NCBI RefSeq assembly: GCF_017565645.3
Contig: NZ_CP086139.1
Coordinates: 62,001-126,000 of the forward strand
Direction: 5' to 3'
DNA: 64,000 nt
Source of the DNA: Bradyrhizobium barranii subsp. barranii
GTDB lineage: Bacteria > Pseudomonadota > Alphaproteobacteria > Rhizobiales > Xanthobacteraceae
Positions 1 through 64,000 of this stretch are shown here, piece after piece. The position numbers were made by a program, and so were the translations under genes. The notes beneath the pieces were generated by a model that had not been told where the DNA came from, ran no database searches, and was given only the letters and a program-made list of their open reading frames with translations. Each line of letters opens with the position of its first letter. Within the stretch, counting starts at the first letter, position 1.

Positions 1-610
1 TTTCGGTTTGTTGACGCCAATGCCGGTCAGATCGATCCTGATGCCCGCCTTGTTGGGATCATCCGGCGCTTTGTCCTGCAGGATCCCATTGTCCGAACGC
101 TTCGCAGGCCTCGCTGCGTCATTCCCGTCCACGGCCTTGTCGTCAGCGTCGGACGCCCCCTTGTGAGGTGGCAGGCTATCGGGATCGGGCTCGTCGAATA
201 CATACTTCCCCTCGAAATACCCGCTCTTCCAGGCTTCGATCGCGTCGCCGAACGCCTCGTCGACCGGCGTGCCTGACGATGCGATAGACCTTGCCGAACA
301 GCGCGGTGCCCATCCTGATATTGGCGCAGGCCTCGACGAGGTCGGGCTTGAGCTCGGCGACATCGGTGACGCCGAGGCCGGCCGGATATTGGGTTACCCC
401 AACGCGGACCATCGCCTGGCCAACGTAACGGCGGACCAGCTCCATGGCGTCGTCCGCGGTCTTGGGCGGTGTCACCAGGATGACGCGGTTTCCGGTCCGG
501 ACCGTGACGGCAAGCGGATCGGGTACCCCGACCGCGCGGACGAATTTCTCGACGATCGCGGGCTTCAGAGCAGGATCGGCGCATTGGTGAATGGTGGCGG
601 CATCGATCAT
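1..610 (-). pseudogene. traH: TraH conjugal transfer protein, frameshifted, runs to the window edge
   Basis: The start is the ATG at 610 (MIDAATIHQCADP), 11 bases downstream of the traB stop, in the order traF-traB-traH typical of Agrobacterium/Rhizobium-type transfer regions. The frame reads well to about position 272 (KVYRIVR). There one extra base is present, and the sense frame continues as TPVDEAFGDAIEAWKSGYF and stays open to base 1 (ending GVNKPK). TraH is an accessory protein of this conjugation class with no settled biochemical role. The single +1 base near 271 means either a disrupted gene or a sequencing error. The product identity is fairly secure from content and neighbours. The true C-terminus lies outside the window. 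Confidence 0.7.
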
Positions 611-621
611 CCGGATCCCCT

Positions 622-1758
622 TCAGGTGTTGAACGAGCGCACGAGCGGCAGCGCGAACAGGCGCGCCCAGGCTTGAGTGCTGGCTTTTTGAATGGCGAGG
701 ACGTTGGTGCCGGCGGTCCACCAATCGTTGCCGATGGCGACAAGTATGTCGGGCGACTGGAGCATCGACTGCAGGACGGGCCAAACGACCAACTGCTCGT
801 AGCAGATCAAGGGCGCGACGCGCCGGCCGGCTGACTCGACGACGGGGTTGGCAAAGAAGCTGGCCCTGGCGCCGCCGCCCTGCCCCGTCCAGGCGAGCCA
901 GGGTTGCCACATCGAGACCGGCACCGGCATGCGCTCGCCATAGAGCCGGCGAGCGCGACCGGTGCTGATCTCCACCATGGCATTGTCATAGCCTTCGCGA
1001 TCGACGATCGCGGCACCGGCGATCACCGTGATGTTGGAGCGGCGAAGGCCGTCCATCCAGAAGCCGCTCGTGGTCGGCGTCCACATCCCGGCCGCACTCT
1101 CGGGAAGCACGACAACGCGCGCTCCCGCCGCGCCCGCTTCGCGCACGTGCTGGAGAAGCGCTTGGGATTGAGCGAGATCCGGAGTCCGCCCGAGTGCGCT
1201 GCCAAGCTTGGTATCGAGGCCAACCCATCCGCCCGGTTGCGACGGCACGATCCAGTGCGCGGCCGACCAGGCCGAGAGGCTGGCCGCGACGATCGCTGCG
1301 ATGGGCCACGCGCCGGTCGTCATGGCGACCAGGATCGCCGCGGTCGCGGCCAATCCCCACCATCCCCAACCGGGAAACAAAATGCCGGCCGCGGTGATCG
1401 GCTGTGCCCATCCGACGATCCCAAAGGGAGGCGCGCTCATCAGGATCGCGGCAAGCCCAAACGAAAGCGTCCGCCCCCATCCCGGCCGACTCTGCCACAG
1501 CATGGTATGGACAAGGACGAAGGCGGCCGCGGCGCCAATCCACAAAGCGATGCCGACGCCGACATCCGTGCCGTAAAAATTGACGACGCCCTGCGGCAGC
1601 CCGCGCGATGCCGCGAGGAAATAGGCCGCGCTCACTGCCGCTGAGATCACCCGCGTGGGCGCGAACGCCCACAGCGTCGGAAAGGCGCAGGCGAGCGGCA
1701 GGGCGAGCGGGTGACCACACCAGGCCGCGGCCCCGACCGAAGCCGCGGCTACGACCAT
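622..1758 (-). CDS. traB: TraB conjugal transfer protein (nitrilase-superfamily membrane protein)
   Basis: This is a protein of about 378 residues with several hydrophobic segments in the first 170 residues, then a carbon-nitrogen hydrolase-like domain: VVLPESAAG carries the usual glutamate (about residue 220) and PLICYEQ the usual cysteine (about residue 319). The region normally holding the lysine reads YGERMPVPVS, so an arginine sits near that place. This resembles apolipoprotein N-acyltransferase-like TraB of rhizobial Ti/Sym transfer systems, whose role in mating is accessory. The open frame extends upstream to 1917, but that part overlaps traF. The ATG at 1758, just past the traF stop, is the first reasonable start. 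Confidence 0.8.
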   Translation of the reverse strand: MVVAAASVGAAAWCGHPLALPLACAFPTLWAFAPTRVISAAVSAAYFLAASRGLPQGVVNFYGTDVGVGIALWIGAAAAFVLVHTMLWQSRPGWGRTLSFGLAAILMSAPPFGIVGWAQPITAAGILFPGWGWWGLAATAAILVAMTTGAWPIAAIVAASLSAWSAAHWIVPSQPGGWVGLDTKLGSALGRTPDLAQSQALLQHVREAGAAGARVVVLPESAAGMWTPTTSGFWMDGLRRSNITVIAGAAIVDREGYDNAMVEISTGRARRLYGERMPVPVSMWQPWLAWTGQGGGARASFFANPVVESAGRRVAPLICYEQLVVWPVLQSMLQSPDILVAIGNDWWTAGTNVLAIQKASTQAWARLFALPLVRSFNT

Positions 1759-1777
1759 CGCCGCGGCACGCCAGGCG

Positions 1778-2311
1778 CTAGGGACCGAAGGTGAAGACGG
1801 GCCGGGCGAGGCCGAGAACGCCCGATGACGGGATCGGGCCAAAATAGCGGGAATCATAGGAGCCTGCGAAATCGGAGTGGAGATAGAGCTCGCCGTCGGG
1901 AATGACGCCGCCGGCAAAGGCTAAGAGAGGACGGCCGGCGGCATCGGTCTGCCGGACATCGGAATCGGGCAGCGGATAGCCGTCGATCGAGACCTGTTCG
2001 GCGACATCGACCTTTTGGCCACTGACGGCGACGACGGTCTTGATGAGCGGGCTTATGCCCCCGGCGCAAAGTCCGCGCCGGATGTAGCCGCGCGCGAAGG
2101 CGCGTTCGAACTCGGCCGTGTCGGGCGGACAGATGAAGACGAGATCGCCGGTGGCGGCGGCTCGATCCAGCGTCTCGATCCGCCAGAGCCCACGCGGGTA
2201 ACTCGCCGTCATGTTGATGCGCAGTCCGGCGCCCCAGCCGGCGCCCGCCATGGCGGCGATGAGGCCGGCACCAGCCATCAGGATCACGAGAGGGAAACGC
2301 CGTATGCTCAT
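1778..2311 (-). CDS. traF: TraF conjugal transfer signal peptidase (S26 family)
   Basis: The 177-residue protein has an N-terminal membrane segment (residues 7-28) and the S26/TraF catalytic pattern: Ser37 in NMTASYPRG as nucleophile and Lys91 in [10 protein letters not shown] as general base. TraF proteases mature the mating pilin by cyclisation or cleavage in the periplasm. The start ATG at 2311 overlaps the 3' end of traA by four bases (ATGA), so it is probably translationally coupled. It is followed closely by traB. Length and gene order match the Agrobacterium-type traAFBH operon. Confidence 0.88.
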
Positions 2312-5300
2312 TTCAGGGTCTGTCCCTGGCTCTGGGTCAGGCGCTGCCCCTCGGCCTGTTTGAGGGCCTGCGCGGTGCGCTCCCCTGCTGCGAGCTGCTG
2401 TGCCGCACGCATGGCTGGCCAGGCTTCTTTCAGCTGCTCGCGCCGCGCCGGATCCATGCCGGCGGCCGCCTTCTCGAAAGGCTGCCCGTTGGGTTCCCTG
2501 GCGGCATTCGACAGGAATGTCCGATCGCCAAAGCGCTCAGCGACGGCCTTGTTGAAACCGTCGATCTCCGCCTTCACCATCCTGTCCGCAAGCGCGAATT
2601 CGAGCGCGCTCGGCAGGTCGTTGCGGTCGATGGCATCGCGCACGCGCTCGAGCACGCGACGGGCGTCGCGCGACAGAGCGGGAATATCGATCGCCACACG
2701 ATGCCGGACGGCGCGTTCCTCAGCCTCGTGCTTGTGCTCGGCCTCGGCGCGCAGACGCACGTAGCGCTCGATGTCGCGCTTGAGCGCCGACACATTGGCC
2801 TCCGCGCGCTGGCGCTCCTGCTTGTCGGCCTTGCTCGCCATCAGACCGGTCTTGCCGCGCAGAGCCCCGAAGGATTCTGGGCTCGAGGCAAGACGGGCGA
2901 TCGTCGACGACGCCGCGGCGGCATCCTTCAGCATGGCGTCAAAATTCGTCGCCCTGAACGCCCGCTCGGGATCGGCAAAGACGAGGCGGAATCGGATGGA
3001 CACATCCTCCCACTGCTTCTTGATGGCGGGGTCAGCGAGGATCCTGTCCTCGACGGTATCGATGAGGGATTTGGGGAACGTCGTTACGCCTGCGATCATG
3101 GGCTTCGCCTCCTTGTGTGCGGTGCTGATGATGGGTTTACGGCCATCGACGAGGCCGAGTTTTTCGGCGAGCGCACGCAGCCGGCGCGCGACCTCGGCGA
3201 GGCGCTGCTTCTGGCGAACCGTCCAGCGCAGGCGATCGTTCACGAGCGTGCGCGCCACCCGAACGACGTGCAGTCCACGGTTTGCGGCAAAGCGCAGCGC
3301 AGCGCGATAGAGGGCGCCGCGTTCGTAATCGAGCGTGGTCTCCTTGGCCCGGCGCTGCGACAGGATCGGGATCAGGCCGCCAGCTTTCTGGAACGAACGC
3401 CGGCCGTAATAGAGCGCGACATCCTCGCGATGGCGGGTCAGCGCGACATAGGCGAGGTGTTTGTCCAGGGACAGCGTTGCCAGCACCTTGACCCGGTCGA
3501 CGGTGGCTCCTTGCGCCTTGTGCACCGTCGTCGCATAGCCGTGGTCGATGTTGCGATAGAAGCGCTGATCGACCTCGACGCGGCAGCGGCACTCGCCCTC
3601 CCCGATCTCGGCGACCAGGCGCGCAGTCCCGGCTTCCACAACTTTGCCGATCATGCCGTTCTTGACCCCGAGCGAGCCCTCGTTCTTCAGGAAGACGATC
3701 TGGTCGCCGGGCGCAAATCGGCGCTCGCCGTCCTCGGTCCGGAAGGCATGTCCCTGTTCGAGGAGACCGCGCTCGACGAGCTTGGCCCGCGCCATCTCGT
3801 TCAGCGCGCGGATGTCGCGGCGCAGATGCCCGAGGATCAAGGTCGACTTGGATGGATCGTAGTCCCGGTTCCAATCGGCGATGAGATTGTCAATCGCCTG
3901 CGCCTTCAGCTCCGAGCCAAACACACGTCCCTGCTGGCGATAGGCAGACAGAGCCTGCGCCGTCCGGCCACGGGCAAGATCGAGCGAGGCGTCGCGCATC
4001 CATTGCTGGCGCTGGCGATAGATCGTCTCGAGTTCGGCGTAGCCGATGCGTTCGACGATCGCGCGAAACGCCGCGCCGGCTTCGATCGGCTGCAGCTGTT
4101 CCGGATCGCCGACCAGGACGAGCTTGGCTCCCGCCTTTGATGCTGTTTCGACGAACAGCGCCATCTGCCGCGAGGCGACCATGCCGGCTTCGTCCAGGAC
4201 AAAAACCGTTCTGTCGTCGAGGCCGTCGCGACCGCTTTTCCAGCGCAATTCCCAGGAGGCGAGCGTGCGGGATTGGATGCCCGCCTCCTTCTCCAATCCC
4301 TCGGCCGCCTTGCCCGCCAAGGCGCCGCCGACGACGCGGTAGCCTGCGGCCTCCCACACCTCGCGCGCGGCCCGCATCATCGTGGTCTTGCCGGCGCCGG
4401 CACGGCCGACAACCGCCGCGATCCGGATCCCGGACGCCAGATGCGCGATGGCGGCGCGCTGCTCGGCCGAGAGGTTGGCGTGACGCGCGGACATGGCTGC
4501 GAGGACCGACGGCTTGACCGGGAAAGCCCCACTGCCGGAGAGGTGGACCGCGCGCCGCACCATCTCGGCTTCGAGCCGGATCAGCTCGCGCGTCGTGTAT
4601 TTTGCCGGCGCCCGCGCGCCCGTCGCGAAGTCGACCTGTTCCCCTTCCAGTTGGAGCACATCGGGGCTTTGCAGCACCCGCGCCATCAAGTGCTGGAAGG
4701 TTGCGGCATCGTCGACATAGCGATGCAGGAGCTTGCCGACATCTCGTTCGTCAAAGACGCTCTTCTCCCGCGAGATCATGTCGAGCACGATCTCCGGACG
4801 GCGCTGGATCCGCCGCAACGTCTCGGCCCGGTTCTCGTTGAAGACGCGCAGCCGTTCGAGGTTCGGATCGCGCCCCTCGCGCTCCGCCCGGCGCTGGATG
4901 GCCTTGGCCGCGACGCCGATATGGGTGGTCGGCACGACGTCGATCCCGCGCTCAGCGTAGGAGCGCCCATCGACCCGAATCTCGTGGCCGTTCAGGGCGA
5001 GGTGCTGGTTCTGCAGGTCGAGCCAGCCGTTGCGCTGCTCCAGGAATTCCTGCTTGTCGCCGGCCCAAAGCCGATAGGCGATCTTGCCGGATTTCATGCG
5101 CAGCGGCTGCCCGTCTTCTCCGATGACGGCGACCCGCTTCGGCCCGAATCCGTCCTCGGTGAGAGGCCGCAGCGTCGTCATCATGTGGACATGCGGATTG
5201 CCTGGCTCGTCGTGATTGACCCAGTCCGCAACCTGCCCTCGGGATAGTACCTGCTCGACCACGAACTGGCGCATCAGCGCGATGTTCTGCTCGCTCGTCA

Positions 5301-5616
5301 GCTCGACGGGCAGCGCGATGATAAACTCCTTGGCGAACTGCGCATCCGCTCGCTTCTCGAAGGCTTCGACCTTGTTCCAGAAGGCCTCCGACGCGCCCGC
5401 AACGGAGCGATCGGCGATCATCGTCCGAAGCCAGGCGGGGGCGTCGGCCGGGACCAGGAATTCCTCGTGGATCATCCCGCGCTTGTTGGAATAGTCGACG
5501 GTGCGGCCCTCGGCCTCGAACTCCATCTTCGCGCAATGCCGGTAGGCGGCGGCCAGCACGGCGCTGCGGCCATCGCCGCGTCCGATGAGCTGGGGTGTGA
5601 AATGGGTGATGGCCAC
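2308..5616 (-). CDS. traA: TraA relaxase-helicase (MobA/MobL N-terminus, RecD-like C-terminus)
   Basis: The 1102-residue protein nicks oriT and unwinds the transferred strand. The N-terminal MobA/MobL relaxase has the metal-binding histidines in [10 protein letters not shown] (His142, His144) and an upstream NHDEPGN. The helicase begins near residue 380: Walker [11 protein letters not shown] (404-413), Walker [20 protein letters not shown], and a late [18 protein letters not shown] region typical of RecD/TraI helicases. The C-terminal third is charged and helical. Length fits rhizobial TraA (about 1100). No frameshift is seen, unlike its neighbours traH and traG. It reads away from the predicted oriT and heads the traA-traF-traB-traH operon. 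Confidence 0.93.
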
Positions 5617-5640
5617 GGCTGGAAGCGATCCTTAAGACGA

Positions 5641-5730
5641 ACGAACATGCTGTTCGTCGGAATCGGCCGGCCCATTCGTGGGCGGGAAGCAGGACGTCGC
5701 GTCAGCGACGTATTACTGCGCCCTTGGAAG
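5641..5730. other. Predicted origin of transfer (oriT) between traA and traC
   Basis: This lies in the traA/traC divergent gap, the usual oriT place in this transfer class. A perfect inverted repeat of seven-base arms, ACGTCGC (5694-5700) and GCGACGT (5705-5711), is followed by ATTACTGCGCCCTT, whose core TGCGCCCT (5717-5724) matches the RSF1010/Q-type nick region layout (inverted repeat, short spacer, TGCGCCC). A second perfect repeat, ACGAACA (5641-5647) and TGTTCGT (5651-5657), may bind TraC/TraD or act as an operator. Between 5797 and 5847 there are two GCGC-TTC-GCGC palindromes. The nick position itself is inferred. Confidence 0.6.
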
Positions 5731-5868
5731 CCGCTCCTTCGGAACGGCGGGATGATCTTCGAAAGCGTCGGCTCCGCCGACCCCGTTAATTACCCGGGTC
5801 GCGCTTCGCGCTCACCCCGGCTTTCCTATTTGGCGCTTCGCGCAAATTAACAAGAAAGGTCTTCCGGA

Positions 5869-6129
5869 ATGAAAAAGCCCTCGCGGCAGATCAGGGACGA
5901 AATCGCCAGGCTCCAGGAGCAGCTGAAGCAGGCTGAAACGCGGGAAGCCGAGCGCATGGGCCGCATCGCGCTGAGAGCCGGGATGGGCGAGATCGAGATC
6001 GACGAAGGCGCGCTGCTGTCGGCGTTCGAGGAGATCGCCGGCCGGTTTCGCAAGGGCGGAAGCCCAACAGCGAAGGCGGCCGCGGCCGTCGCGTCTGGCG
6101 CGTCTTCGGGCGTGGCTGAACAGGGCTGA
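5869..6129 (+). CDS. traC: TraC conjugal transfer protein (oriT-associated accessory)
   Basis: This 86-residue protein is first in traC-traD-traG. Residues 8-35 are highly charged and predicted coiled coil ([19 protein letters not shown]); the C-terminus is alanine-rich. Small TraC proteins of Ti/Sym plasmids assist relaxosome assembly at oriT, which here lies directly upstream. Only four bases separate it from traD. Confidence 0.75.
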
Positions 6130-6133
6130 ACGC

Positions 6134-6349
6134 ATGCGCCGCTCCGATTCAACTCACGCCCGCAAGAAGGACACGCGGGAGAAGATCGAGCTGGGCGGCC
6201 TCATCGCCAAGGCCGGGCTGCGCTACGAGAAGCGTGCGTTGCTGCTGGGTCTGCTGATCGACGCCGCCGACCGTCTCCGCGGCAGCGAGGTGGAACGCGA
6301 GCGCCTCATGGCGATCGGCGCGAAGGCGTTCGGTCATGAGAGCAAATAA
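6134..6349 (+). CDS. traD: TraD conjugal transfer protein (small accessory)
   Basis: The 71-residue protein has the TraD pattern of a basic N-terminus, then [13 protein letters not shown] and a helical [13 protein letters not shown] segment. It lies between traC and traG, and its end overlaps the traG start by 14 bases, so traG is likely coupled to it. The family is an accessory of the relaxosome/coupling protein in rhizobial conjugation. Confidence 0.78.
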
Positions 6350-8265
6350 GATCGCCCTGGCGATCGTGCCGGCCGTGCTGATGGCGAGCTTATGCCTTGT
6401 CCTCACCGGCATCGAAGCCTGGCTTTCGAAGTTCGGGACAACCCCGAACGCGCGCCTGGTGCTCGGCCGGGTCGGCATCGCCCTGCCCTACGTGGTCGCC
6501 GCGGCGATCGGCGTGGTCTTCCTGCTCGCGGCGGCCGGTGCGACGGCGATCCGCTCGGCCGGCTGGAGCGTCGTGTTCGGCGGCCTGCTGGTGGTCGCGA
6601 TCGCCGTCTCGCGCGAGATCGCGCGCCCCCATTCCTTCGCCAATGCCCTGCTCGCTGGAGACCGCCTTCTCGCCTATGCCGATCCCTCGACCATCATCGG
6701 GGCGACAATCGCTGCGCTCGTGGCCGTGTTCGGGTTGCGTGTGGCTATAAAAGGCAACGCCGCCTTCGCGGCCGCTGCCCCGCGTCGCATCCGCGGCCGG
6801 CGAGCCATCCATGGCGAGTCCGACTGGATGGTGATGACCGAGGCTGCGCGGCTGTTCCCGGAGACAGGCGGCATCGTGGTCGGGGAGCGCTATCGCGTCG
6901 ATCGGGATGCGGTTACGGATCGCTCCTTCCGCGCCGATGACGCCGAGACATGGGGCGCCGGGCAAGTCTCCTTTGCTCTGTTTCGATGCGTCCTTCGGCT
7001 CGTCGCACGGCATCGTGTTCGCCGGTTCCGGCGGCTTCAAGACGACCTCTGTCACGGTGCCGACGGCGCTCAAATGGGGCGGCGGGTTGGTCGTTCTCGA
7101 CCCCTCCTACGAGGTCGCGCCCATGGTGACCGGACACCGGCACGGGGCGGGTCGCCAGGTCTTCGTACTCGACCCGCGCTCCTCAGGCGTCGGCTTCAAC
7201 GTGCTCGACTGGATCGGCCAGCACGGCGCGACCAAGGAGGAGGATATTGCCGCCGTCGCGTCCTGGATCATGACCGATAATCCGCGCCAGGGCTCGGCGC
7301 GGGATGACTTCTTTCGCGCCTCGGCGCTGCAACTGCTGACGGCCCTGATCGGCGATGTCTGCCTGTCCGGTCATACGGAAAAGAAGGATCAGCACCTCCG
7401 CCAAGTCCGCGCCAACCTGTCCGAGCCGGAGCCGAAGCTGCGCCAGCGGCTTCAGACGATTTACGACAATTCGGAGTCCGGCTTCGTGAAAGAGAATGTC
7501 GCGCCCTTCATCGCCATGACGCCGGAGACTTTTAGCGGCGTCTACGCCAACGCCGTGAAGGAAACCCACTGGCTCTCCTATGCCAACTATGCTGCGCTGG
7601 TGTCCGGCTCGAGCTTCACGACGGCCGAGCTCGCGGAGGGCCGGACCGACGTCTTCATCAATCTCGACCTGAAGACGCTGGAGAATCATGCCGGCCTCGC
7701 CCGTGTCGTCATCGGCTCGCTGCTCAACGCCATCTACAATCGCAATGGCGAAGTGACCGGCCGCACCTTGTTCCTGCTCGATGAGGTCGCTCGGCTCGGA
7801 TACTTGCGCATTCTCGAAACTGCGCGCGATGCGGGACGCAAGTATGGCATCACACTGCTGATGCTCTACCAATCGATCGGCCAGATGCGCGAGGCCTATG
7901 GCGGACGCGACGCGACCAGCAAGTGGTTCGAGAGCGCGTCCTGGATCTCCTTTTCGGCGATCAACGATCCCGAGACGGCGGACTACATCTCGAAGCGATG
8001 CGGCGACACGACGGTCGAGGTTGATCAGCTGAGCCGGTCCTCGCAAATGTCGGGTTCGTCCCGGACCCGGTCCAAGCAGCTCGCCCGCCGGCCGCTCATG
8101 CTGCCGCATGAGGTGCTGCGGATGCGGACCGATGAACAGATCATCTTCACCGCCGGGAACCCGCCGCTGCGATGCGGACGCGCCATCTGGTTCCGGCGCA
8201 CCGACATGCGGGCGTGCGTCGGCGAGAACAGGTTCTACCGGAGAGAAGCCGGTCAGCGGAGCTGA
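6336..8265 (+). pseudogene. traG: TraG type IV coupling protein, split by a frameshift near 6960
   Basis: The 5' part (start ATG 6336) encodes four hydrophobic stretches in the first 150 residues, then the conserved EADDAETWGAG-like linker. At GCCGGGCAAG the frame breaks. In the next frame the protein continues KSPLLCFDASFGSS, with Walker A AGSGGFKTTS and Walker B TLFLLDEVARLG. Together the parts give about 643 residues, the normal VirD4/TraG length. The break is explained by one extra G in GGG (GGCAAG expected). TraG is the inner-membrane ATPase that hands the relaxosome to the mating channel. If the break is real, the element cannot self-transfer without help. A sequencing error at the homopolymer is the alternative. 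Confidence 0.85.
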
Positions 8266-8494
8266 TGGTCGTGAAGTCGCCGATGACCCGCGAGAGGAGC
8301 GTCACGCGAATGCGCGGAGAATGTTTGCGGGCTCCGGGAGTGCCGTTGCGAGTAGAGCCGTCCCCCGGAGGGGCTCGCCCAAACACTCCTACCGCTGCGA
8401 GATCAATTCCAAGACGATGGACGTCCCGAGCAGAGCCAAACAGAGCCAGGTCGAGAGCGATATCCCGCTCCCATGCGGATGTTGGAATAACGGG

Positions 8495-8896
8495 CTACGC
8501 ATCCGGGAAATTGACGCGCAAGTAGTCAGTTGCCGCGTCGGCCGTAGCGAACGTCGCCAGTTGCTGCGGCGCCTCGTCCGGCCGCTGCGCCTGCCGGACC
8601 ACCAAGACCTGATCTGCGTCGAACTGGACACAGGGGCGCTCCCGGAACTTGAGCCACTTCGCTTGCTTTGCTTCGGCCAACGCGCAGGCCGCATCGTAAT
8701 CATCGGCGATGCCGAGATGGGTCGAACGGTCCCACGCCCCACCATTCAGGCACCGCACCTCGATCCGGCCATCCGGCAACGTGACGCCATAGGGACGATC
8801 CCACCATTGATCGAGCTGTGCCTTGCTTCGTGCGTCGTTCGCCGTCGCGTCGAAGGTCTTCGGCAGTTTGGGGTCGAGCGGAAATCTGTTTGGCAT
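8495..8896 (-). CDS. Hypothetical protein (133 aa) next to traG
   Basis: The ATG at 8896 (MPNRFPLDPKLPKTFDA) is preceded by AGAGG, which decides the start over the longer frame reaching 8983. The protein is soluble, with WWDRPYGVTLPDGRIEVRCL and GGAWDRSTHLG segments suggesting a small beta-rich domain. It is convergent with traG. Similar small proteins occur in rhizobial plasmid tra regions, but I cannot name a family. Confidence 0.55.
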   Translation of the reverse strand: MPNRFPLDPKLPKTFDATANDARSKAQLDQWWDRPYGVTLPDGRIEVRCLNGGAWDRSTHLGIADDYDAACALAEAKQAKWLKFRERPCVQFDADQVLVVRQAQRPDEAPQQLATFATADAATDYLRVNFPDA

Positions 8897-9279
8897 TGCG
8901 AACCTCTGATCAGACTGAAATTGCCAGAACGCGAGCTGAATTGGGAGAGCTATATCGGGCTGCGCCGGTGACCATTCGCCCACGGGCGGCGCCGCCGCCT
9001 GGCTCTTTTCGACTGCGCCGCGACACGCTGTGCGGGGCGCGTCATCGTTTCAGGCGAGATCATAGACCTGTGAGATACCGTCGTCTGAACCTCAGGGAGG
9101 CCACCGTGGCGGTTACCGGGTCGTGCCGGACATGCTGACCGAGACGCCTCCTGTTTGCAGCTGCCGGCCGGTATGATCATTCGCCGAAGAAATGCGGCCC
9201 TACATCGAAGAGGGGATCGTGAGCTATCGGCTATTGTCGGATCAGCCGGCGGGGTGTGCCAATTTTTCTATCACAAACC
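8897..9279. other. Intergenic stretch upstream of groESL, no gene seen
   Basis: Only short antisense or out-of-frame ORFs are present. The right side leads into the groESL promoter region. Confidence 0.5.
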
Positions 9280-9307
9280 CTTGCTCCGTAAGAAAGCGGT
9301 CCTATTT
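9280..9307 (+). promoter_or_regulatory. RpoH (sigma-32)-type promoter of groESL
   Basis: CTTG at 9280-9283 and CCTATTT at 9301-9307 are separated by 17 bases. This matches the alphaproteobacterial heat-shock consensus CTTG-N17/18-CYTATNT. It lies just upstream of the CIRCE element and groES. Confidence 0.75.
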
Positions 9308-9321
9308 CAGGAACGCCCGTG

Positions 9322-9348
9322 CTAGCACTCACGGGTCTTGACTGCTAA
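9322..9348. promoter_or_regulatory. CIRCE operator (HrcA binding site) of groESL
   Basis: CTAGCACTC (9322-9330), nine spacer bases, then GACTGCTAA (9340-9348). This differs from the CIRCE consensus TTAGCACTC-N9-GAGTGCTAA at one base in each arm. Its position after the RpoH promoter would let HrcA block transcription. Confidence 0.85.
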
Positions 9349-9392
9349 CACTCATGAAATCCGTCACCAATACAAATACTTAGGAGAAATGC

Positions 9393-9707
9393 ATGAAATT
9401 CCGTCCGCTTCACGACCGCGTCGTGGTCAAGCGTATCGACGCCGAAGAGAAGACCGCTGGCGGCATCATCATTCCGGATACGGCCAAGGAAAAGCCCTCC
9501 CAGGGCGAAGTGATCGCCGTCGGCCCCGGCGGCCGCGACGAGAGCGGCAAACTGATCCCGATCGACATCCAGGTCGGCGACCGCGTGCTGTTCGGCAAGT
9601 GGTCGGGCACCGAGGTCAAGATCGACGGCCAGGACCTGCTGATCATGAAGGAAAGCGACATCATGGGCGTGCTCGAAGCTCCCGCTTCGAAGAAGAAGGC
9701 CGCCTAA
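9393..9707 (+). CDS. groES: Co-chaperonin GroES
   Basis: The 104-residue GroES forms the heptameric lid of the chaperonin. It shows the family start [13 protein letters not shown], the mobile loop near [12 protein letters not shown] (residues 18-29), and a C-terminal lysine-rich tail typical of rhizobia. AGGAG precedes the ATG by about six bases. It is followed after 100 bases by groEL. Control by RpoH and HrcA/CIRCE is inferred from the two upstream sites. Confidence 0.98.
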
Positions 9708-9777
9708 GTCAACGCTCGCACCGCTCACCCTGAGGAGCGCCGGCCGGGCGCATCGTCAAGGGTGAGACAAGCCGTGA

Positions 9778-11448
<1,671 letters not shown>

Positions 11449-11480
11449 TCCAGCTGCTGCAGCGAACTACGACATACCAA

Positions 11481-11505
11481 CCCCGGCAGCGATGCCGGGG
11501 TTTTT
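11481..11505 (+). terminator. Rho-independent terminator of groESL
   Basis: CCCCGGC (11481-11487) pairs with GCCGGGG (11494-11500) across a six-base loop, followed by five T. It lies 32 bases past the groEL stop. Confidence 0.92.
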
Positions 11506-11784
11506 ATGCGCTCTGGCAACTTTTGACCTCGTCAGATTATTCTACCGCGCGAACCGTATCGGCGTTGAAGTCGGCCAGTCGGCGATCCCGCAAGGAAAGA
11601 TCATAGGCACGCTTCAGACATTTGAGATCGTTAGACCACGCGCGTTCGATATCGTACGCCAAAACCCGCCGGAGGGTGCCCCGCCTCATGCCGCCATCAT
11701 CGCGGTCGCGGGAGTTCTGGACAACATCGGCGATACCTGCCGGAATGTCCGGGGAAGACTGGGCGCAGCGGGCGCCCGTTTCGT

Positions 11785-12891
11785 TTAGGCCCGGTTCATG
11801 CGCAGCGTAGGTATCCTGAACGACTCGCCGGCGAGCGCGAAAGACATATTCCGCTTCGCAACGCCCGAATGCTTGGCCAAGACATCCTTAATGACAGATA
11901 CGTCATCAGTGAAAGTCAATTTATCGAGAAATGGCCGCAATGCAGCTTCATCGGGACTCAATCGGCTGCAGATCCCGAACTTGAGGATCTCGGGGACGGT
12001 TTCGTCGAGTTTCAAGCCATAGCTTGTAACCTTGCCGCGCTCGTAGACTGCGGAGCGCAGCCAGTAGCCGCCCCTGTCGAAGAATATCATTGGAGTGAAA
12101 TTTTCAGCGTCCTTGGCGTAGTAGTTCCTTTCCACGTCCTGGAAAATCTCGCGCAGCGTTCCGCCGCCCCCTCGGCCGTAGATGATCCCAGCCCGCGAAT
12201 TGTTGACGAGCGCCTCCTCGCGAAGACTGTTCTGATAATATTTGGCGTAGTGCGTCGCGAACGGCATCGTGGGCTCTGCACCGTACAGCCAGGTCGGAAT
12301 GGCAAGGCTGAGAGGCAGCGTCGACGGCGCGGCCGAACGCACGTCGAGTGCAGCCGCGAGCCAGTCGCGGGCGGCCATCACGTCCTTCCGCTTCGATTTC
12401 TTAAGGCTGCCGTCGTTCTCGAAGAGATCGTCCAGATCGCCATAATCCGGGGTCGCCGCCAGATTCGCCAGGGCCCTTTCGAGATCGTCCATTCCGTTTC
12501 TGCTGAAGGCCACTCCCACGTGCGCAGCCTCCATCACGCCGGGACCGCCTCCGGTCACGATGAGGTACCCGTCCTGCGCCACGCTCCAGGCGAGCTTGGC
12601 GATGTCGGCGAACGCCGGCGAATTGCGCTTGGCGGCGTGGCCGCCCATGAACCCCACGAGTGGCCGCCCAACGTCCTTCAGAAACCTCTTGAGGGCATCG
12701 GCGATCGTCGCGTCGTGCCGCGCCTGCGACAGTCGCGTTTCCAGAGCGGACGGCACGGGTCCACCATCGGACACGAACTGCCGGAACACCTCGAAGTCGC
12801 GGGTGAGCGTGAAGCCCAATTCGTCGAACGGATTGAATCCATCGAGGAGGTCGGAGGCCGCGTACAACCTCTGAAGCATCGTCGGCAGCAT
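11785..12891 (-). CDS. LOG-like Rossmann-fold nucleotide-binding protein (368 aa)
   Basis: The protein contains a Rossmann/LOG-type core: VGFMGGHAA near residue 93, LIVTGGGPGVMEAAHVG near residue 125, and a second glycine-rich site GIIYGRGGGGTLREIFQDVE near residue 240, which parallels the PGGxGTxxE motif of LOG/PpnN phosphoribohydrolases but with R-G-G-G-G. An extra N-terminal region (about 85 residues) is present. LOG enzymes cleave nucleoside monophosphates; the SLOG superfamily also binds nucleotide signals in conflict systems. It is third in an apparent operon: 20 bases downstream of the S1/P1 nuclease gene and reading the same way. Substrate and activity are not deducible. Confidence 0.65.
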   Translation of the reverse strand: MLPTMLQRLYAASDLLDGFNPFDELGFTLTRDFEVFRQFVSDGGPVPSALETRLSQARHDATIADALKRFLKDVGRPLVGFMGGHAAKRNSPAFADIAKLAWSVAQDGYLIVTGGGPGVMEAAHVGVAFSRNGMDDLERALANLAATPDYGDLDDLFENDGSLKKSKRKDVMAARDWLAAALDVRSAAPSTLPLSLAIPTWLYGAEPTMPFATHYAKYYQNSLREEALVNNSRAGIIYGRGGGGTLREIFQDVERNYYAKDAENFTPMIFFDRGGYWLRSAVYERGKVTSYGLKLDETVPEILKFGICSRLSPDEAALRPFLDKLTFTDDVSVIKDVLAKHSGVAKRNMSFALAGESFRIPTLRMNRA

Positions 12892-12911
12892 CCAAGTTCT
12901 CCCTTCGAGGT

Positions 12912-13850
12912 CTAGTGAAGCGCCGTGTCCAGCACTCTCGCGAGCCTTGCCGCGGCAAGGGCTGCGCGAGTGCGGGCGACGTTGCGCGCGTTCGTCTCAT
13001 AGTCGCGCGTAAGTTGGACCGCGGCCGGTCCGGGCGCGACCGGCTGAGCGTATGCGAAGCTCTTTGCGGCCTCGAAACTCTCCTGCGCCCATCGATCGGG
13101 ATCGAGCACCTTCTCCGCGTCGGGGTCGACCGCGACGGATCCGAGACCACCCCGATCGTCGGCGTCGAAAATGGCCCCGAAAACGGACGAATATCCGCCG
13201 AAGAGACGATCCCAATAGGCGTGCAGCGCGATCGTCTCGCCGGTGGCCGGAACGACCATCTCGGCGTTGCCGCCGCGGTCGCCGTGCGGAAGCTCGGCGG
13301 TATAGCGGGCAATCGCGTGAAGTGGTTGATGGAGATCCCCGACGAGGTGCAGCAACCAGACGAGGTCGTAGGACCGGAGTTGATCGGAGGCGCCGGAGGC
13401 CGCGGGCAGTGTAGCGATCATGATCTTCGCCATCTTCGCGGCATCGACCGGATCCGGTGCGGGCAGGCTCGTGCCGTCCGGCGAGAACAATATGTCCTTA
13501 TAGTGCCAATAGCTGTGCTTGAGCTTGTCGTAAGCTACGTTCTGGCCCGCAGTCGCGTCGCTGACGTGATCCTCCCGGTAGTCGCTCTTCGTCTTGATGT
13601 CGTCGGCCCAGGTCGCCGCGTGGACGAAGGCATAGGTCCTTCGGGAATCGTCGTCCTGCGCACCACACGTCCAGACCTGATAGTCGGGATTGAGCCTAAG
13701 CAGGCCGTCGATCTTGTCCTTGATCGCGGGATCCAGCCGCTTGTAGGCCAGATAGGCGATCTGCATATGGCCTTCGTCCCACCACGCGGACGCCGGGCCG
13801 GGCACGAGCGCGACGAGGCAGGACAACGCCATCAAAGCGGCTTTCTTCAT
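12912..13850 (-). CDS. Secreted S1/P1-family nuclease
   Basis: The 312-residue precursor has a signal peptide (residues 1-22, ending GPASA). The mature protein begins with Trp23 and reads WWDEGH, matching the conserved N-terminal Trp and W-x4-H zinc site of S1/P1 nucleases. Further zinc ligands are visible in HLVGDLHQPLH and in the preceding Asp/His-rich segments, and GDRGGN follows. The family is trinuclear-zinc, single-strand-preferring DNA/RNA nuclease and 3'-nucleotidase, so it should act in the periplasm or outside the cell. It lies 55 bases downstream of the protease-nuclease gene and 20 bases upstream of the LOG-like gene on the same strand. Confidence 0.88.
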   Translation of the reverse strand: MKKAALMALSCLVALVPGPASAWWDEGHMQIAYLAYKRLDPAIKDKIDGLLRLNPDYQVWTCGAQDDDSRRTYAFVHAATWADDIKTKSDYREDHVSDATAGQNVAYDKLKHSYWHYKDILFSPDGTSLPAPDPVDAAKMAKIMIATLPAASGASDQLRSYDLVWLLHLVGDLHQPLHAIARYTAELPHGDRGGNAEMVVPATGETIALHAYWDRLFGGYSSVFGAIFDADDRGGLGSVAVDPDAEKVLDPDRWAQESFEAAKSFAYAQPVAPGPAAVQLTRDYETNARNVARTRAALAAARLARVLDTALH

Positions 13851-13905
13851 GCACGTTTCTCCGCGATCGTGCAGTGGATTAGATGTCGGCCCCTGATCGC
13901 GATCG

Positions 13906-16005
13906 TCACAGGTTCCGAGGCAGGAGATCGGACTCGGATTTCACAGGAACCGCCGGCCGCGCCTCGCCTACGACAGGCTGATCTTTGGTCTCGAAAGTAT
14001 CGGCCGACCTGACCTGATCGCCGAAGTCGAGGCCCGTGCGGCGTTCGATCTCGGTGATGGCGACGCGCCATTGCGAGACGTCGACGAAGGCCGGCGGCTT
14101 CGGCGGGATTCCGCCTTTGCGCTGTTCGGACAGCAGTTGACGCTGATCGACGACGAGGCCCACGGATTTCACGCCGTTCTTGCCCTTCCAGGCGATCACT
14201 TTGAAGAACGACGACGGAATCTGGATATCGTCCGCCCAAAGATCGACCTTGTCGTCGAAGATCGGTCCCTGGAAGACGCAGATGCGGTTGGCGGTCTCTT
14301 CAGCGATGGCCCCGTTTTCGAGGACATATTGCTCGGCGCCCTGCCAGAATTTCGTGCTCTCGTTGAAGCGGAAGTGCTGCGGGGTGCAGTTCGTGAAATG
14401 ATAGGTGTCCGCATTCGCCCGTTCAGCTGCCTCCTTGCTTCCCCAGTCCGGATCCATACGGCGGGTCAGATGGCCCCTGTCGAAGAGATTGGACCAGCCC
14501 GAATAGAAGGTCTGGTCAATGAAGAAGCTCGCGCTGATACGGGGATCGCCGTACCAGGTCTCTCCTTCGGCGCCGTCGGTGACCTCCCCCGTGGAGCGGT
14601 CGACGTTCAGGAAGCTCTTGCCATCGATGTTGGTCGCCGTGAACAGAGCCATCTTCTTGGCCTTGTTCATCTTGATGCTGAAGTGCTCGTATTTCAGCTC
14701 GCCGGCCTCGGCGTTCTGTTCGCCGGCCCGCAAGGGAGCCACCTGCTTGGCCAACTTGCCGATTGGCGTCGGCAGCGGAAACGTCACGCCGTGCACGAAT
14801 CGCGGGTCGTAGCCGTCGCGATTCGAATAGTCCTGGTCGATCGATAGTTTTTCCGCCGCACGTGTGAGCGTCTTCTGGGGCGCGGGTGCGGGCGCGACGG
14901 GAGCGGCGGCCACGTAGCTTCCGCCTACCCGAACGCTCACTTCGATCGGAATCGTCACCTTGATCTCGTTTCCGCCGGCTTCACTGGCCATGACGCCCTC
15001 CTCCCCGATCACCAGACTCTCTTGTGCATCCGCGGAGGGATGCGGCGGCGAGAGTCGCTTGCCGCCCGTTTGAACGAGAGCCGTCTTCGACAGTTCGAGC
15101 GCGGCCCGCAACAGGTCGCGATGATCCCCGTCGAGAGTCGCGAGCCTGTCCGAAAGATGCCGGTAGATGGCGCTGATCCGCACGCCTTCGTTGACGTTGG
15201 TAGGAATGGCATTGCCGCTTTCGTCCTTACGTTCGAGGAACGGCTCCCCGAAGTGATGAAGCGCCACGAGCTCCCACGCATCGTTGAAGACTGCCGCTCC
15301 CGACGAACCGTGGTCGGTATCGGTCTCGTACAGAAGCGTGCGCTCCGTCCGATACTGCAGGATATTGTTCCGGATCGCGATCATCTTCGGCAGGCCGTTC
15401 GGGTGCTGCACGATATTCATGTTCATGCCGATCACGTGCTTGTCGGGCCGATCGGACAGGACGCACAATCCAAAATCCCGCGGGTCGCTATCGCCGGCAA
15501 CCTTCTGCCCGAGAGCCACGATCGCGTAGTCCAATTCCTCCTGCTGTGAGAACAGGGCGAAACGGTCGGGCGCCAAACGGAAGACGGTGGTGGGCCGCAT
15601 CGAGCCGTCCTCGCCCATTTCCCGATCGAACGTGATCTGGGCCGAAAGCGCAGCGGCTTCGTCCTGGATCACGTGCTGGTTGGTCATGAAGAGCGTGGGG
15701 CTGATCAGAAAGCCGGAGCCGGCCGTCCACTTGCCTCCAGCCGTCGCTTCAACGAACGCGATCGCCCGCCGTGCCGTCGCGCCACCCGGCAGGAACCACG
15801 ACGCCTGCATGTCGTCAGGACCCTGCACGGCCTCGGCGCCGCGCGGCATGGTCTGTCGCGCAGTCCGCAAGCTGAACATCGCCATGCGCGTCCGGTCCGG
15901 CTCGGCCTGACGCCACTGCTTGGCTTCCACGAGCTTGCGCACGCGATCGCGATCCTCGCGCGTCTGCTCGACCACGTTTCGAAACCGCGTCTGATCGATT
16001 TCCAT
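13906..16005 (-). CDS. Trypsin-like serine protease fused to NUC1-type DNA/RNA endonuclease
   Basis: The 699-residue protein has two enzymes. Residues about 75-290 are a V8/trypsin-like protease: His111 in MTNQHVI, Asp159 in LDYAIVAL, Ser235 in DHGSSGAAV. A valine/proline/alanine-rich linker (about 345-380) leads to a DNA/RNA non-specific endonuclease (about 395-640) with the catalytic DRGH (509-512) and the metal-binding asparagine region FTNCTPQ. No signal peptide is seen, so it is probably cytosolic. Trypsin-NUC1 fusions are known among predicted bacterial conflict effectors in which proteolysis releases or activates the nuclease; that mode is inference here. It is the first large gene of the three-gene operon. 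Confidence 0.85.
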   Translation of the reverse strand: MEIDQTRFRNVVEQTREDRDRVRKLVEAKQWRQAEPDRTRMAMFSLRTARQTMPRGAEAVQGPDDMQASWFLPGGATARRAIAFVEATAGGKWTAGSGFLISPTLFMTNQHVIQDEAAALSAQITFDREMGEDGSMRPTTVFRLAPDRFALFSQQEELDYAIVALGQKVAGDSDPRDFGLCVLSDRPDKHVIGMNMNIVQHPNGLPKMIAIRNNILQYRTERTLLYETDTDHGSSGAAVFNDAWELVALHHFGEPFLERKDESGNAIPTNVNEGVRISAIYRHLSDRLATLDGDHRDLLRAALELSKTALVQTGGKRLSPPHPSADAQESLVIGEEGVMASEAGGNEIKVTIPIEVSVRVGGSYVAAAPVAPAPAPQKTLTRAAEKLSIDQDYSNRDGYDPRFVHGVTFPLPTPIGKLAKQVAPLRAGEQNAEAGELKYEHFSIKMNKAKKMALFTATNIDGKSFLNVDRSTGEVTDGAEGETWYGDPRISASFFIDQTFYSGWSNLFDRGHLTRRMDPDWGSKEAAERANADTYHFTNCTPQHFRFNESTKFWQGAEQYVLENGAIAEETANRICVFQGPIFDDKVDLWADDIQIPSSFFKVIAWKGKNGVKSVGLVVDQRQLLSEQRKGGIPPKPPAFVDVSQWRVAITEIERRTGLDFGDQVRSADTFETKDQPVVGEARPAVPVKSESDLLPRNL

Positions 16006-16007
16006 GA

Positions 16008-16289
16008 TTAGCCCGCCCTGATCGAAAGCGCGTCGAGCCGACCTCTGAATGCCGCCGCGCTGCTCATGTCCAAACGTCCCGCCGTCATAGCAACGTCACA
16101 AAATGCCGCCATAGGCGCTCCACTGGACATCGCGCTGAAAGTTGTCGCGTATTCGCCCAAATGTTCGCGCTTCGTGAAAGCGCCGGGCTCTCCAAGTGCC
16201 GCGACATGTCTTGCCCCGCAATAGATTCCGATCAAAAAATGCATGCAATCTTTGATTGCTGATCCTACATATATCGCGCGCGCGGTCAA
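16008..16289 (-). CDS. Possible small ORF upstream of the protease-nuclease gene
   Basis: An open frame of up to 93 codons (an internal ATG at 16130 is also possible) ends two bases before the ATG of the protease-nuclease, a spacing that fits translational coupling. The sequence has no recognised motif and its composition is not clearly coding. It could equally be the leader of that operon. Confidence 0.25.
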   Translation of the reverse strand: MTARAIYVGSAIKDCMHFLIGIYCGARHVAALGEPGAFTKREHLGEYATTFSAMSSGAPMAAFCDVAMTAGRLDMSSAAAFRGRLDALSIRAG

Positions 16290-16415
16290 GTTCGCCTGAC
16301 AACAACGAAGAAACGAACGCGGCCGGTTGACGAGCGAGCTAGGGGCGCTTGTGATCGCTCCTTGTTAGAGAGACGTCCCATCCGTTTCGGAACGCCAAAC
16401 CGTCGTAATTCTTTC

Positions 16416-16565
16416 ATGACATTTCTGGGTGCGACCGTGGCCGAAATCGAACTGTCTATCGCAAGCTTGAGGGAAGAACTGCTGTCCGCGATCGAGAACG
16501 CCGAGACCAGCGAGCTGAAACTCGGACCCGAGAAGCGAAGTTGGGCTGCCGTAGGTCGCCCTTAA
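16416..16565 (+). pseudogene. Trypco2-like (trypsin-co-occurring domain) remnant
   Basis: From the ATG at 16416 the frame reads VAEIELSIASLREELLSAI, then a short ELKLGP motif. This resembles the start of trypsin-co-occurring domain 2 proteins (helix with LREEL, then a xLxLGPVELEL strand), which are normally about 100 residues. Here the frame departs after LGP and stops at residue 49, so only the first half is left. It diverges from the trypsin-NUC1 operon, the type of partner such domains accompany. The family call is by eye from a short match. Confidence 0.4.
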
Positions 16566-16912
16566 TCGGAACTCGGTAAGACCATCACGGGGCAAGTCTC
16601 AAGGTGGGCGGAAACAGGATCGGGTCTTGACGGAAGAATCAAAAGGAACGTTGAAGGACTTTCGCCAAGGCGAAGATCAGTCCTTGTGGCATGTCCAACA
16701 AGCGCCACGATCAACGCCCCCCGAGGAGCTTGTGGCACGCCCCTGATAGACGGAGGACAGAGAGGTGGTCGGACTCTTACCGTTTTCCAAATGGGGATAC
16801 GTAGGTCTCCGCCCAATTTCATCACGGCCTCGCTCGCACCATCTACGAGCCGCCCAATTTTTGCTCGTTCAAGCTGGCACAATTGCTCAAAGATTTGCGA
16901 GGAGAAGAGCAG
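16566..16912. other. Stretch without a convincing gene
   Basis: Several overlapping short frames on both strands look equally weak. One plus-strand frame from about 16571 to 16750 has coding-like codon use but no start or family, and may be debris of the trypco2-like gene. Confidence 0.35.
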
Positions 16913-17257
16913 GTGAGCGACAACACAGATCTCGAAAGCAGGGTCGTCGAAGCGATACGATACTATCGCGAGGCACTCGCAAGGTTGGAAACTCTCGAAC
17001 GAGAGGAAGCTTGCACGCATCGAGCGCTGACGAGCACGCTGGTGGATTTAAGTCGTGCCATGCGAGATGAAGCGTCGCCGCATCTCAAGGACAGCCTACT
17101 CCAGATTAGCTCGGCTGCGATTTCGCAGGTGGACAAAACGTCGGCCGCCATGGTCGAGGCGACTGCAAAATTGGAGTCAGCTCGCCTAACGTTGGCTGCA
17201 TTGGAAGGTCAATTGGGATATATTCCAAGAGTCCCGTCGGGGTCGTATCACGAGTAG
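16913..17257 (+). CDS. Small coiled-coil hypothetical protein (114 aa)
   Basis: The GTG at 16913 is preceded by GAGGAGAAG, deciding the start. The protein is almost entirely helical and acidic, with heptad-like EAIRYYREALARLETLERE and a second helix from about residue 75 (VDKTSAAMVEATAKLESA). It ends in a short proline-containing tail. No family is recognised. It could be an accessory protein of the neighbouring nuclease operon, but there is no direct evidence. Confidence 0.5.
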   Translation: MSDNTDLESRVVEAIRYYREALARLETLEREEACTHRALTSTLVDLSRAMRDEASPHLKDSLLQISSAAISQVDKTSAAMVEATAKLESARLTLAALEGQLGYIPRVPSGSYHE

Positions 17258-17522
17258 ACCGGTTGCTATCGGACCCCGCAGCTCGTTACATCAGGAGGCG
17301 AATGCGCGGAGTTCGCCGTGGACGGCCCTGCGCACGGTTGTCTCCGCCCGGCTCAGAGCGACAACATGGAAAACGGAGACCACGATTCGCCCGCACTGGC
17401 TTTCGGAGCTGGCTTGGCTCGCATCCACATCAAAAACGCGTCAACATCAAAAACTTGAATCGCTCGGGCGGAGTAGACGTCTCAGGGCGCGCAGGTTTGA
17501 CGATTATCCAGGTGCGCTATCC

Positions 17523-18341
17523 ATGAATGATCAATCAACTGGTCCAAGTAGAGAGTGCCAGCAACTCTATCGAATAGAACGACCTTGTCCCGAAAATTCT
17601 GTACCTATCATTGCCAGCATGCCACACAGCGGCACCTTCGTTCCGCCATCAATTGCCGATGCGTTCACCCCACTTCATTTAAATTGGCTGAGAAACACCG
17701 ACTGGCATCTCCCGCAGGTCTACGATTTTCTGCCTGAACTGGGCGTGACGACGATCGCGGCGACACACAGTCGGTATGTCACAGACCTAAACCGAAATCC
17801 CGAAGGATTATTATTTGGCTCCTTCAACGAGGCGGTGATTTCCGACTCGATGTTTGATGGAACGCCCATTTATCGAAAGCCTCCGGACGAACAGAGTCTT
17901 CGACAACGACTGGTGAAGTATCATTCACCTTACCATGAAGAGCTGTCCAATCTTATTGACCGCATGCTGAGAGTGTGCGGGCGGGTTCTGCTCCTTGACT
18001 TGCACGCATTCTTTGGACCGATCGCGGACGATGTCTGCATCGGTGACCTGCGTAGCACGTCGTGCCGGCAAGAGACGACCACTTTGGCAAGCAAGGCTTT
18101 CAAGCGACAAGGCTTCCGGACGGTCTGCAACGAGCCTTTCTCGGGCGGCTACTTGATCCGGAGACACCACAACTCGTCAACCGAGGCGCTACAGATCGAA
18201 CTGCGCTACACAACGTATCTGGATTGCACTCACATCGACAAACCGATCCGACCGCAACTCGATCCGATGCGGCTTGCGAAGCTAAAGCCACGGCTTCGTG
18301 AAGTATTCGGAGAAATTGTTGACCTTTGGCGCAACACATAA
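17523..18341 (+). CDS. N-formylglutamate amidohydrolase family protein
   Basis: The 272-residue protein has the family pattern: SMPHSGTFVP near residue 35, ATHSRYVTDLNRNPEG near residue 78, and LLLDLHAFFGP near residue 158 (HutG-like metal and substrate residues), then NEPFSGGYLIRRH. The HutG family hydrolyses N-formyl-L-glutamate in histidine degradation, but no hut genes lie nearby and many relatives have other roles. Codon use is more AT-rich than in the tra genes, which suggests separate acquisition. Confidence 0.82.
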   Translation: MNDQSTGPSRECQQLYRIERPCPENSVPIIASMPHSGTFVPPSIADAFTPLHLNWLRNTDWHLPQVYDFLPELGVTTIAATHSRYVTDLNRNPEGLLFGSFNEAVISDSMFDGTPIYRKPPDEQSLRQRLVKYHSPYHEELSNLIDRMLRVCGRVLLLDLHAFFGPIADDVCIGDLRSTSCRQETTTLASKAFKRQGFRTVCNEPFSGGYLIRRHHNSSTEALQIELRYTTYLDCTHIDKPIRPQLDPMRLAKLKPRLREVFGEIVDLWRNT

Positions 18342-18444
18342 TTGCGCGTCCTGAGAGACCGTGTTGGGAGATAATTGGGCACATCACGTTTGAGTTGAGG
18401 AATGCCCAGCGTGAGGATGGTCTAGCACGATCGAAGCAGCCCGA

Positions 18445-19317
18445 TCATTTCGAAGGGACGGCATCTCCTTCGACAGCCGCGCGTTCCAGCCAAAACCCCG
18501 CCGCTTGAAACCAGACATTATCAGCATCGTCAGGCTTCGGATCACCGATGTGCAGCGCGCGAATCGGGACTTTGCCGGGCGGCAGGCCTTCGAGCGCGGC
18601 ATGCAGATGTTTTCCCGCCTCGTCATCGCGCCCCCCGATGCAAGGATAGACGGAGACGGCGCCGATCGAAGATGCCTCGAACCGGTTTCGACGCCGGATC
18701 ACGCGAAGCAGAAAGCCCCGATTCGTCGGTCAGCGGCATCAAAAGCCGGCCGCCTTCGATCAGGCGATCGAGCCAGCAGCGAGATGGGTGGGTGGATCCG
18801 GCGAATACGATGACGACGTCAAGTTCACCAACATCCACCGTCCGGCCGTCGCCTGAGATGACATCGACCTGCGGCCAGTTCACGAGATTCGCTTGGGCCT
18901 GCGAGGCCAGCATCGGATCGGTTTTAACTGCCGTCACGCGCCCCGCGGATCCGACAATCTCAGCCAGCACCGCTGAATAGTATCCGGCCCCGGCACCGAC
19001 CTGGAGCACGCGATCGCCGCGCGCGATGTCGAGATGCTCAAAGTTGCGGGCCCAGAAGCTGGGCATCCCGTTGTTGAGGTTGCGGCTCACATCGATTGTC
19101 ACGAGGACGTCATGATAGAGCCAGCGCGGGTCGGTATCGGGGTCAGGAATGCGTCGCTATACGGGTCCGAGATGATGCGCCACGGTCCGGGGCTGACGAA
19201 TTTCTCGCGTGGAACAGAAGCAAATGCCTCGATCAGCTGCGGGTTACGCAGGACCGGAACCTTGTATCGCAGGTCTTCGGCATACCAGCGGCGCGCCGCT
19301 GCCAACGTGTCGTCCAT
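18445..19317 (-). pseudogene. PCMT-like protein methyltransferase, broken by two frameshifts
   Basis: The start ATG at 19317 (MDDTLAAARRWYAEDL) is preceded by AGGAGAG. Frame one encodes VLRNPQLIEAFASVPREKF, typical of protein-L-isoaspartate O-methyltransferases. Near 19140 one C seems missing (ACCCCGAT for ACCCCCGAT) and the frame shifts to NLNNGMPSFWARN, then the SAM-binding VLQVGAGAGYYSAVLAE. Near 18720 an extra G in TCGGGG moves the frame again to the C-terminal part ending EGDAVPSK. Both breaks lie in homopolymers. It diverges from the sigma-factor gene. Confidence 0.75.
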
Positions 19318-19435
19318 GAAGGCTCTCCTGTTGCGATACAGACGATGCGCCTGGAGTCCGCCCACGCGGACATGTCAAAATATTCTTCCATCCGCTGTCC
19401 GCATTGGGCCCGGTGAAGCGCATATTGTTGTGACC

Positions 19436-20020
19436 ATGGAACGATTGACGATAACTCCCAGGCCTGATGTCGCGGTTGCCCCAGCCGCCGACGTCGCGTC
19501 CGCCATCGATGCCCTGTCGGATCTCGAACTCGTGCGGCTAAAGGCTCTGGCACGGTTTTGGAGCCGCGACCTGCCGGGAGGATTGGGCTGGAGCGACCTG
19601 CTTCACGAGGCAATCGCACGCGTCCTCGATGGCTGCCGCCCCTGGCCGCCCGGCGTACCCATCCTGGCGTTCCTGGCGGGCGTCATGCGCAGCATCTGCA
19701 ACGACCATTGGCGGCGTGCGCGGCTTGAGCGAAGGCTGCTTGTGAGCCGCGATGATCCGGACCAGCGAAGCTGGCCGGGTGAGGCGGTCGACGAGGTGCC
19801 CGATCCGGAGCGGGTCCTGGCCGCCGCACAGGCGCTGGCCAATGTCTATCGGTTGTTCGAAGCCGATCCGCTGGCGCTGAAGATCATCGCGGGCATGGCC
19901 GACGGCATGGCGGCCAGAGAGATCTGCAGGATCTACGATATATCCGAACTCAACTACGACACAACGCGACGGCGGATGCGACGCGCTCTGCTGCGCGATC
20001 AACAGAACTGGAGCAAGTGA
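19436..20020 (+). CDS. Sigma-70-family RNA polymerase sigma factor-like protein
   Basis: A 194-residue protein from the ATG at 19436. A region-2-like segment (LGWSDLLHEAIARVLDG, then LAFLAGVMRSICNDHWRR) and a region-4-like helix-turn-helix near the C-terminus (GMAAREICRIYDISELNYD, then RRRMRRALL) give an ECF-like layout. Its stop overlaps the start of the next ORF (TGATG), so the two are co-translated. The partner may be a regulator, as ECF factors often sit beside their anti-sigma proteins, but it is soluble and unrecognised. Confidence 0.65.
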   Translation: MERLTITPRPDVAVAPAADVASAIDALSDLELVRLKALARFWSRDLPGGLGWSDLLHEAIARVLDGCRPWPPGVPILAFLAGVMRSICNDHWRRARLERRLLVSRDDPDQRSWPGEAVDEVPDPERVLAAAQALANVYRLFEADPLALKIIAGMADGMAAREICRIYDISELNYDTTRRRMRRALLRDQQNWSK

Positions 20021-20310
20021 TGACACGCTGGGACCCAAGTCTCGATCTGGCCTGCCTGCTCGAAGCACTGAGCGAGGAAATCCTCGCCGCGACCGATGAG
20101 GAGGTGCGGGAGACATCCGGCCTGCAGGGATGGACAATCGCCAACACGGCCCTCGAGGTCAGAAGCCTGATCAGGACCGCGCGCGCGAATGTAGAGGGCA
20201 ATCTTGAGCAAGACTTTGATCAGAACTTGAGTGACGAGCTGGGCAAATCTGGAGCAGGGTCGCGCCCGGTGCGGCGGCCCCGGTTCTGGTCGCACAACCA
20301 GCGGCATTGA
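20020..20310 (+). CDS. Small acidic protein coupled to the sigma factor
   Basis: The ATG at 20020 shares its A with the sigma-factor stop (TGATG); a GTG three bases earlier is also possible. The 96-residue product is helical and acidic in its first 70 residues (LACLLEALSEEILAATDEE, LIRTARANVEGNLEQDFD) and has a basic proline/arginine tail. No transmembrane segment or zinc motif of known anti-sigma families is visible. Confidence 0.55.
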   Translation: MTRWDPSLDLACLLEALSEEILAATDEEVRETSGLQGWTIANTALEVRSLIRTARANVEGNLEQDFDQNLSDELGKSGAGSRPVRRPRFWSHNQRH

Positions 20311-20344
20311 GCCCGAGCACGGATGACGCCAGGCGACGGCGCGT

Positions 20345-20683
20345 CTACGTGGCTCGTCCCGCTTCATGTTGATCGGGATTGGCCTGCTGCGCGTGCATCC
20401 AATCGGCGATTTGCTGAGCCTTGCTGAGGCCGTGAAAATGGTGAGCTCGTCCAAGCACCTTCGCGATGGGGCGGCCATCGCACGATCGGGCCAAATGAAA
20501 TAATATCGGCGCTTCTCAGTGGACGTCGAGCTTATCCAAAGGAAGCTGAAGCTCCGCCGCCCGCTCCTCGCGATCTTTCCTGCGGAATTCGCTTTCCTTT
20601 CGTTCGAATTTGACCATTTCATTCATGGCAACTTCCAGTAGCCGGCCGCGCCTGTCTGCCTTCGGCTGCGTGCTTTCCGTCAT
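20345..20683 (-). CDS. Small charged protein (55 aa) with an open in-frame extension past its stop
   Basis: The ATG at 20683 has AGGA eight bases upstream. The first 55 codons encode a highly charged helix (FERKESEFRRKDREERAAE) and stop at 20516-20518. The same frame then stays open for 56 more codons to a TAG at 20345, reading a coding-like stretch (IAKVLGRAHHFHGLSKAQQ, IADWMHAQQ). The second part has no clear start of its own apart from a possible TTG. Either a nonsense change split one gene or two small genes abut. Confidence 0.4.
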
Positions 20684-21200
20684 AACCCAATTCCTCACTA
20701 TCGCCTCCGCAATCCTGGACAATGTCGCAGCCCGCAAAAACCTCCGGTTCCGATAGATTACGGAATTATGACGGCACGAAAGCTTTCTCGCAAGCTGCCG
20801 TTTATGAATGTACCCCCCGTTCATCATTCTCGACATTTGACCAATCTTCTTTCGCGAATCGAGATTCGTAAGTCCGGTCTCGGCCGCGCGGCGCGAGAAT
20901 GCTGCTCCGATGCATGTTCCTGTTCCGGCTCTTTTTTGAGGATGCCGCCTTTGGACTGATTGCTCTCGATGAAGCGGGCCGCCATACTGACCCTGGGCTA
21001 CCGAAAGTATTTCGAGACCAATCTGGGCTGACGGCAGCATGAGGCCGATCACGTGTACTGTGGCTACCCGATTCGCTGGTGACGCCGGACTTCAAGAAGT
21101 TGAGACCATTTTGGCCCGCAGCATGATGACCGAATGAAGAAGGTCGGTCGGGGCGACGCTGGTGATTCCACAAAGTCGATAAGCAAAGCGATTCTTTGGA
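20684..21200. other. Intergenic stretch, nothing recognised
   Basis: Only short, compositionally weak frames on both strands. No hairpin with a T run or IS end was seen. Confidence 0.4.
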
Positions 21201-21212
21201 GTGCTGCTTTTC

Positions 21213-21689
21213 ATGATGCGCGATGGCAAACTATCCTTCAGGGCCGCTCGCCACGAGGACGCGGAGACGGTTTTCAGTATCACGAAGGCGTCAATCGCCG
21301 GACTTGGGGGAGCATCCTATTCTCGGGACCAAATCGAGAATTGGATGGGCGAGCGGACGTCCGCATTCTACGAAGAACTCATCGCCAAGGGACGAATGAC
21401 GGTGTGTGAGCACGAAGGTGTTGTGGTTGGATTTGTCGACGCCGAGCCGGGCGAAGTAACTAGGCTGTTCATATTGCCGGAGGCCGCAGGTGTCGGACTC
21501 GGTCGTCGGCTGCTCAAGATCGGGATAGCGCAAGCACGGATGGGCCATAGTGGGCCAATCAGGCTCGAGGCGACGATCAACGCCGAAGGCTTCTACCAAA
21601 AATGCGGCTTTCGAAGCGTGGGCCGAGGCCGTTTCTCTCATGGACTCGGCGGCGAGCCTATTGAGATCGTGCGGATGGAATTCTTGTGA
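21213..21689 (+). CDS. GNAT-family N-acetyltransferase
   Basis: The ATG at 21213 has GGAG about nine bases upstream; the frame could also begin at GTG 21201. The 158-residue protein shows the GNAT acetyl-CoA site (EVTRLFILPEAAGVGLGRRL: beta-4, then the Q/RxxGxG/A-type loop) and a C-terminal EATINAEGFYQKCGF segment. The acyl acceptor is unknown. It stands alone. Confidence 0.8.
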   Translation: MMRDGKLSFRAARHEDAETVFSITKASIAGLGGASYSRDQIENWMGERTSAFYEELIAKGRMTVCEHEGVVVGFVDAEPGEVTRLFILPEAAGVGLGRRLLKIGIAQARMGHSGPIRLEATINAEGFYQKCGFRSVGRGRFSHGLGGEPIEIVRMEFL

Positions 21690-22050
21690 ACTTCGACGTT
21701 CCAGCGTCCGTGCGGGCGTTGTCGGTATCGTCAAGTACCCGGCTCGGGCGCTCGGCGTTTCCTTTGGGTTTTCCGAATCTACCCCTCTTCCGGAAACCGG
21801 AAGTGGTACCAAAACGAAATTATGACTTGAGTGGTGGCACGGAGGCACCTGTCATCGATAGCTCTGGCAGAACCTTGATGCGTGGGGGGCCAGTCTCTCG
21901 GTGAGACTCTCGTAAAGGAAGGTCTCGCGCGATGATGGGACGGACCAAGCATCCATGGTGCGGTGAGGTATCGAGAGATTGAATCGTTTGGCCCTGATCG
22001 ATTCATAGAAAGCATTGGACCTTGCTTTTGCAGGAAGCGAGAATCCGCGC
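21690..22050. other. Intergenic stretch before the WGR gene
   Basis: No convincing frame is present. Confidence 0.4.
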
Positions 22051-22308
22051 ATGCCGAACTTCAAGCCCGCGCCGCTTCATCTTCGCCGCATCGACGCCAC
22101 GCGCAACATGCGGCGGTTCTACTTGCTTTCGATCCAGCCGACCTTATTCGGCGGGGTCTCGCTGATCCGCAACTGGGGCCGGATCGGCACCAATGGCCAG
22201 ACGATGGTGCAGACCTTTGACGGCAGCGATGAAGCGGGCGACGCATTCGGACGATTGGAGCGCGCCAAACGCAAACGTGGATACGCGGCTGTGGAGGAGA
22301 AGGTCTGA
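22051..22308 (+). CDS. WGR-domain protein (85 aa)
   Basis: A stand-alone WGR domain: after an N-terminal MRRFYLLSIQPTLFGG comes the signature RNWGRIGTNGQ (near residue 43), ending in a basic RAKRKRGY tail. WGR domains are thought to bind nucleic acid and occur in MolR and PARPs. Such short versions are common on rhizobial plasmids and ICEs. The first ATG after the weak upstream extension is used as start. Confidence 0.8.
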   Translation: MPNFKPAPLHLRRIDATRNMRRFYLLSIQPTLFGGVSLIRNWGRIGTNGQTMVQTFDGSDEAGDAFGRLERAKRKRGYAAVEEKV

Positions 22309-22418
22309 TAGTTCGTCAGTTTTCCGGGGATTGTGGCTCTGCCTGTGATATCGGCCCTACCCGTCCGGCGCTCTTCATGTCAGACGGAGGAAAATCACAG
22401 CAAGATGGAGCCTGTTCC

Positions 22419-22697
22419 ATGACCACCGCGAATGAAATCGCCGACAAGATCGCCACCGAGAACAGCCTGACAAAGACACAGGCGAAGGCCATCGTCGACG
22501 GCGTGTTCAAGGCGATCGCCGATGCAGCAGCGAGCGGGGCCGAGACAAGTATCGCCGGTTTCGGAAAATTCAAGGTCAAGGATACGCCTGCCCGCGAGGG
22601 TCGTAATCCGTCGACCGGCGCACCGATCGCGATCGCGGCTGCCAAGAAGCTGACCTTCACGCCAGCCAAAGCCATCAAGGACGTCCTCAACGGATGA
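22419..22697 (+). CDS. HU-family DNA-binding protein
   Basis: The 92-residue protein has the HU/IHF fold signatures: helical N-terminus ([19 protein letters not shown]), [20 protein letters not shown] (beta-arm region) and a C-terminal helix with PAKAIKDVL. It bends and compacts DNA. The ATG at 22419 is preferred over an upstream frame extension because HU proteins begin there. Confidence 0.93.
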
Positions 22698-22735
22698 GCG
22701 GAGCCGTTGCACCGTCGTGGTGTAAGTCGCTAGAC

Positions 22736-22755
22736 GAGGGGGCTCACGCCCCCTC
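22736..22755. terminator. Hairpin between the HU gene and the convergent small ORF
   Basis: GAGGGGGC (22736-22743), loop TCAC, GCCCCCTC (22748-22755). It lies between convergent genes and overlaps the small ORF's stop. No strong T run follows, so a terminator role is likely but not certain. Confidence 0.45.
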
Positions 22756-22890
22756 CTCCTCGGCCGCGAGTGCTTCGTCGCGCCGGCGGATGAGCTCGGC
22801 CAGTTCGGCTTCGAGCGCCTTGCGCTCCGCGGGCGTGAACAAGCAATCCCGCAGCTCGGCGCGCAATTCCTCGATGGTGTCGATGATCAT
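22744..22890 (-). CDS. Small charged protein (48 aa) downstream of the DUF736 gene
   Basis: ATG 22890 reads [19 protein letters not shown], then [20 protein letters not shown], with a glutamate-rich end. It is predicted as a helical pair. The codon pattern is strongly coding (GC-rich third positions). It follows the DUF736 gene by 63 bases in the same direction and is plausibly co-transcribed despite the hairpin between them. Confidence 0.55.
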
Positions 22891-22913
22891 GAAGGCGTCT
22901 CCGATTGAAAGGA

Positions 22914-22944
22914 AGAAGGCCCCGCCTCGCGGCGGAGCCCTCTG
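22914..22944 (-). terminator. Terminator-like hairpin after the DUF736 gene
   Basis: On the minus strand GGCTCCGCC, loop GCGA, GGCGGGGCC, then TTCTTCC. One mismatch in the stem. Confidence 0.45.
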
Positions 22945-22953
22945 GCGGAAGCC

Positions 22954-23268
22954 TCAGTCCCGGTTCGGCCGGGACCAGATCAGCTGCAGGCCTTCCTCGC
23001 CCTCAACCTCGATCAGAGTGGCGTAGATCGGAGCGGGGAAGCTCGGGTCATCCAGCTTGACCGAGAGGTAGTCGCGGCCCTCGTTGGAGACCTTCTGCCA
23101 GGCAGCGCCGAGTTCGACATTCGCTCCTGCGAAGATGCGGAAGTGCGGTCCCTTCTCGGAGGGGTTCTCGACGCGGACCAGCTTGGCCTTGACGTTGAGG
23201 TTGAGAGTCTTGATCGTCCCCGTAAAGCCGCCGTTGCCGTTCGAGGTAAAGGTGCCGATGGTAGCCAT
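22954..23268 (-). CDS. DUF736 family protein
   Basis: The 104-residue protein begins [20 protein letters not shown], the conserved DUF736 start, and continues with [18 protein letters not shown] and [12 protein letters not shown]. The ATG at 23268 is chosen because it matches the family; the frame extends much further upstream. DUF736 proteins are a marker of alphaproteobacterial plasmids and ICEs, and their function is unknown. It usually lies near ArdC and ParB-like genes, as here. Confidence 0.92.
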
Positions 23269-24026
23269 TGTCTCATTCCCTTTGTTTTCTCGGGCCGCGC
23301 CTATCGCGACCTCGATGGCGGTCGTGAGACCGGAGGCGATCGACCTGCACCCGAAGGGCCGAAACAAAGTGAAGGGCGGCCGGAAGCGACTTTCTTGAAC
23401 CGCGAGGAATGGCGCGCAGCGACAGGGGAAGAAAGTCGAGGACGGACGTTGCGGGGACAAGATCGAGAGCACGCGTAGCGGGATCGGCCTTCGGTCAGAC
23501 CAGCCTCTATCGAGGACGCAGATGGGTGTGCCCGTCACGAAAACACGGGGAATGAAGACAGGCGCCGCGGGCCATTCGGATCTCGAGGCAAACGAGTGCG
23601 GGGTAACGAGACGCGGTCGTCCTCAACGTGGCCACTTTAGCGCCGCGCATCCTCTGTGAGAGGGGATCGCCGCTTTCAGCAATCTCGGCGTATCCGTCGA
23701 GTCGCTGACGCAAGATCGCCAACGAACTGCCGACGTGCTTGTCGTGCGGATGCAACCTCGCCGCACAAGATCCATGCCGCCGATCAACTTCGGAAGGCAC
23801 CATCGCCAGCGATCTGCCATAACGCAATCACGAGCGGCATCCGCAAGAGGGCTCCGCCGCGAGGCGGCGCCGCTTTTCTGTTCGAACGTGGCGTGCCACC
23901 TACAAGACGCAAGCGCAACAAGCGCTACTAGCGAGGTGGAATGCACGATGGCGCGAAGGAAAATCGTGCGCACCGCGATTGGGAAGGGCACAACGCTCCC
24001 CCCTCGGATGCACGGAGCATGAAACA
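23269..24026. other. Gene-poor 0.76-kb gap with a plus-strand terminator-like hairpin
   Basis: No frame looks like a real gene. A hairpin GGCTCCGCC (23850-23858), loop GCGA, GGCGGCGCC (23863-23871), followed by GCTTTTCTG, resembles a plus-strand terminator. Its stem resembles the one after DUF736. It may end an untranslated RNA or be a duplicated element. Confidence 0.4.
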
Positions 24027-24947
24027 TCAGGCGGCCTCCTGCTCGTTCTCGGCCTTCGGCTGAAGGCTGTGCAGATACGCAACCGCGCGCTGCGCATGGG
24101 CCGCAGCCGAGAAGATTGCGCGCCGGTCATTGGAAAGCACTTTGATCCAGCTCGCCACATACGCCGCGTGGTCGGGCCTCGGCTCGAGCTCAGGGACGAT
24201 GCCGAGATCTGCGCAGACCAGGGCGGATCCTATTTCTGCTAAAAGTTCTTCGCGGGCTCGCTCACTACGATCCTTCGCGTAGCGGCTGAGATCGCGGCCA
24301 ACACGGCTCGCCGTCCAATGAATATGTTCATGGGCGCTCACCGCCACATATGACGCGGCATCACGGAAACTTTCGAAGATGGGCATTTGGATGCTATCGC
24401 TCGATGGTGAATAGAATGCCCGCGAACCGCCATGCCGGATTACGGAGCCGGTGTTGGCGAAGAAACGATCGGCGTGCTCGATCCGCGCGACGGGATCGAG
24501 GATCGGCGTCGGTCGGTGATGAAAGTGTTCGGGCAAACCTGTGATCTGCTCGACGTTGAACACGCTGTACGTCTTGAGAAACGGGATGTCCCGCTCGACC
24601 TCGCCGCCGTGTTCATCCGTCTCGGTCTTGGTAAACCGGCTGGCATAGATGACGGTTGATCCCGTCTCGCCCTTGCGGACATGGGCTCCGAGCTCGATCG
24701 ACTGCCTGAACGTCATCCAGATCGGCGAGGTAAAGCCGCGGGCCAACCCTTCCGACCACAACAGCAGCACATTCATGCCAGTGTACGGTTCGCCATTGTG
24801 GCGCAGCGGCCGGGTGATCCGGCCGGTGGCGTTGCCGGCGTTCCAGGGCTGCACCCAAGGGCGCACACCCTTCTCCAGATCGGCGACGATGCGTTCTGTG
24901 ATCCGCGCATAGATGTCGGCGCGTCCGCCTTCGTTCTTCCTATTCAT
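24027..24947 (-). CDS. ArdC-like antirestriction protein (zincin-like, DUF1738)
   Basis: The 306-residue protein begins at ATG 24947. The N-terminal ssDNA-binding ArdC domain (RITERIVADLEKGVRPWVQPW, GEPYTGMNVLLLW) is followed by a metallopeptidase-like domain with HEHIH (206-210), an HExxH motif. ArdC proteins protect incoming plasmid DNA from restriction during conjugation. It belongs to the element's establishment functions. Confidence 0.92.
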   Translation of the reverse strand: MNRKNEGGRADIYARITERIVADLEKGVRPWVQPWNAGNATGRITRPLRHNGEPYTGMNVLLLWSEGLARGFTSPIWMTFRQSIELGAHVRKGETGSTVIYASRFTKTETDEHGGEVERDIPFLKTYSVFNVEQITGLPEHFHHRPTPILDPVARIEHADRFFANTGSVIRHGGSRAFYSPSSDSIQMPIFESFRDAASYVAVSAHEHIHWTASRVGRDLSRYAKDRSERAREELLAEIGSALVCADLGIVPELEPRPDHAAYVASWIKVLSNDRRAIFSAAAHAQRAVAYLHSLQPKAENEQEAA

Positions 24948-25222
24948 TTTCTTGAACCTCCGTCTTGGAGCCGCGCCCATCGCGGCCCGTCACGGCGGTC
25001 CGTTGCCGGGGAATTCAGGAGGACGGCGCACCCTGGCCGCAACGAAGTGGAGGGCGGCGAAGCCGCTGCGCCGGCCTCCGGCCCTGGCAGGACCGACAGC
25101 CGGGACGGCCGCGGGGGCGCGGCCTGCTCCCCTTCGCCCGCCCTTCCCCTTGCTCTTTTCGAGCATCGCGATCTGGACGTTCGGCGAACGCGCGCGCTGC
25201 ATGGCGACGGCCGCGACATGAC

Positions 25223-25250
25223 AAAAGGCCGGACCCATGCGGGTCCGGCC
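25223..25250 (-). terminator. Rho-independent terminator on the minus strand
   Basis: GGCCGGACCC (25227-25236) and GGGTCCGGCC (25241-25250) form a perfect ten-base stem. On the minus strand it is followed by TTTTGT. It ends the 25303-25890 gene. Confidence 0.82.
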
Positions 25251-25302
25251 CGGAGATGCAGCGATGGAAAGAGGGCGAGGCCGAAGCCTCGCCCGGTGCG
25301 GC

Positions 25303-25890
25303 TCAGCCGAGAGCTTCCATCTGGAGCGCGGCCGCCTTGCGATCGACGGCGTTGCCGGGATTCTCGATCGGACGCTCGAAAGGCTTCCAGTGCTCGCCGA
25401 CGACCTGCTCGTAGGCTGCGATCGCGCCTTCGGCAGCCATGCGCAGTGCGTGTGACTGAAGCGCCATGTCGGCGGCGAATTCGCGCTTGCGCTGCGCGGC
25501 GCCGTCGAAGCCGACCGGACCATCGAGGTCCTCGTCGCGAGCGTCGTTGGCGGCCTTCGCCGTAGCGTCGCGGGCTTCCGTCACCGCGCGGCTGTAGAAC
25601 TGGCCCGCGCCGTGGGCGGAGCCGACATAGGCGCCGACGATCCGCTGCAGATGGATCTGCATCGCGCGCTCGCCGAGGCCTTCGCTGAGGCTCGTGGCCG
25701 TCTCGACGATCAGGCGCTCATGGAGATCGCGGATGCCGTCACTATCGAGGACGGGAAGGCCGAAGCTTTCGGAGATGCGGGTGGCCTGGGTAGCGTCGGG
25801 GCAGGCGAGGCGGACCATTTCGAGGGTGGTGCCCTTGCGGAGCTGGACGACCTTGGCGGACTGGCGGGGAGCGCGAGCGGTCTTGGTCAT
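25303..25890 (-). CDS. Hypothetical plasmid/ICE protein (195 aa)
   Basis: The start at 25890 gives a basic N-terminus, then a mostly helical protein (LHERLIVETATSLSEGLGER, QIHLQRIVGAYVGSAHGAG). It has its own strong terminator. It belongs to the conserved cluster seen with DUF736 and ArdC genes in rhizobial elements. No function is known to me and no catalytic motif is visible. Confidence 0.72.
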   Translation of the reverse strand: MTKTARAPRQSAKVVQLRKGTTLEMVRLACPDATQATRISESFGLPVLDSDGIRDLHERLIVETATSLSEGLGERAMQIHLQRIVGAYVGSAHGAGQFYSRAVTEARDATAKAANDARDEDLDGPVGFDGAAQRKREFAADMALQSHALRMAAEGAIAAYEQVVGEHWKPFERPIENPGNAVDRKAAALQMEALG

Positions 25891-26228
25891 GAAAACATCC
25901 TTTCCTTCGGTTTCTCCCTGAAGGCTTGGGCCGGCTCCTGCCGGTCCTCCCTTCGGGTGCGATCGAAAAAAACCGGCGGAAAGACGGGCGCTTCAGGGTC
26001 CGGGGCTGCCGGATCGAGCGGAGCGGGTTTGCGGACAAGCAGGGCTTTCAGCCCTCGCGCGGGACGCGGACCCGCTTTGCCGAGATCGGCGGACCCGGCC
26101 GCAACGCGGCGCGACAGCGGCCTTGAAGCGCCCGGCCGCCGGTTTACGAGCGCGACAAACCCGAGGGGAGATCCGGTGGACCGGAACGATGAACGAGAAA
26201 ACCGCGCGGCAAGGATCGCCATGACCTG
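25891..26228. other. Gap of about 340 bases, no gene seen
   Basis: High-GC leader-like sequence upstream of the 25303-25890 gene on the minus strand. Confidence 0.4.
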
Positions 26229-26405
26229 TCACGAACCCACGCGTCGCTCCAGATATCGCGATCGGCAGCGATAGATATCGGACAAGTCGAATCCACCGAG
26301 GCTGTCGGCGTTCCGCCAAGTTAAGATGAAGTTCGCGACGCCGCACCATTGGCCGGCATCGATCATGGCAATGCGAAGCCGCTCGAATGCCGCGCGCGTT
26401 GTCAT
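26229..26405 (-). CDS. Small DUF7673-like protein (58 aa)
   Basis: ATG 26405 reads AAFERLRIAMIDAGQWCGVA, then NFILTWRNADSLGGFDLSD. The segment VANFLLxWxNAxxxGGFDLxDL is a recurring small plasmid-domain pattern (DUF7673, from memory). Its ATG overlaps the stop of the upstream gene by four bases, showing translational coupling in a three-gene minus-strand run. Confidence 0.6.
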   Translation of the reverse strand: MTTRAAFERLRIAMIDAGQWCGVANFILTWRNADSLGGFDLSDIYRCRSRYLERRVGS

Positions 26406-26800
26406 CCATGGTGCCGATCCCCATGGCTGCGCGATCGCACAGCAAGGCCGGCCCGATTGCACGGGCCGCGCGCGTCAGGCCAATCGAAGGCAAGTCCGTT
26501 GCGAACACAGTACGCCGCGATAGCCGCATCCTGCCGCGCGAGCTTGCGGGCCAGTGCGTCGATCTCCGACTGGCGTTCCGCCGTGATTGCAGCGAGAAGC
26601 GAGCGATACCGCTCGAGGAAGGCACTCGGGTCCGGCGCCCTGCCCCGCCGATAACCGGCGCGTTTCGGCTTTAATTGCGGGATCAGCGCTGTCATCCGCC
26701 GCGTGATCTGGCGGTCGATCAAGTCGAGCTGGCGCTGAATCTGCCGCCGAGCCTCCTGCATGCGGCGAAGGCGCGCCAGACAATCCTGGGATGCGCTCAT
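26402..26800 (-). CDS. Hypothetical coiled-coil protein (132 aa)
   Basis: The protein is arginine/glutamine-rich with long helices: LARLRRMQEARRQIQRQLDL near the start and ERYRSLLAAITAERQSEIDA in the middle. ATGA overlaps link it to both neighbours. No family is recognised. Likely co-translated with the DUF7007-like gene upstream, now IS-interrupted, so expression may depend on a new promoter. Confidence 0.6.
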   Translation of the reverse strand: MSASQDCLARLRRMQEARRQIQRQLDLIDRQITRRMTALIPQLKPKRAGYRRGRAPDPSAFLERYRSLLAAITAERQSEIDALARKLARQDAAIAAYCVRNGLAFDWPDARGPCNRAGLAVRSRSHGDRHHG

Positions 26801-27213
26801 GTGACCCTCCCGGTCTGCCAGCCGACGAAGTCCGATGGCCCGCCATAGACCTGGTGCCGGTCCGGGTCGATCACGAAGCCAAAGCGTCCAACCTCATATT
26901 CGGAGGATGGAACGAGGAAGCGCCGCTCCTCCGTTCCAGCTCCGCGCCTGCCGCCTGGCGTTGCAACGCACTCCACGAAGCCTTCGCAGCGACTTGAGGT
27001 GATCGCCGAGATGACGATCCAATCATTGGCATGTGTCAGCGCGAAACTGCGACGATCCTTCTCGTGGGACTCGCCCAGTGCGAGCACAGTGCCGAAGATC
27101 GTCTCCCAGGCGTCCGGCCATGAATTCTTGATCGTGCGTTCGGCGCAGCGGCGCTCGAACGCGGTGAAGAGATGCGGAAAGGTGATCGCGACGATCGCCC
27201 ATTCCGCATCTTC

Positions 27214-27505
27214 CTTATATGATGATTGGTCAAGCCATCGGCTCTCCATTGTTTTGCTCCATTAGTTTGGCCTCCAGTATCCAGGTGAACCCAGGTCTTT
27301 CCTCGACCGGTAAACAGCCGGGACAACCTTATATCCGGTCGCTGCGCCAAGCAGCGGCACCACATTCCCGCATTCGATGGGCTGGGCTCAGGAAGGCGCT
27401 ACCATCCTCATACTCGGCTGTTTAAGCCAAAGAAGACTTCCGGTTCGCCCGCCTGGATCTGCTGAAGCTGATCAGGCTTCAGTAGATGACGATGTGGAGC
27501 AGTTT
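27214..27505 (-). ncRNA. Candidate bridge RNA region of the IS110-family element
   Basis: These 292 noncoding bases lie 3' of the transposase inside the element. Two strong hairpins are seen: GCTTCAG/CTGAAGC (27462-27468 with 27476-27482) and CGCTGC/GCAGCG (27340-27345 with 27351-27356). A long structured 3' noncoding end is where IS1111-group elements encode their bridge RNA. Transcript ends and guide loops were not resolved. Confidence 0.4.
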
Positions 27506-28666
27506 CTACGCATTCTTCAGCTTCGCCCCGTCAATCACGACGCCAACCGTCACATATTTCCACAAAGCAACGAGTAGTTTGCGGGCGAGTGCGACAACGA
27601 TTTTCTTGCGCTGGGCAGAACCACTCGATGCTGCTCGCTGCCGGAACCAGCGGGTTAGCGCAGAATCAGGCTGATGGCGCAGCCAGAGCCAGGCCAGCTG
27701 TATCATCGTGGTGCGTAACCGCGGGTTGCCAGCTTTCGACACTCCTTGATCACGATCAACGGATCCGCTCTGCCACGGTGTTGGTGCTAATCCCGCGTAA
27801 GCCGCGATTTGTCGGCGATTGTCAAAGTGCCTGTAAAAGCCTTCCGTCCAGAGCAGAGATGCGAACTCAGGTCCGATACAACGCACGTTCTCGAGCATGG
27901 AAATGGCGCTATTTGCCTCTTTCCGTTCGGACGCCAGAAGCTTATCGCGCTCCGCCTCGATCACTTTGATCTGCTCGATCACCAATTCAAGACGGTCAAG
28001 TTCTCGCGATATCTGGGCTTTCAAGAAAGGTGCGAGCGGCCGACCATCGCCAGTGCGAAGCCCTTCGAGGCGAGATCGTCGATCGCGATTCAGTGGTCGG
28101 TAGCCCGAAATACCTTGTGCGAACAGAAGTCCCTCAATCCGGTTGACGTGCGTCAGTCGCTCGACAACCAGGGCTTTCCTTTCCCGGACGAGCCGACGCC
28201 GGTCTTCCTCGTCATGGGATGGAATCCGAACCATCGCACATGTTCGTGGCTCACCCCGTTTGAACGACATAAGTGCGCGGACGAGTGTTTCTCCGTCGAT
28301 ACGATCGGTTTTAGCTCGGCGTGCTTTTCTGGGCACCGCTATCGATGTCGCATCCACCACATGGCTCTCAACACCTTCGTCGGCCAAGACGCGATGGACC
28401 CAGAACCCATCAAGGCCTGCCTCCTGGATAACGATCACGGGGAGCCAAGAATCGGTCTTACGGTGCGCCCTGGCGCGGAGCTCGTTGAGCAAGCTGAGCA
28501 GCCGTCCGATCTGGCCGGCTGGGAGACCCTTCCGCGCCATCTTGGTATCGATGGCCGGCACGAATGAAGTCACCAGCCAAGTTGACTGGCTCAACTCCAC
28601 CGAGACGTAAATTGCCTTGGCTACATCCATCCGGGTTTCCGCTGCTTGCTGAGACATCACTTTCAT
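27506..28666 (-). CDS. IS110-family transposase (DEDD plus serine type)
   Basis: The 386-residue protein has an N-terminal RuvC-like DEDD domain (RMDVAKAIYVSVEL; VIVIQEAGLDG; KTDRIDGETL) and a C-terminal Transposase_20 domain: a helix-hairpin-helix (LENVRCIGPEFASLL), then SVDRDQGVSKAGNPRLR, carrying the conserved serine, and TMIQLAWLWLR. It appears intact. Recombination in this family is guided by an element-encoded bridge RNA. Confidence 0.93.
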   Translation of the reverse strand: MKVMSQQAAETRMDVAKAIYVSVELSQSTWLVTSFVPAIDTKMARKGLPAGQIGRLLSLLNELRARAHRKTDSWLPVIVIQEAGLDGFWVHRVLADEGVESHVVDATSIAVPRKARRAKTDRIDGETLVRALMSFKRGEPRTCAMVRIPSHDEEDRRRLVRERKALVVERLTHVNRIEGLLFAQGISGYRPLNRDRRSRLEGLRTGDGRPLAPFLKAQISRELDRLELVIEQIKVIEAERDKLLASERKEANSAISMLENVRCIGPEFASLLWTEGFYRHFDNRRQIAAYAGLAPTPWQSGSVDRDQGVSKAGNPRLRTTMIQLAWLWLRHQPDSALTRWFRQRAASSGSAQRKKIVVALARKLLVALWKYVTVGVVIDGAKLKNA

Positions 28667-29276
28667 CTGTACTCGCTCCCCATGATTACGACTTGCCCAG
28701 CCTTTCGCCGGCCGGCGCCGACGTCAATCATGGGACTCGTACCAGCCGCCCTTCGATCGCAGTGTGGGATGGACCTTGCGGTTTCGCTCGGCCGAGAGCT
28801 TGAAGCCGCCATGTCCAGCGGTCGAGTGCCGCTCGATGCCTTCCGCATAGAGGGTCGCGCCCTGCGAGGCGCCCCAGGGCGTATGGGCACGCGAATCCAC
28901 CTCGACCCGGCCGAGCATTTTGCGCTCGCGTTGATGCTCGGCGTTTTCGAATACGGCGGCGCGGAATGCCGCCTCGTCGGCGAGCTCGCCGGAATGGCCG
29001 TAGAAATCGTTGCGCTTCCATTCGTCCATTGGTCGAGGAATGCGCCAGGCTGTGACGAGATAATGCCGGCCGTCGCGGCCGGGCGCCATCGCGAACGCCG
29101 TCTCGCCGACAAGTGCGACGAGAAGGCCGTCAGCGCCGCGGCCGAAAGCGACTGTGGGAAATTCAGGCACGGTTTGGTGCTGGCGGGCGGGAGATGACGC
29201 ATTCAGCCTGCCGTCCAGTCCCTCGGTGACATGCGCGGACATCGTGTCCTCCGTGTTTGCGGGTGTGGAAACAGTA

Positions 29277-29301
29277 CCGCCGCCGGCCTGGCCGGCGGCG
29301 G
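29277..29301. repeat. Perfect GC-rich inverted repeat between the ParB-like and DUF7007-like genes
   Basis: CCGCCGCCGGCC (29277-29288), one base, then GGCCGGCGGCGG (29290-29301). It sits after the ParB-like gene and before the next gene on the same strand. It could be a terminator without a T run, an attenuator, or a binding site. Confidence 0.5.
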
Positions 29302-29333
29302 CAGATCGTTCGGAGCAAGAAGGCGGCGGGCTA

Positions 29334-31013
29334 TTATTCAGCCGCCTCCCTGAACGCCTCGGTATCATCCTCGGCCGGGTCATCGGCGATATCAGCGGTT
29401 TCCTCGTCGCCCTCGTCGGCATCGTCCGAGACGGTCGTGCTGGACGATAGCCATGCGGAAAGCTTCGCCGTATCAGGTGCGAAGAGCGCGGCCGGGTGGA
29501 CAAGGCGTCCCTCCTTGAAGTGCTCGACAAGCGCGGCGCGGGTGTCCTTAGCGCGCTGGCGCGGAAGGACCGGCGTGTCCTTGCACGACGCCTCGAGCGC
29601 GGGGCGCGACAGGCAGGAGAGAAAGTCCTCAGTACCCATGTTAGGCAGGAACTCGTCCGCGCCTATCATCTCGCCGGCAATACGCGCGACAATGCCGCTG
29701 TTGGTTGCATTCTCGCGGCACGAGAACACGTCGATCAGCATGGCGCGAGTTGCAACGCGCAGCGCGTCCCTGTCGAAGGCAAGCTTGCCGTCGCCGTCGA
29801 ACAGCACCGCCGTGTGCCTCGCCAGGGGGCTATGGCCGTTGTGGAAACCGCCGCCTCCCGTCGTGACGGAGACGTTCTGGCCGGCGAAGGCGAGGATCAG
29901 CAGCGCCATCAGCGTGTCGTCCTCGATCGGTGCGCGGTCGAGCGCTTCGCGCAGCGCGTCCGTCCGGTAGTCGCCGATCATCTCGACGCCCTTGCGCGTC
30001 ACATCGGGACGGGGCTTCGAGACTACGCCGGTGTCGTCCGGACCGCTGTCCGAACCCGAGACAGCTTCGCCTTTCGGCTTTTTCGCCGCAGGCAAGCGGT
30101 AATGCACCGTCTGCACGCGGCCCTCGCGGTCGAGGTACATGGCGCTGCAATCGGACTTCGTCGGCTTGCCGTGGACCCGTTCGGCCTTCGGCGGCAGCTT
30201 CACCTCTCCCCAGTTCGTAGTCTCAGCGATGACGCCCTTCTTCGGCAGGTTGTTCGCCATCCACTCATGCTGCGCGCCAAGAAACGCCTCGACATTCGTG
30301 GTGCAGCGGCTGTCTTCGTCGGCCGGAGCGAACAGGTCCTCCACCCACTGGATTCCGTAAGCCTGCGCGAGATCGTCGCCGAAGCTGGCGTGACGGGCGT
30401 ACATGCGCGTCTTCTGGAGGCCCTGGGCGACACTCCACCAGGCTACCTGCGGGTCTGCCTTCGACGGCTTGTGCTTCTTCTAGACCTCCTTCTGGTCGTC
30501 GAGCGAGGCGGCGGCGATGGTGCGTAGCTGCTGCTCGTTCGGCATGTCGCCCTTGACCATGTGGTCAAGCATGGCGGGCAGCACATTGGCGAGCAGGCGC
30601 AGCTTCCTGATCTGGCGCACGGGAAGCGCAAGCGCCACCCCGATGGCCTCCTCGGTCCAGCCGAGCGCGACCAGACGCTCGATCGCACGCCACTGGTCGA
30701 CCGGGTTGAGCGATTCATGCGCCAGCGTTTCGACGAGGGAGCGCATCGCGCCGCCATCCTCGGCGCGCTCGACAACAAGAACGGCGATCTTTTCGAGGCC
30801 GGCGGCAATGGCCTGTTTGACGCGCCGATGACCGGCATCGATGACATAGCCGTTGCCGCCGTTAGTCTCTAGTGAAACCACGGGCGGCTGGACGATGCCA
30901 ACTGCCTTGATTGTCGCGAGCAGGAGCGCATCGGATTGGGGATTGGACCTGGAGCGCCGCGCCTTGTCGGGATTCTCTTTCAGCGCACGCGGATCGACGA
31001 ATTGCAGTTCCAT
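29334..31013 (-). pseudogene. ParB-like plasmid protein with an in-frame amber stop
   Basis: From ATG 31013 the protein has a ParB/Spo0J N-terminal domain (NPQSDALLLATIKAVGIVQPP; GYVIDAGHRRVKQAIAAG) and a helix-turn-helix region (LNPVDQWRAIERLVALGWTE). At 30480-30482 a TAG ends the frame after LDDQKEV. The same frame continues KKHKPSKADPQVAWWSVAQG and on to 29334. The likely ancestral codon is TGG. The full product would be 559 residues. Such large ParB-like proteins lie beside the methylase-helicase on rhizobial plasmids and need not be partition proteins. Two shorter products may be made. Confidence 0.8.
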
Positions 31014-31320
31014 TGTAGATGCTCCGTTTTGGAATTGGGCGCGCCGCTTCGGCTGCCCTTCATCGTCTTCTTTCCGAAGACATCCCCCCGGCCCGCGGAG
31101 CGGACGGGCCGGTGCAACTGCGGCCGAGCATCCCTGCCCGGCAGGACCAGCGGGGCCAAAGCCCTGCGCAGGACGACGGGCCGGGATCGCGCAGGCGGCG
31201 GTTGAGCGTCAGCGCCGGCGGCCCGCCCGATCTGCGAGCGGGTTTTTGCTCTTTTCCTCTTCTCATTACCCTGGCCGCCTCTGCAGCGAGCGCAAGCCGA
31301 TAGAGGCGTGCCGAGGACGT

Positions 31321-34300
31321 CTAAGCGGCGATCGCCCTCGCCACGCCCGTCCCTTCGATGTCGGAGGCGAGCGCCTTCTCGACCTCGACGAGTTGCCGGC
31401 GCTTCTCGGCGAGCTCGCCGGCGAAGGCGAAGTCGCCGCCCTCGCGCGACTGATAGGCAGCAACGCGCCGACGTGCGTCGGCGAGACGCTGACGAAAGCG
31501 CTCCCGCTCCCCCTCGAAATCATCAAGCGCGTGCTCGAGGCGCGAGACTGCGCCAAGCGGCGTCACCGTGACCGGCAGTTCGATCTCATATTCACCGGCG
31601 CTGCGCACCAGCATGGTGGCGTAGCGATAGCTCTCGCGTCCGAAACGCTCGCCCGCATATTCGAGGTCGAAGCCGCCGATCGAGGCGATGACGGTCTCGC
31701 CTTCCTGCTGAATCTGCACGAGAGTCAGAATTTCCTTCATCAGCGCGCGGCCGGCCTCCTTGCGTTCCGTATAGGCCCTGCCATTCACGCTCATCGCAAA
31801 GGCCTCGCCCGTCGTCGGCACAAGCCGCTCGATGTCCTGTCCGATCTCTGCGATGCGCCGGGTCGAGAACTCAATCTCGCGCTCGGCGTCGCGGATTTGG
31901 CGGCGCACGGCATGCTGATCATCGACATGGGCGGCGCGCGAGCGCTCCAGCCGTGCGATATCGGCCTCTAAGCCCGCCTTCTGCATCAGGCGCGGATCAC
32001 CCGATGCGATCGCCTTGGCCATGCCGAACTGGTTGGCCTGCCCCTCGCCCAGGTCCTCGAGCCGCCGGATCGAGGTGTCGCCCGAGAGCGCGGCCGCGAT
32101 GAAGCGGGCCTTGCGCTCGTTGTTCTGCCACATCGTGGCATCGAGCGAGCCTTCGGTCGCATAGGCGAAGATATCGACTTCGTCGTGCTGGTTGCCCTGG
32201 CGCACGATGCGGCCCTCGCGCTGCTCGATCTGAGACGGCAACCAGGGCACGTCGAGATGATGCAGCGCCTTGAGGCGCAACTGGGCATTGACCCCGGTGC
32301 CCATCGTGTCGGAGGAACCGATCAGGAACCGCACCTTGCCGGCGCGCACGTCGCTGAACAGGCGCTGCTTGGCCTCGGACTTCTTGTAGTCCTGCATGAA
32401 GGCGATTTCCGATGCGGGCACGCCCATGCGGATGAACTCGTCCCGAATCCAGCGATAGGCCGAGAAGCCTCTGGTTTTCTCCACGCTGATCGTGCCGAGA
32501 TCGGAAAAGATCATCTGCGCGGCGCCGGCAAGCTCGAACGGCTTGCCGTCCGCCCGCACATAGGTGTTTTCCGCGGTCTCCTTCCAGATGCGGTAGGCGT
32601 TGGCGATGAGATCGTTGAGCTTGTTGTCCTGCTCGTTGTCATTGTCGGCATCGACGAGACGTAGGTCGATCGCCGCGTGACGACCGTCAGTGATGACCGA
32701 GAGCAGGATGTCGTCGCCGGGTTCGGGCGGGCGATCGCGCATCTCGATCGCCTTGATGCGCTCGCCGAGCAGCACCTGGTAGCGCTTGAAGGCCGCGGTC
32801 GGCTTGGAAGTCAGAACCTGGCGCCTGCCGGTCGAAATCACCGGCACCTTCACATGTTGACGCAGATCCTCCGGCATCACCACGTCGGCGAAGGAGCGGA
32901 ACATGGCGATCAGCTCCGGCACATTGACGAAGGTGGCGAAGCGCGTGACCGGCTTGTATTTGCCCGGAGGGCTGGAGCTCGAGCTCGGTCGAGACGTCGC
33001 CGAAGGTTGACGCCCAGGCATCGAACTCGTGCAGGCCGCGTTGCGCGAGCGCCTCGTGACCGAGATAGCGTTGCACAGAGAACATCTCGCCGAGCGTGTT
33101 GGTGATCGGCGTGCCGGAGGCGAGCACGAGTGCCCGGCCGGGGTTCTTGGTTTCGATGAAGCGCGACTTCACATAGAGGTCCCAGGCGCGCTGCGAGCCG
33201 TTCGGATCGACACCCTTCAAGGTGCTCATATTGGTCGCGAAATTGAGCTTGCGAAACTCCTGCGCCTCGTCGACGATGATCTGGTCGACGCCGATCTCGG
33301 AGATCGTCAGAAGATCGTCCTTGCGGGTCGACAGCGATTCCAGCCGCTCCTTCAGGCCCTCCTTCAACCGTTCGAGCCGCTTGCGCGAGACACGGTCGTC
33401 GCTTTCGACCTTGGTCAGCAAGGTTTCGTAAAGCTCCAGCTCGTCCTGGATCATCTGCTGCTCAAACGCCGAGGGTACGGCGATGAAGCGGAACGCCGAA
33501 TGCGTGTATGATCGCGTCCCATGTCGCCGTCGCCGCACGTGACAGGAAACGCTGCCGCTTGTCCTTGGTAAAATTAGTCTCATCGGCGACGAGAATGCGC
33601 GCCGCCGGATACAGCGCGAGGAACTCGCGCGCCGCCTGCGCCAGGCAATGGCCGGGCACGACCAGCATGGCCTTGGCAATCAGGCCGAGCCGCCGCTGCT
33701 CCATGATCGCGGCCGCCATGGTCATGGTCTTGCCGGCCCCGACCGCGTGCGCGAGATAAGTCGAGCCCGCCGAGACGATCCGCCAGATGCCACGCTTCTG
33801 ATGTCCATAAAGAACAAAGGCGCCAGAGGCGCCCGGGAGCTTCAGATGGGAACCGTCGACGGCTCGTGGCGCGATGTTGTTGAAACGGTCGTTATAGACC
33901 CGTGCCAGCCGGTCGGTGCGATCGGGATCGGACCAGATCCAGCGTTGGAAGGCGTCCTTGATCTTTTGCAGCTTCGTCTTCGCTGCTTCGGTGTCCACGA
34001 CGTTGAGCACGCGCCGCTCGCTCATCTCCTCCTTGATGGTGTCGAAAGTCTGCGGAACGCGGCTGTTCAGAGCATCCGAAAGAAGCTCGCCAGCATGCCG
34101 GCGATCCGTCCCCCATTCCGACGTACCGGCGGCCAGCCATCCGAGCTGACGCGCCTCCACGGTCCAGGAGGCCAGTTCCGGCATGTGGCGGATCTTGATC
34201 TCGGCGTCCATCGTCTCCTTGACAAAGGCGACGATATCAGCCGCCGGAATCCAGGGTGCGCCGAGCCGTGCGGTGATATCGGAGGGGCGCAAATCGGCAG

Positions 34301-36419
34301 GCTGCACACCCTGCAGCGCCGTCACGTTGCGCTCATAGGACGGATCGAGTGCGGCCACCGCCTCAGCCGCCTTCAGCTTGTCGCGGACATGGCCCGACAG
34401 ATAGGCATCGGCGGTCTGCCACGATCCGTCGGCCGGATCGCGAAAGATGGCGCTGCCGAGTTCGGCGACGACGTCCTGGGCGTCGCGATGCAGGAGCTCC
34501 GCGATGTGGTCGATATCGACACGCCCGCGCTCATTGAGCACAACGGCCAGCGCGTCGGCTGCGCTGGTGATCACCGGCGGCGAAGGCGGCGAGATCACGC
34601 GCTCGGTGAAGATTGGGCCGGGCTTTGCGGTATTGGTCTCGAGGTCATAGTCCTCGATCGAGGCAACCAGCCAGCAATCGGGATCGTCGAGGAACGGCTG
34701 GATGTTGGGGCGGCGGTGCGTCTCGCGGACTTCGCTGGTTTCCTCGTCCTCCGACAGCGAGACCGTGGTGAAGTTGATCGGACCGAAGTCGCGGACGAAG
34801 GCGCCCCAAGCGATGCGCAGCCTGACCTGGGCCTCCTTCCAGGGCCGGTCGAGCTCCTGCATGTTCAGCACTTCGCGTACCGCATCGCGGATCGGGATCA
34901 GCTTCCTGATAATCCGGACATGCTTCTCCGGGATGCCGTCGGCACTACGGCCCTTGCGGGCCTTTACCGCGACGGACTGGCCGTCGAGAACCTGCATCAG
35001 GCCGTGGGCCTTGTCGAAGAAGAAGCTGCCCTCACGCACATGCCGATCGGATGGCAGGTCGACGGGAGCCGGAGCAGCTGCGTCCTCCAGATCGGGATCG
35101 ATCATGTCGGGTTCGCCGTCGTAGATCGCTTCCGGAAGGAGAGCGATGACGGCTGAGAGCGCGACCTCGAGGTCCTCGCCATCGCGGGGACGGCATGTGT
35201 AGGTTTCGCCGAAGGGACCGGAGACGAGGTCGTGCGTGCCGAGCACTGACTGCGGATGGTCCGCGAACCAGCGGTTCACGCGGATGGCGCCTTCATCCTC
35301 CGTCGCACGCCGGACTTCTTTGACGTCGAGCCAGGACCGATCGCCTTCGGGATCTCCGATCTTGCGCTTCCGGAAAAACAGGATGTCGACGACGACATCG
35401 GTGCCGGCGCTGGCGCGGAAACTGCCCTCGGGCAGCCGGATGGCGGCGACGAGGTCAGCGGTCTTGGCGATATGCCCGCGCGCCGAGCCGTCCGCCTTGT
35501 CCATCGTGCCCGAACTGGTCACGAAGGCCGCCAGCGCGCCCGGCTTCAGCAAGTCGATCGCCCGCGCGATGAAATAATCATGCAGGCGCAGGCCGAGCGA
35601 GCGGTAGGCGCGATCCGAGCGCACGGTGCGATCGGAAAAGGGCGGATTGCCGATGGCGAGATCGAAGTTTGCGGGCAGCGCCGTGCACGCGAAATCGCCG
35701 GCGATGATCCGGGCCCTCGGCTGCAACAGACGCACGATGCGCGCCGTGACAGGATCGAGCTCGATCCCGGTGACATAAGAGAGGTCACAAAACCCTTCCG
35801 GCATCAGCGCAGGAAACAGCCCCGTGCCGATGCCGGGCTCGAGCACGCGGCCGCCGCGCCAGCCCAGACGCTGCAGGCCTGTCCAAATGGCTCGGACGAT
35901 GAACTCGGGCGTGAAATGCGCGTACTGGGTGCAGCGCGCGAGCGAGGCATGGTCGAGATCGCCGACCGCATCCTCAAGATCTGATCCGATCGCCTCCCAT
36001 CCCTTGCGAAACTCGGCCTCGCCCGGGCGACGGAATACGTAGTTGGCGAGCTCGGACGCACCGAATCCGGTGAAGCGGATGAGCTGCTCCTGCTCCGTGA
36101 GGGTCGCCGGCCGCTCATCGGCCTCGATGGCGGCGGCAAGCCCGATCGCGGCGATATTGTCGCGCGCGCGATCCTTCCAGCCCTTCGCCAGGGTGCGGTC
36201 GCCGGCGAGATGGAAGTTCGCGCCGCGCGCACGGCGAGCGGATGAAACCGCGGCCGCCGCGACTGGCGTCGTGGGCGGCGGCGTCGATGGATCGGGATCA
36301 TCGTCATGGTCCGGCCGGGCGGTGAGGCCGCCGGCGAAAGCGGTGACCCCGAGGTCAAGGCCGGACGACAGTGCTGTATTGCCGAAGAGGTCGAGGGTGA
36401 AGGGATCGTCTTGCGCCAT
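31321..36419 (-). pseudogene. Giant N6-adenine methylase / SNF2-like helicase, broken by two frameshifts
   Basis: The ATG at 36419 begins a protein of about 1,699 residues. Methylase: motif I VLEPGIGTG (192-200), NPPF (258-261). Helicase: YGHQKRGIWRIVSAGS then AVGAGKTMTMAAAIMEQ (Walker A), IIVDEAQEF, and late motifs MGTGVNAQ and REGRIVRQGNQHDEV. The frame breaks near 33505 (DAII then THSAFRF in the next frame) and near 32970, where TCCGGGCAAA has one G too many for SGKYKP. This protein type is a hallmark of alphaproteobacterial plasmids and may modify or remodel plasmid DNA. Function is not proven for the family. Confidence 0.88.
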
Positions 36420-36787
36420 GAGAATTTCTCCTTGAGGGCGCGTGCCGCCGTCCCGCCGAGCTGCCTCGGCGGGTGCGGATGGTCACGGTGGATTGGGGGA
36501 TGGGAGGCGCTAGCGCACGATGAGCGACAGCGAGATGTCTGCCTCGCTTAGCTGCAGGCGCAGATGCGTGTATCGAAAATCACGATTGATGAGAGGGATG
36601 ATCCGCTCAGCCTCGATGAACTCGATGCCGTCATCGCCGCCAAAATGGCGGCGCTTGTAGTCGAACCAGTCCGGATTGCCGACCGGATGGCATTCCTCGG
36701 AATAGACCACAAGCGGGCGACCGCCGTCGCTGAGCTTGCCGTTCGACATGATGTAGACGCCGTTGTCACCGACAAGCCAGAGGCTAG

Positions 36788-37132
36788 CCCGTCTTATTCG
36801 CGAGAGGGCGCCTGAGAGGCTGGCGAGCGTGGTGTAAAGCGCTGATGCGGCGTAGGATTCGGTTGCGAAGCCACCCCATCACCTTCAACCGCGAACGCCA
36901 CGCCCGCCATGACCGATGATACGATTTCAGACCACTATCGAGAAGCAAGAATTCAACACAAATAAAACCTCTGCCTCGCGCTCGATCTCTTCATGCTTGA
37001 TAGTCTCGTTTCGGAGGCTGATCACCTACCGCGTCTAATAGGCCGCTCGCGCCGGTTTCTTTGGACGCGGCACGACCGCGACTCCACGTTTCGGCACAGA
37101 AATGATCGGGAGTCACTCAATCTTTCTTCAAC
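36788..37132 (+). mobile_element. Left-end remnant of an IS1380-family element, plus about 0.2 kb of unknown DNA
   Basis: From 36788 (CCCGTCTTATTCGCGAG) to about 36926 the sequence repeats, with a few differences, the left end of the intact IS1380 element at 37137, including the first codons of the transposase (ATGACCGATGATACGATT). It carries a longer version with CTGGCGAGCGTGGTG. After 36926 the sequence is unrelated up to 37132. CTAG directly precedes it at 36784-36787. Confidence 0.8.
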
Positions 37133-37136
37133 TTAA

Positions 37137-38753
37137 CCCGTCTTATTCGTAAGAGTGCGCCTGAGGGGTAAAGCGCTGATGCGGCGTAGGATTCGGTTGC
37201 GAAGCCAACCCCATCACCTCCAACCGCGAACGCCACGCCCGCCATGACCGACGATACGATTCCGCCCTTCTCGTTTCCAGCCGTTCACGCCAAGAAAGTC
37301 ACAGCTGCCTTCGATGGTGGGCGCCTAACCTCGAACGGGGGCGTGATGCTTCTGGCGATGGCCGAGCGGCGTCTCGGTTTGGCCAACAATCTGGCCCGGG
37401 TGTTCCCGGATCGGCGCGATCCGACGCGGGTCGTGCACAGCCTGGTCGATATGCTCCGCGCTCGCATGTTCGCGATCTGCTGCGGCTACGAGGACGCCGA
37501 CGACCTCGATCATCTGAGGTCCGATCCGGCATTCAAACTGGCCTGCGGACGGCTGCCGGACACGGGCCGGGATTTGTGTTCCCAGCCGACGCTGTCGCGG
37601 CTGGAGAATGCTCCGCGCCTGCGCGACGTGATCCGGCTGACCTACATTTTGGTCGACGCATGGATGGATAGCTACCCCCACGAGCCGGCATCCGTCACGC
37701 TCGACATCGATGATACCTGCGACGTCGTCCACGGCCATCAGCAGCTCTCGCTGTTCAACGCTCATTATGACGAACGCTGCTTCCTGCCGATCCACGTCTA
37801 CGACACGGAGAAGAGCCGGCCCGTGGCCGTCGTGCTGCGGCCCGGCAAGACGCCGGGCGGCGTCGAGGTGCGTGCCCATCTGCGCCGCCTGGTACGGCAT
37901 ATCCGGACGCGATGGCACAACACGCAAATTACGTTCCGTGGCGACGGGCACTATGCCCGGCCGGAGGCCATGGCGTGGTGCGAGACCAACGGCATCGACT
38001 ACATCTTCGGTCTGTCCGGCACCAAGCCTCTCGCCAGAAAAGTCGACGAGGTCGCCGACGACATCCGCACGCGACGCGCCATCGAGAACCTGCCGGTTCT
38101 GCGTGGCTATACCGAGACGCGCCACAAGGCAAAGTCCTGGGATCGCGAACGGCGCACTGTCGCCCGTATTGAGGCGACGATGCTCGGCCTCGACATCCGC
38201 TTCGTCGTCACCAGCCTCGATGTCGGCTCGGCCGAGTGGATCTACGACAGCCTGTATTGCGCGCGCGGCCAAGCCGAGAATCTGATCAAGCTGCATAAGA
38301 CGCAGCTCGCCTCCGATCGCACCAGCTGCCGTTCGGCGCTCGCCAACCAGGTCCGTCTCGTGCTCCATACGGCCGCTTATTGGCTGATGCTGACCGTGCG
38401 CGACGCCATTCCCAAAGCCCGGGAATTGGCCGCTGCCGAGTTCGCGACGCTGCGTCTTCGTCTCTTGAAAATCGCCGCCCGTGTCGTCGAGACCACGAGC
38501 CGCATTCGCCTTGCGTTTGCCGCGGCATGTCCCGAAGCCGACCTGATCTGCGGCTTGCCCGGCGCGCTGCTGCCGCTCGGTCCTTGACCGGCGGGGCGTC
38601 CGCCCCCGTTCGCCCAACCCATCCCTCAAGCGCGTTGCAAAGTACCGGTCGTCAGGCGGCGAAAAGCCGAAGGCAATCCTGTGCGCCTCGTCAGACAAGA
38701 TGTGCGGCCGCATCAATCGGGCCCAAAAGCCGCACTCTCACGAATAGGACGGG
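37137..38753 (+). mobile_element. IS1380-family insertion sequence (1,617 bp)
   Basis: The left end CCCGTCTTATTCGTAAGAG (37137) and the reverse complement of the right end, CCCGTCCTATTCGTGAGAG (ending 38753), form imperfect terminal inverted repeats. Its left flank is TTAA (37133-37136) and its right flank CTAG (38754-38757). The mismatch shows this copy did not make a simple insertion here; CTAG pairs instead with the outer remnant's left flank. Confidence 0.88.
37244..38587 (+). CDS. IS1380-family transposase (DDE)
   Basis: The 447-residue protein has the IS1380/DDE_Tnp_1 pattern. Likely catalytic aspartates lie in TLDIDDTCDVVHG (near residue 155) and FRGDGHYARPEAM (near residue 235); the glutamate lies in CARGQAENLIKLHK near residue 345. 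The DNA-binding N-terminus reads FDGGRLTSNGGVMLLAMAER, usual for the family. It appears intact. Confidence 0.93.
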   Translation: MTDDTIPPFSFPAVHAKKVTAAFDGGRLTSNGGVMLLAMAERRLGLANNLARVFPDRRDPTRVVHSLVDMLRARMFAICCGYEDADDLDHLRSDPAFKLACGRLPDTGRDLCSQPTLSRLENAPRLRDVIRLTYILVDAWMDSYPHEPASVTLDIDDTCDVVHGHQQLSLFNAHYDERCFLPIHVYDTEKSRPVAVVLRPGKTPGGVEVRAHLRRLVRHIRTRWHNTQITFRGDGHYARPEAMAWCETNGIDYIFGLSGTKPLARKVDEVADDIRTRRAIENLPVLRGYTETRHKAKSWDRERRTVARIEATMLGLDIRFVVTSLDVGSAEWIYDSLYCARGQAENLIKLHKTQLASDRTSCRSALANQVRLVLHTAAYWLMLTVRDAIPKARELAAAEFATLRLRLLKIAARVVETTSRIRLAFAAACPEADLICGLPGALLPLGP

Positions 38754-38889
38754 CTAGGCTTCTCGCCCTCACCAGGCTTGAGGCCGTAATAGGGATTGCG
38801 GAACCCGCCATTGGCGGCGGCGTCGGATTTTCCGCGTTCGATCACCGTGCGGACGGCGGGGATGGGGAATGTGAACATCACCACCTCCC

Positions 38890-39492
38890 TCACGCCGCGA
38901 TCGCGTCAGGCAGATAGCGCAGATGCACCGGCAGCTTCGCCGCGATCTCCGCGTCGGTCAGCTGGTCGAGCAGCTTCAGCACCGTGCCGCGCTGGCCGCC
39001 ATAGACCAGCACCGTGCGCTCGCCACGCAGATGCTCGGCCCAGCGGTCTCCAGCGTAGCCGCGATAATCGTCATGCACGCTCGACCAGATGTGCTCGAGC
39101 CGCTCTTCGCGCGTCATCGCCTTCACGGGCCGCGATTCGCGTTCGATGATTGCGGCGCGCATCCGATCCGGCGAGTTCCTGCCGCGAAGATCGCAATAGC
39201 CGTGGAAGTAGCGCGGTCGGCCGTCGATCCTCAGCGCGTAGAAAACGCCGGTGATGCTGCCGGTGAGGAATTCGCGCAACGCGAACATCTCCGCCTTCAT
39301 CCAGAGCGGCGGCAGGATCTCAAACATATAGTCGTGGTCGGCCAGGCCGATCTCGAACCATTCGCCGCGATAAAGAGCGCTGTCGTCGTTCTCGGAGCGG
39401 TTCGGCCGCTGCGCGTGGCGATCGAACATGCGGAACATCTGCCGGCGGTCGGCGATGCCCTGATAGACCTTGCGGATCGGAGAGAGGGTCAT
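38890..39492 (-). CDS. DUF1419 domain protein
   Basis: The 200-residue protein has the DUF1419 landmarks: VYQGIADRRQMFRMFDRH at the start, then EWFEIGLADHDYMFEILPPL and FLTGSITGVFYAL. It is a conserved plasmid/ICE protein of unknown function. Its stop is 11 bases upstream of the DUF3085 start on the same strand, so the two were an operon before the IS insertion. Confidence 0.88.
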   Translation of the reverse strand: MTLSPIRKVYQGIADRRQMFRMFDRHAQRPNRSENDDSALYRGEWFEIGLADHDYMFEILPPLWMKAEMFALREFLTGSITGVFYALRIDGRPRYFHGYCDLRGRNSPDRMRAAIIERESRPVKAMTREERLEHIWSSVHDDYRGYAGDRWAEHLRGERTVLVYGGQRGTVLKLLDQLTDAEIAAKLPVHLRYLPDAIAA

Positions 39493-39727
39493 GAGCGGGC
39501 TCCTTTCAGCCTCGTCGGGCCGGAAGCGCGGCTCATCCTTCCGATTTCGCCATCGTCTTCAGCCCTTCCTGACCCCTCCTCCGCAGCCGCCTCTCCGATC
39601 GGCCGGGTCAAGGGCCGCGGCACGCGGGCGAAGCTTCACCCTTGACGCGGTCGGCGGGCATGCGGCAGCCGGGTTTTTTTCTCGTCCCCCTCCTTCTTCC
39701 TCTTGCTGCTCGGATGCAGCTGTTCAT

Positions 39728-40594
39728 TCAATCCTCCGGCGCGGGCCGCAGCCGCTCATAGTCGCAGCCCACCTCCTGCGCGATGGCCGCGAGGCGATCG
39801 GCATAGACCTCTCCCTGCCGATTGTTGTCGGTCGCCGCGACGAGCCGCGCGCCCGGCCGCGCGCTCAGCGCGCAAATGGCGGCGACCGTGGCCGGCGCCC
39901 AGCCGCCGCCGGTGCTTAGATAAAGAGTATCCGGCCGCTGGTCTTCGATCGCAGCCAGGCTCATGGCGTCGATCGCGGCCTCGGTGATGCAAAGCCGGGT
40001 CGCATTCGCCGGTCCGAATCGGAACAGCACCTTATCGCCGCCGGTGGCGAAGCCGCGCCACTCTGGACCGCGCTCCTCCCAGCCCGTGACCACGCCGTCA
40101 TTGTCGAGATGGGCCGCCCACATGCTGCCGTAAGGGCCTTCGCGCAACCGGTCGTGCCGAAGCGCAGCACGGATGACGGCTTCCGGAATGCCACGCTCCT
40201 CGCGCAGATAGCGCCAGGTGAGAGAACCTGGCCAAGGCGAGCGCCGGGCCCGCCAGCGATCTGCAGCACCAAGATCAGAGTCATGCGTGCGGGATTCTCG
40301 GGACCAGATGGGCTCCGTCGGCACAAAGCCAACCAGATCGGACACTCGCCGCAGCCCCTCGGGAAAGTCGATGCCGTCGAGATGTTCTACCAGCGAGAAG
40401 ACGTCGCCTCTGGCGTCCGACAGCGCGTCGAACCAGCCCCTCCCCTGATGGATCACGATGATGATGTCGCCGCCGCGGCGATATTTGACGGCCTTGCGTG
40501 TGCTCTCCTTCAGATCGATCGCAAATCCGGCCTTCTCAAGCACAGCGGCGCAGGCCACGCGATTTTTCAGCTCTTCGATATCCCTCTTTTCCAT
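39728..40594 (-). CDS. DUF3991/Toprim domain protein (plasmid primase-like)
   Basis: The 288-residue protein has an N-terminal zinc-finger-less primase-like region (VLEKAGFAIDLKESTRKAVK, RRGGDIIIVIHQGRGWFDAL), a DUF3991 region (TWRYLREERGIPEAVIRAAL) and a C-terminal Toprim domain: CITEAAIDAMSLAAIE (glutamate) and RLVAATDNNRQGEVYADRL (DxD-like). It may prime or process plasmid DNA during transfer or replication; activity is inferred from the Toprim fold. Confidence 0.87.
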   Translation of the reverse strand: MEKRDIEELKNRVACAAVLEKAGFAIDLKESTRKAVKYRRGGDIIIVIHQGRGWFDALSDARGDVFSLVEHLDGIDFPEGLRRVSDLVGFVPTEPIWSRESRTHDSDLGAADRWRARRSPWPGSLTWRYLREERGIPEAVIRAALRHDRLREGPYGSMWAAHLDNDGVVTGWEERGPEWRGFATGGDKVLFRFGPANATRLCITEAAIDAMSLAAIEDQRPDTLYLSTGGGWAPATVAAICALSARPGARLVAATDNNRQGEVYADRLAAIAQEVGCDYERLRPAPED

Positions 40595-40812
40595 CTCCGC
40601 TTCCCGGCGTACTGCCGCGCGCCGACCTTTCCCGTTTGAATTTCCTTGTCCCGCACCTTGCGGGACCCGCTAGTCCCCGCCGCGAAGAGCGAAGGGGGCA
40701 AGGGCGCGGCTGGCAATTGATGAATTATGCGGGGCACCCAGCGTCGGTGCGTCGGCCAGCCGCGGCGGCAGCCTCCCTTGCCGCCGCCCGCTCGCAAGCG
40801 GCACCCAAAGAG

Positions 40813-40835
40813 AAAACCCGGCTCATTGAGCCGGG
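40813..40835 (-). terminator. Rho-independent terminator of the 61-residue gene
   Basis: CCCGGCTC and GAGCCGGG (40817-40824, 40828-40835) flank a three-base loop. On the minus strand TTTTCT follows. The stem overlaps the gene's stop codon. Confidence 0.8.
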
Positions 40836-41008
40836 CCGAAGTCGTGCGGATCGTATTCGTGCACGACCACGACATCGGCATCGTCGAGTTCGTCGCTCGG
40901 CAGCACGCCGTAGGTACCTCCGTCGACCTTGAAGAGAGTGACCGGGACCATCAGGGTGCGGGCGAGCTCGAAAGCGCTGGACTGGGCCAGCGAAAGATCG
41001 TGTGACAT
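40823..41008 (-). CDS. Small acidic plasmid protein (61 aa)
   Basis: ATG 41008 with GGAG upstream reads SLAQSSAFELARTLMVPVTL, then FKVDGGTYGVLPSDELDDAD, ending VHEYDPHDFGPAQ. Strong coding composition, own terminator, and position in the plasmid block support a real gene. Function unknown. Confidence 0.72.
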   Translation of the reverse strand: MSHDLSLAQSSAFELARTLMVPVTLFKVDGGTYGVLPSDELDDADVVVVHEYDPHDFGPAQ

Positions 41009-41928
41009 TTGAGGGCTCCATCTTGAGCGAGGCCGATCCCCGCTCGATGGCGTCAGTGTCCTCAACCGGCCGCGATCACCGCGGAGCCGTAGGCGCAGCG
41101 GCGGCATGCCCTGCATAGCCGACCCCTTGGGGGTTGATCGTGGAAGGCCGGGCGGAGGACCAGGAAAGCCATCCATGGAGAGCGGGATCGAGGCTTGCTC
41201 CGAGTGGTCAGCGCCCAGGGGCGCGCTCTTTTCCCGGCAGCAGATTCAGGCGTCGCCCTCGGCTGCTAGTCTCGCGTCGCGAATTAGGTCAAAGCGAAAA
41301 ATGCGTTAGCGGCGAGGATATTGGCGCGGTGGTCCAATCGGTCATCGCCGCAGGCATCCGTTCGTTGCCGAGTCTCGCTGTCGACTATCGCCTGGATCAC
41401 TCATCGTGCCGCGCGCTTCGGTCCGACTTTCGGACAGAAGCGCGGAGCAGGCAGAAGCAGTAAGCGGCAACGATCGTCACCCGAAGGGCGGAGACGCTTC
41501 GCGGCTCCGGCCGCGAGCGCGCGCTTGCGGCTAGAGCGTGACCGACCGGCAGGGAGGGGCCGCCTAGCACTTCTTACGCTTATGTCCGAATAGGTGACAT
41601 CGGCGGGCTCGACAGTGGCGACGGACCTAAGTGCCGACGCTCGACTCTCTCGGGCGATAGTGATCCACTAACAATAGAGCCGGAGCAGCTGCCGCAGCTC
41701 GTAACGTCGGATCTTCGCCAAGTCATTGTCATTCTGCTTCGGTTTCGTTTGTCTACTTCGTCGCAAGGCAGGCTGGCTTTCGTGTCGCTCGAGCGGAAAT
41801 GGGTTCCAGAAATAACTAATTCAGTATCCAGAGAGACTGCGCTATTTCGGCGCTCAGCTCTGAGCCAGTAGATTATCTCGGCCGGCGACAGCATTAATTT
41901 CGATCCCGAAAAGAGCGTTCGAACCAGA
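41009..41928. other. Gene-poor stretch of about 0.9 kb
   Basis: This marks the left end of the conserved plasmid block. Short frames on both strands (largest on the minus strand at 41580-41894) show no family signature or coding bias. Base composition becomes more AT-rich toward 41.6-41.9 kb. Confidence 0.4.
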
Positions 41929-42718
41929 TCAGCTACCTTCGGCTCCTTTCATGAAGGACGACAGCCAAGGCTTCACTGCTTGGAGCGTTCGGACGTCGCC
42001 CAGTTCATCAAGATCTTCTGGGGAAAGCTTGCCGGTTCCGCTTAGCGTGTTGGTGAGCGCGGACGCCGTCGTAGCCGGCAAGAGTTCTATGATCGCCCGA
42101 GCCAATCCTAATGGTCTCCTTGTCATGATCGGGTGTGCCGAGGATCTCTTCCAGCAGCTTGCTTACGTCGCAACCGGCTCTGCTGAGGGCTTCCGCCTGA
42201 ACAGATTTGAGTTCGACGTTTCCCTGTGTGTCCAAGCGTTCAATGAACAGCAGCGCGTCCTCGCTCAACCCTTCGAAGCTGGATGCAAAGAGGGCATGAA
42301 CCGCCTCCGCCAGGGCACTCGGCAGAGCTGCCAGAAACTGCAGATGAATGGCCTCGAAATCGACTCGGCCTTCCTTGGCATCGTCTCTTACGGCGGCAAA
42401 CTCAGACGCCAGATCGCGGATGGCAGTCCAACCGTCGCCGTACCGCAGCAGTTCGACGATGACCTTGTCGGCGCCTGGATAGGCGAGCACACGCTGTGCC
42501 TGGCGCATTTCATGCTGCCAAATTTCACGAAGATCATCGTCGACCGCTGAGCCGGTCTTTTGCCAGTATTTGAGCACGACTGGCTGGTCGTCGCGCTTGT
42601 CGTGGGCCGAAATGATCGCCGATTTGAGCGGCTCACCACCGGGGGCCGAGAGGTATTGGTCCCCAAGGTCGAACTGATCCGCCAACGGCCGCAGTTTTTT
42701 CAATGTGCTCGGCATCAA
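41929..42718 (-). pseudogene. Fragmentary protein, kinase-like at its N-terminus, probably frameshifted
   Basis: From ATG 42718 a 236-residue frame reads PLADQFDLGDQYLSAPGGEP, then PVVLKYWQKTG and LREIWQHEMRQAQRV, which resembles the N-lobe of a protein kinase (VxxK lysine followed by a helix with a glutamate). No HRD or DFG motif follows. At about 42125 the frame becomes poor, while another frame (41929-42126, LARAIIELLPATTASALTN) takes up coding-like sequence to 41929. The identity is tentative. Confidence 0.35.
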
Positions 42719-43009
42719 CTATGAGCTCAAATGGAGCATCTGCTTTGGCGCGGCGGGCGTTTGCACATGCAATGATTTTCAGTATTCGCAGCCGACTAAC
42801 GATGGCATCGAAATTTGCGTCGGCAACGTCCCGAGCAGCGGGATAGCCTGATTCGGCGAGCTGAATTTAACAAGACTTGCCACCGGCATCCGCCGGTCGC
42901 AGCAGTATGTCTGAAATATCCCCCTGCGAGCCCTTCCGCGTCCGTACTCGCTCTGGTGGCTACCTGCCCTGCCGGGCCGCAGGCAGCCACCCGGCACCGG
43001 TTGAGATTA

Positions 43010-43049
43010 AGCCAGAAAGCCAGAAAGCCAGAAAGCCAGAAAGCCAGAA
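43010..43049. repeat. Tandem octanucleotide repeat, five copies of AGCCAGAA
   Basis: Five exact copies in a row, ending 78 bases before the AbiEi start codon. Tracts of this kind can gain or lose units by slippage. Confidence 0.95.
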
Positions 43050-43127
43050 ATTAGCATTTTATATCAATTACTTATAGATGTACTTGCTGATCCTCATCGC
43101 CTTGAAGGAGCTTTTTTCAGGAAAGGA

Positions 43128-43865
43128 ATGTCCGAAAAATGTCGCATAGTTCGGACGGACGATCTTGCCGTCGACCGAAATTTGCATCATATTTCGGACA
43201 TGCTTGATCAACCAACCACAGACCTCCGGCCGCGGCTCATTGCCCGCATCGACGCAACGCCGACAGAGGTATGGACACCCGGTGATTTCGCTGATCTCGG
43301 TAGTCGCGCGGCCGTCGACAAGACGTTGCAACGTCTCGTTGCGGCTGGCGAGTTGCGCCGCATCGACCGCGGGCTCTACGACCGGCCGCGAAAGAGCAAC
43401 CTCACAGGCAAGCCGATGGTCCCCGACTATCGCGCGGTCATCAGGGCTGTGGCGCGCCGCGACCAGGCCCGCGTCGTGGTCGACGGGATGACTGCCGCGA
43501 ATGATCTCGGCCTCACCACGGCCGTGCCGGCGCGCATCGAGGTCCTGGTCGACGCTCGCCTGAAGCCGATCACGCTTGGAAAGCAGGTCATCCATTTCAA
43601 GTCAGCGGCACCTAGCCGTCTCTATTGGGCCGGACGTCCGGGCATGCGCGTCGTTCAGGCGCTCTATTGGATGCAGGATATGATGACGGGGAAGGAGGAT
43701 CGACAGGCAGTAGAGAACGTTCTCAGCAAGCTGTTCGCAAACCCGCAGCATGGAAAGGAGATTCGCGACGATCTCCGTGCAGGTCTTTCAGCTATGCCGA
43801 TCTGGATGCAGGACTTTCTCAGGCCCTTGCTCGAATCTGACGACGCTGCGGAGGATCACTCGTGA
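43128..43865 (+). CDS. AbiEi-like antitoxin (DUF6088 type)
   Basis: The 245-residue protein (or 220 if it starts at the internal ATG at 43203) has an N-terminal winged helix typical of AbiEi: TPGDFADLGSRAAVDKTLQR, LVAAGELRRIDRGLYDRPR, then a C-terminal domain with VVDGMTAANDLGLTTAVPAR. AbiEi antitoxins repress their operon and counteract the AbiEii nucleotidyltransferase toxin. The next gene starts at GTG 43862, overlapping this stop (GTGA), the usual coupled arrangement. The repeat tract upstream may affect expression. Confidence 0.85.
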   Translation: MSEKCRIVRTDDLAVDRNLHHISDMLDQPTTDLRPRLIARIDATPTEVWTPGDFADLGSRAAVDKTLQRLVAAGELRRIDRGLYDRPRKSNLTGKPMVPDYRAVIRAVARRDQARVVVDGMTAANDLGLTTAVPARIEVLVDARLKPITLGKQVIHFKSAAPSRLYWAGRPGMRVVQALYWMQDMMTGKEDRQAVENVLSKLFANPQHGKEIRDDLRAGLSAMPIWMQDFLRPLLESDDAAEDHS

Positions 43866-44905
43866 GTGGTGCAGCCTACAAGGAGGTCATCTCCGCCGCA
43901 CCCGGCGAGAAGCTCGATCTTTTCCTGACGACGGCGAACCGGCTCGGTGCGCCGATCGGAAACGTCGAGAAGGATTTTTGGGTCTGCTGGACCCTCAATG
44001 CACTCTATCACGAACGGCCCGCAGGAGGTCCGCGCCTTCTCTTCAAGGGCGGGACGTCGCTATCGAAGGCCTACGGGCTGATCGAAAGATTTTCCGAAGA
44101 CATCGATGTAACGGTGTTTCGCAACGATCTCAACGAGTCTGCTTCCGTCGAAGAACTCGAGATCCTGTCGAACAAGAAACGCCGCACTCGGCTGGATGCG
44201 ATCAGGGACGCTTGCCGTAGCTACATTAGCGGTCCGCTATACGCTTTCCTGACCGAACATCTCGCCGAAGCGACAAGTGGACGCGGACGTGTCGAGATCG
44301 ACGAGTCGGATGCCGACGGGCAGACGCTTCTCGTCTGGTATCCCGAGGTCGAGCCGCGTGACGAGGCCTATGTGCGGCCGGCAGTGCGAATCGAGTCCGG
44401 AGCGAAGTCGGCGCTTGACCCTAACCACCCCGCGAATATCCGTCCTTACATTGCCGACGACGTGGCAGGCCTCGAATTGACGGTGCCGAACGTCACGACG
44501 ATCGACGCCGAGCGCACGTTCTGGGACAAAATCGTGATCGCTCACGGGCTGCGCCGCTGGTTCGAGCGCCGCGGTGACCTGCGCCAGGAAGGCCAGCGCA
44601 TTTCGCGGCACTTCTACGACCTGTATTGCCTTTTCGCCTCCGACGTCGGCCGGTCGGCGGTCAAAGATGCCGAATTGGGGCCCGACTGCGTCCGTCATGC
44701 TCTCATGTTCTTCAACCGGCCTGATTACGATCTCGTCTCGGCCGTGACCGGATCGTTCGCGCTCGTGCCGACCGCCGCAATGATCGATGCGCTTGCGCGT
44801 GACTATGCGAACATGACACCAATGATCTTCGGCGAGGCTCCTCAGTTCGAGCAGATCCTCGCGTCGATGGACGAGATTGAACGCGCGGTGAATAGGGCGC
44901 GCTAG
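43862..44905 (+). CDS. AbiEii/AbiGii nucleotidyltransferase toxin
   Basis: The 347-residue protein carries the AbiEii nucleotidyltransferase motif GGTSLSKAYG followed by SEDIDVTVF (the metal-binding Asp pair), near residues 64-85, then a C-terminal helical region with TFWDKIVIAHGLRR and ISRHFYDLYCLF. AbiEii-family toxins transfer nucleotides to tRNA or other targets and cause abortive infection or plasmid maintenance. Starts at GTG 43862, coupled to the antitoxin. Intact. Confidence 0.92.
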   Translation: MSGAAYKEVISAAPGEKLDLFLTTANRLGAPIGNVEKDFWVCWTLNALYHERPAGGPRLLFKGGTSLSKAYGLIERFSEDIDVTVFRNDLNESASVEELEILSNKKRRTRLDAIRDACRSYISGPLYAFLTEHLAEATSGRGRVEIDESDADGQTLLVWYPEVEPRDEAYVRPAVRIESGAKSALDPNHPANIRPYIADDVAGLELTVPNVTTIDAERTFWDKIVIAHGLRRWFERRGDLRQEGQRISRHFYDLYCLFASDVGRSAVKDAELGPDCVRHALMFFNRPDYDLVSAVTGSFALVPTAAMIDALARDYANMTPMIFGEAPQFEQILASMDEIERAVNRAR

Positions 44906-44949
44906 CAAACGAGCAGAATTTCGACAACCTCCGATGATAGGATCAAATC

Positions 44950-46050
44950 ATGGATAAGGCTTCGGAGAACATCCCGGTGCGACTGCCCGATCCCGCCTCG
45001 ATCGAGGCGGTTCTCGCACGTCTTCCGGCCGGAGCTGATGAAGCGGCGCTGGCGGCCGCGCTCACAGAGGCGTTTCCGGGATTTCCGTTTTCGACGGCGG
45101 ACACTGACGACCAGTATTGGCGCGACACGCGCTCGGTGATCGCCGCCGACGGGACACGGATCGCAGAATACCGGCCATGGATGGAAGCCGAGCTTGCCAA
45201 GGACAACGGCGATATTGGCGCCGTTTGGACGCGATTGCGTGGGAGCGACCTTCATATCTCGGAATGGCATGGCAATAGCGTGTACGCCTTCGCGCCAACT
45301 GGACCGGGCGCGGCGGACTATGTGCAAATCCGTCTCGGCCGGGAAGTCGAATGGCGTGCGGGACCGATCGTCAATCCGACATACCACCCTTGGGGCAAGG
45401 ACGAATTGCTCGATCCGTCATGGATCACGCACGAAGATATCTCAGACGACAAGATACTCGCTGGGCCGCTCTATCGGATGCTCGGGCGTTCAGGCAGCAA
45501 TGTGACACACGTCCGCAGTTTTCTGACACGGCGCGCCCGCCTCGAGCGCGAGAAACGCGAGGCGCAGCGGCCAGAGATGGAACGCCGTGTGGTGCGTGAA
45601 GTGACACGCCAGGGAACGACCGAGACGCCGTTTCTTGAATTGGTGCCGGACTGGTTCGAGTTCGTGCCACGAGAGAATCGCTTCTTCCAGGATTGGGAAG
45701 AATCAAGTGCTTCGGCCGAGCGGGTCTACGCGCATTGGGCGCTCGACATTTACGACTACGACGATAAAGGCACACGCGAGATCGGATTCGTGCCGCGCCC
45801 GCTGCATCTGCCGAAAGAGAGGCTCATCGCTGGCGACGCCTCGGTTCATATCCTGATGGATCGCGTTGAAGCCATCGACCGTAAGGTCGGCGTCCCATTT
45901 GGTTGGTTCTTCTTGATGACCCATGGTAATCGGGTTGAGCCAGAGGTTGGTCAAGCGATCGCCAAGGGCCTGCGTGACCAGCGCGTGGTCTTACCCGATC
46001 GGGATGCGCGCGTGCTGCTGCGCTGGGCTGAACGATCTTACGGATTCTGA
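44950..46050 (+). CDS. Unknown protein (366 aa) downstream of the AbiE pair
   Basis: It follows the toxin by 44 bases in the same direction. The protein is soluble and rich in aromatic and acidic residues, with no known motif. Landmarks are FPFSTADTDDQYWRDTRS, WHGNSVYAFAPTGPG, a basic helical stretch (LTRRARLEREKREAQRPEME) near residue 200, and PDWFEFVPRENRF. Full coding character to the stop at 46050. It may be cargo of the defence locus or a separate gene. Confidence 0.7.
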   Translation: MDKASENIPVRLPDPASIEAVLARLPAGADEAALAAALTEAFPGFPFSTADTDDQYWRDTRSVIAADGTRIAEYRPWMEAELAKDNGDIGAVWTRLRGSDLHISEWHGNSVYAFAPTGPGAADYVQIRLGREVEWRAGPIVNPTYHPWGKDELLDPSWITHEDISDDKILAGPLYRMLGRSGSNVTHVRSFLTRRARLEREKREAQRPEMERRVVREVTRQGTTETPFLELVPDWFEFVPRENRFFQDWEESSASAERVYAHWALDIYDYDDKGTREIGFVPRPLHLPKERLIAGDASVHILMDRVEAIDRKVGVPFGWFFLMTHGNRVEPEVGQAIAKGLRDQRVVLPDRDARVLLRWAERSYGF

Positions 46051-46224
46051 TAGGACATCGGTGACGCCAAGAACCTGGTAGAGGTTGGTCTCGTTGTCGC
46101 GCTCCAAGCCTTTTCGCATCATCTCTGGCATCAAGATCGCCGCCCGCAGCGCGCCTGGAGACCGCGTTTCTTGGTCAAGCTCACATGGCCCGTAATGATC
46201 GCGGCCGGATCGATGGCGAATGAT

Positions 46225-46395
46225 GGAAGGATCGATGGTCAAAATCGCGCACGCGGGCGCGAAACAATTCTGAATTGTGATCTCCGGATATGCCACTGGC
46301 GGTAATCCCGTTCGAACTCGGCCAGGGTGGCGACGATGCCAAACACCATACGGCCCGATGCCCACGTCTCACCACTCGGCTGGGAGTAAATAAAC
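46225..46395 (-). pseudogene. Serine recombinase (resolvase) remnant
   Basis: On the minus strand a short frame reads GRMVFGIVATLAEFERD, the conserved GRxxFGIxAxLAEFER helix of resolvase/invertase proteins, followed after a break by FRARVRD-like residues. Nothing else of the gene remains. The surrounding 46051-46590 gap holds no other recognised gene, although the minus frame 45991-46365 has some coding-like stretches. Confidence 0.5.
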
Positions 46396-46590
46396 TTCAC
46401 GGGCGAGTATTGATGGCCGATTCCTTCGCGTAGGATTCCGCCCCTACTTCTTCACAAGTACAGGCTTCCATCTGGCGGAAGCCCTCCCAAAATGCCGTGC
46501 CCGCGGGTGGCGCGGTCTGGTCTCCTTCGCTCGGCCAGGTAGCAAAGGTACCCAAGATCCTCTTTCACTCAGCGCTCGCGCGCCGGGATT

Positions 46591-47010
46591 TCATCGCCTG
46601 CGCCGCGCAATCTCATCAGCGACCGCGCTCGCGGCGCGCAAAAGCCGTTCATGCAGGGTCTCGAACATGTCAATGATGTCATCATTTGGTTCATTCCTGC
46701 CCTCTTCGATGGCCTCGACAACCAGTTCGTCGAGAGGCGTTTCCTTCAACTGACCTTTCTCGAGAAGGTATTCGAATAGCCCGTAGCTACTTGGCTCCGA
46801 TTGGATGCGTCCGTCGGAGTTGCACCAAACCCCGAATGTCTGATGCCCCAAAACGGCTTGCTCGACCACCTTCGCCTCCAGTGGGATCAGCGTCCCCCAC
46901 GCCTCGTCCTCTTCATCGACGAATCCCGCCACGTACATCTCTTGCTCCTCAGCGCCTTCATCGCGAGGGCGGAAGAACGGCGTGAGGACGATTCGAGGGG
47001 GCTTTGCCAT
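46591..47010 (-). CDS. Acidic hypothetical protein (139 aa)
   Basis: ATG 47010 is preceded by GGAGAG. The sequence MAKPPRIVLTPFFRPRDEG continues to an acidic alpha/beta protein (TLIPLEAKVVEQAVLGHQTF, EEGRNEPNDDIIDMFETL). No family is recognised. It is a stand-alone gene in a debris-rich region. Confidence 0.55.
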   Translation of the reverse strand: MAKPPRIVLTPFFRPRDEGAEEQEMYVAGFVDEEDEAWGTLIPLEAKVVEQAVLGHQTFGVWCNSDGRIQSEPSSYGLFEYLLEKGQLKETPLDELVVEAIEEGRNEPNDDIIDMFETLHERLLRAASAVADEIARRRR

Positions 47011-47491
47011 AATAATCTCTCCAGGGGGCTCAAGCACCAGTTGCATCAGTACATGGCAGTATCAGGGCCTGCGCCGGACACTGGATCATGCGAAAAATGC
47101 AAACTGTAGCGGCTGCTGTCGGCGCCCCTCGAAATAGCAGTTCGTTCTCTCATTCTTCGCCCTGGCAGTTAAACTATTCTGACGCGCCACCCCGATCGTA
47201 TCGGCCAACCTCTGTCCATCTCCTCGCCTGCCAACAATCGACAACGACTTTGGCCGCCTGAGTGAATCAACCGATATTGCCGTCCAGATCGAACGCGCAA
47301 TACTCGGCAGACGCATCCCGCTCCGGATGAATCCCATCGTCCCGACTGGTGCAGGGGTTCAGTACGGGAGACGAGAGAGTGGAAAGAAAGCCTGCCCATC
47401 GATCTCGACGCCTTTGTTGAGTTCGTTGAGCGAGCTCGCCGCCCGGTACTCCGGTAGCCAATGCGACGCATTCAGCCGATGAGTGCGGACT
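47011..47491. other. Gap of about 0.48 kb with coding-like scraps
   Basis: Short minus-strand stretches (for example NASHWLPEYRAASSLNELNK around 47.4 kb) look like remains of coding sequence but have no start and no family. Confidence 0.3.
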
Positions 47492-48465
47492 TCACGGCGA
47501 CGGACGATAAGGAACCGGATGCGTAGCGGCGAGATCGGAAAATCGCGTGAATTCACCCTGGAATGACAGATTGACAGTGCCAGTCGGCCCGTGGCGCTGC
47601 TTCCCAATAATGATTTCGGCCTTCCCGCGGGATGCCTCGAGCTCTGCCGCCCATTTGATGTGCGCATCGGTCCCGGCCGCCGGTTCCTGACCTTTCAGGT
47701 AATACTCCTCGCGGAAGACAAAAAGCACGACGTCAGCATCCTGTTCGATCGAACCGGACTCCTGCAGGTCCGACAGTTGCGGACGCTTCTCTTCCCGGTT
47801 CTCGACCTGGCGCGACAATTGCGACAAGGCAATGATCGGCACGTTGAGCTCCTTGGCGAGGGCCTTCAGGCCGGTCGTAATCTCGGTCACCTCGCGCACG
47901 CGGTTCGGCGCGGCACGATGGATTGTGCCTGCATGAGTTGAAAATAGTCGACGACGATTAAGTGGAGGCCACGCTGTCGCTTCAAGCGACGGGCGCGCGC
48001 CGCCAACTGGCCGACGGTCACGGCACCGGTCGAATCTATGTACAGCGGAATAAGGCGAATCTCTTGCCGGCGTTGCACGAGGAGCGCGTCGAAATCATTC
48101 TCGGAGATATCCCCGCGCCTGATGTTCGAAGACGAGATCTCCGACTGCTCGGCTATGACACGCGTCGCGAGTTGCTCGGTGGACATCTCAAGCGAGAAGA
48201 AGGCGACAATGCCGCCCGACATCTCCGGCGTAGAACTACTGCCTTCCCGCGGTGCTTGGTAGGCTCGCGCCACGCTGAACGCGATATTCGTAGCGAGCGA
48301 CGTCTTGCCCATGCCAGGCCGCCCGGCAATGATGATGAGATCGGAGGGCTGAAGGCCTCCCATCTTGGCGTCGAGATCTTTAAGGCCGGTAGGAAGGCCT
48401 GAGAGTTTTGCATTGCGCTGGTAGGCGAGCGCCGCCTTGTCGTCGCCAACGTTTTGCATCAACAA
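47492..48465 (-). pseudogene. dnaB: Replicative helicase DnaB fragment, N-terminally truncated and frameshifted
   Basis: The frame from 48465 encodes GLPTGLKDLDAKMGGLQPSD, Walker A IIIAGRPGMGKTSLATNIA, FFSLEMSTEQLA and [12 protein letters not shown]: the RecA-like helicase core. Near 47910 the frame shifts, and [20 protein letters not shown], then [20 protein letters not shown] follow to 47492. The N-terminal primase-binding domain (about 150-200 residues) is missing. It is a copy or relic and not the functional chromosomal gene. Confidence 0.85.
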
Positions 48466-48765
48466 GAATCAAGTTTGTGCTGGAGAGTTTACTGTCGCCG
48501 CGCGCGGGATCGCCACCTTCGTCTTTACAAGATCAACCGAAAACGGGTATTGCACAACGCCCCGAATCGCCCGGTGGCGTCGTGCCCGGAGGTGACGCCC
48601 TGCTTCATTCGTGCCGATTCTCAGCATATCGCGAGGTTGCAGGCCTTCCCGCTATCAAGCCATCGTGAACACTCAGGCGAACACATGTTGACGTGCCGCC
48701 TCGTCTCCGGGCATCTCAGTCGGCAGATCGTACGATGGCTTACGACAGGAGTGGGCTTTGACGTA

Positions 48766-48838
48766 ATGGGAAGACTGAATGACAAAGGCGTTTTGGTGAC
48801 CGGCGGCTCGCGCGGCATTGGGGCAGCGATTGCTCGGC
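48766..48838 (+). pseudogene. N-terminal fragment of a short-chain dehydrogenase
   Basis: ATG 48766 reads GRLNDKGVLVTGGSRGIGAA, the TGxxxGIG cofactor motif of SDR enzymes, then runs directly into RecD2-like sequence in another frame. Only about 25 codons remain. Confidence 0.7.
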
Positions 48839-49351
48839 GGCGTCGGCGCGCGCTCGCTAAACATCGAACTGCAGACGGCTCTGAACCCCGCCGGCGAGCG
48901 CAAGGTCAAGCGCTTTGGTTGGACGTTCGCGCCCGGCGACAAAGTGATGCAGATCGAAAACGATTACGACAAGGAGGTCTATAACGGTGACATCGGTTAT
49001 ATCGACGATGTCAGTTCCGAAGACAGCGAACTCACCGCAAGCTTCGACGGCCGCTCGGTCATTTATGAGTTTGGCGAGCTCGACACGCTGGTGCCGGCTT
49101 ACGCAGCAACTATCCATAAGAGCCAGGGTTCGGAATACCCTGCCGTAGTGATCCCGGTGATGACGCAGCACTACACCATGCTGCAACGAAACCTGCTCTA
49201 TACCGGCGTCACCCGGGGCAAGAAGCTGGTCGTGCTGGTCGGTCAGAAGAAAGCCGTTGCCATCGCGGTTCGCAACGTTTCCGGGCGGCGAAGGTGGTCG
49301 AAATTGAACGAGTGGCTGGCGTCAAGAATAGCATCGATGCCGACAAGATGA
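48818..49351 (+). pseudogene. C-terminal fragment of a RecD2-like helicase
   Basis: Beginning near GARSLNIELQTALNP, the frame gives FAPGDKVMQIENDYDKEVYN, GDIGYIDDV, then YAATIHKSQGSEYPAVVIP and LYTGVTRGKKLVVLVG, the C-terminal RecD2/UvrD-like motifs IV-VI. The first several hundred residues are absent. Its 5' edge is fused to the SDR scrap near 48830-48840, an illegitimate junction. Confidence 0.82.
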
Positions 49352-49360
49352 GGGCCGACT

Positions 49361-49738
49361 ATGAATGCGGGCAAAGCGCATAAGATTTGGATCGAACAGT
49401 GCGAAGCGGCTCAAACGATCAAGGCGCGATTCGGGCTCACGGCGGCCTTCGACTACCTTGTCGGTGAGAAGTTGATGAGTTTTACCAGTACTGCCTCCAG
49501 ACATCCCGACTTCGCGCGGGAACTGCCGCGGTTTGTTTCCGAGGTGAGACGCATGTTCGCGCCGGATGAGATCGGCGCACAGTTGGCGCAAATCGAGCGT
49601 TCGCAAAACGAAAGGAATGTCGATGTTTTGGAGGAGGATGATCTTCTGCCGGAGAGTCCGGCCGCAGTCGCGGAGTGCGTTCAGCAGTTCATGCGGGTCA
49701 AGGAGTTGCTGACCGCGCCCATGCTCGGTACTTCGTGA
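49361..49738 (+). CDS. Hypothetical protein (125 aa) following the RecD2 fragment
   Basis: Ten bases after the RecD2 stop, ATG 49361 begins a helical protein (MNAGKAHKIWIEQCEAAQTI, FDYLVGEKLMSFTSTASRHP) with an acidic C-terminus. It probably formed an operon with the once-complete recD2. No known domain was recognised. Confidence 0.6.
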   Translation: MNAGKAHKIWIEQCEAAQTIKARFGLTAAFDYLVGEKLMSFTSTASRHPDFARELPRFVSEVRRMFAPDEIGAQLAQIERSQNERNVDVLEEDDLLPESPAAVAECVQQFMRVKELLTAPMLGTS

Positions 49739-49825
49739 CAGAATGGCGAATTACATCTCGATGTGGCGCGCGGCTCACCCCCAAAATCGCGGACATTTCC
49801 GGTGGGATCATAAGGTCTCACCGTC

Positions 49826-52528
49826 ATGATGACGCTGGAACCCGTTCTTACCCCGCATGGTTTGCTGACACTGCGACAAACGGCGCAAGCTCCTGCGTTG
49901 GAGCTCAATCAGGGCTTGCGGCTGGAGAAAGCATTTTTACGTGGCTCAGGGCACGGATTGTTGTGGCTCGGCGCCGACGAAGTCGCGACGGTTCTCCCAC
50001 CGGTGTTGTCGTATTGGCGAGCGCTTGGAATGCGCTACATGACTGCGCTGTGCGCGCTTCCTAGTGTTGGAGACGGCCGTACCAAGCCGCCTGTGCCGAT
50101 CCCCGCCGATGGCGAGTTGGACACGATGGCAGCGGCTGTTCCGCCGATGACCGGCGCGGAATACCTGACGACGTCTGTCCTGGCCAATCTTTGGCAAGGT
50201 ATGGATGCGGCCTTTGATGCCGAGTTGGTGCAAGCCAAGCTCTCCCTGCAGGAGTTCCTCAAGAGCCGTCATCCGGCTTGGAATTTGGTTGGGCGCGTTC
50301 ATTTCAACCTCGCGGAGAACCGGAAGGACGATGAAGCCCCGTTCGCGTTTCTTGCGACCTACACCACCCGACTCTCTGCTGAGGCCAAGGCCCAGCATCT
50401 GCCGCTTGGCAAAGCCTTGCAGGAGTATTCCGGTGCGAGGAACCGCCAACGCCTGCTCTCGCTGCTGATGCCCGTCCAGCGCGCCGCCGAGAGGAGCCCT
50501 TGGTTGAAGACGTTGGTCAATGCCGGCGATATCTTTCACCCGCTGCGCTGGAGCCCACAACAGGCGCTGCAATTCCTGAAGGATGTTCCCGCAATCGAAA
50601 GCGCCGGGGTGGTCGTGCGAATGCCGGCGAGTTGGCGCATGAACCGCCCCGCACGCCCGCAAGTGAAAGCAACGGTCGGGGGCAATGCGCCATCACAGCT
50701 GGGGATGGACGCGCTGCTCGACTTCCGAATGGAGGTGACGCTCGAGGGCGAAAGCCTCTCGAAGGCCGAGATCAAGCGACTCCTGGCGCATTCCGATGGA
50801 TTGACCTTAATCCGTGGCAAGTGGGCCGAGGTCGATCATGAACGACTGCATCGCACACTCGAGCAATTTGAGGCCATCGAGCGCCGTGCCGCCGCCGAGG
50901 GTCTTTCGTTCGGTGAGGCGATGCGTCTGCTGGCTGGGGTTGGCATTGCCGGAGATAAAACTGCCGCACCAGCCGACATCGATTGGAGCCAGACCGTTGC
51001 CGGCCCCTGGCTGGCGGAGACGCTGGCGACCTTGCGCCATCCCGATTGGCTCATGCGGGTCGACCCCGGTCAATATTTTCAGGGTACGCTGCGACCCTAT
51101 CAGCAGTCGGGTGTGCAATGGCTCTATCTGCTAACGCAGCTCAAGCTTGGGGCTTGCCTTGCCGACGATATGGGGCTCGGCAAAACCATCCAGGTGTTGT
51201 CGCTGCTGCTGGTGATCAAGAATGAGGACATGGCACGGAAACCGTGCCTGCTCGTAGCCCCCGCCTCGTTGTTAGCCAATTGGGCCGCCGAGATTTCCCG
51301 ATTTGCGCCAAGCTTGAAAACAGTCGTGGTCCATCCATCGGCTGCGCCGTCCGAGAAACTGAACACTTACAGTGCGGACAGATGCGCAGATGTCGATCTC
51401 GTAATCACGAGCTACGGCTTTCTGACGCGTACGCCTTGGCTAGAAACTACATCATGGCGGTTTGTGGTGCTCGATGAAGCACAGGCCATCAAGAACCCGG
51501 GCGCTAAGCAGACAAAATCGGTCAAGAGGCTCAAGGCAGAAATGCGCATTGCGCTGACCGGCACGCCCATCGAGAATCGGCTCGGCGACCTATGGTCGAT
51601 CTTCGACTTCATCAATCCTGGCCTGTTGGGATCGTCGAAGGAGTTTTCGGCATTCGTCAAACGCCTCTCCGACCGGCCACATAACCCTTACGGTCCGCTC
51701 CGCGAACTGGTGCGCCCCTATGTCCTGCGACGGCTGAAGACCGACAAGAGCATCATTGCCGACCTGCCCGACAAGACCGAGGTGAAAACCTTCTGCCCCT
51801 TGAGCCGCAAGCAGGCGGCGCTTTATCAGCAAGCAGTGGCGGAACTGGCCGGCCATCTCGAAGATGTCGATGGAATAAAGCGGAGAGGCATCGTCCTAGC
51901 TTTTCTCATGCGTTTGAAGCAGATCTGCAACCATCCATCACAGTGGCTCGGCGACGGTGCGTGGAATGAGGAGGATAGCGGTAAGCTTGTGCGTCTGCGC
52001 GACATCGCGGAAGTGGTTGCCGCCCGGCAGGAGAAGGCACTTATCTTCACCCAGTTCAAGGAGACAACGGCGCCACTAGTGGCGTTCCTGGGCTCCGTAT
52101 TCGGAAGGCCCGGCCTCGTCCTGCATGGTGAGACAGAGGTTAAGAAGCGCAAGGGCCTGGTGCGCCAATTTCAGGAAGACGAAGACGTCCCGTTCTTCGT
52201 GCTCTCGGTCAAAGCAGGCGGCACCGGGCTCAATCTCACAGCGGCCTCGCATGTCATTCATTTCGACAGGTGGTGGAATCCGGCCGTCGAAAACCAAGCC
52301 ACCGACCGTGCCTTCCGGATCGGACAGACCAAGAATGTGCTTGTGCACAAGTTCCTTTGTCGCGGCACCGTGGAAGAAAAGATCGACGATATGATCGAGT
52401 CGAAGAAACAATTGGCTGGGGATTTCCTCAGCGGTGGAGCTGACATCCTGTTGACTGAGATGAAAGATGAGGCGTTGCTTAAGCTCGTGACTCTCGATTT
52501 GGGTGCGGCGATGAAGGAAGTGGGATGA
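49826..52528 (+). CDS. SNF2-family helicase (900 aa)
   Basis: Residues about 100-420 are the SNF2-associated bacterial N-terminal region. The ATPase follows: DDMGLGKTIQVLSLL (near residue 447), LLVAPASLLANW, VLDEAQAIKNP (near 548), ALTGTPIENRLGDLWSI, and the C-terminal lobe with LSVKAGGTGLNLTAA and DRAFRIGQTKNVLVHKF. This matches bacterial HepA-like SNF2 proteins that pair with a SWIM-finger protein. The next gene starts immediately after its TGA. It probably translocates on DNA or displaces polymerase or nucleoid proteins; targets unknown. Confidence 0.93.
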   Translation: MMTLEPVLTPHGLLTLRQTAQAPALELNQGLRLEKAFLRGSGHGLLWLGADEVATVLPPVLSYWRALGMRYMTALCALPSVGDGRTKPPVPIPADGELDTMAAAVPPMTGAEYLTTSVLANLWQGMDAAFDAELVQAKLSLQEFLKSRHPAWNLVGRVHFNLAENRKDDEAPFAFLATYTTRLSAEAKAQHLPLGKALQEYSGARNRQRLLSLLMPVQRAAERSPWLKTLVNAGDIFHPLRWSPQQALQFLKDVPAIESAGVVVRMPASWRMNRPARPQVKATVGGNAPSQLGMDALLDFRMEVTLEGESLSKAEIKRLLAHSDGLTLIRGKWAEVDHERLHRTLEQFEAIERRAAAEGLSFGEAMRLLAGVGIAGDKTAAPADIDWSQTVAGPWLAETLATLRHPDWLMRVDPGQYFQGTLRPYQQSGVQWLYLLTQLKLGACLADDMGLGKTIQVLSLLLVIKNEDMARKPCLLVAPASLLANWAAEISRFAPSLKTVVVHPSAAPSEKLNTYSADRCADVDLVITSYGFLTRTPWLETTSWRFVVLDEAQAIKNPGAKQTKSVKRLKAEMRIALTGTPIENRLGDLWSIFDFINPGLLGSSKEFSAFVKRLSDRPHNPYGPLRELVRPYVLRRLKTDKSIIADLPDKTEVKTFCPLSRKQAALYQQAVAELAGHLEDVDGIKRRGIVLAFLMRLKQICNHPSQWLGDGAWNEEDSGKLVRLRDIAEVVAARQEKALIFTQFKETTAPLVAFLGSVFGRPGLVLHGETEVKKRKGLVRQFQEDEDVPFFVLSVKAGGTGLNLTAASHVIHFDRWWNPAVENQATDRAFRIGQTKNVLVHKFLCRGTVEEKIDDMIESKKQLAGDFLSGGADILLTEMKDEALLKLVTLDLGAAMKEVG

Positions 52529-53440
52529 ATGAGCTACTACGGGTGGCACGCTTACGTGCCGGTAGCTGAGAAGCGGCGGCAGGCAGAACGCAAGTTGGCC
52601 AAGCTCAAGAAGCAGGGACGATCCGTTGCGCCCGTGAGGATCGAGGGACGCAAAATTACCAAGAGCTTCTGGGGCAATTCTTGGTGCGTCAACCTCGAAC
52701 GATACAGCGACTATGAGAACCGCTTGCCGCGCGGTCGGACCTATGTCCGAAACGGCTCGGTTATCGACCTGCATATTGCCAAGGGCGAGATCTCCGCAAT
52801 GGTCGCCGGGTCTGAGGTCTACCAAATCAAGATTGCCATCGCACCAATTACGCGGGCACGCTGGAAATCCATCTGTCGGGACTGCGCCGGGACCGTCGAT
52901 TCGCTAGTTGAGCTCCTGCAGGGCCGCTTGGCGAAAGGCGTGATGGAGCGGGTCTGTCGAGAGGGTGACGGCCTGTTTCCGTCGCCGACGGAAATCAAGC
53001 TGTCCTGCAGCTGTCCAGATTGGGCAGACATGTGCAAGCACGTTGCGGCAGCACTGTATGGTGTCGGCGCCAGGCTAGATGAAAAGCCTCAGCTTCTTTT
53101 CGTGCTGCGTGACGTGGATGAAACTGAAATGCTCGCCAGCGCTGGACAGGGTTCCCCGCTAACAACGGCGCCAGGCGCGGCGAAGGTGCTTGATGAAAGC
53201 GATGTCGCCGCTCTATTTGGGCTGGAGATGGCCGAAACTCCCGATACCCCAAATCCTGCCTTCACAGTCCCAAAGCGACCCCAACACTCCAAGCCGCAAA
53301 AAGGCAAGATATCTGCCGGAAAGACCAAGCCAGCAGCGAAGACCGATGCCGCCTTACATCGTGCGACTCGGGCCAGTTCGGGAACGAAAAAGACAACCCG
53401 AGCAAGTGTCGGGAAACGGCGCACTCGGCGGCGACCATAG
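52529..53440 (+). CDS. SWIM zinc-finger protein paired with the SNF2 helicase
   Basis: The ATG directly follows the helicase stop (TGAATG). The 303-residue protein begins with a family-typical WHAYVPVAEKRRQAERKL and RKITKSFWGNSWCVNLERYS. It has a SWIM finger CSCPDWADMCKH (CxC...CxH) near residue 152-165 and ends in a basic, low-complexity tail of Lys/Arg/Ala/Thr repeats. SWIM proteins often sit beside SNF2 helicases and likely bind DNA or the helicase. Confidence 0.92.
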   Translation: MSYYGWHAYVPVAEKRRQAERKLAKLKKQGRSVAPVRIEGRKITKSFWGNSWCVNLERYSDYENRLPRGRTYVRNGSVIDLHIAKGEISAMVAGSEVYQIKIAIAPITRARWKSICRDCAGTVDSLVELLQGRLAKGVMERVCREGDGLFPSPTEIKLSCSCPDWADMCKHVAAALYGVGARLDEKPQLLFVLRDVDETEMLASAGQGSPLTTAPGAAKVLDESDVAALFGLEMAETPDTPNPAFTVPKRPQHSKPQKGKISAGKTKPAAKTDAALHRATRASSGTKKTTRASVGKRRTRRRP

Positions 53441-53614
53441 TATTCCAATGACGCCATCGGGACCCCGTGGCACGGAACGGACGCACCAACCCCGCTGACG
53501 AATCTCGGCTATCGGGGCTTGAGCGGAAATGCTGCGAACATGTGGGCGCGGATCCAGAATTGGTTGAGCTAACCAGCTCATCTCAGATTATATAGTAATG
53601 TCAATAAAATAAGA

Positions 53615-53676
53615 GTTCGCAGTTTTGTTCTGAATGGCGCGCCAAAATTGGCACCATCCAGAACAAAACTGCGAAC
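53615..53676. repeat. 62-bp near-palindrome with 18-bp perfect arms
   Basis: GTTCGCAGTTTTGTTCTG (53615-53632) and its exact reverse complement (53659-53676) enclose a centre with ATGG/CCAT and CCAAAATTGG. It looks like two back-to-back mobile-element ends or a tiny MITE, and lies in an otherwise gene-poor gap (53441-53977). Confidence 0.8.
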
Positions 53677-53977
53677 CTTGCGGACGCCGGCGCAAGGCTG
53701 ACGATCTGCATCGATCGTTCGCGGCCGGGACCAACTCCGTCCGTCATTCTCGCGGCCCATCCGCTCCTGGATTTGCTCGATGGGCCCGAGAAGGGGCCGC
53801 GCTCCGCCTCAAGCCGGCAGACGCCGTTCAGGCGGCGAGCGGATCGGCGATCAACGCGGCCGCTCGTGTGACTCATGACCGCGATTTCTTATGCGTGCGT
53901 TCTCTGCGTATAATTTCTTGAAGGCTCAGCACGTCGACCTGACGATCATTTGCTGAACCAGCCTGCCCGGAGCTGCC

Positions 53978-56239
53978 ATGTCGTCGATCGGTGCCGCGTT
54001 GCTCAACAGCCTTCGTTCCGTCGAGCGTCCGGGTGACTTTTGCGTCGGTGGCACTCGGGAGATCTTCATGCCGACGATCGATGTCGACGGCGTGGGCAGG
54101 ATCGCCTTTCCGGTGCAGCCCATCCAGGCCGAGCAGTTGGTCGCGAGCGCCGAGGCAGCCCCCTATGGGCGCGGCGAGGCGACGGTGGTCGATCGCAAGG
54201 TCCGGAGAACTTGGCAGGTCGATTCCGCTAAGATCCGGATCGGAGGGCGTCACTGGGACAAGACCTTGGCCGGACTGGTCGAGGATGTCGCCCTCGGTCT
54301 CGGTGTGGGCGAGCCGGTTGCGGCGGACTTCTATAAGCTTCTTGTCTACGATGCCGGCAGCTTCTTCGTCGACCATCGCGATACCGAGAAAGTCCCCGGC
54401 ATGTTTGCCACGATGGTGCTCGTGCTGCCCTCGATCCATAGCGGTGGCGAACTGGTCGTCAAGCATCTTGGCCGTGAGGTGGTGTTTGACGTGCATCCCG
54501 AGGAACCGTCGGAGGTAGGTTTCGCGGCCTTCTATGCCGACTGCGTGCATGAAGTGCGTCCTGTTCAGACGGGACGTCGCCTGACCCTCGTCTACAATTT
54601 GCGCTTCGTCGGCAGGGGGCGTCCGCTGAAGGCGCCCGATTATCGCGCGGAGCACGGGCGGGTGGTGGAGTTGCTGCGGGGCTGGACGAGCGCGGAGGAC
54701 GAGCCTGACAAGCTGATCCTGCCGTTGGAACATGTCTATACGCCGGCGGAGCTGTCGTTCAGTGCACTCAAGGGTGCCGATGCGGGCGTGGCGTCCGTGC
54801 TGGTCAAGGCCGCCACGGAAGCGGACTGCGATCTCCACCTCGCTCTCGTCTCGATCGAGGAAAGCGGCAGTGCCGAACATACCGGCTATTACAGCCGTCG
54901 CCGCTGGAGTCGAGACGAGGAGGATGACGAACAATTCGAGGTTGCCGAAGTCATCGACCGGGCGCTGTTCCTCTCCGAGTGGCGGCGACCGGATGGCAGC
55001 GAGGCCGGGTTCGACGATTTTCCATTCGATGAGGACGAGCTGTGCCCGTTTGGCGCTTTCGAGGATCTGACGCCGGACGAGCTGCATTTTCACGAGGCGA
55101 CGGGCAATGAAGGGGCGTCCTTCGAGCGCACCTATCGCCGAGCAGGTTTCGTGTTGTGGCCGACCGCGCGGAGGCTCGCGGTGCTGAATCAAGCCGGCCT
55201 CCGCACGACGCTGCCGTATCTCGAAGATCTGACGGCGCGCTGGGAAGCAAGCAAGGCACCGATCCGGTCGCCCTTGTGGCGTGAGGGAGATGAGCTTTCA
55301 CGGCACATGTTGCGCTCCTGGCCCCGTTCGTCCTGGCGGGAAGACGAAGACGCCGAAGTCGGCCGGATGCTCGATTTGCAGATCCGGCTGCGGAACATGG
55401 AGTGCATCGATGCGTTTCTCGCCGGCGTGTCCGCCGAAGGCCATTACGCCGCGCCCGACAACGAAGCGATCCTGCGTGCTGCCGCCCTGCTTCCGGCCCC
55501 GCGTGCAACGGAGCTGCTGGTCCGGATTCTCCGACGTAACGCTCCGGCACATCTGGCCGCTTGTGGAGATCTGGTGCAGCGCTGCGTCGCGGGGGCCGCC
55601 GGTCGGACGTGCGACCTCATGCAGATCGGCGCAGCCTTGATCGAGGCCTTGCCGGGCCCTCCGACGAAGCGTCAGGAGGTCGACCCCTGGACCTGGTCGG
55701 TGCCCGTGAAACCGACCTTCGTTGTCGATCTTCTGACGGCGACAAGCCGGGTCGACGAAGGGCTCGCGGCGCGTGCAATCGAGCACCTGCTGGCCTGGCC
55801 GAAGACATACAAGCCGGACGACGTGCTCGTCCCCGCTGCTCGCGCGTTTGCCAAACTGGCGGAAAGCACGGCATGGCCGGCGGTGGGGCGGCTCAGAGAG
55901 GCGTCGCTTGATCACCTGCGCAAGCGCATCGCCCTGCCGCTGGAGGCGCCTCGGGATTGGACCAGGGCCAACCCGCTCACATGCAAATGTAGCGATTGCC
56001 GTGAACTGGGCGCGTTCCTGACCGCGCCGGATCAGCAGCAATGGCGCCTGAAGGCGGTCCAGGGTCGCAGGAGCCATGTCGAGGAAAACGTCCGAAGCAC
56101 GACGTGCGACCTTGATCTCACGACCGAGAGGCGTGGCAGCCCCCATACCTTGGTCGCCACCAAGAACCAGGCCAGCTACGAACGGCGCGCAAAGCAACGC
56201 CGGCAAGACCTGGAGCATGCGCCGGCGCTGGACCGATGA
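53978..56239 (+). CDS. 2-oxoglutarate/Fe(II)-dependent oxygenase with large C-terminal region
   Basis: The first 220 residues form a prolyl-4-hydroxylase-like oxygenase: FFVDHRDTEKVPGMFATMVL (HxD iron ligands) and CVHEVRPVQTGRRLTLVYNL (third His and the 2OG-binding Arg). Residues about 230-750 are an extension with an acidic section (RRRWSRDEEDDEQFEVAEV), a helical repeat-like part, and a late CKCSDCRELGAFLTAPD cysteine cluster. It hydroxylates an unknown substrate, perhaps protein or nucleic acid. It starts at ATG 53978. Confidence 0.85.
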   Translation: MSSIGAALLNSLRSVERPGDFCVGGTREIFMPTIDVDGVGRIAFPVQPIQAEQLVASAEAAPYGRGEATVVDRKVRRTWQVDSAKIRIGGRHWDKTLAGLVEDVALGLGVGEPVAADFYKLLVYDAGSFFVDHRDTEKVPGMFATMVLVLPSIHSGGELVVKHLGREVVFDVHPEEPSEVGFAAFYADCVHEVRPVQTGRRLTLVYNLRFVGRGRPLKAPDYRAEHGRVVELLRGWTSAEDEPDKLILPLEHVYTPAELSFSALKGADAGVASVLVKAATEADCDLHLALVSIEESGSAEHTGYYSRRRWSRDEEDDEQFEVAEVIDRALFLSEWRRPDGSEAGFDDFPFDEDELCPFGAFEDLTPDELHFHEATGNEGASFERTYRRAGFVLWPTARRLAVLNQAGLRTTLPYLEDLTARWEASKAPIRSPLWREGDELSRHMLRSWPRSSWREDEDAEVGRMLDLQIRLRNMECIDAFLAGVSAEGHYAAPDNEAILRAAALLPAPRATELLVRILRRNAPAHLAACGDLVQRCVAGAAGRTCDLMQIGAALIEALPGPPTKRQEVDPWTWSVPVKPTFVVDLLTATSRVDEGLAARAIEHLLAWPKTYKPDDVLVPAARAFAKLAESTAWPAVGRLREASLDHLRKRIALPLEAPRDWTRANPLTCKCSDCRELGAFLTAPDQQQWRLKAVQGRRSHVEENVRSTTCDLDLTTERRGSPHTLVATKNQASYERRAKQRRQDLEHAPALDR

Positions 56240-56281
56240 CGTTGATCTTGCGCCGCACGGAATGGGAAGCTCGAGTCCACA

Positions 56282-56989
56282 ATGAGCCGTAAGAGCCGAA
56301 TTCCACTCGCTGATCGTGTCGCCGAAGCCGCAGCGGCGGCGCTAGCCGCCCGGCGCTTTGTGAGCGCCATCGACATCCTCGTCGGGATCGGGTGGCTTGA
56401 TCCTGAAGCGTTGGAGCGTTGGCGCCGCGGGCAGATCGATTGCCTGGAGGAAGTTGTCCGGACAAATCTGCCGCGCATATCGGAAGCCATGCGGCTATTC
56501 CGATCCTGGGCAACCGCGAGAGGATTGTTCGCAAGCCAAACCGAGTATGTCGCTCGTACACCGCGGCGCCAGACCCTGCGCTTCAACCGAAGCGGAAATC
56601 CTGCCATCGAGGCGTCGTATCGCACGCATTGGGTCTCGCCCGAGCTTTCCGAGAAGAAGCGCGAGTGGCTGGCGGAAAAAGCAAGCCGAGCCCCAGAACT
56701 GGTGGTGGTCCAGCCCTTGAACACCGAATGGACATGCCATCGGTGCGGCGGCAGCGGTAGTCTCCTGATGATGGAAACTCCCGGCCCAGCCTGCATGCGC
56801 TGCGTCGGCCTCAATGATCTTGATTATCTACCGGCGGGCGATCCCCTGCTCTCGCGGCGCGCGAAAGCGAAGAGCACGCGATATGCAGTTGTCGTGCGCT
56901 TCAGCAGGACCCGTCGCCGCTACGAACGACAAGGTCTGCTGATCGAGCCGCGGGCTTTGGCAGATGCGCGGCGCGCTCTCGCCCGATAG
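56282..56989 (+). CDS. Zinc-ribbon protein related to DUF2293 proteins, perhaps truncated
   Basis: The 235-residue protein has a helical N-terminus, then a ribbon with CHRCGGSGSLLMMETPGPAC, CVGLNDLDYLPAGDPLLSRR and VVVRFSRTRRRYERQGLLIE, which resembles the N-terminal part of DUF2293 proteins as I recall them. The DUF2293 domain normally following is absent; the frame stops in ALADARRALAR. It is 42 bases downstream of the oxygenase gene, so the two may be co-transcribed. Confidence 0.6.
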   Translation: MSRKSRIPLADRVAEAAAAALAARRFVSAIDILVGIGWLDPEALERWRRGQIDCLEEVVRTNLPRISEAMRLFRSWATARGLFASQTEYVARTPRRQTLRFNRSGNPAIEASYRTHWVSPELSEKKREWLAEKASRAPELVVVQPLNTEWTCHRCGGSGSLLMMETPGPACMRCVGLNDLDYLPAGDPLLSRRAKAKSTRYAVVVRFSRTRRRYERQGLLIEPRALADARRALAR

Positions 56990-57977
56990 ATGTGGTCTCG
57001 ATTGTCAATCGGCGGTTATGGGCTTCAAGTGGCCCATAGTGGGACGCTAATGGGCATCCTGTTTCCAGCGGAGGAACCCGGCGTCACAACGAACCAACGC
57101 AATCGCCGATCGACTGAATCATTCCGGATTTGAGGACGTTACGATCTTCGCAGCGTGCGCCGATGGAGCCAGCTGCTCATGAGCACCGCCGACACGTTTC
57201 TTGCTACCTACGAAACACCGCGGCCAGCGCGTCTCGCTCCCAACCTCCTCGCTGCCTGTTTTCCGTTGATGAAGCTAATCCCGGCCCGCTTCATGATTGC
57301 CCGTGCGCGCGCTTCTGGATACCTTTCATCCGGCGGTCATATTGTTGAGACGACATCCGGTACCTTCGGCTTGGCGCTCGCCATGATCGCGGCGGCGCAG
57401 GGTTATCGTTTGACCCTAATCAGCGCCGACACTTTGATCGATCGAACGCTCCGCTGCCGACTGGAGCTGCTCGGGGCGCGACTTGAGGTCGTGGACGATC
57501 CGGACGGTTCCGGGGCTCAGAGCCGTCGTCTGGAACGGCTACAGGCGGTCCGCGAAAAAGATGCGGGAACATTCTGGCCTGCACAGTATGATAATCCCGA
57601 CAATTGCTATGCCTACGGTAGGTTAGCGGAATGGTTCGTACGTCAGGTCGGTCAGGTAGATTGTCTCGTCGGCTGCGCCGGATCCGGAGGGTCCCTGTGC
57701 GGCACGGCGGCTATCCTGCGGGAAGTCTTTCCGGAGCTAGTCGTCATCGCCGTTGACACCCCCCCAGTGTGCTCTTCCGGTCATCCGCCCGGACAGCGGC
57801 TACTACGCGGGCTTGGCAACTCGATTCTGCCCCGCAATCTGGACCACCGGCTAATCGATGAGATCCATTGGGTCGGCGCTCTGCCCGCCTTCGCGGCCGC
57901 CCACCAACTCTGTCGGGACCATGCGCTTTTTATGGGCCCAACGAGCGGAGCAGCCGCCTTGGTTGCGCGTTTCGCGG

Positions 57978-58056
57978 GATCGTGAGCGCGGATTTCAGGG
58001 GATCGTGAGCAGAGATTTCAGACGATCGTGAGCAACGATTTCGCGGGATCGTGAGC
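57978..58056 (+). repeat. IS21 left terminal repeats (four GATCGTGAGC units)
   Basis: GATCGTGAGC occurs at 57978, 58001, 58024 and 58047, exactly 23 bases apart. These are probable IstA-binding sites. Confidence 0.9.
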
Positions 58057-58136
58057 AAGGCTTTCGGAGCCTTGCAGCGCTTCGGCCGACAACTCAACCG
58101 GCTTAGGGATGACCTCGTGGTTAACGAGGAAGTCCA

Positions 58137-59678
58137 ATGCCTACCCAGAGATTGTCGATGCGCCGGATCAAGGAAGTCCTTCGGTTAAAACATTTTCAAG
58201 GCCTGCCAGAGCGGGCCATCGCGCGGAGCGTGGGCGTCAGCAACGGCGTTGTGCACAGCTACCTGAGCCGCGCCCGCTCTGCTGGGTTGAGCTGGCCGCT
58301 TCCGGAGGGAATGACCGATGAAGACCTGGAGCTTTTGCTTTTCCCGGCCCCACGACCAGCGTCTCAGAGCCCGCAGCGGCCGGTGCCCGACTGGAGCTAC
58401 ATCGATAAAGAGCTCCGCCGGCGCAACGTAACCCGTCGCCTGCTCTGGGAGGAGTATCGCGCCGTTAATCCCGACGGTTTCGGGTACACGTGGTTCTGCA
58501 CTACCTACGAGGCCTGGAAGGGGCGGGTCCGACCTTCGATGCGGCAGATTCATCTGGGCGGCGAGAAGGTGTTCGTGGATTTCGCCGGCGACACCATCGA
58601 CATCGTCGATCCGCTGACCGGGGAAGTGCAGCCGATGAAGCTGTTCGTCGCGGCGATGGGCGCTTCGAACTACACCTACGCCGAGGCCTGCCCCAGCGAG
58701 AGCTTGGCCGACTGGATCCGGGCCCACGTCAACTTGTTCACGTTTTTGAGCGGAACGCCGACGTTCGTGGTCTGCGACAACCTCAAAGCCGCCGTCAGCA
58801 ACCCCGACCGCTACGATCCCGGCCTCAATCGCACTTATGCCGAGATGGCGAGCCATTACGGCACGGCCATTCTCGCCGCACGGCCGCGGCGCCCAAAAGA
58901 CAAGGCGAAGGTCGAGGTCGCGGTGCAAATCGCCCAGCGCTGGATTCTGGCCCGGCTGCGCAATCAGCGCTTCTTTTCCCGGGCCGAGCTCAACGCCGCC
59001 ATCAAGACACTCGTCGACGAACTCAATGCTCGTCAAATGCGTGGCTTCGGCTCAAGCCGCGCCGAACTGTTTGCCGAACTCGACAAACCCAAGCTAACCC
59101 CGCTGCCAGATCAGCCTTATGCCTTCGCACGCTGGAAGCGCTGCCGCCTCGCTCCCGATTATCATGTCGAGGTCGACGGCCATTGGTACTCCGCGCCGTA
59201 TCGTCTGATTGGCGAGCTGGTCGATGCCCGTATCGACGATCGGACGGTCGAGATCTTCCACAAGGGCCAGCGGATCGCCAGCCATGCCCGCGCGCCCAAC
59301 CGACGCGGACACACCACCATCGCCGACCACATGCCCAGCGCCCATCGCCGCTACGGCAAATGGACCCCCGCCGCGGTGATCGCCGCCGGCGAGCGGATCG
59401 GTCCTTCGACAGCAGCGTTTTTCCAGGCCGTGATCGACGCCCGGCCCCATCCAGAACAAGGCTTTCGAACCTGCCTTGGCATTCTGGCGCTCGTCAAAAG
59501 CTACGGCGCCGAACGCCTCGACGCAGCCTGCCGGAGGGGCATCCTCATCAAGGCGCGCTCCGTCGCCTCGATTAGATCGATCCTCCAGAACGGCCTCGAT
59601 CGCACGTTCTTCGACGAATCTTTCGAGCACCAGCCCCTGCGCCACGGCAATATCCGCGGACGCGACTACTTCCACTGA
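58137..59678 (+). CDS. istA: IS21 transposase IstA
   Basis: The 513-residue transposase has an N-terminal helix-turn-helix (RRIKEVLRLKHFQGLPERAI, ARSVGVSNGVVHSYL), a DDE integrase core (VFVDFAGDTIDI; TFVVCDNLKAAV; DKAKVEVAVQ) and a C-terminal beta domain. It joins element ends to target with IstB. Appears intact. Confidence 0.96.
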   Translation: MPTQRLSMRRIKEVLRLKHFQGLPERAIARSVGVSNGVVHSYLSRARSAGLSWPLPEGMTDEDLELLLFPAPRPASQSPQRPVPDWSYIDKELRRRNVTRRLLWEEYRAVNPDGFGYTWFCTTYEAWKGRVRPSMRQIHLGGEKVFVDFAGDTIDIVDPLTGEVQPMKLFVAAMGASNYTYAEACPSESLADWIRAHVNLFTFLSGTPTFVVCDNLKAAVSNPDRYDPGLNRTYAEMASHYGTAILAARPRRPKDKAKVEVAVQIAQRWILARLRNQRFFSRAELNAAIKTLVDELNARQMRGFGSSRAELFAELDKPKLTPLPDQPYAFARWKRCRLAPDYHVEVDGHWYSAPYRLIGELVDARIDDRTVEIFHKGQRIASHARAPNRRGHTTIADHMPSAHRRYGKWTPAAVIAAGERIGPSTAAFFQAVIDARPHPEQGFRTCLGILALVKSYGAERLDAACRRGILIKARSVASIRSILQNGLDRTFFDESFEHQPLRHGNIRGRDYFH

Positions 59679-59696
59679 AGCAAGGAGAGACCCGGC

Positions 59697-60458
59697 ATGC
59701 TTAACCACCCAACCCACGAACGGCTGATCGAGCTTGGCCTGACCGGAATGGCCAAGGCCTTCGAGGAGCAGCGCCGATCGCCCGATCTCGAAGCCCTGCC
59801 GTTCGAAGATCGCATCGGCCTGTTGGTCGACCGCGAAGCCGCCGAACGCGACACCAGGCGGCTCACCACGCGCCTCAAGATCGCCGCACTGCGCCAGACT
59901 GCTTGCGTCGAGGACGTCGATCTGCGCACCCCGCGGGGCATCGACCGCGCCGTTTTCGCCAAACTCGTCGAAGGTCGCTGGATCGATCGCCACGAGAATT
60001 TGCTCGTCACCGGGGCAACCGGCCTGGGCAAAAGTTGGTTAGCCTGCGCGCTCGGCCACAAGGCCTGCCGCGACAACCGATCAGTCCTCTATCATCGCGT
60101 TCCAAGGCTGTTCGAGGCGCTCGCGCTCGCGCGCGGAGACGGACGTTACGCTCGGCTCCTCAAAAGCCTCGGCCGCGCTCAGCTTCTGATTTTGGATGAT
60201 TGGGGACTATCGGTGCTCACCGCCGCGGAACGCCGCGATCTGCTCGAAATCCTCGAGGACCGCCATGGCCGCGCATCCACCATCGTCACAAGTCAGCTCC
60301 CCGTGGACACCTGGCATGGAGCCATTGGGGACCCCACGGTCGCCGACGCCATTCTCGATCGCCTCGTCCACAACGCCCACCGCCTCCAGCTCACCGGAGA
60401 AAGCATGCGAAAACGCAGCGCCAAAACCATCACCCTTGACGGCCAACCAGAACACTGA
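59697..60458 (+). CDS. istB: IS21 helper ATPase IstB
   Basis: The 253-residue AAA+ protein of the DnaC/IstB type has Walker A GATGLGKSWLACAL (near residue 105) and Walker B LLILDDWGL (near 163). It stimulates and targets IstA. It starts 18 bases after istA. Confidence 0.96.
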   Translation: MLNHPTHERLIELGLTGMAKAFEEQRRSPDLEALPFEDRIGLLVDREAAERDTRRLTTRLKIAALRQTACVEDVDLRTPRGIDRAVFAKLVEGRWIDRHENLLVTGATGLGKSWLACALGHKACRDNRSVLYHRVPRLFEALALARGDGRYARLLKSLGRAQLLILDDWGLSVLTAAERRDLLEILEDRHGRASTIVTSQLPVDTWHGAIGDPTVADAILDRLVHNAHRLQLTGESMRKRSAKTITLDGQPEH

Positions 60459-60486
60459 CTCTATCTCCCATCGGCCGTAGCGGGCT

Positions 60487-60542
60487 GCTCACGATCGTCT
60501 GAATTCAGTGCTCACGATCGCGCGAAATCGATGCTCACGATC
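60487..60542 (-). repeat. IS21 right terminal repeats (three units, inverted)
   Basis: GCTCACGATC at 60487, 60510 and 60533, again 23 bases apart and inverted relative to the left set. Confidence 0.9.
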
Positions 60543-60854
60543 CGTGAAATCCGCACCTTGGTGGCGCAATGGTATGCACGCCACCGTGCCGGAGCGATGA
60601 CGGTTGTCATCTTGCCCGATGAGGGTTTTCGATATCAAGAGACGGTGTTCAACCATAATTGGCTCGCCGCTCTGAATGGTTGGCCGGTCGCCATTGCCGA
60701 TGCGCCAGCCACACTAGAGAAGATCGTCGTGCCAGGTGGAGAGGGGACATGGACACGCATGATCTGGGGACGGCGGGTCTTGGAAGAGGTGCCGAGCGGC
60801 GGAGAAACCGCACGTAGGCTGCGTGGCTAATTCGCCGCAGGCGTGTGGAAACGA

Positions 60855-61162
60855 TCTTGGCGTGGAGCTTCTCGACCTCCAGTTCGTGGGCCGCCTCGCC
60901 ATCCCGACCAGCGCCCGCGTCGAACGCCCGAACCGCTTGATCCTGAAGCTGCTTCTTCCACGCATAAATCTGGTTCACATGCACCTGGTAGCGCTGCGCC
61001 AGATCCGTCACCGTTGATTGTTCTCGCAGCGCCTCCAAGGCGATCTTTGCCTTCAGCGCTGCATCGATTTTTCGTCTCGTCTTCTTCATGGTCCCGCTCC
61101 GTTTATCAAAACGGAACGGCATCCGCACCACCTAAGCCGCCGGTCCAAAATCCGGGGTCCAT
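60855..61162 (-). mobile_element. IS3-family fragment with partial orfA
   Basis: From ATG 61089 the frame gives KKTRRKIDAALKAKIALEAL, then VTDLAQRYQVHVNQIYAWKK, the orfA HTH_Tnp_1 domain of IS3-family elements, up to ELEVEKLHAKI. After that, similarity ends within 30 bases of the PLP gene's stop. orfB is absent. A typical element end (TGGACCCCGGATTTTGG on the minus strand) lies at the 61.16-kb side. Confidence 0.82.
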
Positions 61163-61185
61163 TTCAGGGCTTGCCAGTGTCATAT

Positions 61186-61446
61186 ATGGCAACCCGCTGG
61201 CAACCCTGGGAGACGGTGCTGAGGCGCATCGCTCCGCGCGAACATGCAGCGATGCAAGATCGACTCGTCGAAGCCATGGGCGAGGAGTTTCAAACCCGCT
61301 TGAATCAGTTACTGGCCGAGGATAGTTTGTTAGGCGACCTGGATGCCGAGCGGGTGCTCGGAGCCCAAGTCCGAAACCAAATCGCTGGCGAGATCAATCG
61401 CGCGGTCATGGACCTGCTGCTCGCAGAGCGCGGCCTAGAACAATGA
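61186..61446 (+). CDS. Hypothetical protein (86 aa), perhaps 5'-truncated by the IS3 fragment
   Basis: ATG 61186 reads ATRWQPWETVLRRIAPREHA, then a helical acidic protein ending LLLAERGLEQ. It starts only about 20 bases from the IS3 end, so its original 5' end or promoter may be lost. No known family. Confidence 0.45.
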   Translation: MATRWQPWETVLRRIAPREHAAMQDRLVEAMGEEFQTRLNQLLAEDSLLGDLDAERVLGAQVRNQIAGEINRAVMDLLLAERGLEQ

Positions 61447-62331
61447 GACTTCCCAAGAGCCCCGCAGGGATATTTTTCATTGCTCTGTGGGGCTGCCTCA
61501 AGATGGATCGTGCAATCGACATCATCTTTGAGCTGACGATTGGCGCTCGAGCGAGAGGCTGAGGCGCGGCCCGTTGAGGAGCACGCATCTACCGCCGTGA
61601 AGATCGCACGGTGTGCGGCAGCGTGAAATGGTCGGCGTGCAGCCGGTTCAAAACTGCTCAGAACGACTCCGCCGACGAAGGATCCTTCCAATGACGGCTT
61701 CTTCGGCCTGGCGGCCCAACAAAAAGCAGAGTGGTAGTGCCTGCCGCATCTTGAATGGGGTCGCGAGGCGCTCGAATGGTGCACGCGCTGGAGTTGGCTA
61801 TCGCTATAGTGATCGGCGCTAGCCGCCAGTACCCATCTTTGGCGACACGTCTGCCGAACGGATGATCGAGTCTCGCTTGCCGCAAGCCGTGCAGATGAAG
61901 CGCGGCTCGAGATCGGACAGCCGCATCTCGTCCGGGAGCGAGCCGCAATCCCACGACAGCTAGCTTGTCGGGACTGCTTCCGATGCAAGAGATCGGGTTC
62001 AAGCCAACGCTGAGATTGCCGGGAGACGAGCGGAAAATCGCCGGGCGCGCGCCCCAGCTCTCGCTTTTGGGGGGCGGAGCTGGGGCTAAGCCGGCTTAGG
62101 AGACTGTCAGCGGCGAACCTCCGTCCATGACGTTACGACTTCTCCAAATTTCATCCACGAGGATTCGCTGTTGCTGCGGCGCGCTACTACTTTTGCGCAC
62201 GCGATCTGCCTTGCCGCTCTGTTTTACGATGTACCCAATCGTGCGGATTGGCCGAACACCCCCATCCCGACCATGCATATCGCGCGATGAGGGATCGCCG
62301 CTCCAGCCCACGGAGCGACGGTCCCGCCCTG
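61447..62331. other. Gene-poor 0.9-kb stretch with a small coding scrap and a hairpin
   Basis: On the minus strand from about 61926 to 61819 a frame reads DEMRLSDLEPRFICTACGKR, resembling the end of a small CxxC zinc-ribbon protein common in bradyrhizobia, but an upstream stop leaves it a fragment. At 62051-62086 GCCCCAGCTC and GAGCTGGGGC form an inverted repeat with a 16-base loop. No other gene is supported. Confidence 0.4.
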
Positions 62332-62417
62332 GGGCCTTCGCAACCGAATCCTACGCCGCATCAGCGCTTTACACCACGCTCGCCAGCCTCTCGGGCGCCC
62401 TCTGACGAATAAGGCGG
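62332..62417 (-). mobile_element. Solitary IS1380 left-end relic
   Basis: Read on the minus strand from 62417, CCCGCCTTATTCGTCAGAG and the following bases match the remnant at 36788 (including CTGGCGAGCGTGGTG and GCTGATGCGGCGTAGG). It ends after about 85 bases. CTAG flanks its outer end (62418-62421). Confidence 0.85.
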
Positions 62418-62421
62418 GCTA

Positions 62422-62879
62422 GATAGCGGCGCACTGGTTTGCACCCGGGGGTAGGACTTGGCCACCGCAGATAGCTGATTGATGCACAGCGCGGCATGAC
62501 GAAAAGAACATGTCAGGCGACGCTCAGAGTCCGTTCGTGATCGCGCTGGGGGCGTCTGACAAGAACGACTCTCCACTCGCGAGATTGAGATGTGGTCTGC
62601 GGCACAATACTGGACCGCTTAGGTTTGCGTTATCCACTCGCCGGGTAGTACGGTCAACGAATACACCAACCATGATGGGTAGCACCATTAGCTTTCTTCT
62701 TGAAGTCTCTCAACTGCTGGTGTATTGTCTCAAGCATCGATACTGGCCGAACAACTGTTCCGCTTTCGCCTCAGATCCTGACGGCGCGCACGTTTCAGAC
62801 ATTCTCCAACATCGACTAACCGGAACACTGGCCGCAACTCTGCGCGCCAGGTCCTGCGCGCATGCGAAAGGAAGACCTG
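62422..62879. other. Leader region of the cold-shock gene, no gene seen
   Basis: No credible frame. The AT-richer part near 62.63-62.75 kb may hold the cold-shock promoter and long 5' leader usual for csp genes. Confidence 0.35.
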
Positions 62880-63089
62880 ATGAACACAGGTACAGTGAAG
62901 TGGTTTAACACCCAAAAGGGCTTCGGCTTTATCCAGCCGACAAGCGGTAGCAATGACGTTTTTGTTCATATCAGCGCGGTCGAACGCGCCGGTATGGGTA
63001 CTCTGAGCGAAGGTCAGGCGCTGTCATATGACATCGTCGCAGACCGTCGTTCGGGCAAGTCCGCTGCCGAAAATCTTCGTGCGGCTTAA
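62880..63089 (+). CDS. Cold-shock protein (CspA family)
   Basis: ATG 62880 has AAGGAAG upstream. The 69-residue protein has RNP1 KGFGFIQP and RNP2 DVFVHISAV, the single-strand nucleic-acid binding motifs of CspA. It melts mRNA structure in cold or stress. It ends SAAENLRAA and is followed by a clear terminator. Confidence 0.95.
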
Positions 63090-63146
63090 TTAAGAGCACG
63101 ACAGACCTATCGCTCTAGCCACGGATGTACTGGCAGAGCTTGTGGT

Positions 63147-63181
63147 CCGCCCCGTCACCGAGTCATCGGGGCGGGGTTTTT
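63147..63181 (+). terminator. Rho-independent terminator of the cold-shock gene
   Basis: CCGCCCCG (63147-63154) pairs with CGGGGCGG (63167-63174), followed by GGTTTTT. Confidence 0.88.
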
Positions 63182-63439
63182 GATTCGACCCCGTCAGCGA
63201 TTGTAAAAGTGAGTCTCGTGTGCGGCTTCGTTCGCCTCGACAATCGGGTGACTGGGCCGCCGAGCTAAAATAAAGGCACAGACTATAGCCGAACCGAGGC
63301 GATGGCCCCCGTCGGCAGATCGCCTGCTTCGAGTGCTCAGTTTGCGGTGCGACCATGGAATCGTGGAATACCGCTTGGGTACCGACCTACAGGTTGATTG
63401 CGGGCCCCGTTCGGCATTTTTCCGAAGGATGATTGACTA

Positions 63440-63945
63440 GTGCGGATGTCGGATGAGGAACGCGTCTTCCTGCTGACCCAGCATCACATCGTCTCGGACG
63501 GCGGTCGATGGGCGTGCTGGTGCATGAACTCAGTCGGCTTTACCGGGCGTTCGAGGCTGGACAGGACGATCCTTTGCCGCCGTTGGCGATCCAGTATCCG
63601 GATTATGCCGCCTGGCAACGGCAGTGGCTGTCGGGGAACGGCTGCAGAAGCAGGCGAAGTATTGGCGCAACGCCCTGTCAGGCACGGCCCGTCTTGTCTT
63701 GCCGACGGACCGTGCGCGGCCGGCCCAGCAGTCGTTTGCCGGGGCCAGTGTTCCTGTTGTCATCGATGCGGGACTTGAAGCGGCTGAGCCGGCAGCATGG
63801 CACGACGTTGTTCCTGACGGTGCTGGCGGGCTGGGCGGGGGTGCTGTCGCGTCTGTCGGGGCAGGACGACCCTCCCCATCCGCTGCCAACAGAACTATCC
63901 GGGCCCGCTTTTCACGCTCCGGAAGCTGACTGAAACGGAGAGCGG
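63440..63945 (+). pseudogene. NRPS condensation-domain fragment with several frameshifts
   Basis: The pieces in order are EERVFLLTQHHIVSDG (the HHxxxDG motif of condensation domains), MGVLVHELSRLYRAFEAGQD, PLAIQYPDYAAWQRQWLSG, LQKQAKYWRNALSGTARLVL and LKRLSRQHGTTLFLTVLAGW. They lie in three frames; breaks are near 63503 (a T lost in GGCTGGTCG), 63637 (a G lost in a G run) and 63775. The adenylation and other domains are not in the window. It is a decayed or poorly read piece of a nonribosomal peptide synthetase. Confidence 0.8.
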
Positions 63946-64000
63946 CTTCGAACAAGAAAGTCTCAGCCAAGGGCGCGCAGAAAAGCTGGCGCCGTCTCGA

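Follow-up and report, generated by a model that had tools for sequence, protein, structure and literature searches.

What unites three adjacent genes that encode a trypsin-NUC1 fusion, an S1/P1 nuclease and a LOG-like protein, and is this trio itself the conserved unit? The window (the whole stretch of 64,000 nucleotides that was analyzed, G000:C4:62001-126000) belongs to a genome of 11.4 Mb in 4 contigs, and 35.9 kb of it are 99.3% identical to the Bradyrhizobium japonicum conjugative plasmid pBjCNPSo31b. The trio is carried by this match to a conjugative plasmid and lies entirely on the minus strand in the order fusion, S1/P1 nuclease, LOG-like gene, with intergenic gaps of 55 nt (fusion to S1/P1) and 20 nt (S1/P1 to LOG) in the list of open reading frames (table 1). 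These coordinates agree with the sequence-only reading, which had described three neighboring genes on one strand with the same gaps, and the families that it had named were recovered by Pfam as Trypsin_2 and Endonuclease_NS, S1-P1_nuclease and SLOG cluster4. A scan for transcription signals was uninformative since the counts were close to expectation (one promoter-like site compared with 1.3 expected, and three terminator-like sites compared with 5.3 expected). An origin of the genes from a phage or virus was rejected, as pattern scans of viral contigs contained no relative of the fusion or of the LOG-like protein; a tblastn search of phage records returned no LOG-like protein.

Table 1. Genes, domains and motifs of the three-gene locus (positions within the window).
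Feature	Position	Strand	Basis
Trypsin-NUC1 fusion, 699 aa, first gene of the unit	13906..16005	-	ORF, Pfam, alignment
Trypsin_2 domain, residues 96-249, His111/Asp159/Ser235	15259..15720	-	Pfam, alignment
Endonuclease_NS (NUC1/NucA) domain, residues 436-666, DRGH at 509-512	14008..14700	-	Pfam, alignment
S1/P1 nuclease, 312 aa, apparently exported	12912..13850	-	ORF, Pfam, conserved His/Asp columns
Putative Sec signal peptide of S1/P1, residues 1-22, cleavage before Trp23	13785..13850	-	by eye
LOG-like / SLOG cluster4 protein, 368 aa, predicted 5'-NMP N-glycosidase	11785..12891	-	ORF, Pfam, model, hhalign
LOG motif GGGPG, residues 114-118	12538..12552	-	sequence alignment
LOG motif GGGGTLRE, residues 241-248, catalytic-type Glu248	12148..12171	-	alignment, hhalign
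Arg224 codon of the LOG-like gene, paired with the RK-motif Arg of canonical LOGs	12220..12222	-	hhalign

The fusion matched Trypsin_2 (E = 2.9e-20) and Endonuclease_NS (E = 1.3e-39), and the solved structures nearest to its protease part by sequence are V8-type glutamyl endopeptidases. The catalytic triad and the DRGH motif that had been picked out from the letters are kept across 43 aligned fusions (His111, Asp159, Ser235, Asp509, Gly511 and His512 are invariant, and Arg510 is present in at least 90%). Inspection of the N-terminus by eye revealed no signal peptide. Kaur (2020) describes a “System 3”, a predicted conflict system in which a NucA-like endonuclease is coupled to trypsin-like peptidases, proposes a proteolytic deployment of the nuclease, and names EAD1, STAND, lysozyme, papain and subtilisin as partners (PMC7159879). 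The core of this system (a NucA-type endonuclease with a trypsin-like peptidase that is either fused to it or encoded in its operon) is present in the window, and the earlier assignment of trypsin-NUC1 proteins to predicted conflict modules agrees with section 32 of that paper. The two are alike in joining a trypsin-like protease and Endonuclease_NS in one protein and in being mostly alphaproteobacterial, but the window fusion has no EAD match in the Pfam scan, and the same scan of window proteins gave no match to EAD1, STAND or the further peptidase partners. PADLOC returned no system-level match, only 22-bit matches of the protease part to RT-Protease XI and a 15-bit match to Cas8f.

The S1/P1 protein matched PF02265 over its full length (E = 5.3e-37), its N-terminus resembles a Sec signal peptide by eye, and His/Asp columns of the metal-ligand type, which we take to be the metal ligands, are conserved in the alignment. 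Compared with S1/P1 nucleases of the 8qjl series the protein is ordinary by sequence, with the full-length Pfam match and the His/Asp columns in place, and its gene context is the sole oddity. S1/P1 genes are not common, as only 10 out of 41 relatives scored above the cut-off.

The LOG-like protein passed the gathering cut-off of SLOG cluster4 (PF18306, 28.1 bits compared with 26.3), and its predicted structure displays the Rossmann-like LOG/PpnN fold in a Foldseek comparison with pdb_via. The catalytic-type Arg224 and Glu248 are kept (hhalign and alignment), and neither residue varies among 16 aligned members that span three phyla; their catalytic roles in LOG enzymes are given in PMC4979012. 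The score against TIGR00730 was 16.7 bits, below the cut-off of 96.35, and the protein is therefore named LOG-like rather than filed as a LOG. Compared with type-II LOGs (cytokinin-riboside monophosphate phosphoribohydrolases), the exact PGGxGTxxE motif is absent from the window protein (RGGGGTLRE), which retains GGxGTxxE but carries Arg in place of Pro; this position is mostly R or Q in the other relatives, and Pro is retained in L125 and L142. LOGs of the window type furthermore differ from type-II LOGs by an insertion between the two motifs and an invariant PTWxYGxEP block. Compared with PpnN (pyrimidine/purine 5'-monophosphate nucleosidase) the window protein is shorter (368 aa compared with about 450), shows no evidence of alarmone-binding domains and is not listed under the PpnN model, which a single relative matched (L127, 25 bits compared with a cut-off of 450). 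No signal peptide was seen by eye, and the protein is apparently cytosolic. Taken together, the fold model and the sequence predict a 5'-NMP nucleosidase. The sequence-only reading had offered a nucleotide sensor or a salvage enzyme; an enzyme is the likelier of the two and a sensor less likely because the protein shares its fold and its catalytic Arg/Glu pair with 5'-NMP nucleosidases.

A total of 43 fusion loci with up to 8 kb on each side were screened for the partner genes. The majority (41 out of 43) contained no match to S1/P1, LOG, PLD or EEP nearby, and the trio as a conserved unit was rejected as the general rule, although ten of these loci span less than 16 kb and some partners may have been cut off. 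The two fusion loci with partners are those of G753 (L002) and G813 (L003); these and pBjCNPSo31b repeat the exact order of the trio, with the LOG of G753 truncated at a contig end. The S1/P1 gene of pBjCNPSo31b is interrupted by a nonsense change while the fusion (99.9% identity) and the LOG gene (100%) are intact, so the three genes are not always all kept. The same families recur in the near-copies G716 and G824 in the order S1/P1, LOG, DUF3616 protein, trypsin-NUC1 (the fusion of G824 is split over two frames), where the proteins of G716 (L115) share 65% (LOG), 36% (fusion) and 24% (S1/P1) identity with those of the window. The expectation that the trio would co-occur in other genomes was thus borne out for the families, which are found together, rearranged and with distant homologues, outside the window genome; close relatives alone showed the exact order. 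The choice of the trio as the unit did not stand: what stays constant is the LOG-like gene, and its partners S1/P1, PLD, EEP and NUC1 are interchangeable.

The LOG-like protein was identified in 23 out of 265 genomes of the genus of the window (fragments included) and in three out of 248 sampled genomes of its family, a count that includes the window genome. Further matches in two LOG searches were short and covered the first LOG motif, and many of them lay in ordinary LOG proteins; both canonical motifs were present in 30 loci from these searches. A Pfam search with the four nuclease families placed a nuclease within 6 kb of LOG at 21 out of 21 counted places in 18 genomes, which were chosen because they bear LOG and include several near-copies. 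Among the merged genes of each family, 14 out of 36 S1/P1 (0.06 expected), 8 out of 43 PLD (0.07 expected), 6 out of 68 EEP (0.12 expected) and 6 out of 11 NUC1 genes (0.02 expected) lay near LOG. The corresponding binomial P values (3e-9 to 7e-30) ignore kinship and overstate the independence of the 21 places, because these include near-copies (G716/G824 and G655/G656), two contig ends of G753 and broken LOGs (G677 and G731, with the short piece G731:C102 counted). In a comparison that used nucleases from other places as queries, all 19 stretches surrounding LOG (5.5 to 18 kb) contained a nuclease match compared with one out of 40 control stretches, which were hand-picked rather than drawn at random from the same genomes; the single control match (L169) overlaps an S1/P1 gene that was already counted in the Pfam search.

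Eight weak LOG places in eight genomes were set aside and are not part of the 21. Nucleases were found at three of them, S1/P1 of identical sequence in G709 and G631 and EEP in G627, where the LOG piece itself was not re-found in its surroundings. No nuclease was found near the other five, which are LOG fragments (G831, G734, G823, G674:C75 and G648), no nuclease match lay near the two members of an N-terminally extended LOG subfamily (G283, 401 aa; Arthrobacter L142), and the four families were absent by annotation beside the LOG fragments on plasmids of B. quebecense, B. japonicum S06B and Lysinibacillus. The S06B plasmid carries an HNH endonuclease and a serine protease 3-6 kb from its LOG fragment.

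The partner sets vary between loci. LOG is accompanied by the trypsin-NUC1 fusion alone (G674:C292), by S1/P1 (G829, G095, G677 and G731:C137), by S1/P1 and PLD (G655, G656, G674:C95 and G169), by EEP (G850 and G719) or by a divergently read PLD-EEP pair (G679, G735, G706, G731:C102 and the 62B plasmid), and outside the phylum LOG is followed by EEP on plasmids of Streptomyces sp. NBC_01296 and Paenibacillus polymyxa M1. The locus G731:C137 also holds a 66-aa remnant of the fusion. A Rhizobium plasmid carries PLD, S1/P1 and trypsin-NUC1, with CHAT and EEP further on, and gave no LOG match. Other recurring neighbors are a DUF3616 protein with an apparent signal peptide and a non-GDSL lipase. 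A tree of 20 LOG proteins required eight changes of partner set, with three long branches of unsure placement. The loci are mobile, partly decayed and patchily distributed. The individual parts are of known kinds, and the real finding is the wider linkage of LOG with nucleases of four unrelated folds. This combination was not found in the literature searched (at the level of listings, together with parts of PMC7159879), and a term search of the main text of PMC7159879 returned no S1-P1, EEP or exonuclease.

The recurrent adjacency in other soil bacteria suggests a mobile kit that would cut nucleic acid and then strip the resulting nucleotides. The products of S1/P1, NUC1-type, EEP (DNase-I-like) and bacterial PLD nucleases carry a 5'-phosphate, and LOG/PpnN enzymes use 5'-phosphate nucleotides; a common 5'-phosphate output would be the simplest reason why one nucleosidase is joined to four nuclease folds. 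We consider the trio one form of a modular LOG-nuclease cassette in which the nucleosidase acts after the nucleases, with conflict as its likeliest use (a probability of roughly 40%). The constant member would be a 5'-nucleotide nucleosidase of the LOG/PpnN type and the variable members one or two nucleases of unrelated folds, which may degrade nucleic acid to products with a 5'-phosphate, S1/P1 on the outer side of the inner membrane and NUC1 inside once it is controlled or released by the fused V8-like protease. The LOG-like enzyme would then convert 5'-mononucleotides to free base and ribose-5-phosphate, and with the base removed the nucleotides could not simply be re-used. Conflict, in which either invading nucleic acid or that of the infected cell may be destroyed, is favored by the trypsin-NucA core, by a distribution that is patchy and shows decay, and by the nearby CHAT and SIR2 genes. 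More tentatively, these may be undescribed cross-phylum “cut and strip” cassettes in which a dedicated LOG-type nucleosidase makes the destruction of nucleic acid irreversible. Several observations count against the cassette reading. The compartments do not match, as S1/P1 and some EEPs look exported by eye while LOG, PLD, NUC1 and the other EEPs do not; the fusion mostly occurs without these partners, the S1/P1 gene of pBjCNPSo31b is interrupted, and PADLOC gave no convincing match; and there are the five LOG fragments and two extended-subfamily LOGs without a nuclease, as well as the Arg that replaces the motif Pro in the window.

Exported partners would fit scavenging as an alternative use of the same chemistry, in which nucleases and secreted neighbors (DUF3616/phytase-like, GDSL-type and phospholipase-type) attack nucleic acids and lipids of the environment to set free phosphate, bases and ribose, and the breakdown of 5'-NMPs is completed by LOG inside the cell. 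The signal peptides seen by eye on S1/P1 and some EEPs, the recurrence of DUF3616 and non-GDSL lipase neighbors and a match of the Streptomyces EEP to the ExeM/NucH extracellular nuclease model (35.6 bits, far below the cut-off of 300) point in this direction, but NUC1, PLD and the L125/L143 EEPs have no signal peptide by eye and a protease-nuclease fusion would be odd for such a use. At least 10 out of 14 Pho-box positions matched in 12 out of 27 cassette upstream regions compared with 33 out of 330 control regions upstream of genes (Mann-Whitney P = 0.001, with base composition and kinship ignored), and a weak excess also appeared against mononucleotide shuffles; however, only two of the 27 regions reached 11 matches and none reached 12 or more, whereas upstream regions of pstS type reached 12-14 in 8 out of 25 cases and 11 in one, in a positive control that is partial since nine further loci of the 25 had a miscalled start and the scores of seven loci with a second pstS type were 8-10. 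On balance, scavenging is an unlikely explanation, though one to be taken seriously.

The remaining explanations are less probable. LOG might be an immunity or signal-handling protein, a SLOG ligand sensor that controls the neighboring nucleases instead of a pathway enzyme; SLOG domains are predicted nucleotide-signal proteins of conflict systems in PMC7159879, and one LOG type beside several unrelated nucleases is what might be seen with a regulator, but the catalytic Arg and Glu shared by all aligned members would be superfluous in a pure sensor, which makes this role improbable. PMC8234997 reports that LOG enzymes liberate cytokinins from 5'-monophosphates and that tRNA degradation is a cytokinin source, with Bradyrhizobium mentioned by name. 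Nucleases might accordingly degrade isopentenyl- or zeatin-type tRNA and LOG free the base, as a plant-facing trait of soil symbionts, and legume nodules are the origin of several named examples. This proposal is very unlikely given the distance of the family from characterized LOGs in the TIGR00730 score and partners, exported or of DNase type, that are not obvious tRNA-turnover enzymes. Finally, the families might merely share mobile islands without working together, which the mobility and partial decay of the loci would allow; the close packing (of the 14 S1/P1 matches near LOG, 12 are no more than 270 nt away from it), the re-assembly with distant homologues in G716/G824 and the recurrence of the linkage in three phyla leave such hitch-hiking the least probable of all.

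Overall, the sequence-only reading is partly supported, and a three-gene curiosity has become a testable rule, with a nuclease beside all 21 counted LOG members and on three further plasmids. If the chemistry holds, the LOG-nuclease cassette would represent a module for conflict or nutrition whose targets are the nucleotides left by the cut. It would also provide a function for a subfamily of SLOG cluster4 and place the predicted trypsin-NucA system in a new context.

The counterpart of the cassette on the Bradyrhizobium japonicum conjugative plasmid pBjCNPSo31b is near-identical to that of the window (fusion 99.9%, LOG-like protein 100%), and a single nonsense change separates the two S1/P1 genes, that of the plasmid being split into two pieces by the annotation. 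The groES-groEL pair, which lies immediately past the cassette end and converges toward the cassette, is present on this plasmid as well. Both the window and locus L126 encode a small protein near the cassette; that of the window is TraM-like (Pfam), and the two look alike in sequence when judged by eye.

Trypsin-NUC1 fusions also occur in other surroundings, on two Rhizobium plasmids. One fusion protein, P0018 (1207 aa), carries ~500 additional N-terminal residues; PF27295 is among its precomputed domains, and a search of this stretch gave no convincing domain matches beyond PF27295.

Two loci, one of them from Arthrobacter, encode a LOG subfamily with an additional N-terminal stretch (FLGC-type). 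No nuclease matches were found near these genes, and the subfamily offers a natural group for comparison. At L144, a LOG N-terminal piece (55% identical) is followed by a carbon-nitrogen hydrolase protein; a serine protease is encoded in the vicinity, as is an HNH endonuclease. The nucleases associate among themselves too, since S1/P1-PLD and PLD-EEP pairs are also found without LOG (G679:C11, G655:C1, G735:C1, and G824:C27).

Coordinates of the cassette-related features
Locus	Position	Feature
Window	9393-11448	groES-groEL
Window	12912-13850	S1/P1 nuclease
Window	16883-17257	small protein
L126	9273-9620	small protein
pBjCNPSo31b (L049)	22156-23094	S1/P1 nuclease
R. leguminosarum Vaf10 plasmid (L080)	4260-7553 and 16314-18512	His-Xaa-Ser (hxs) system and CHAT protein, on either side of PLD, S1/P1 and trypsin-NUC1
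R. johnstonii plasmid (L187)	1173-14371	DUF3616, weak GDSL-lipase match, trypsin-NUC1, then SIR2 and ATP-binding proteins
L222	8587-7382	extended LOG
L142 (Arthrobacter)	6812-7852	extended LOG
L144	5983-8215	LOG piece, hydrolase
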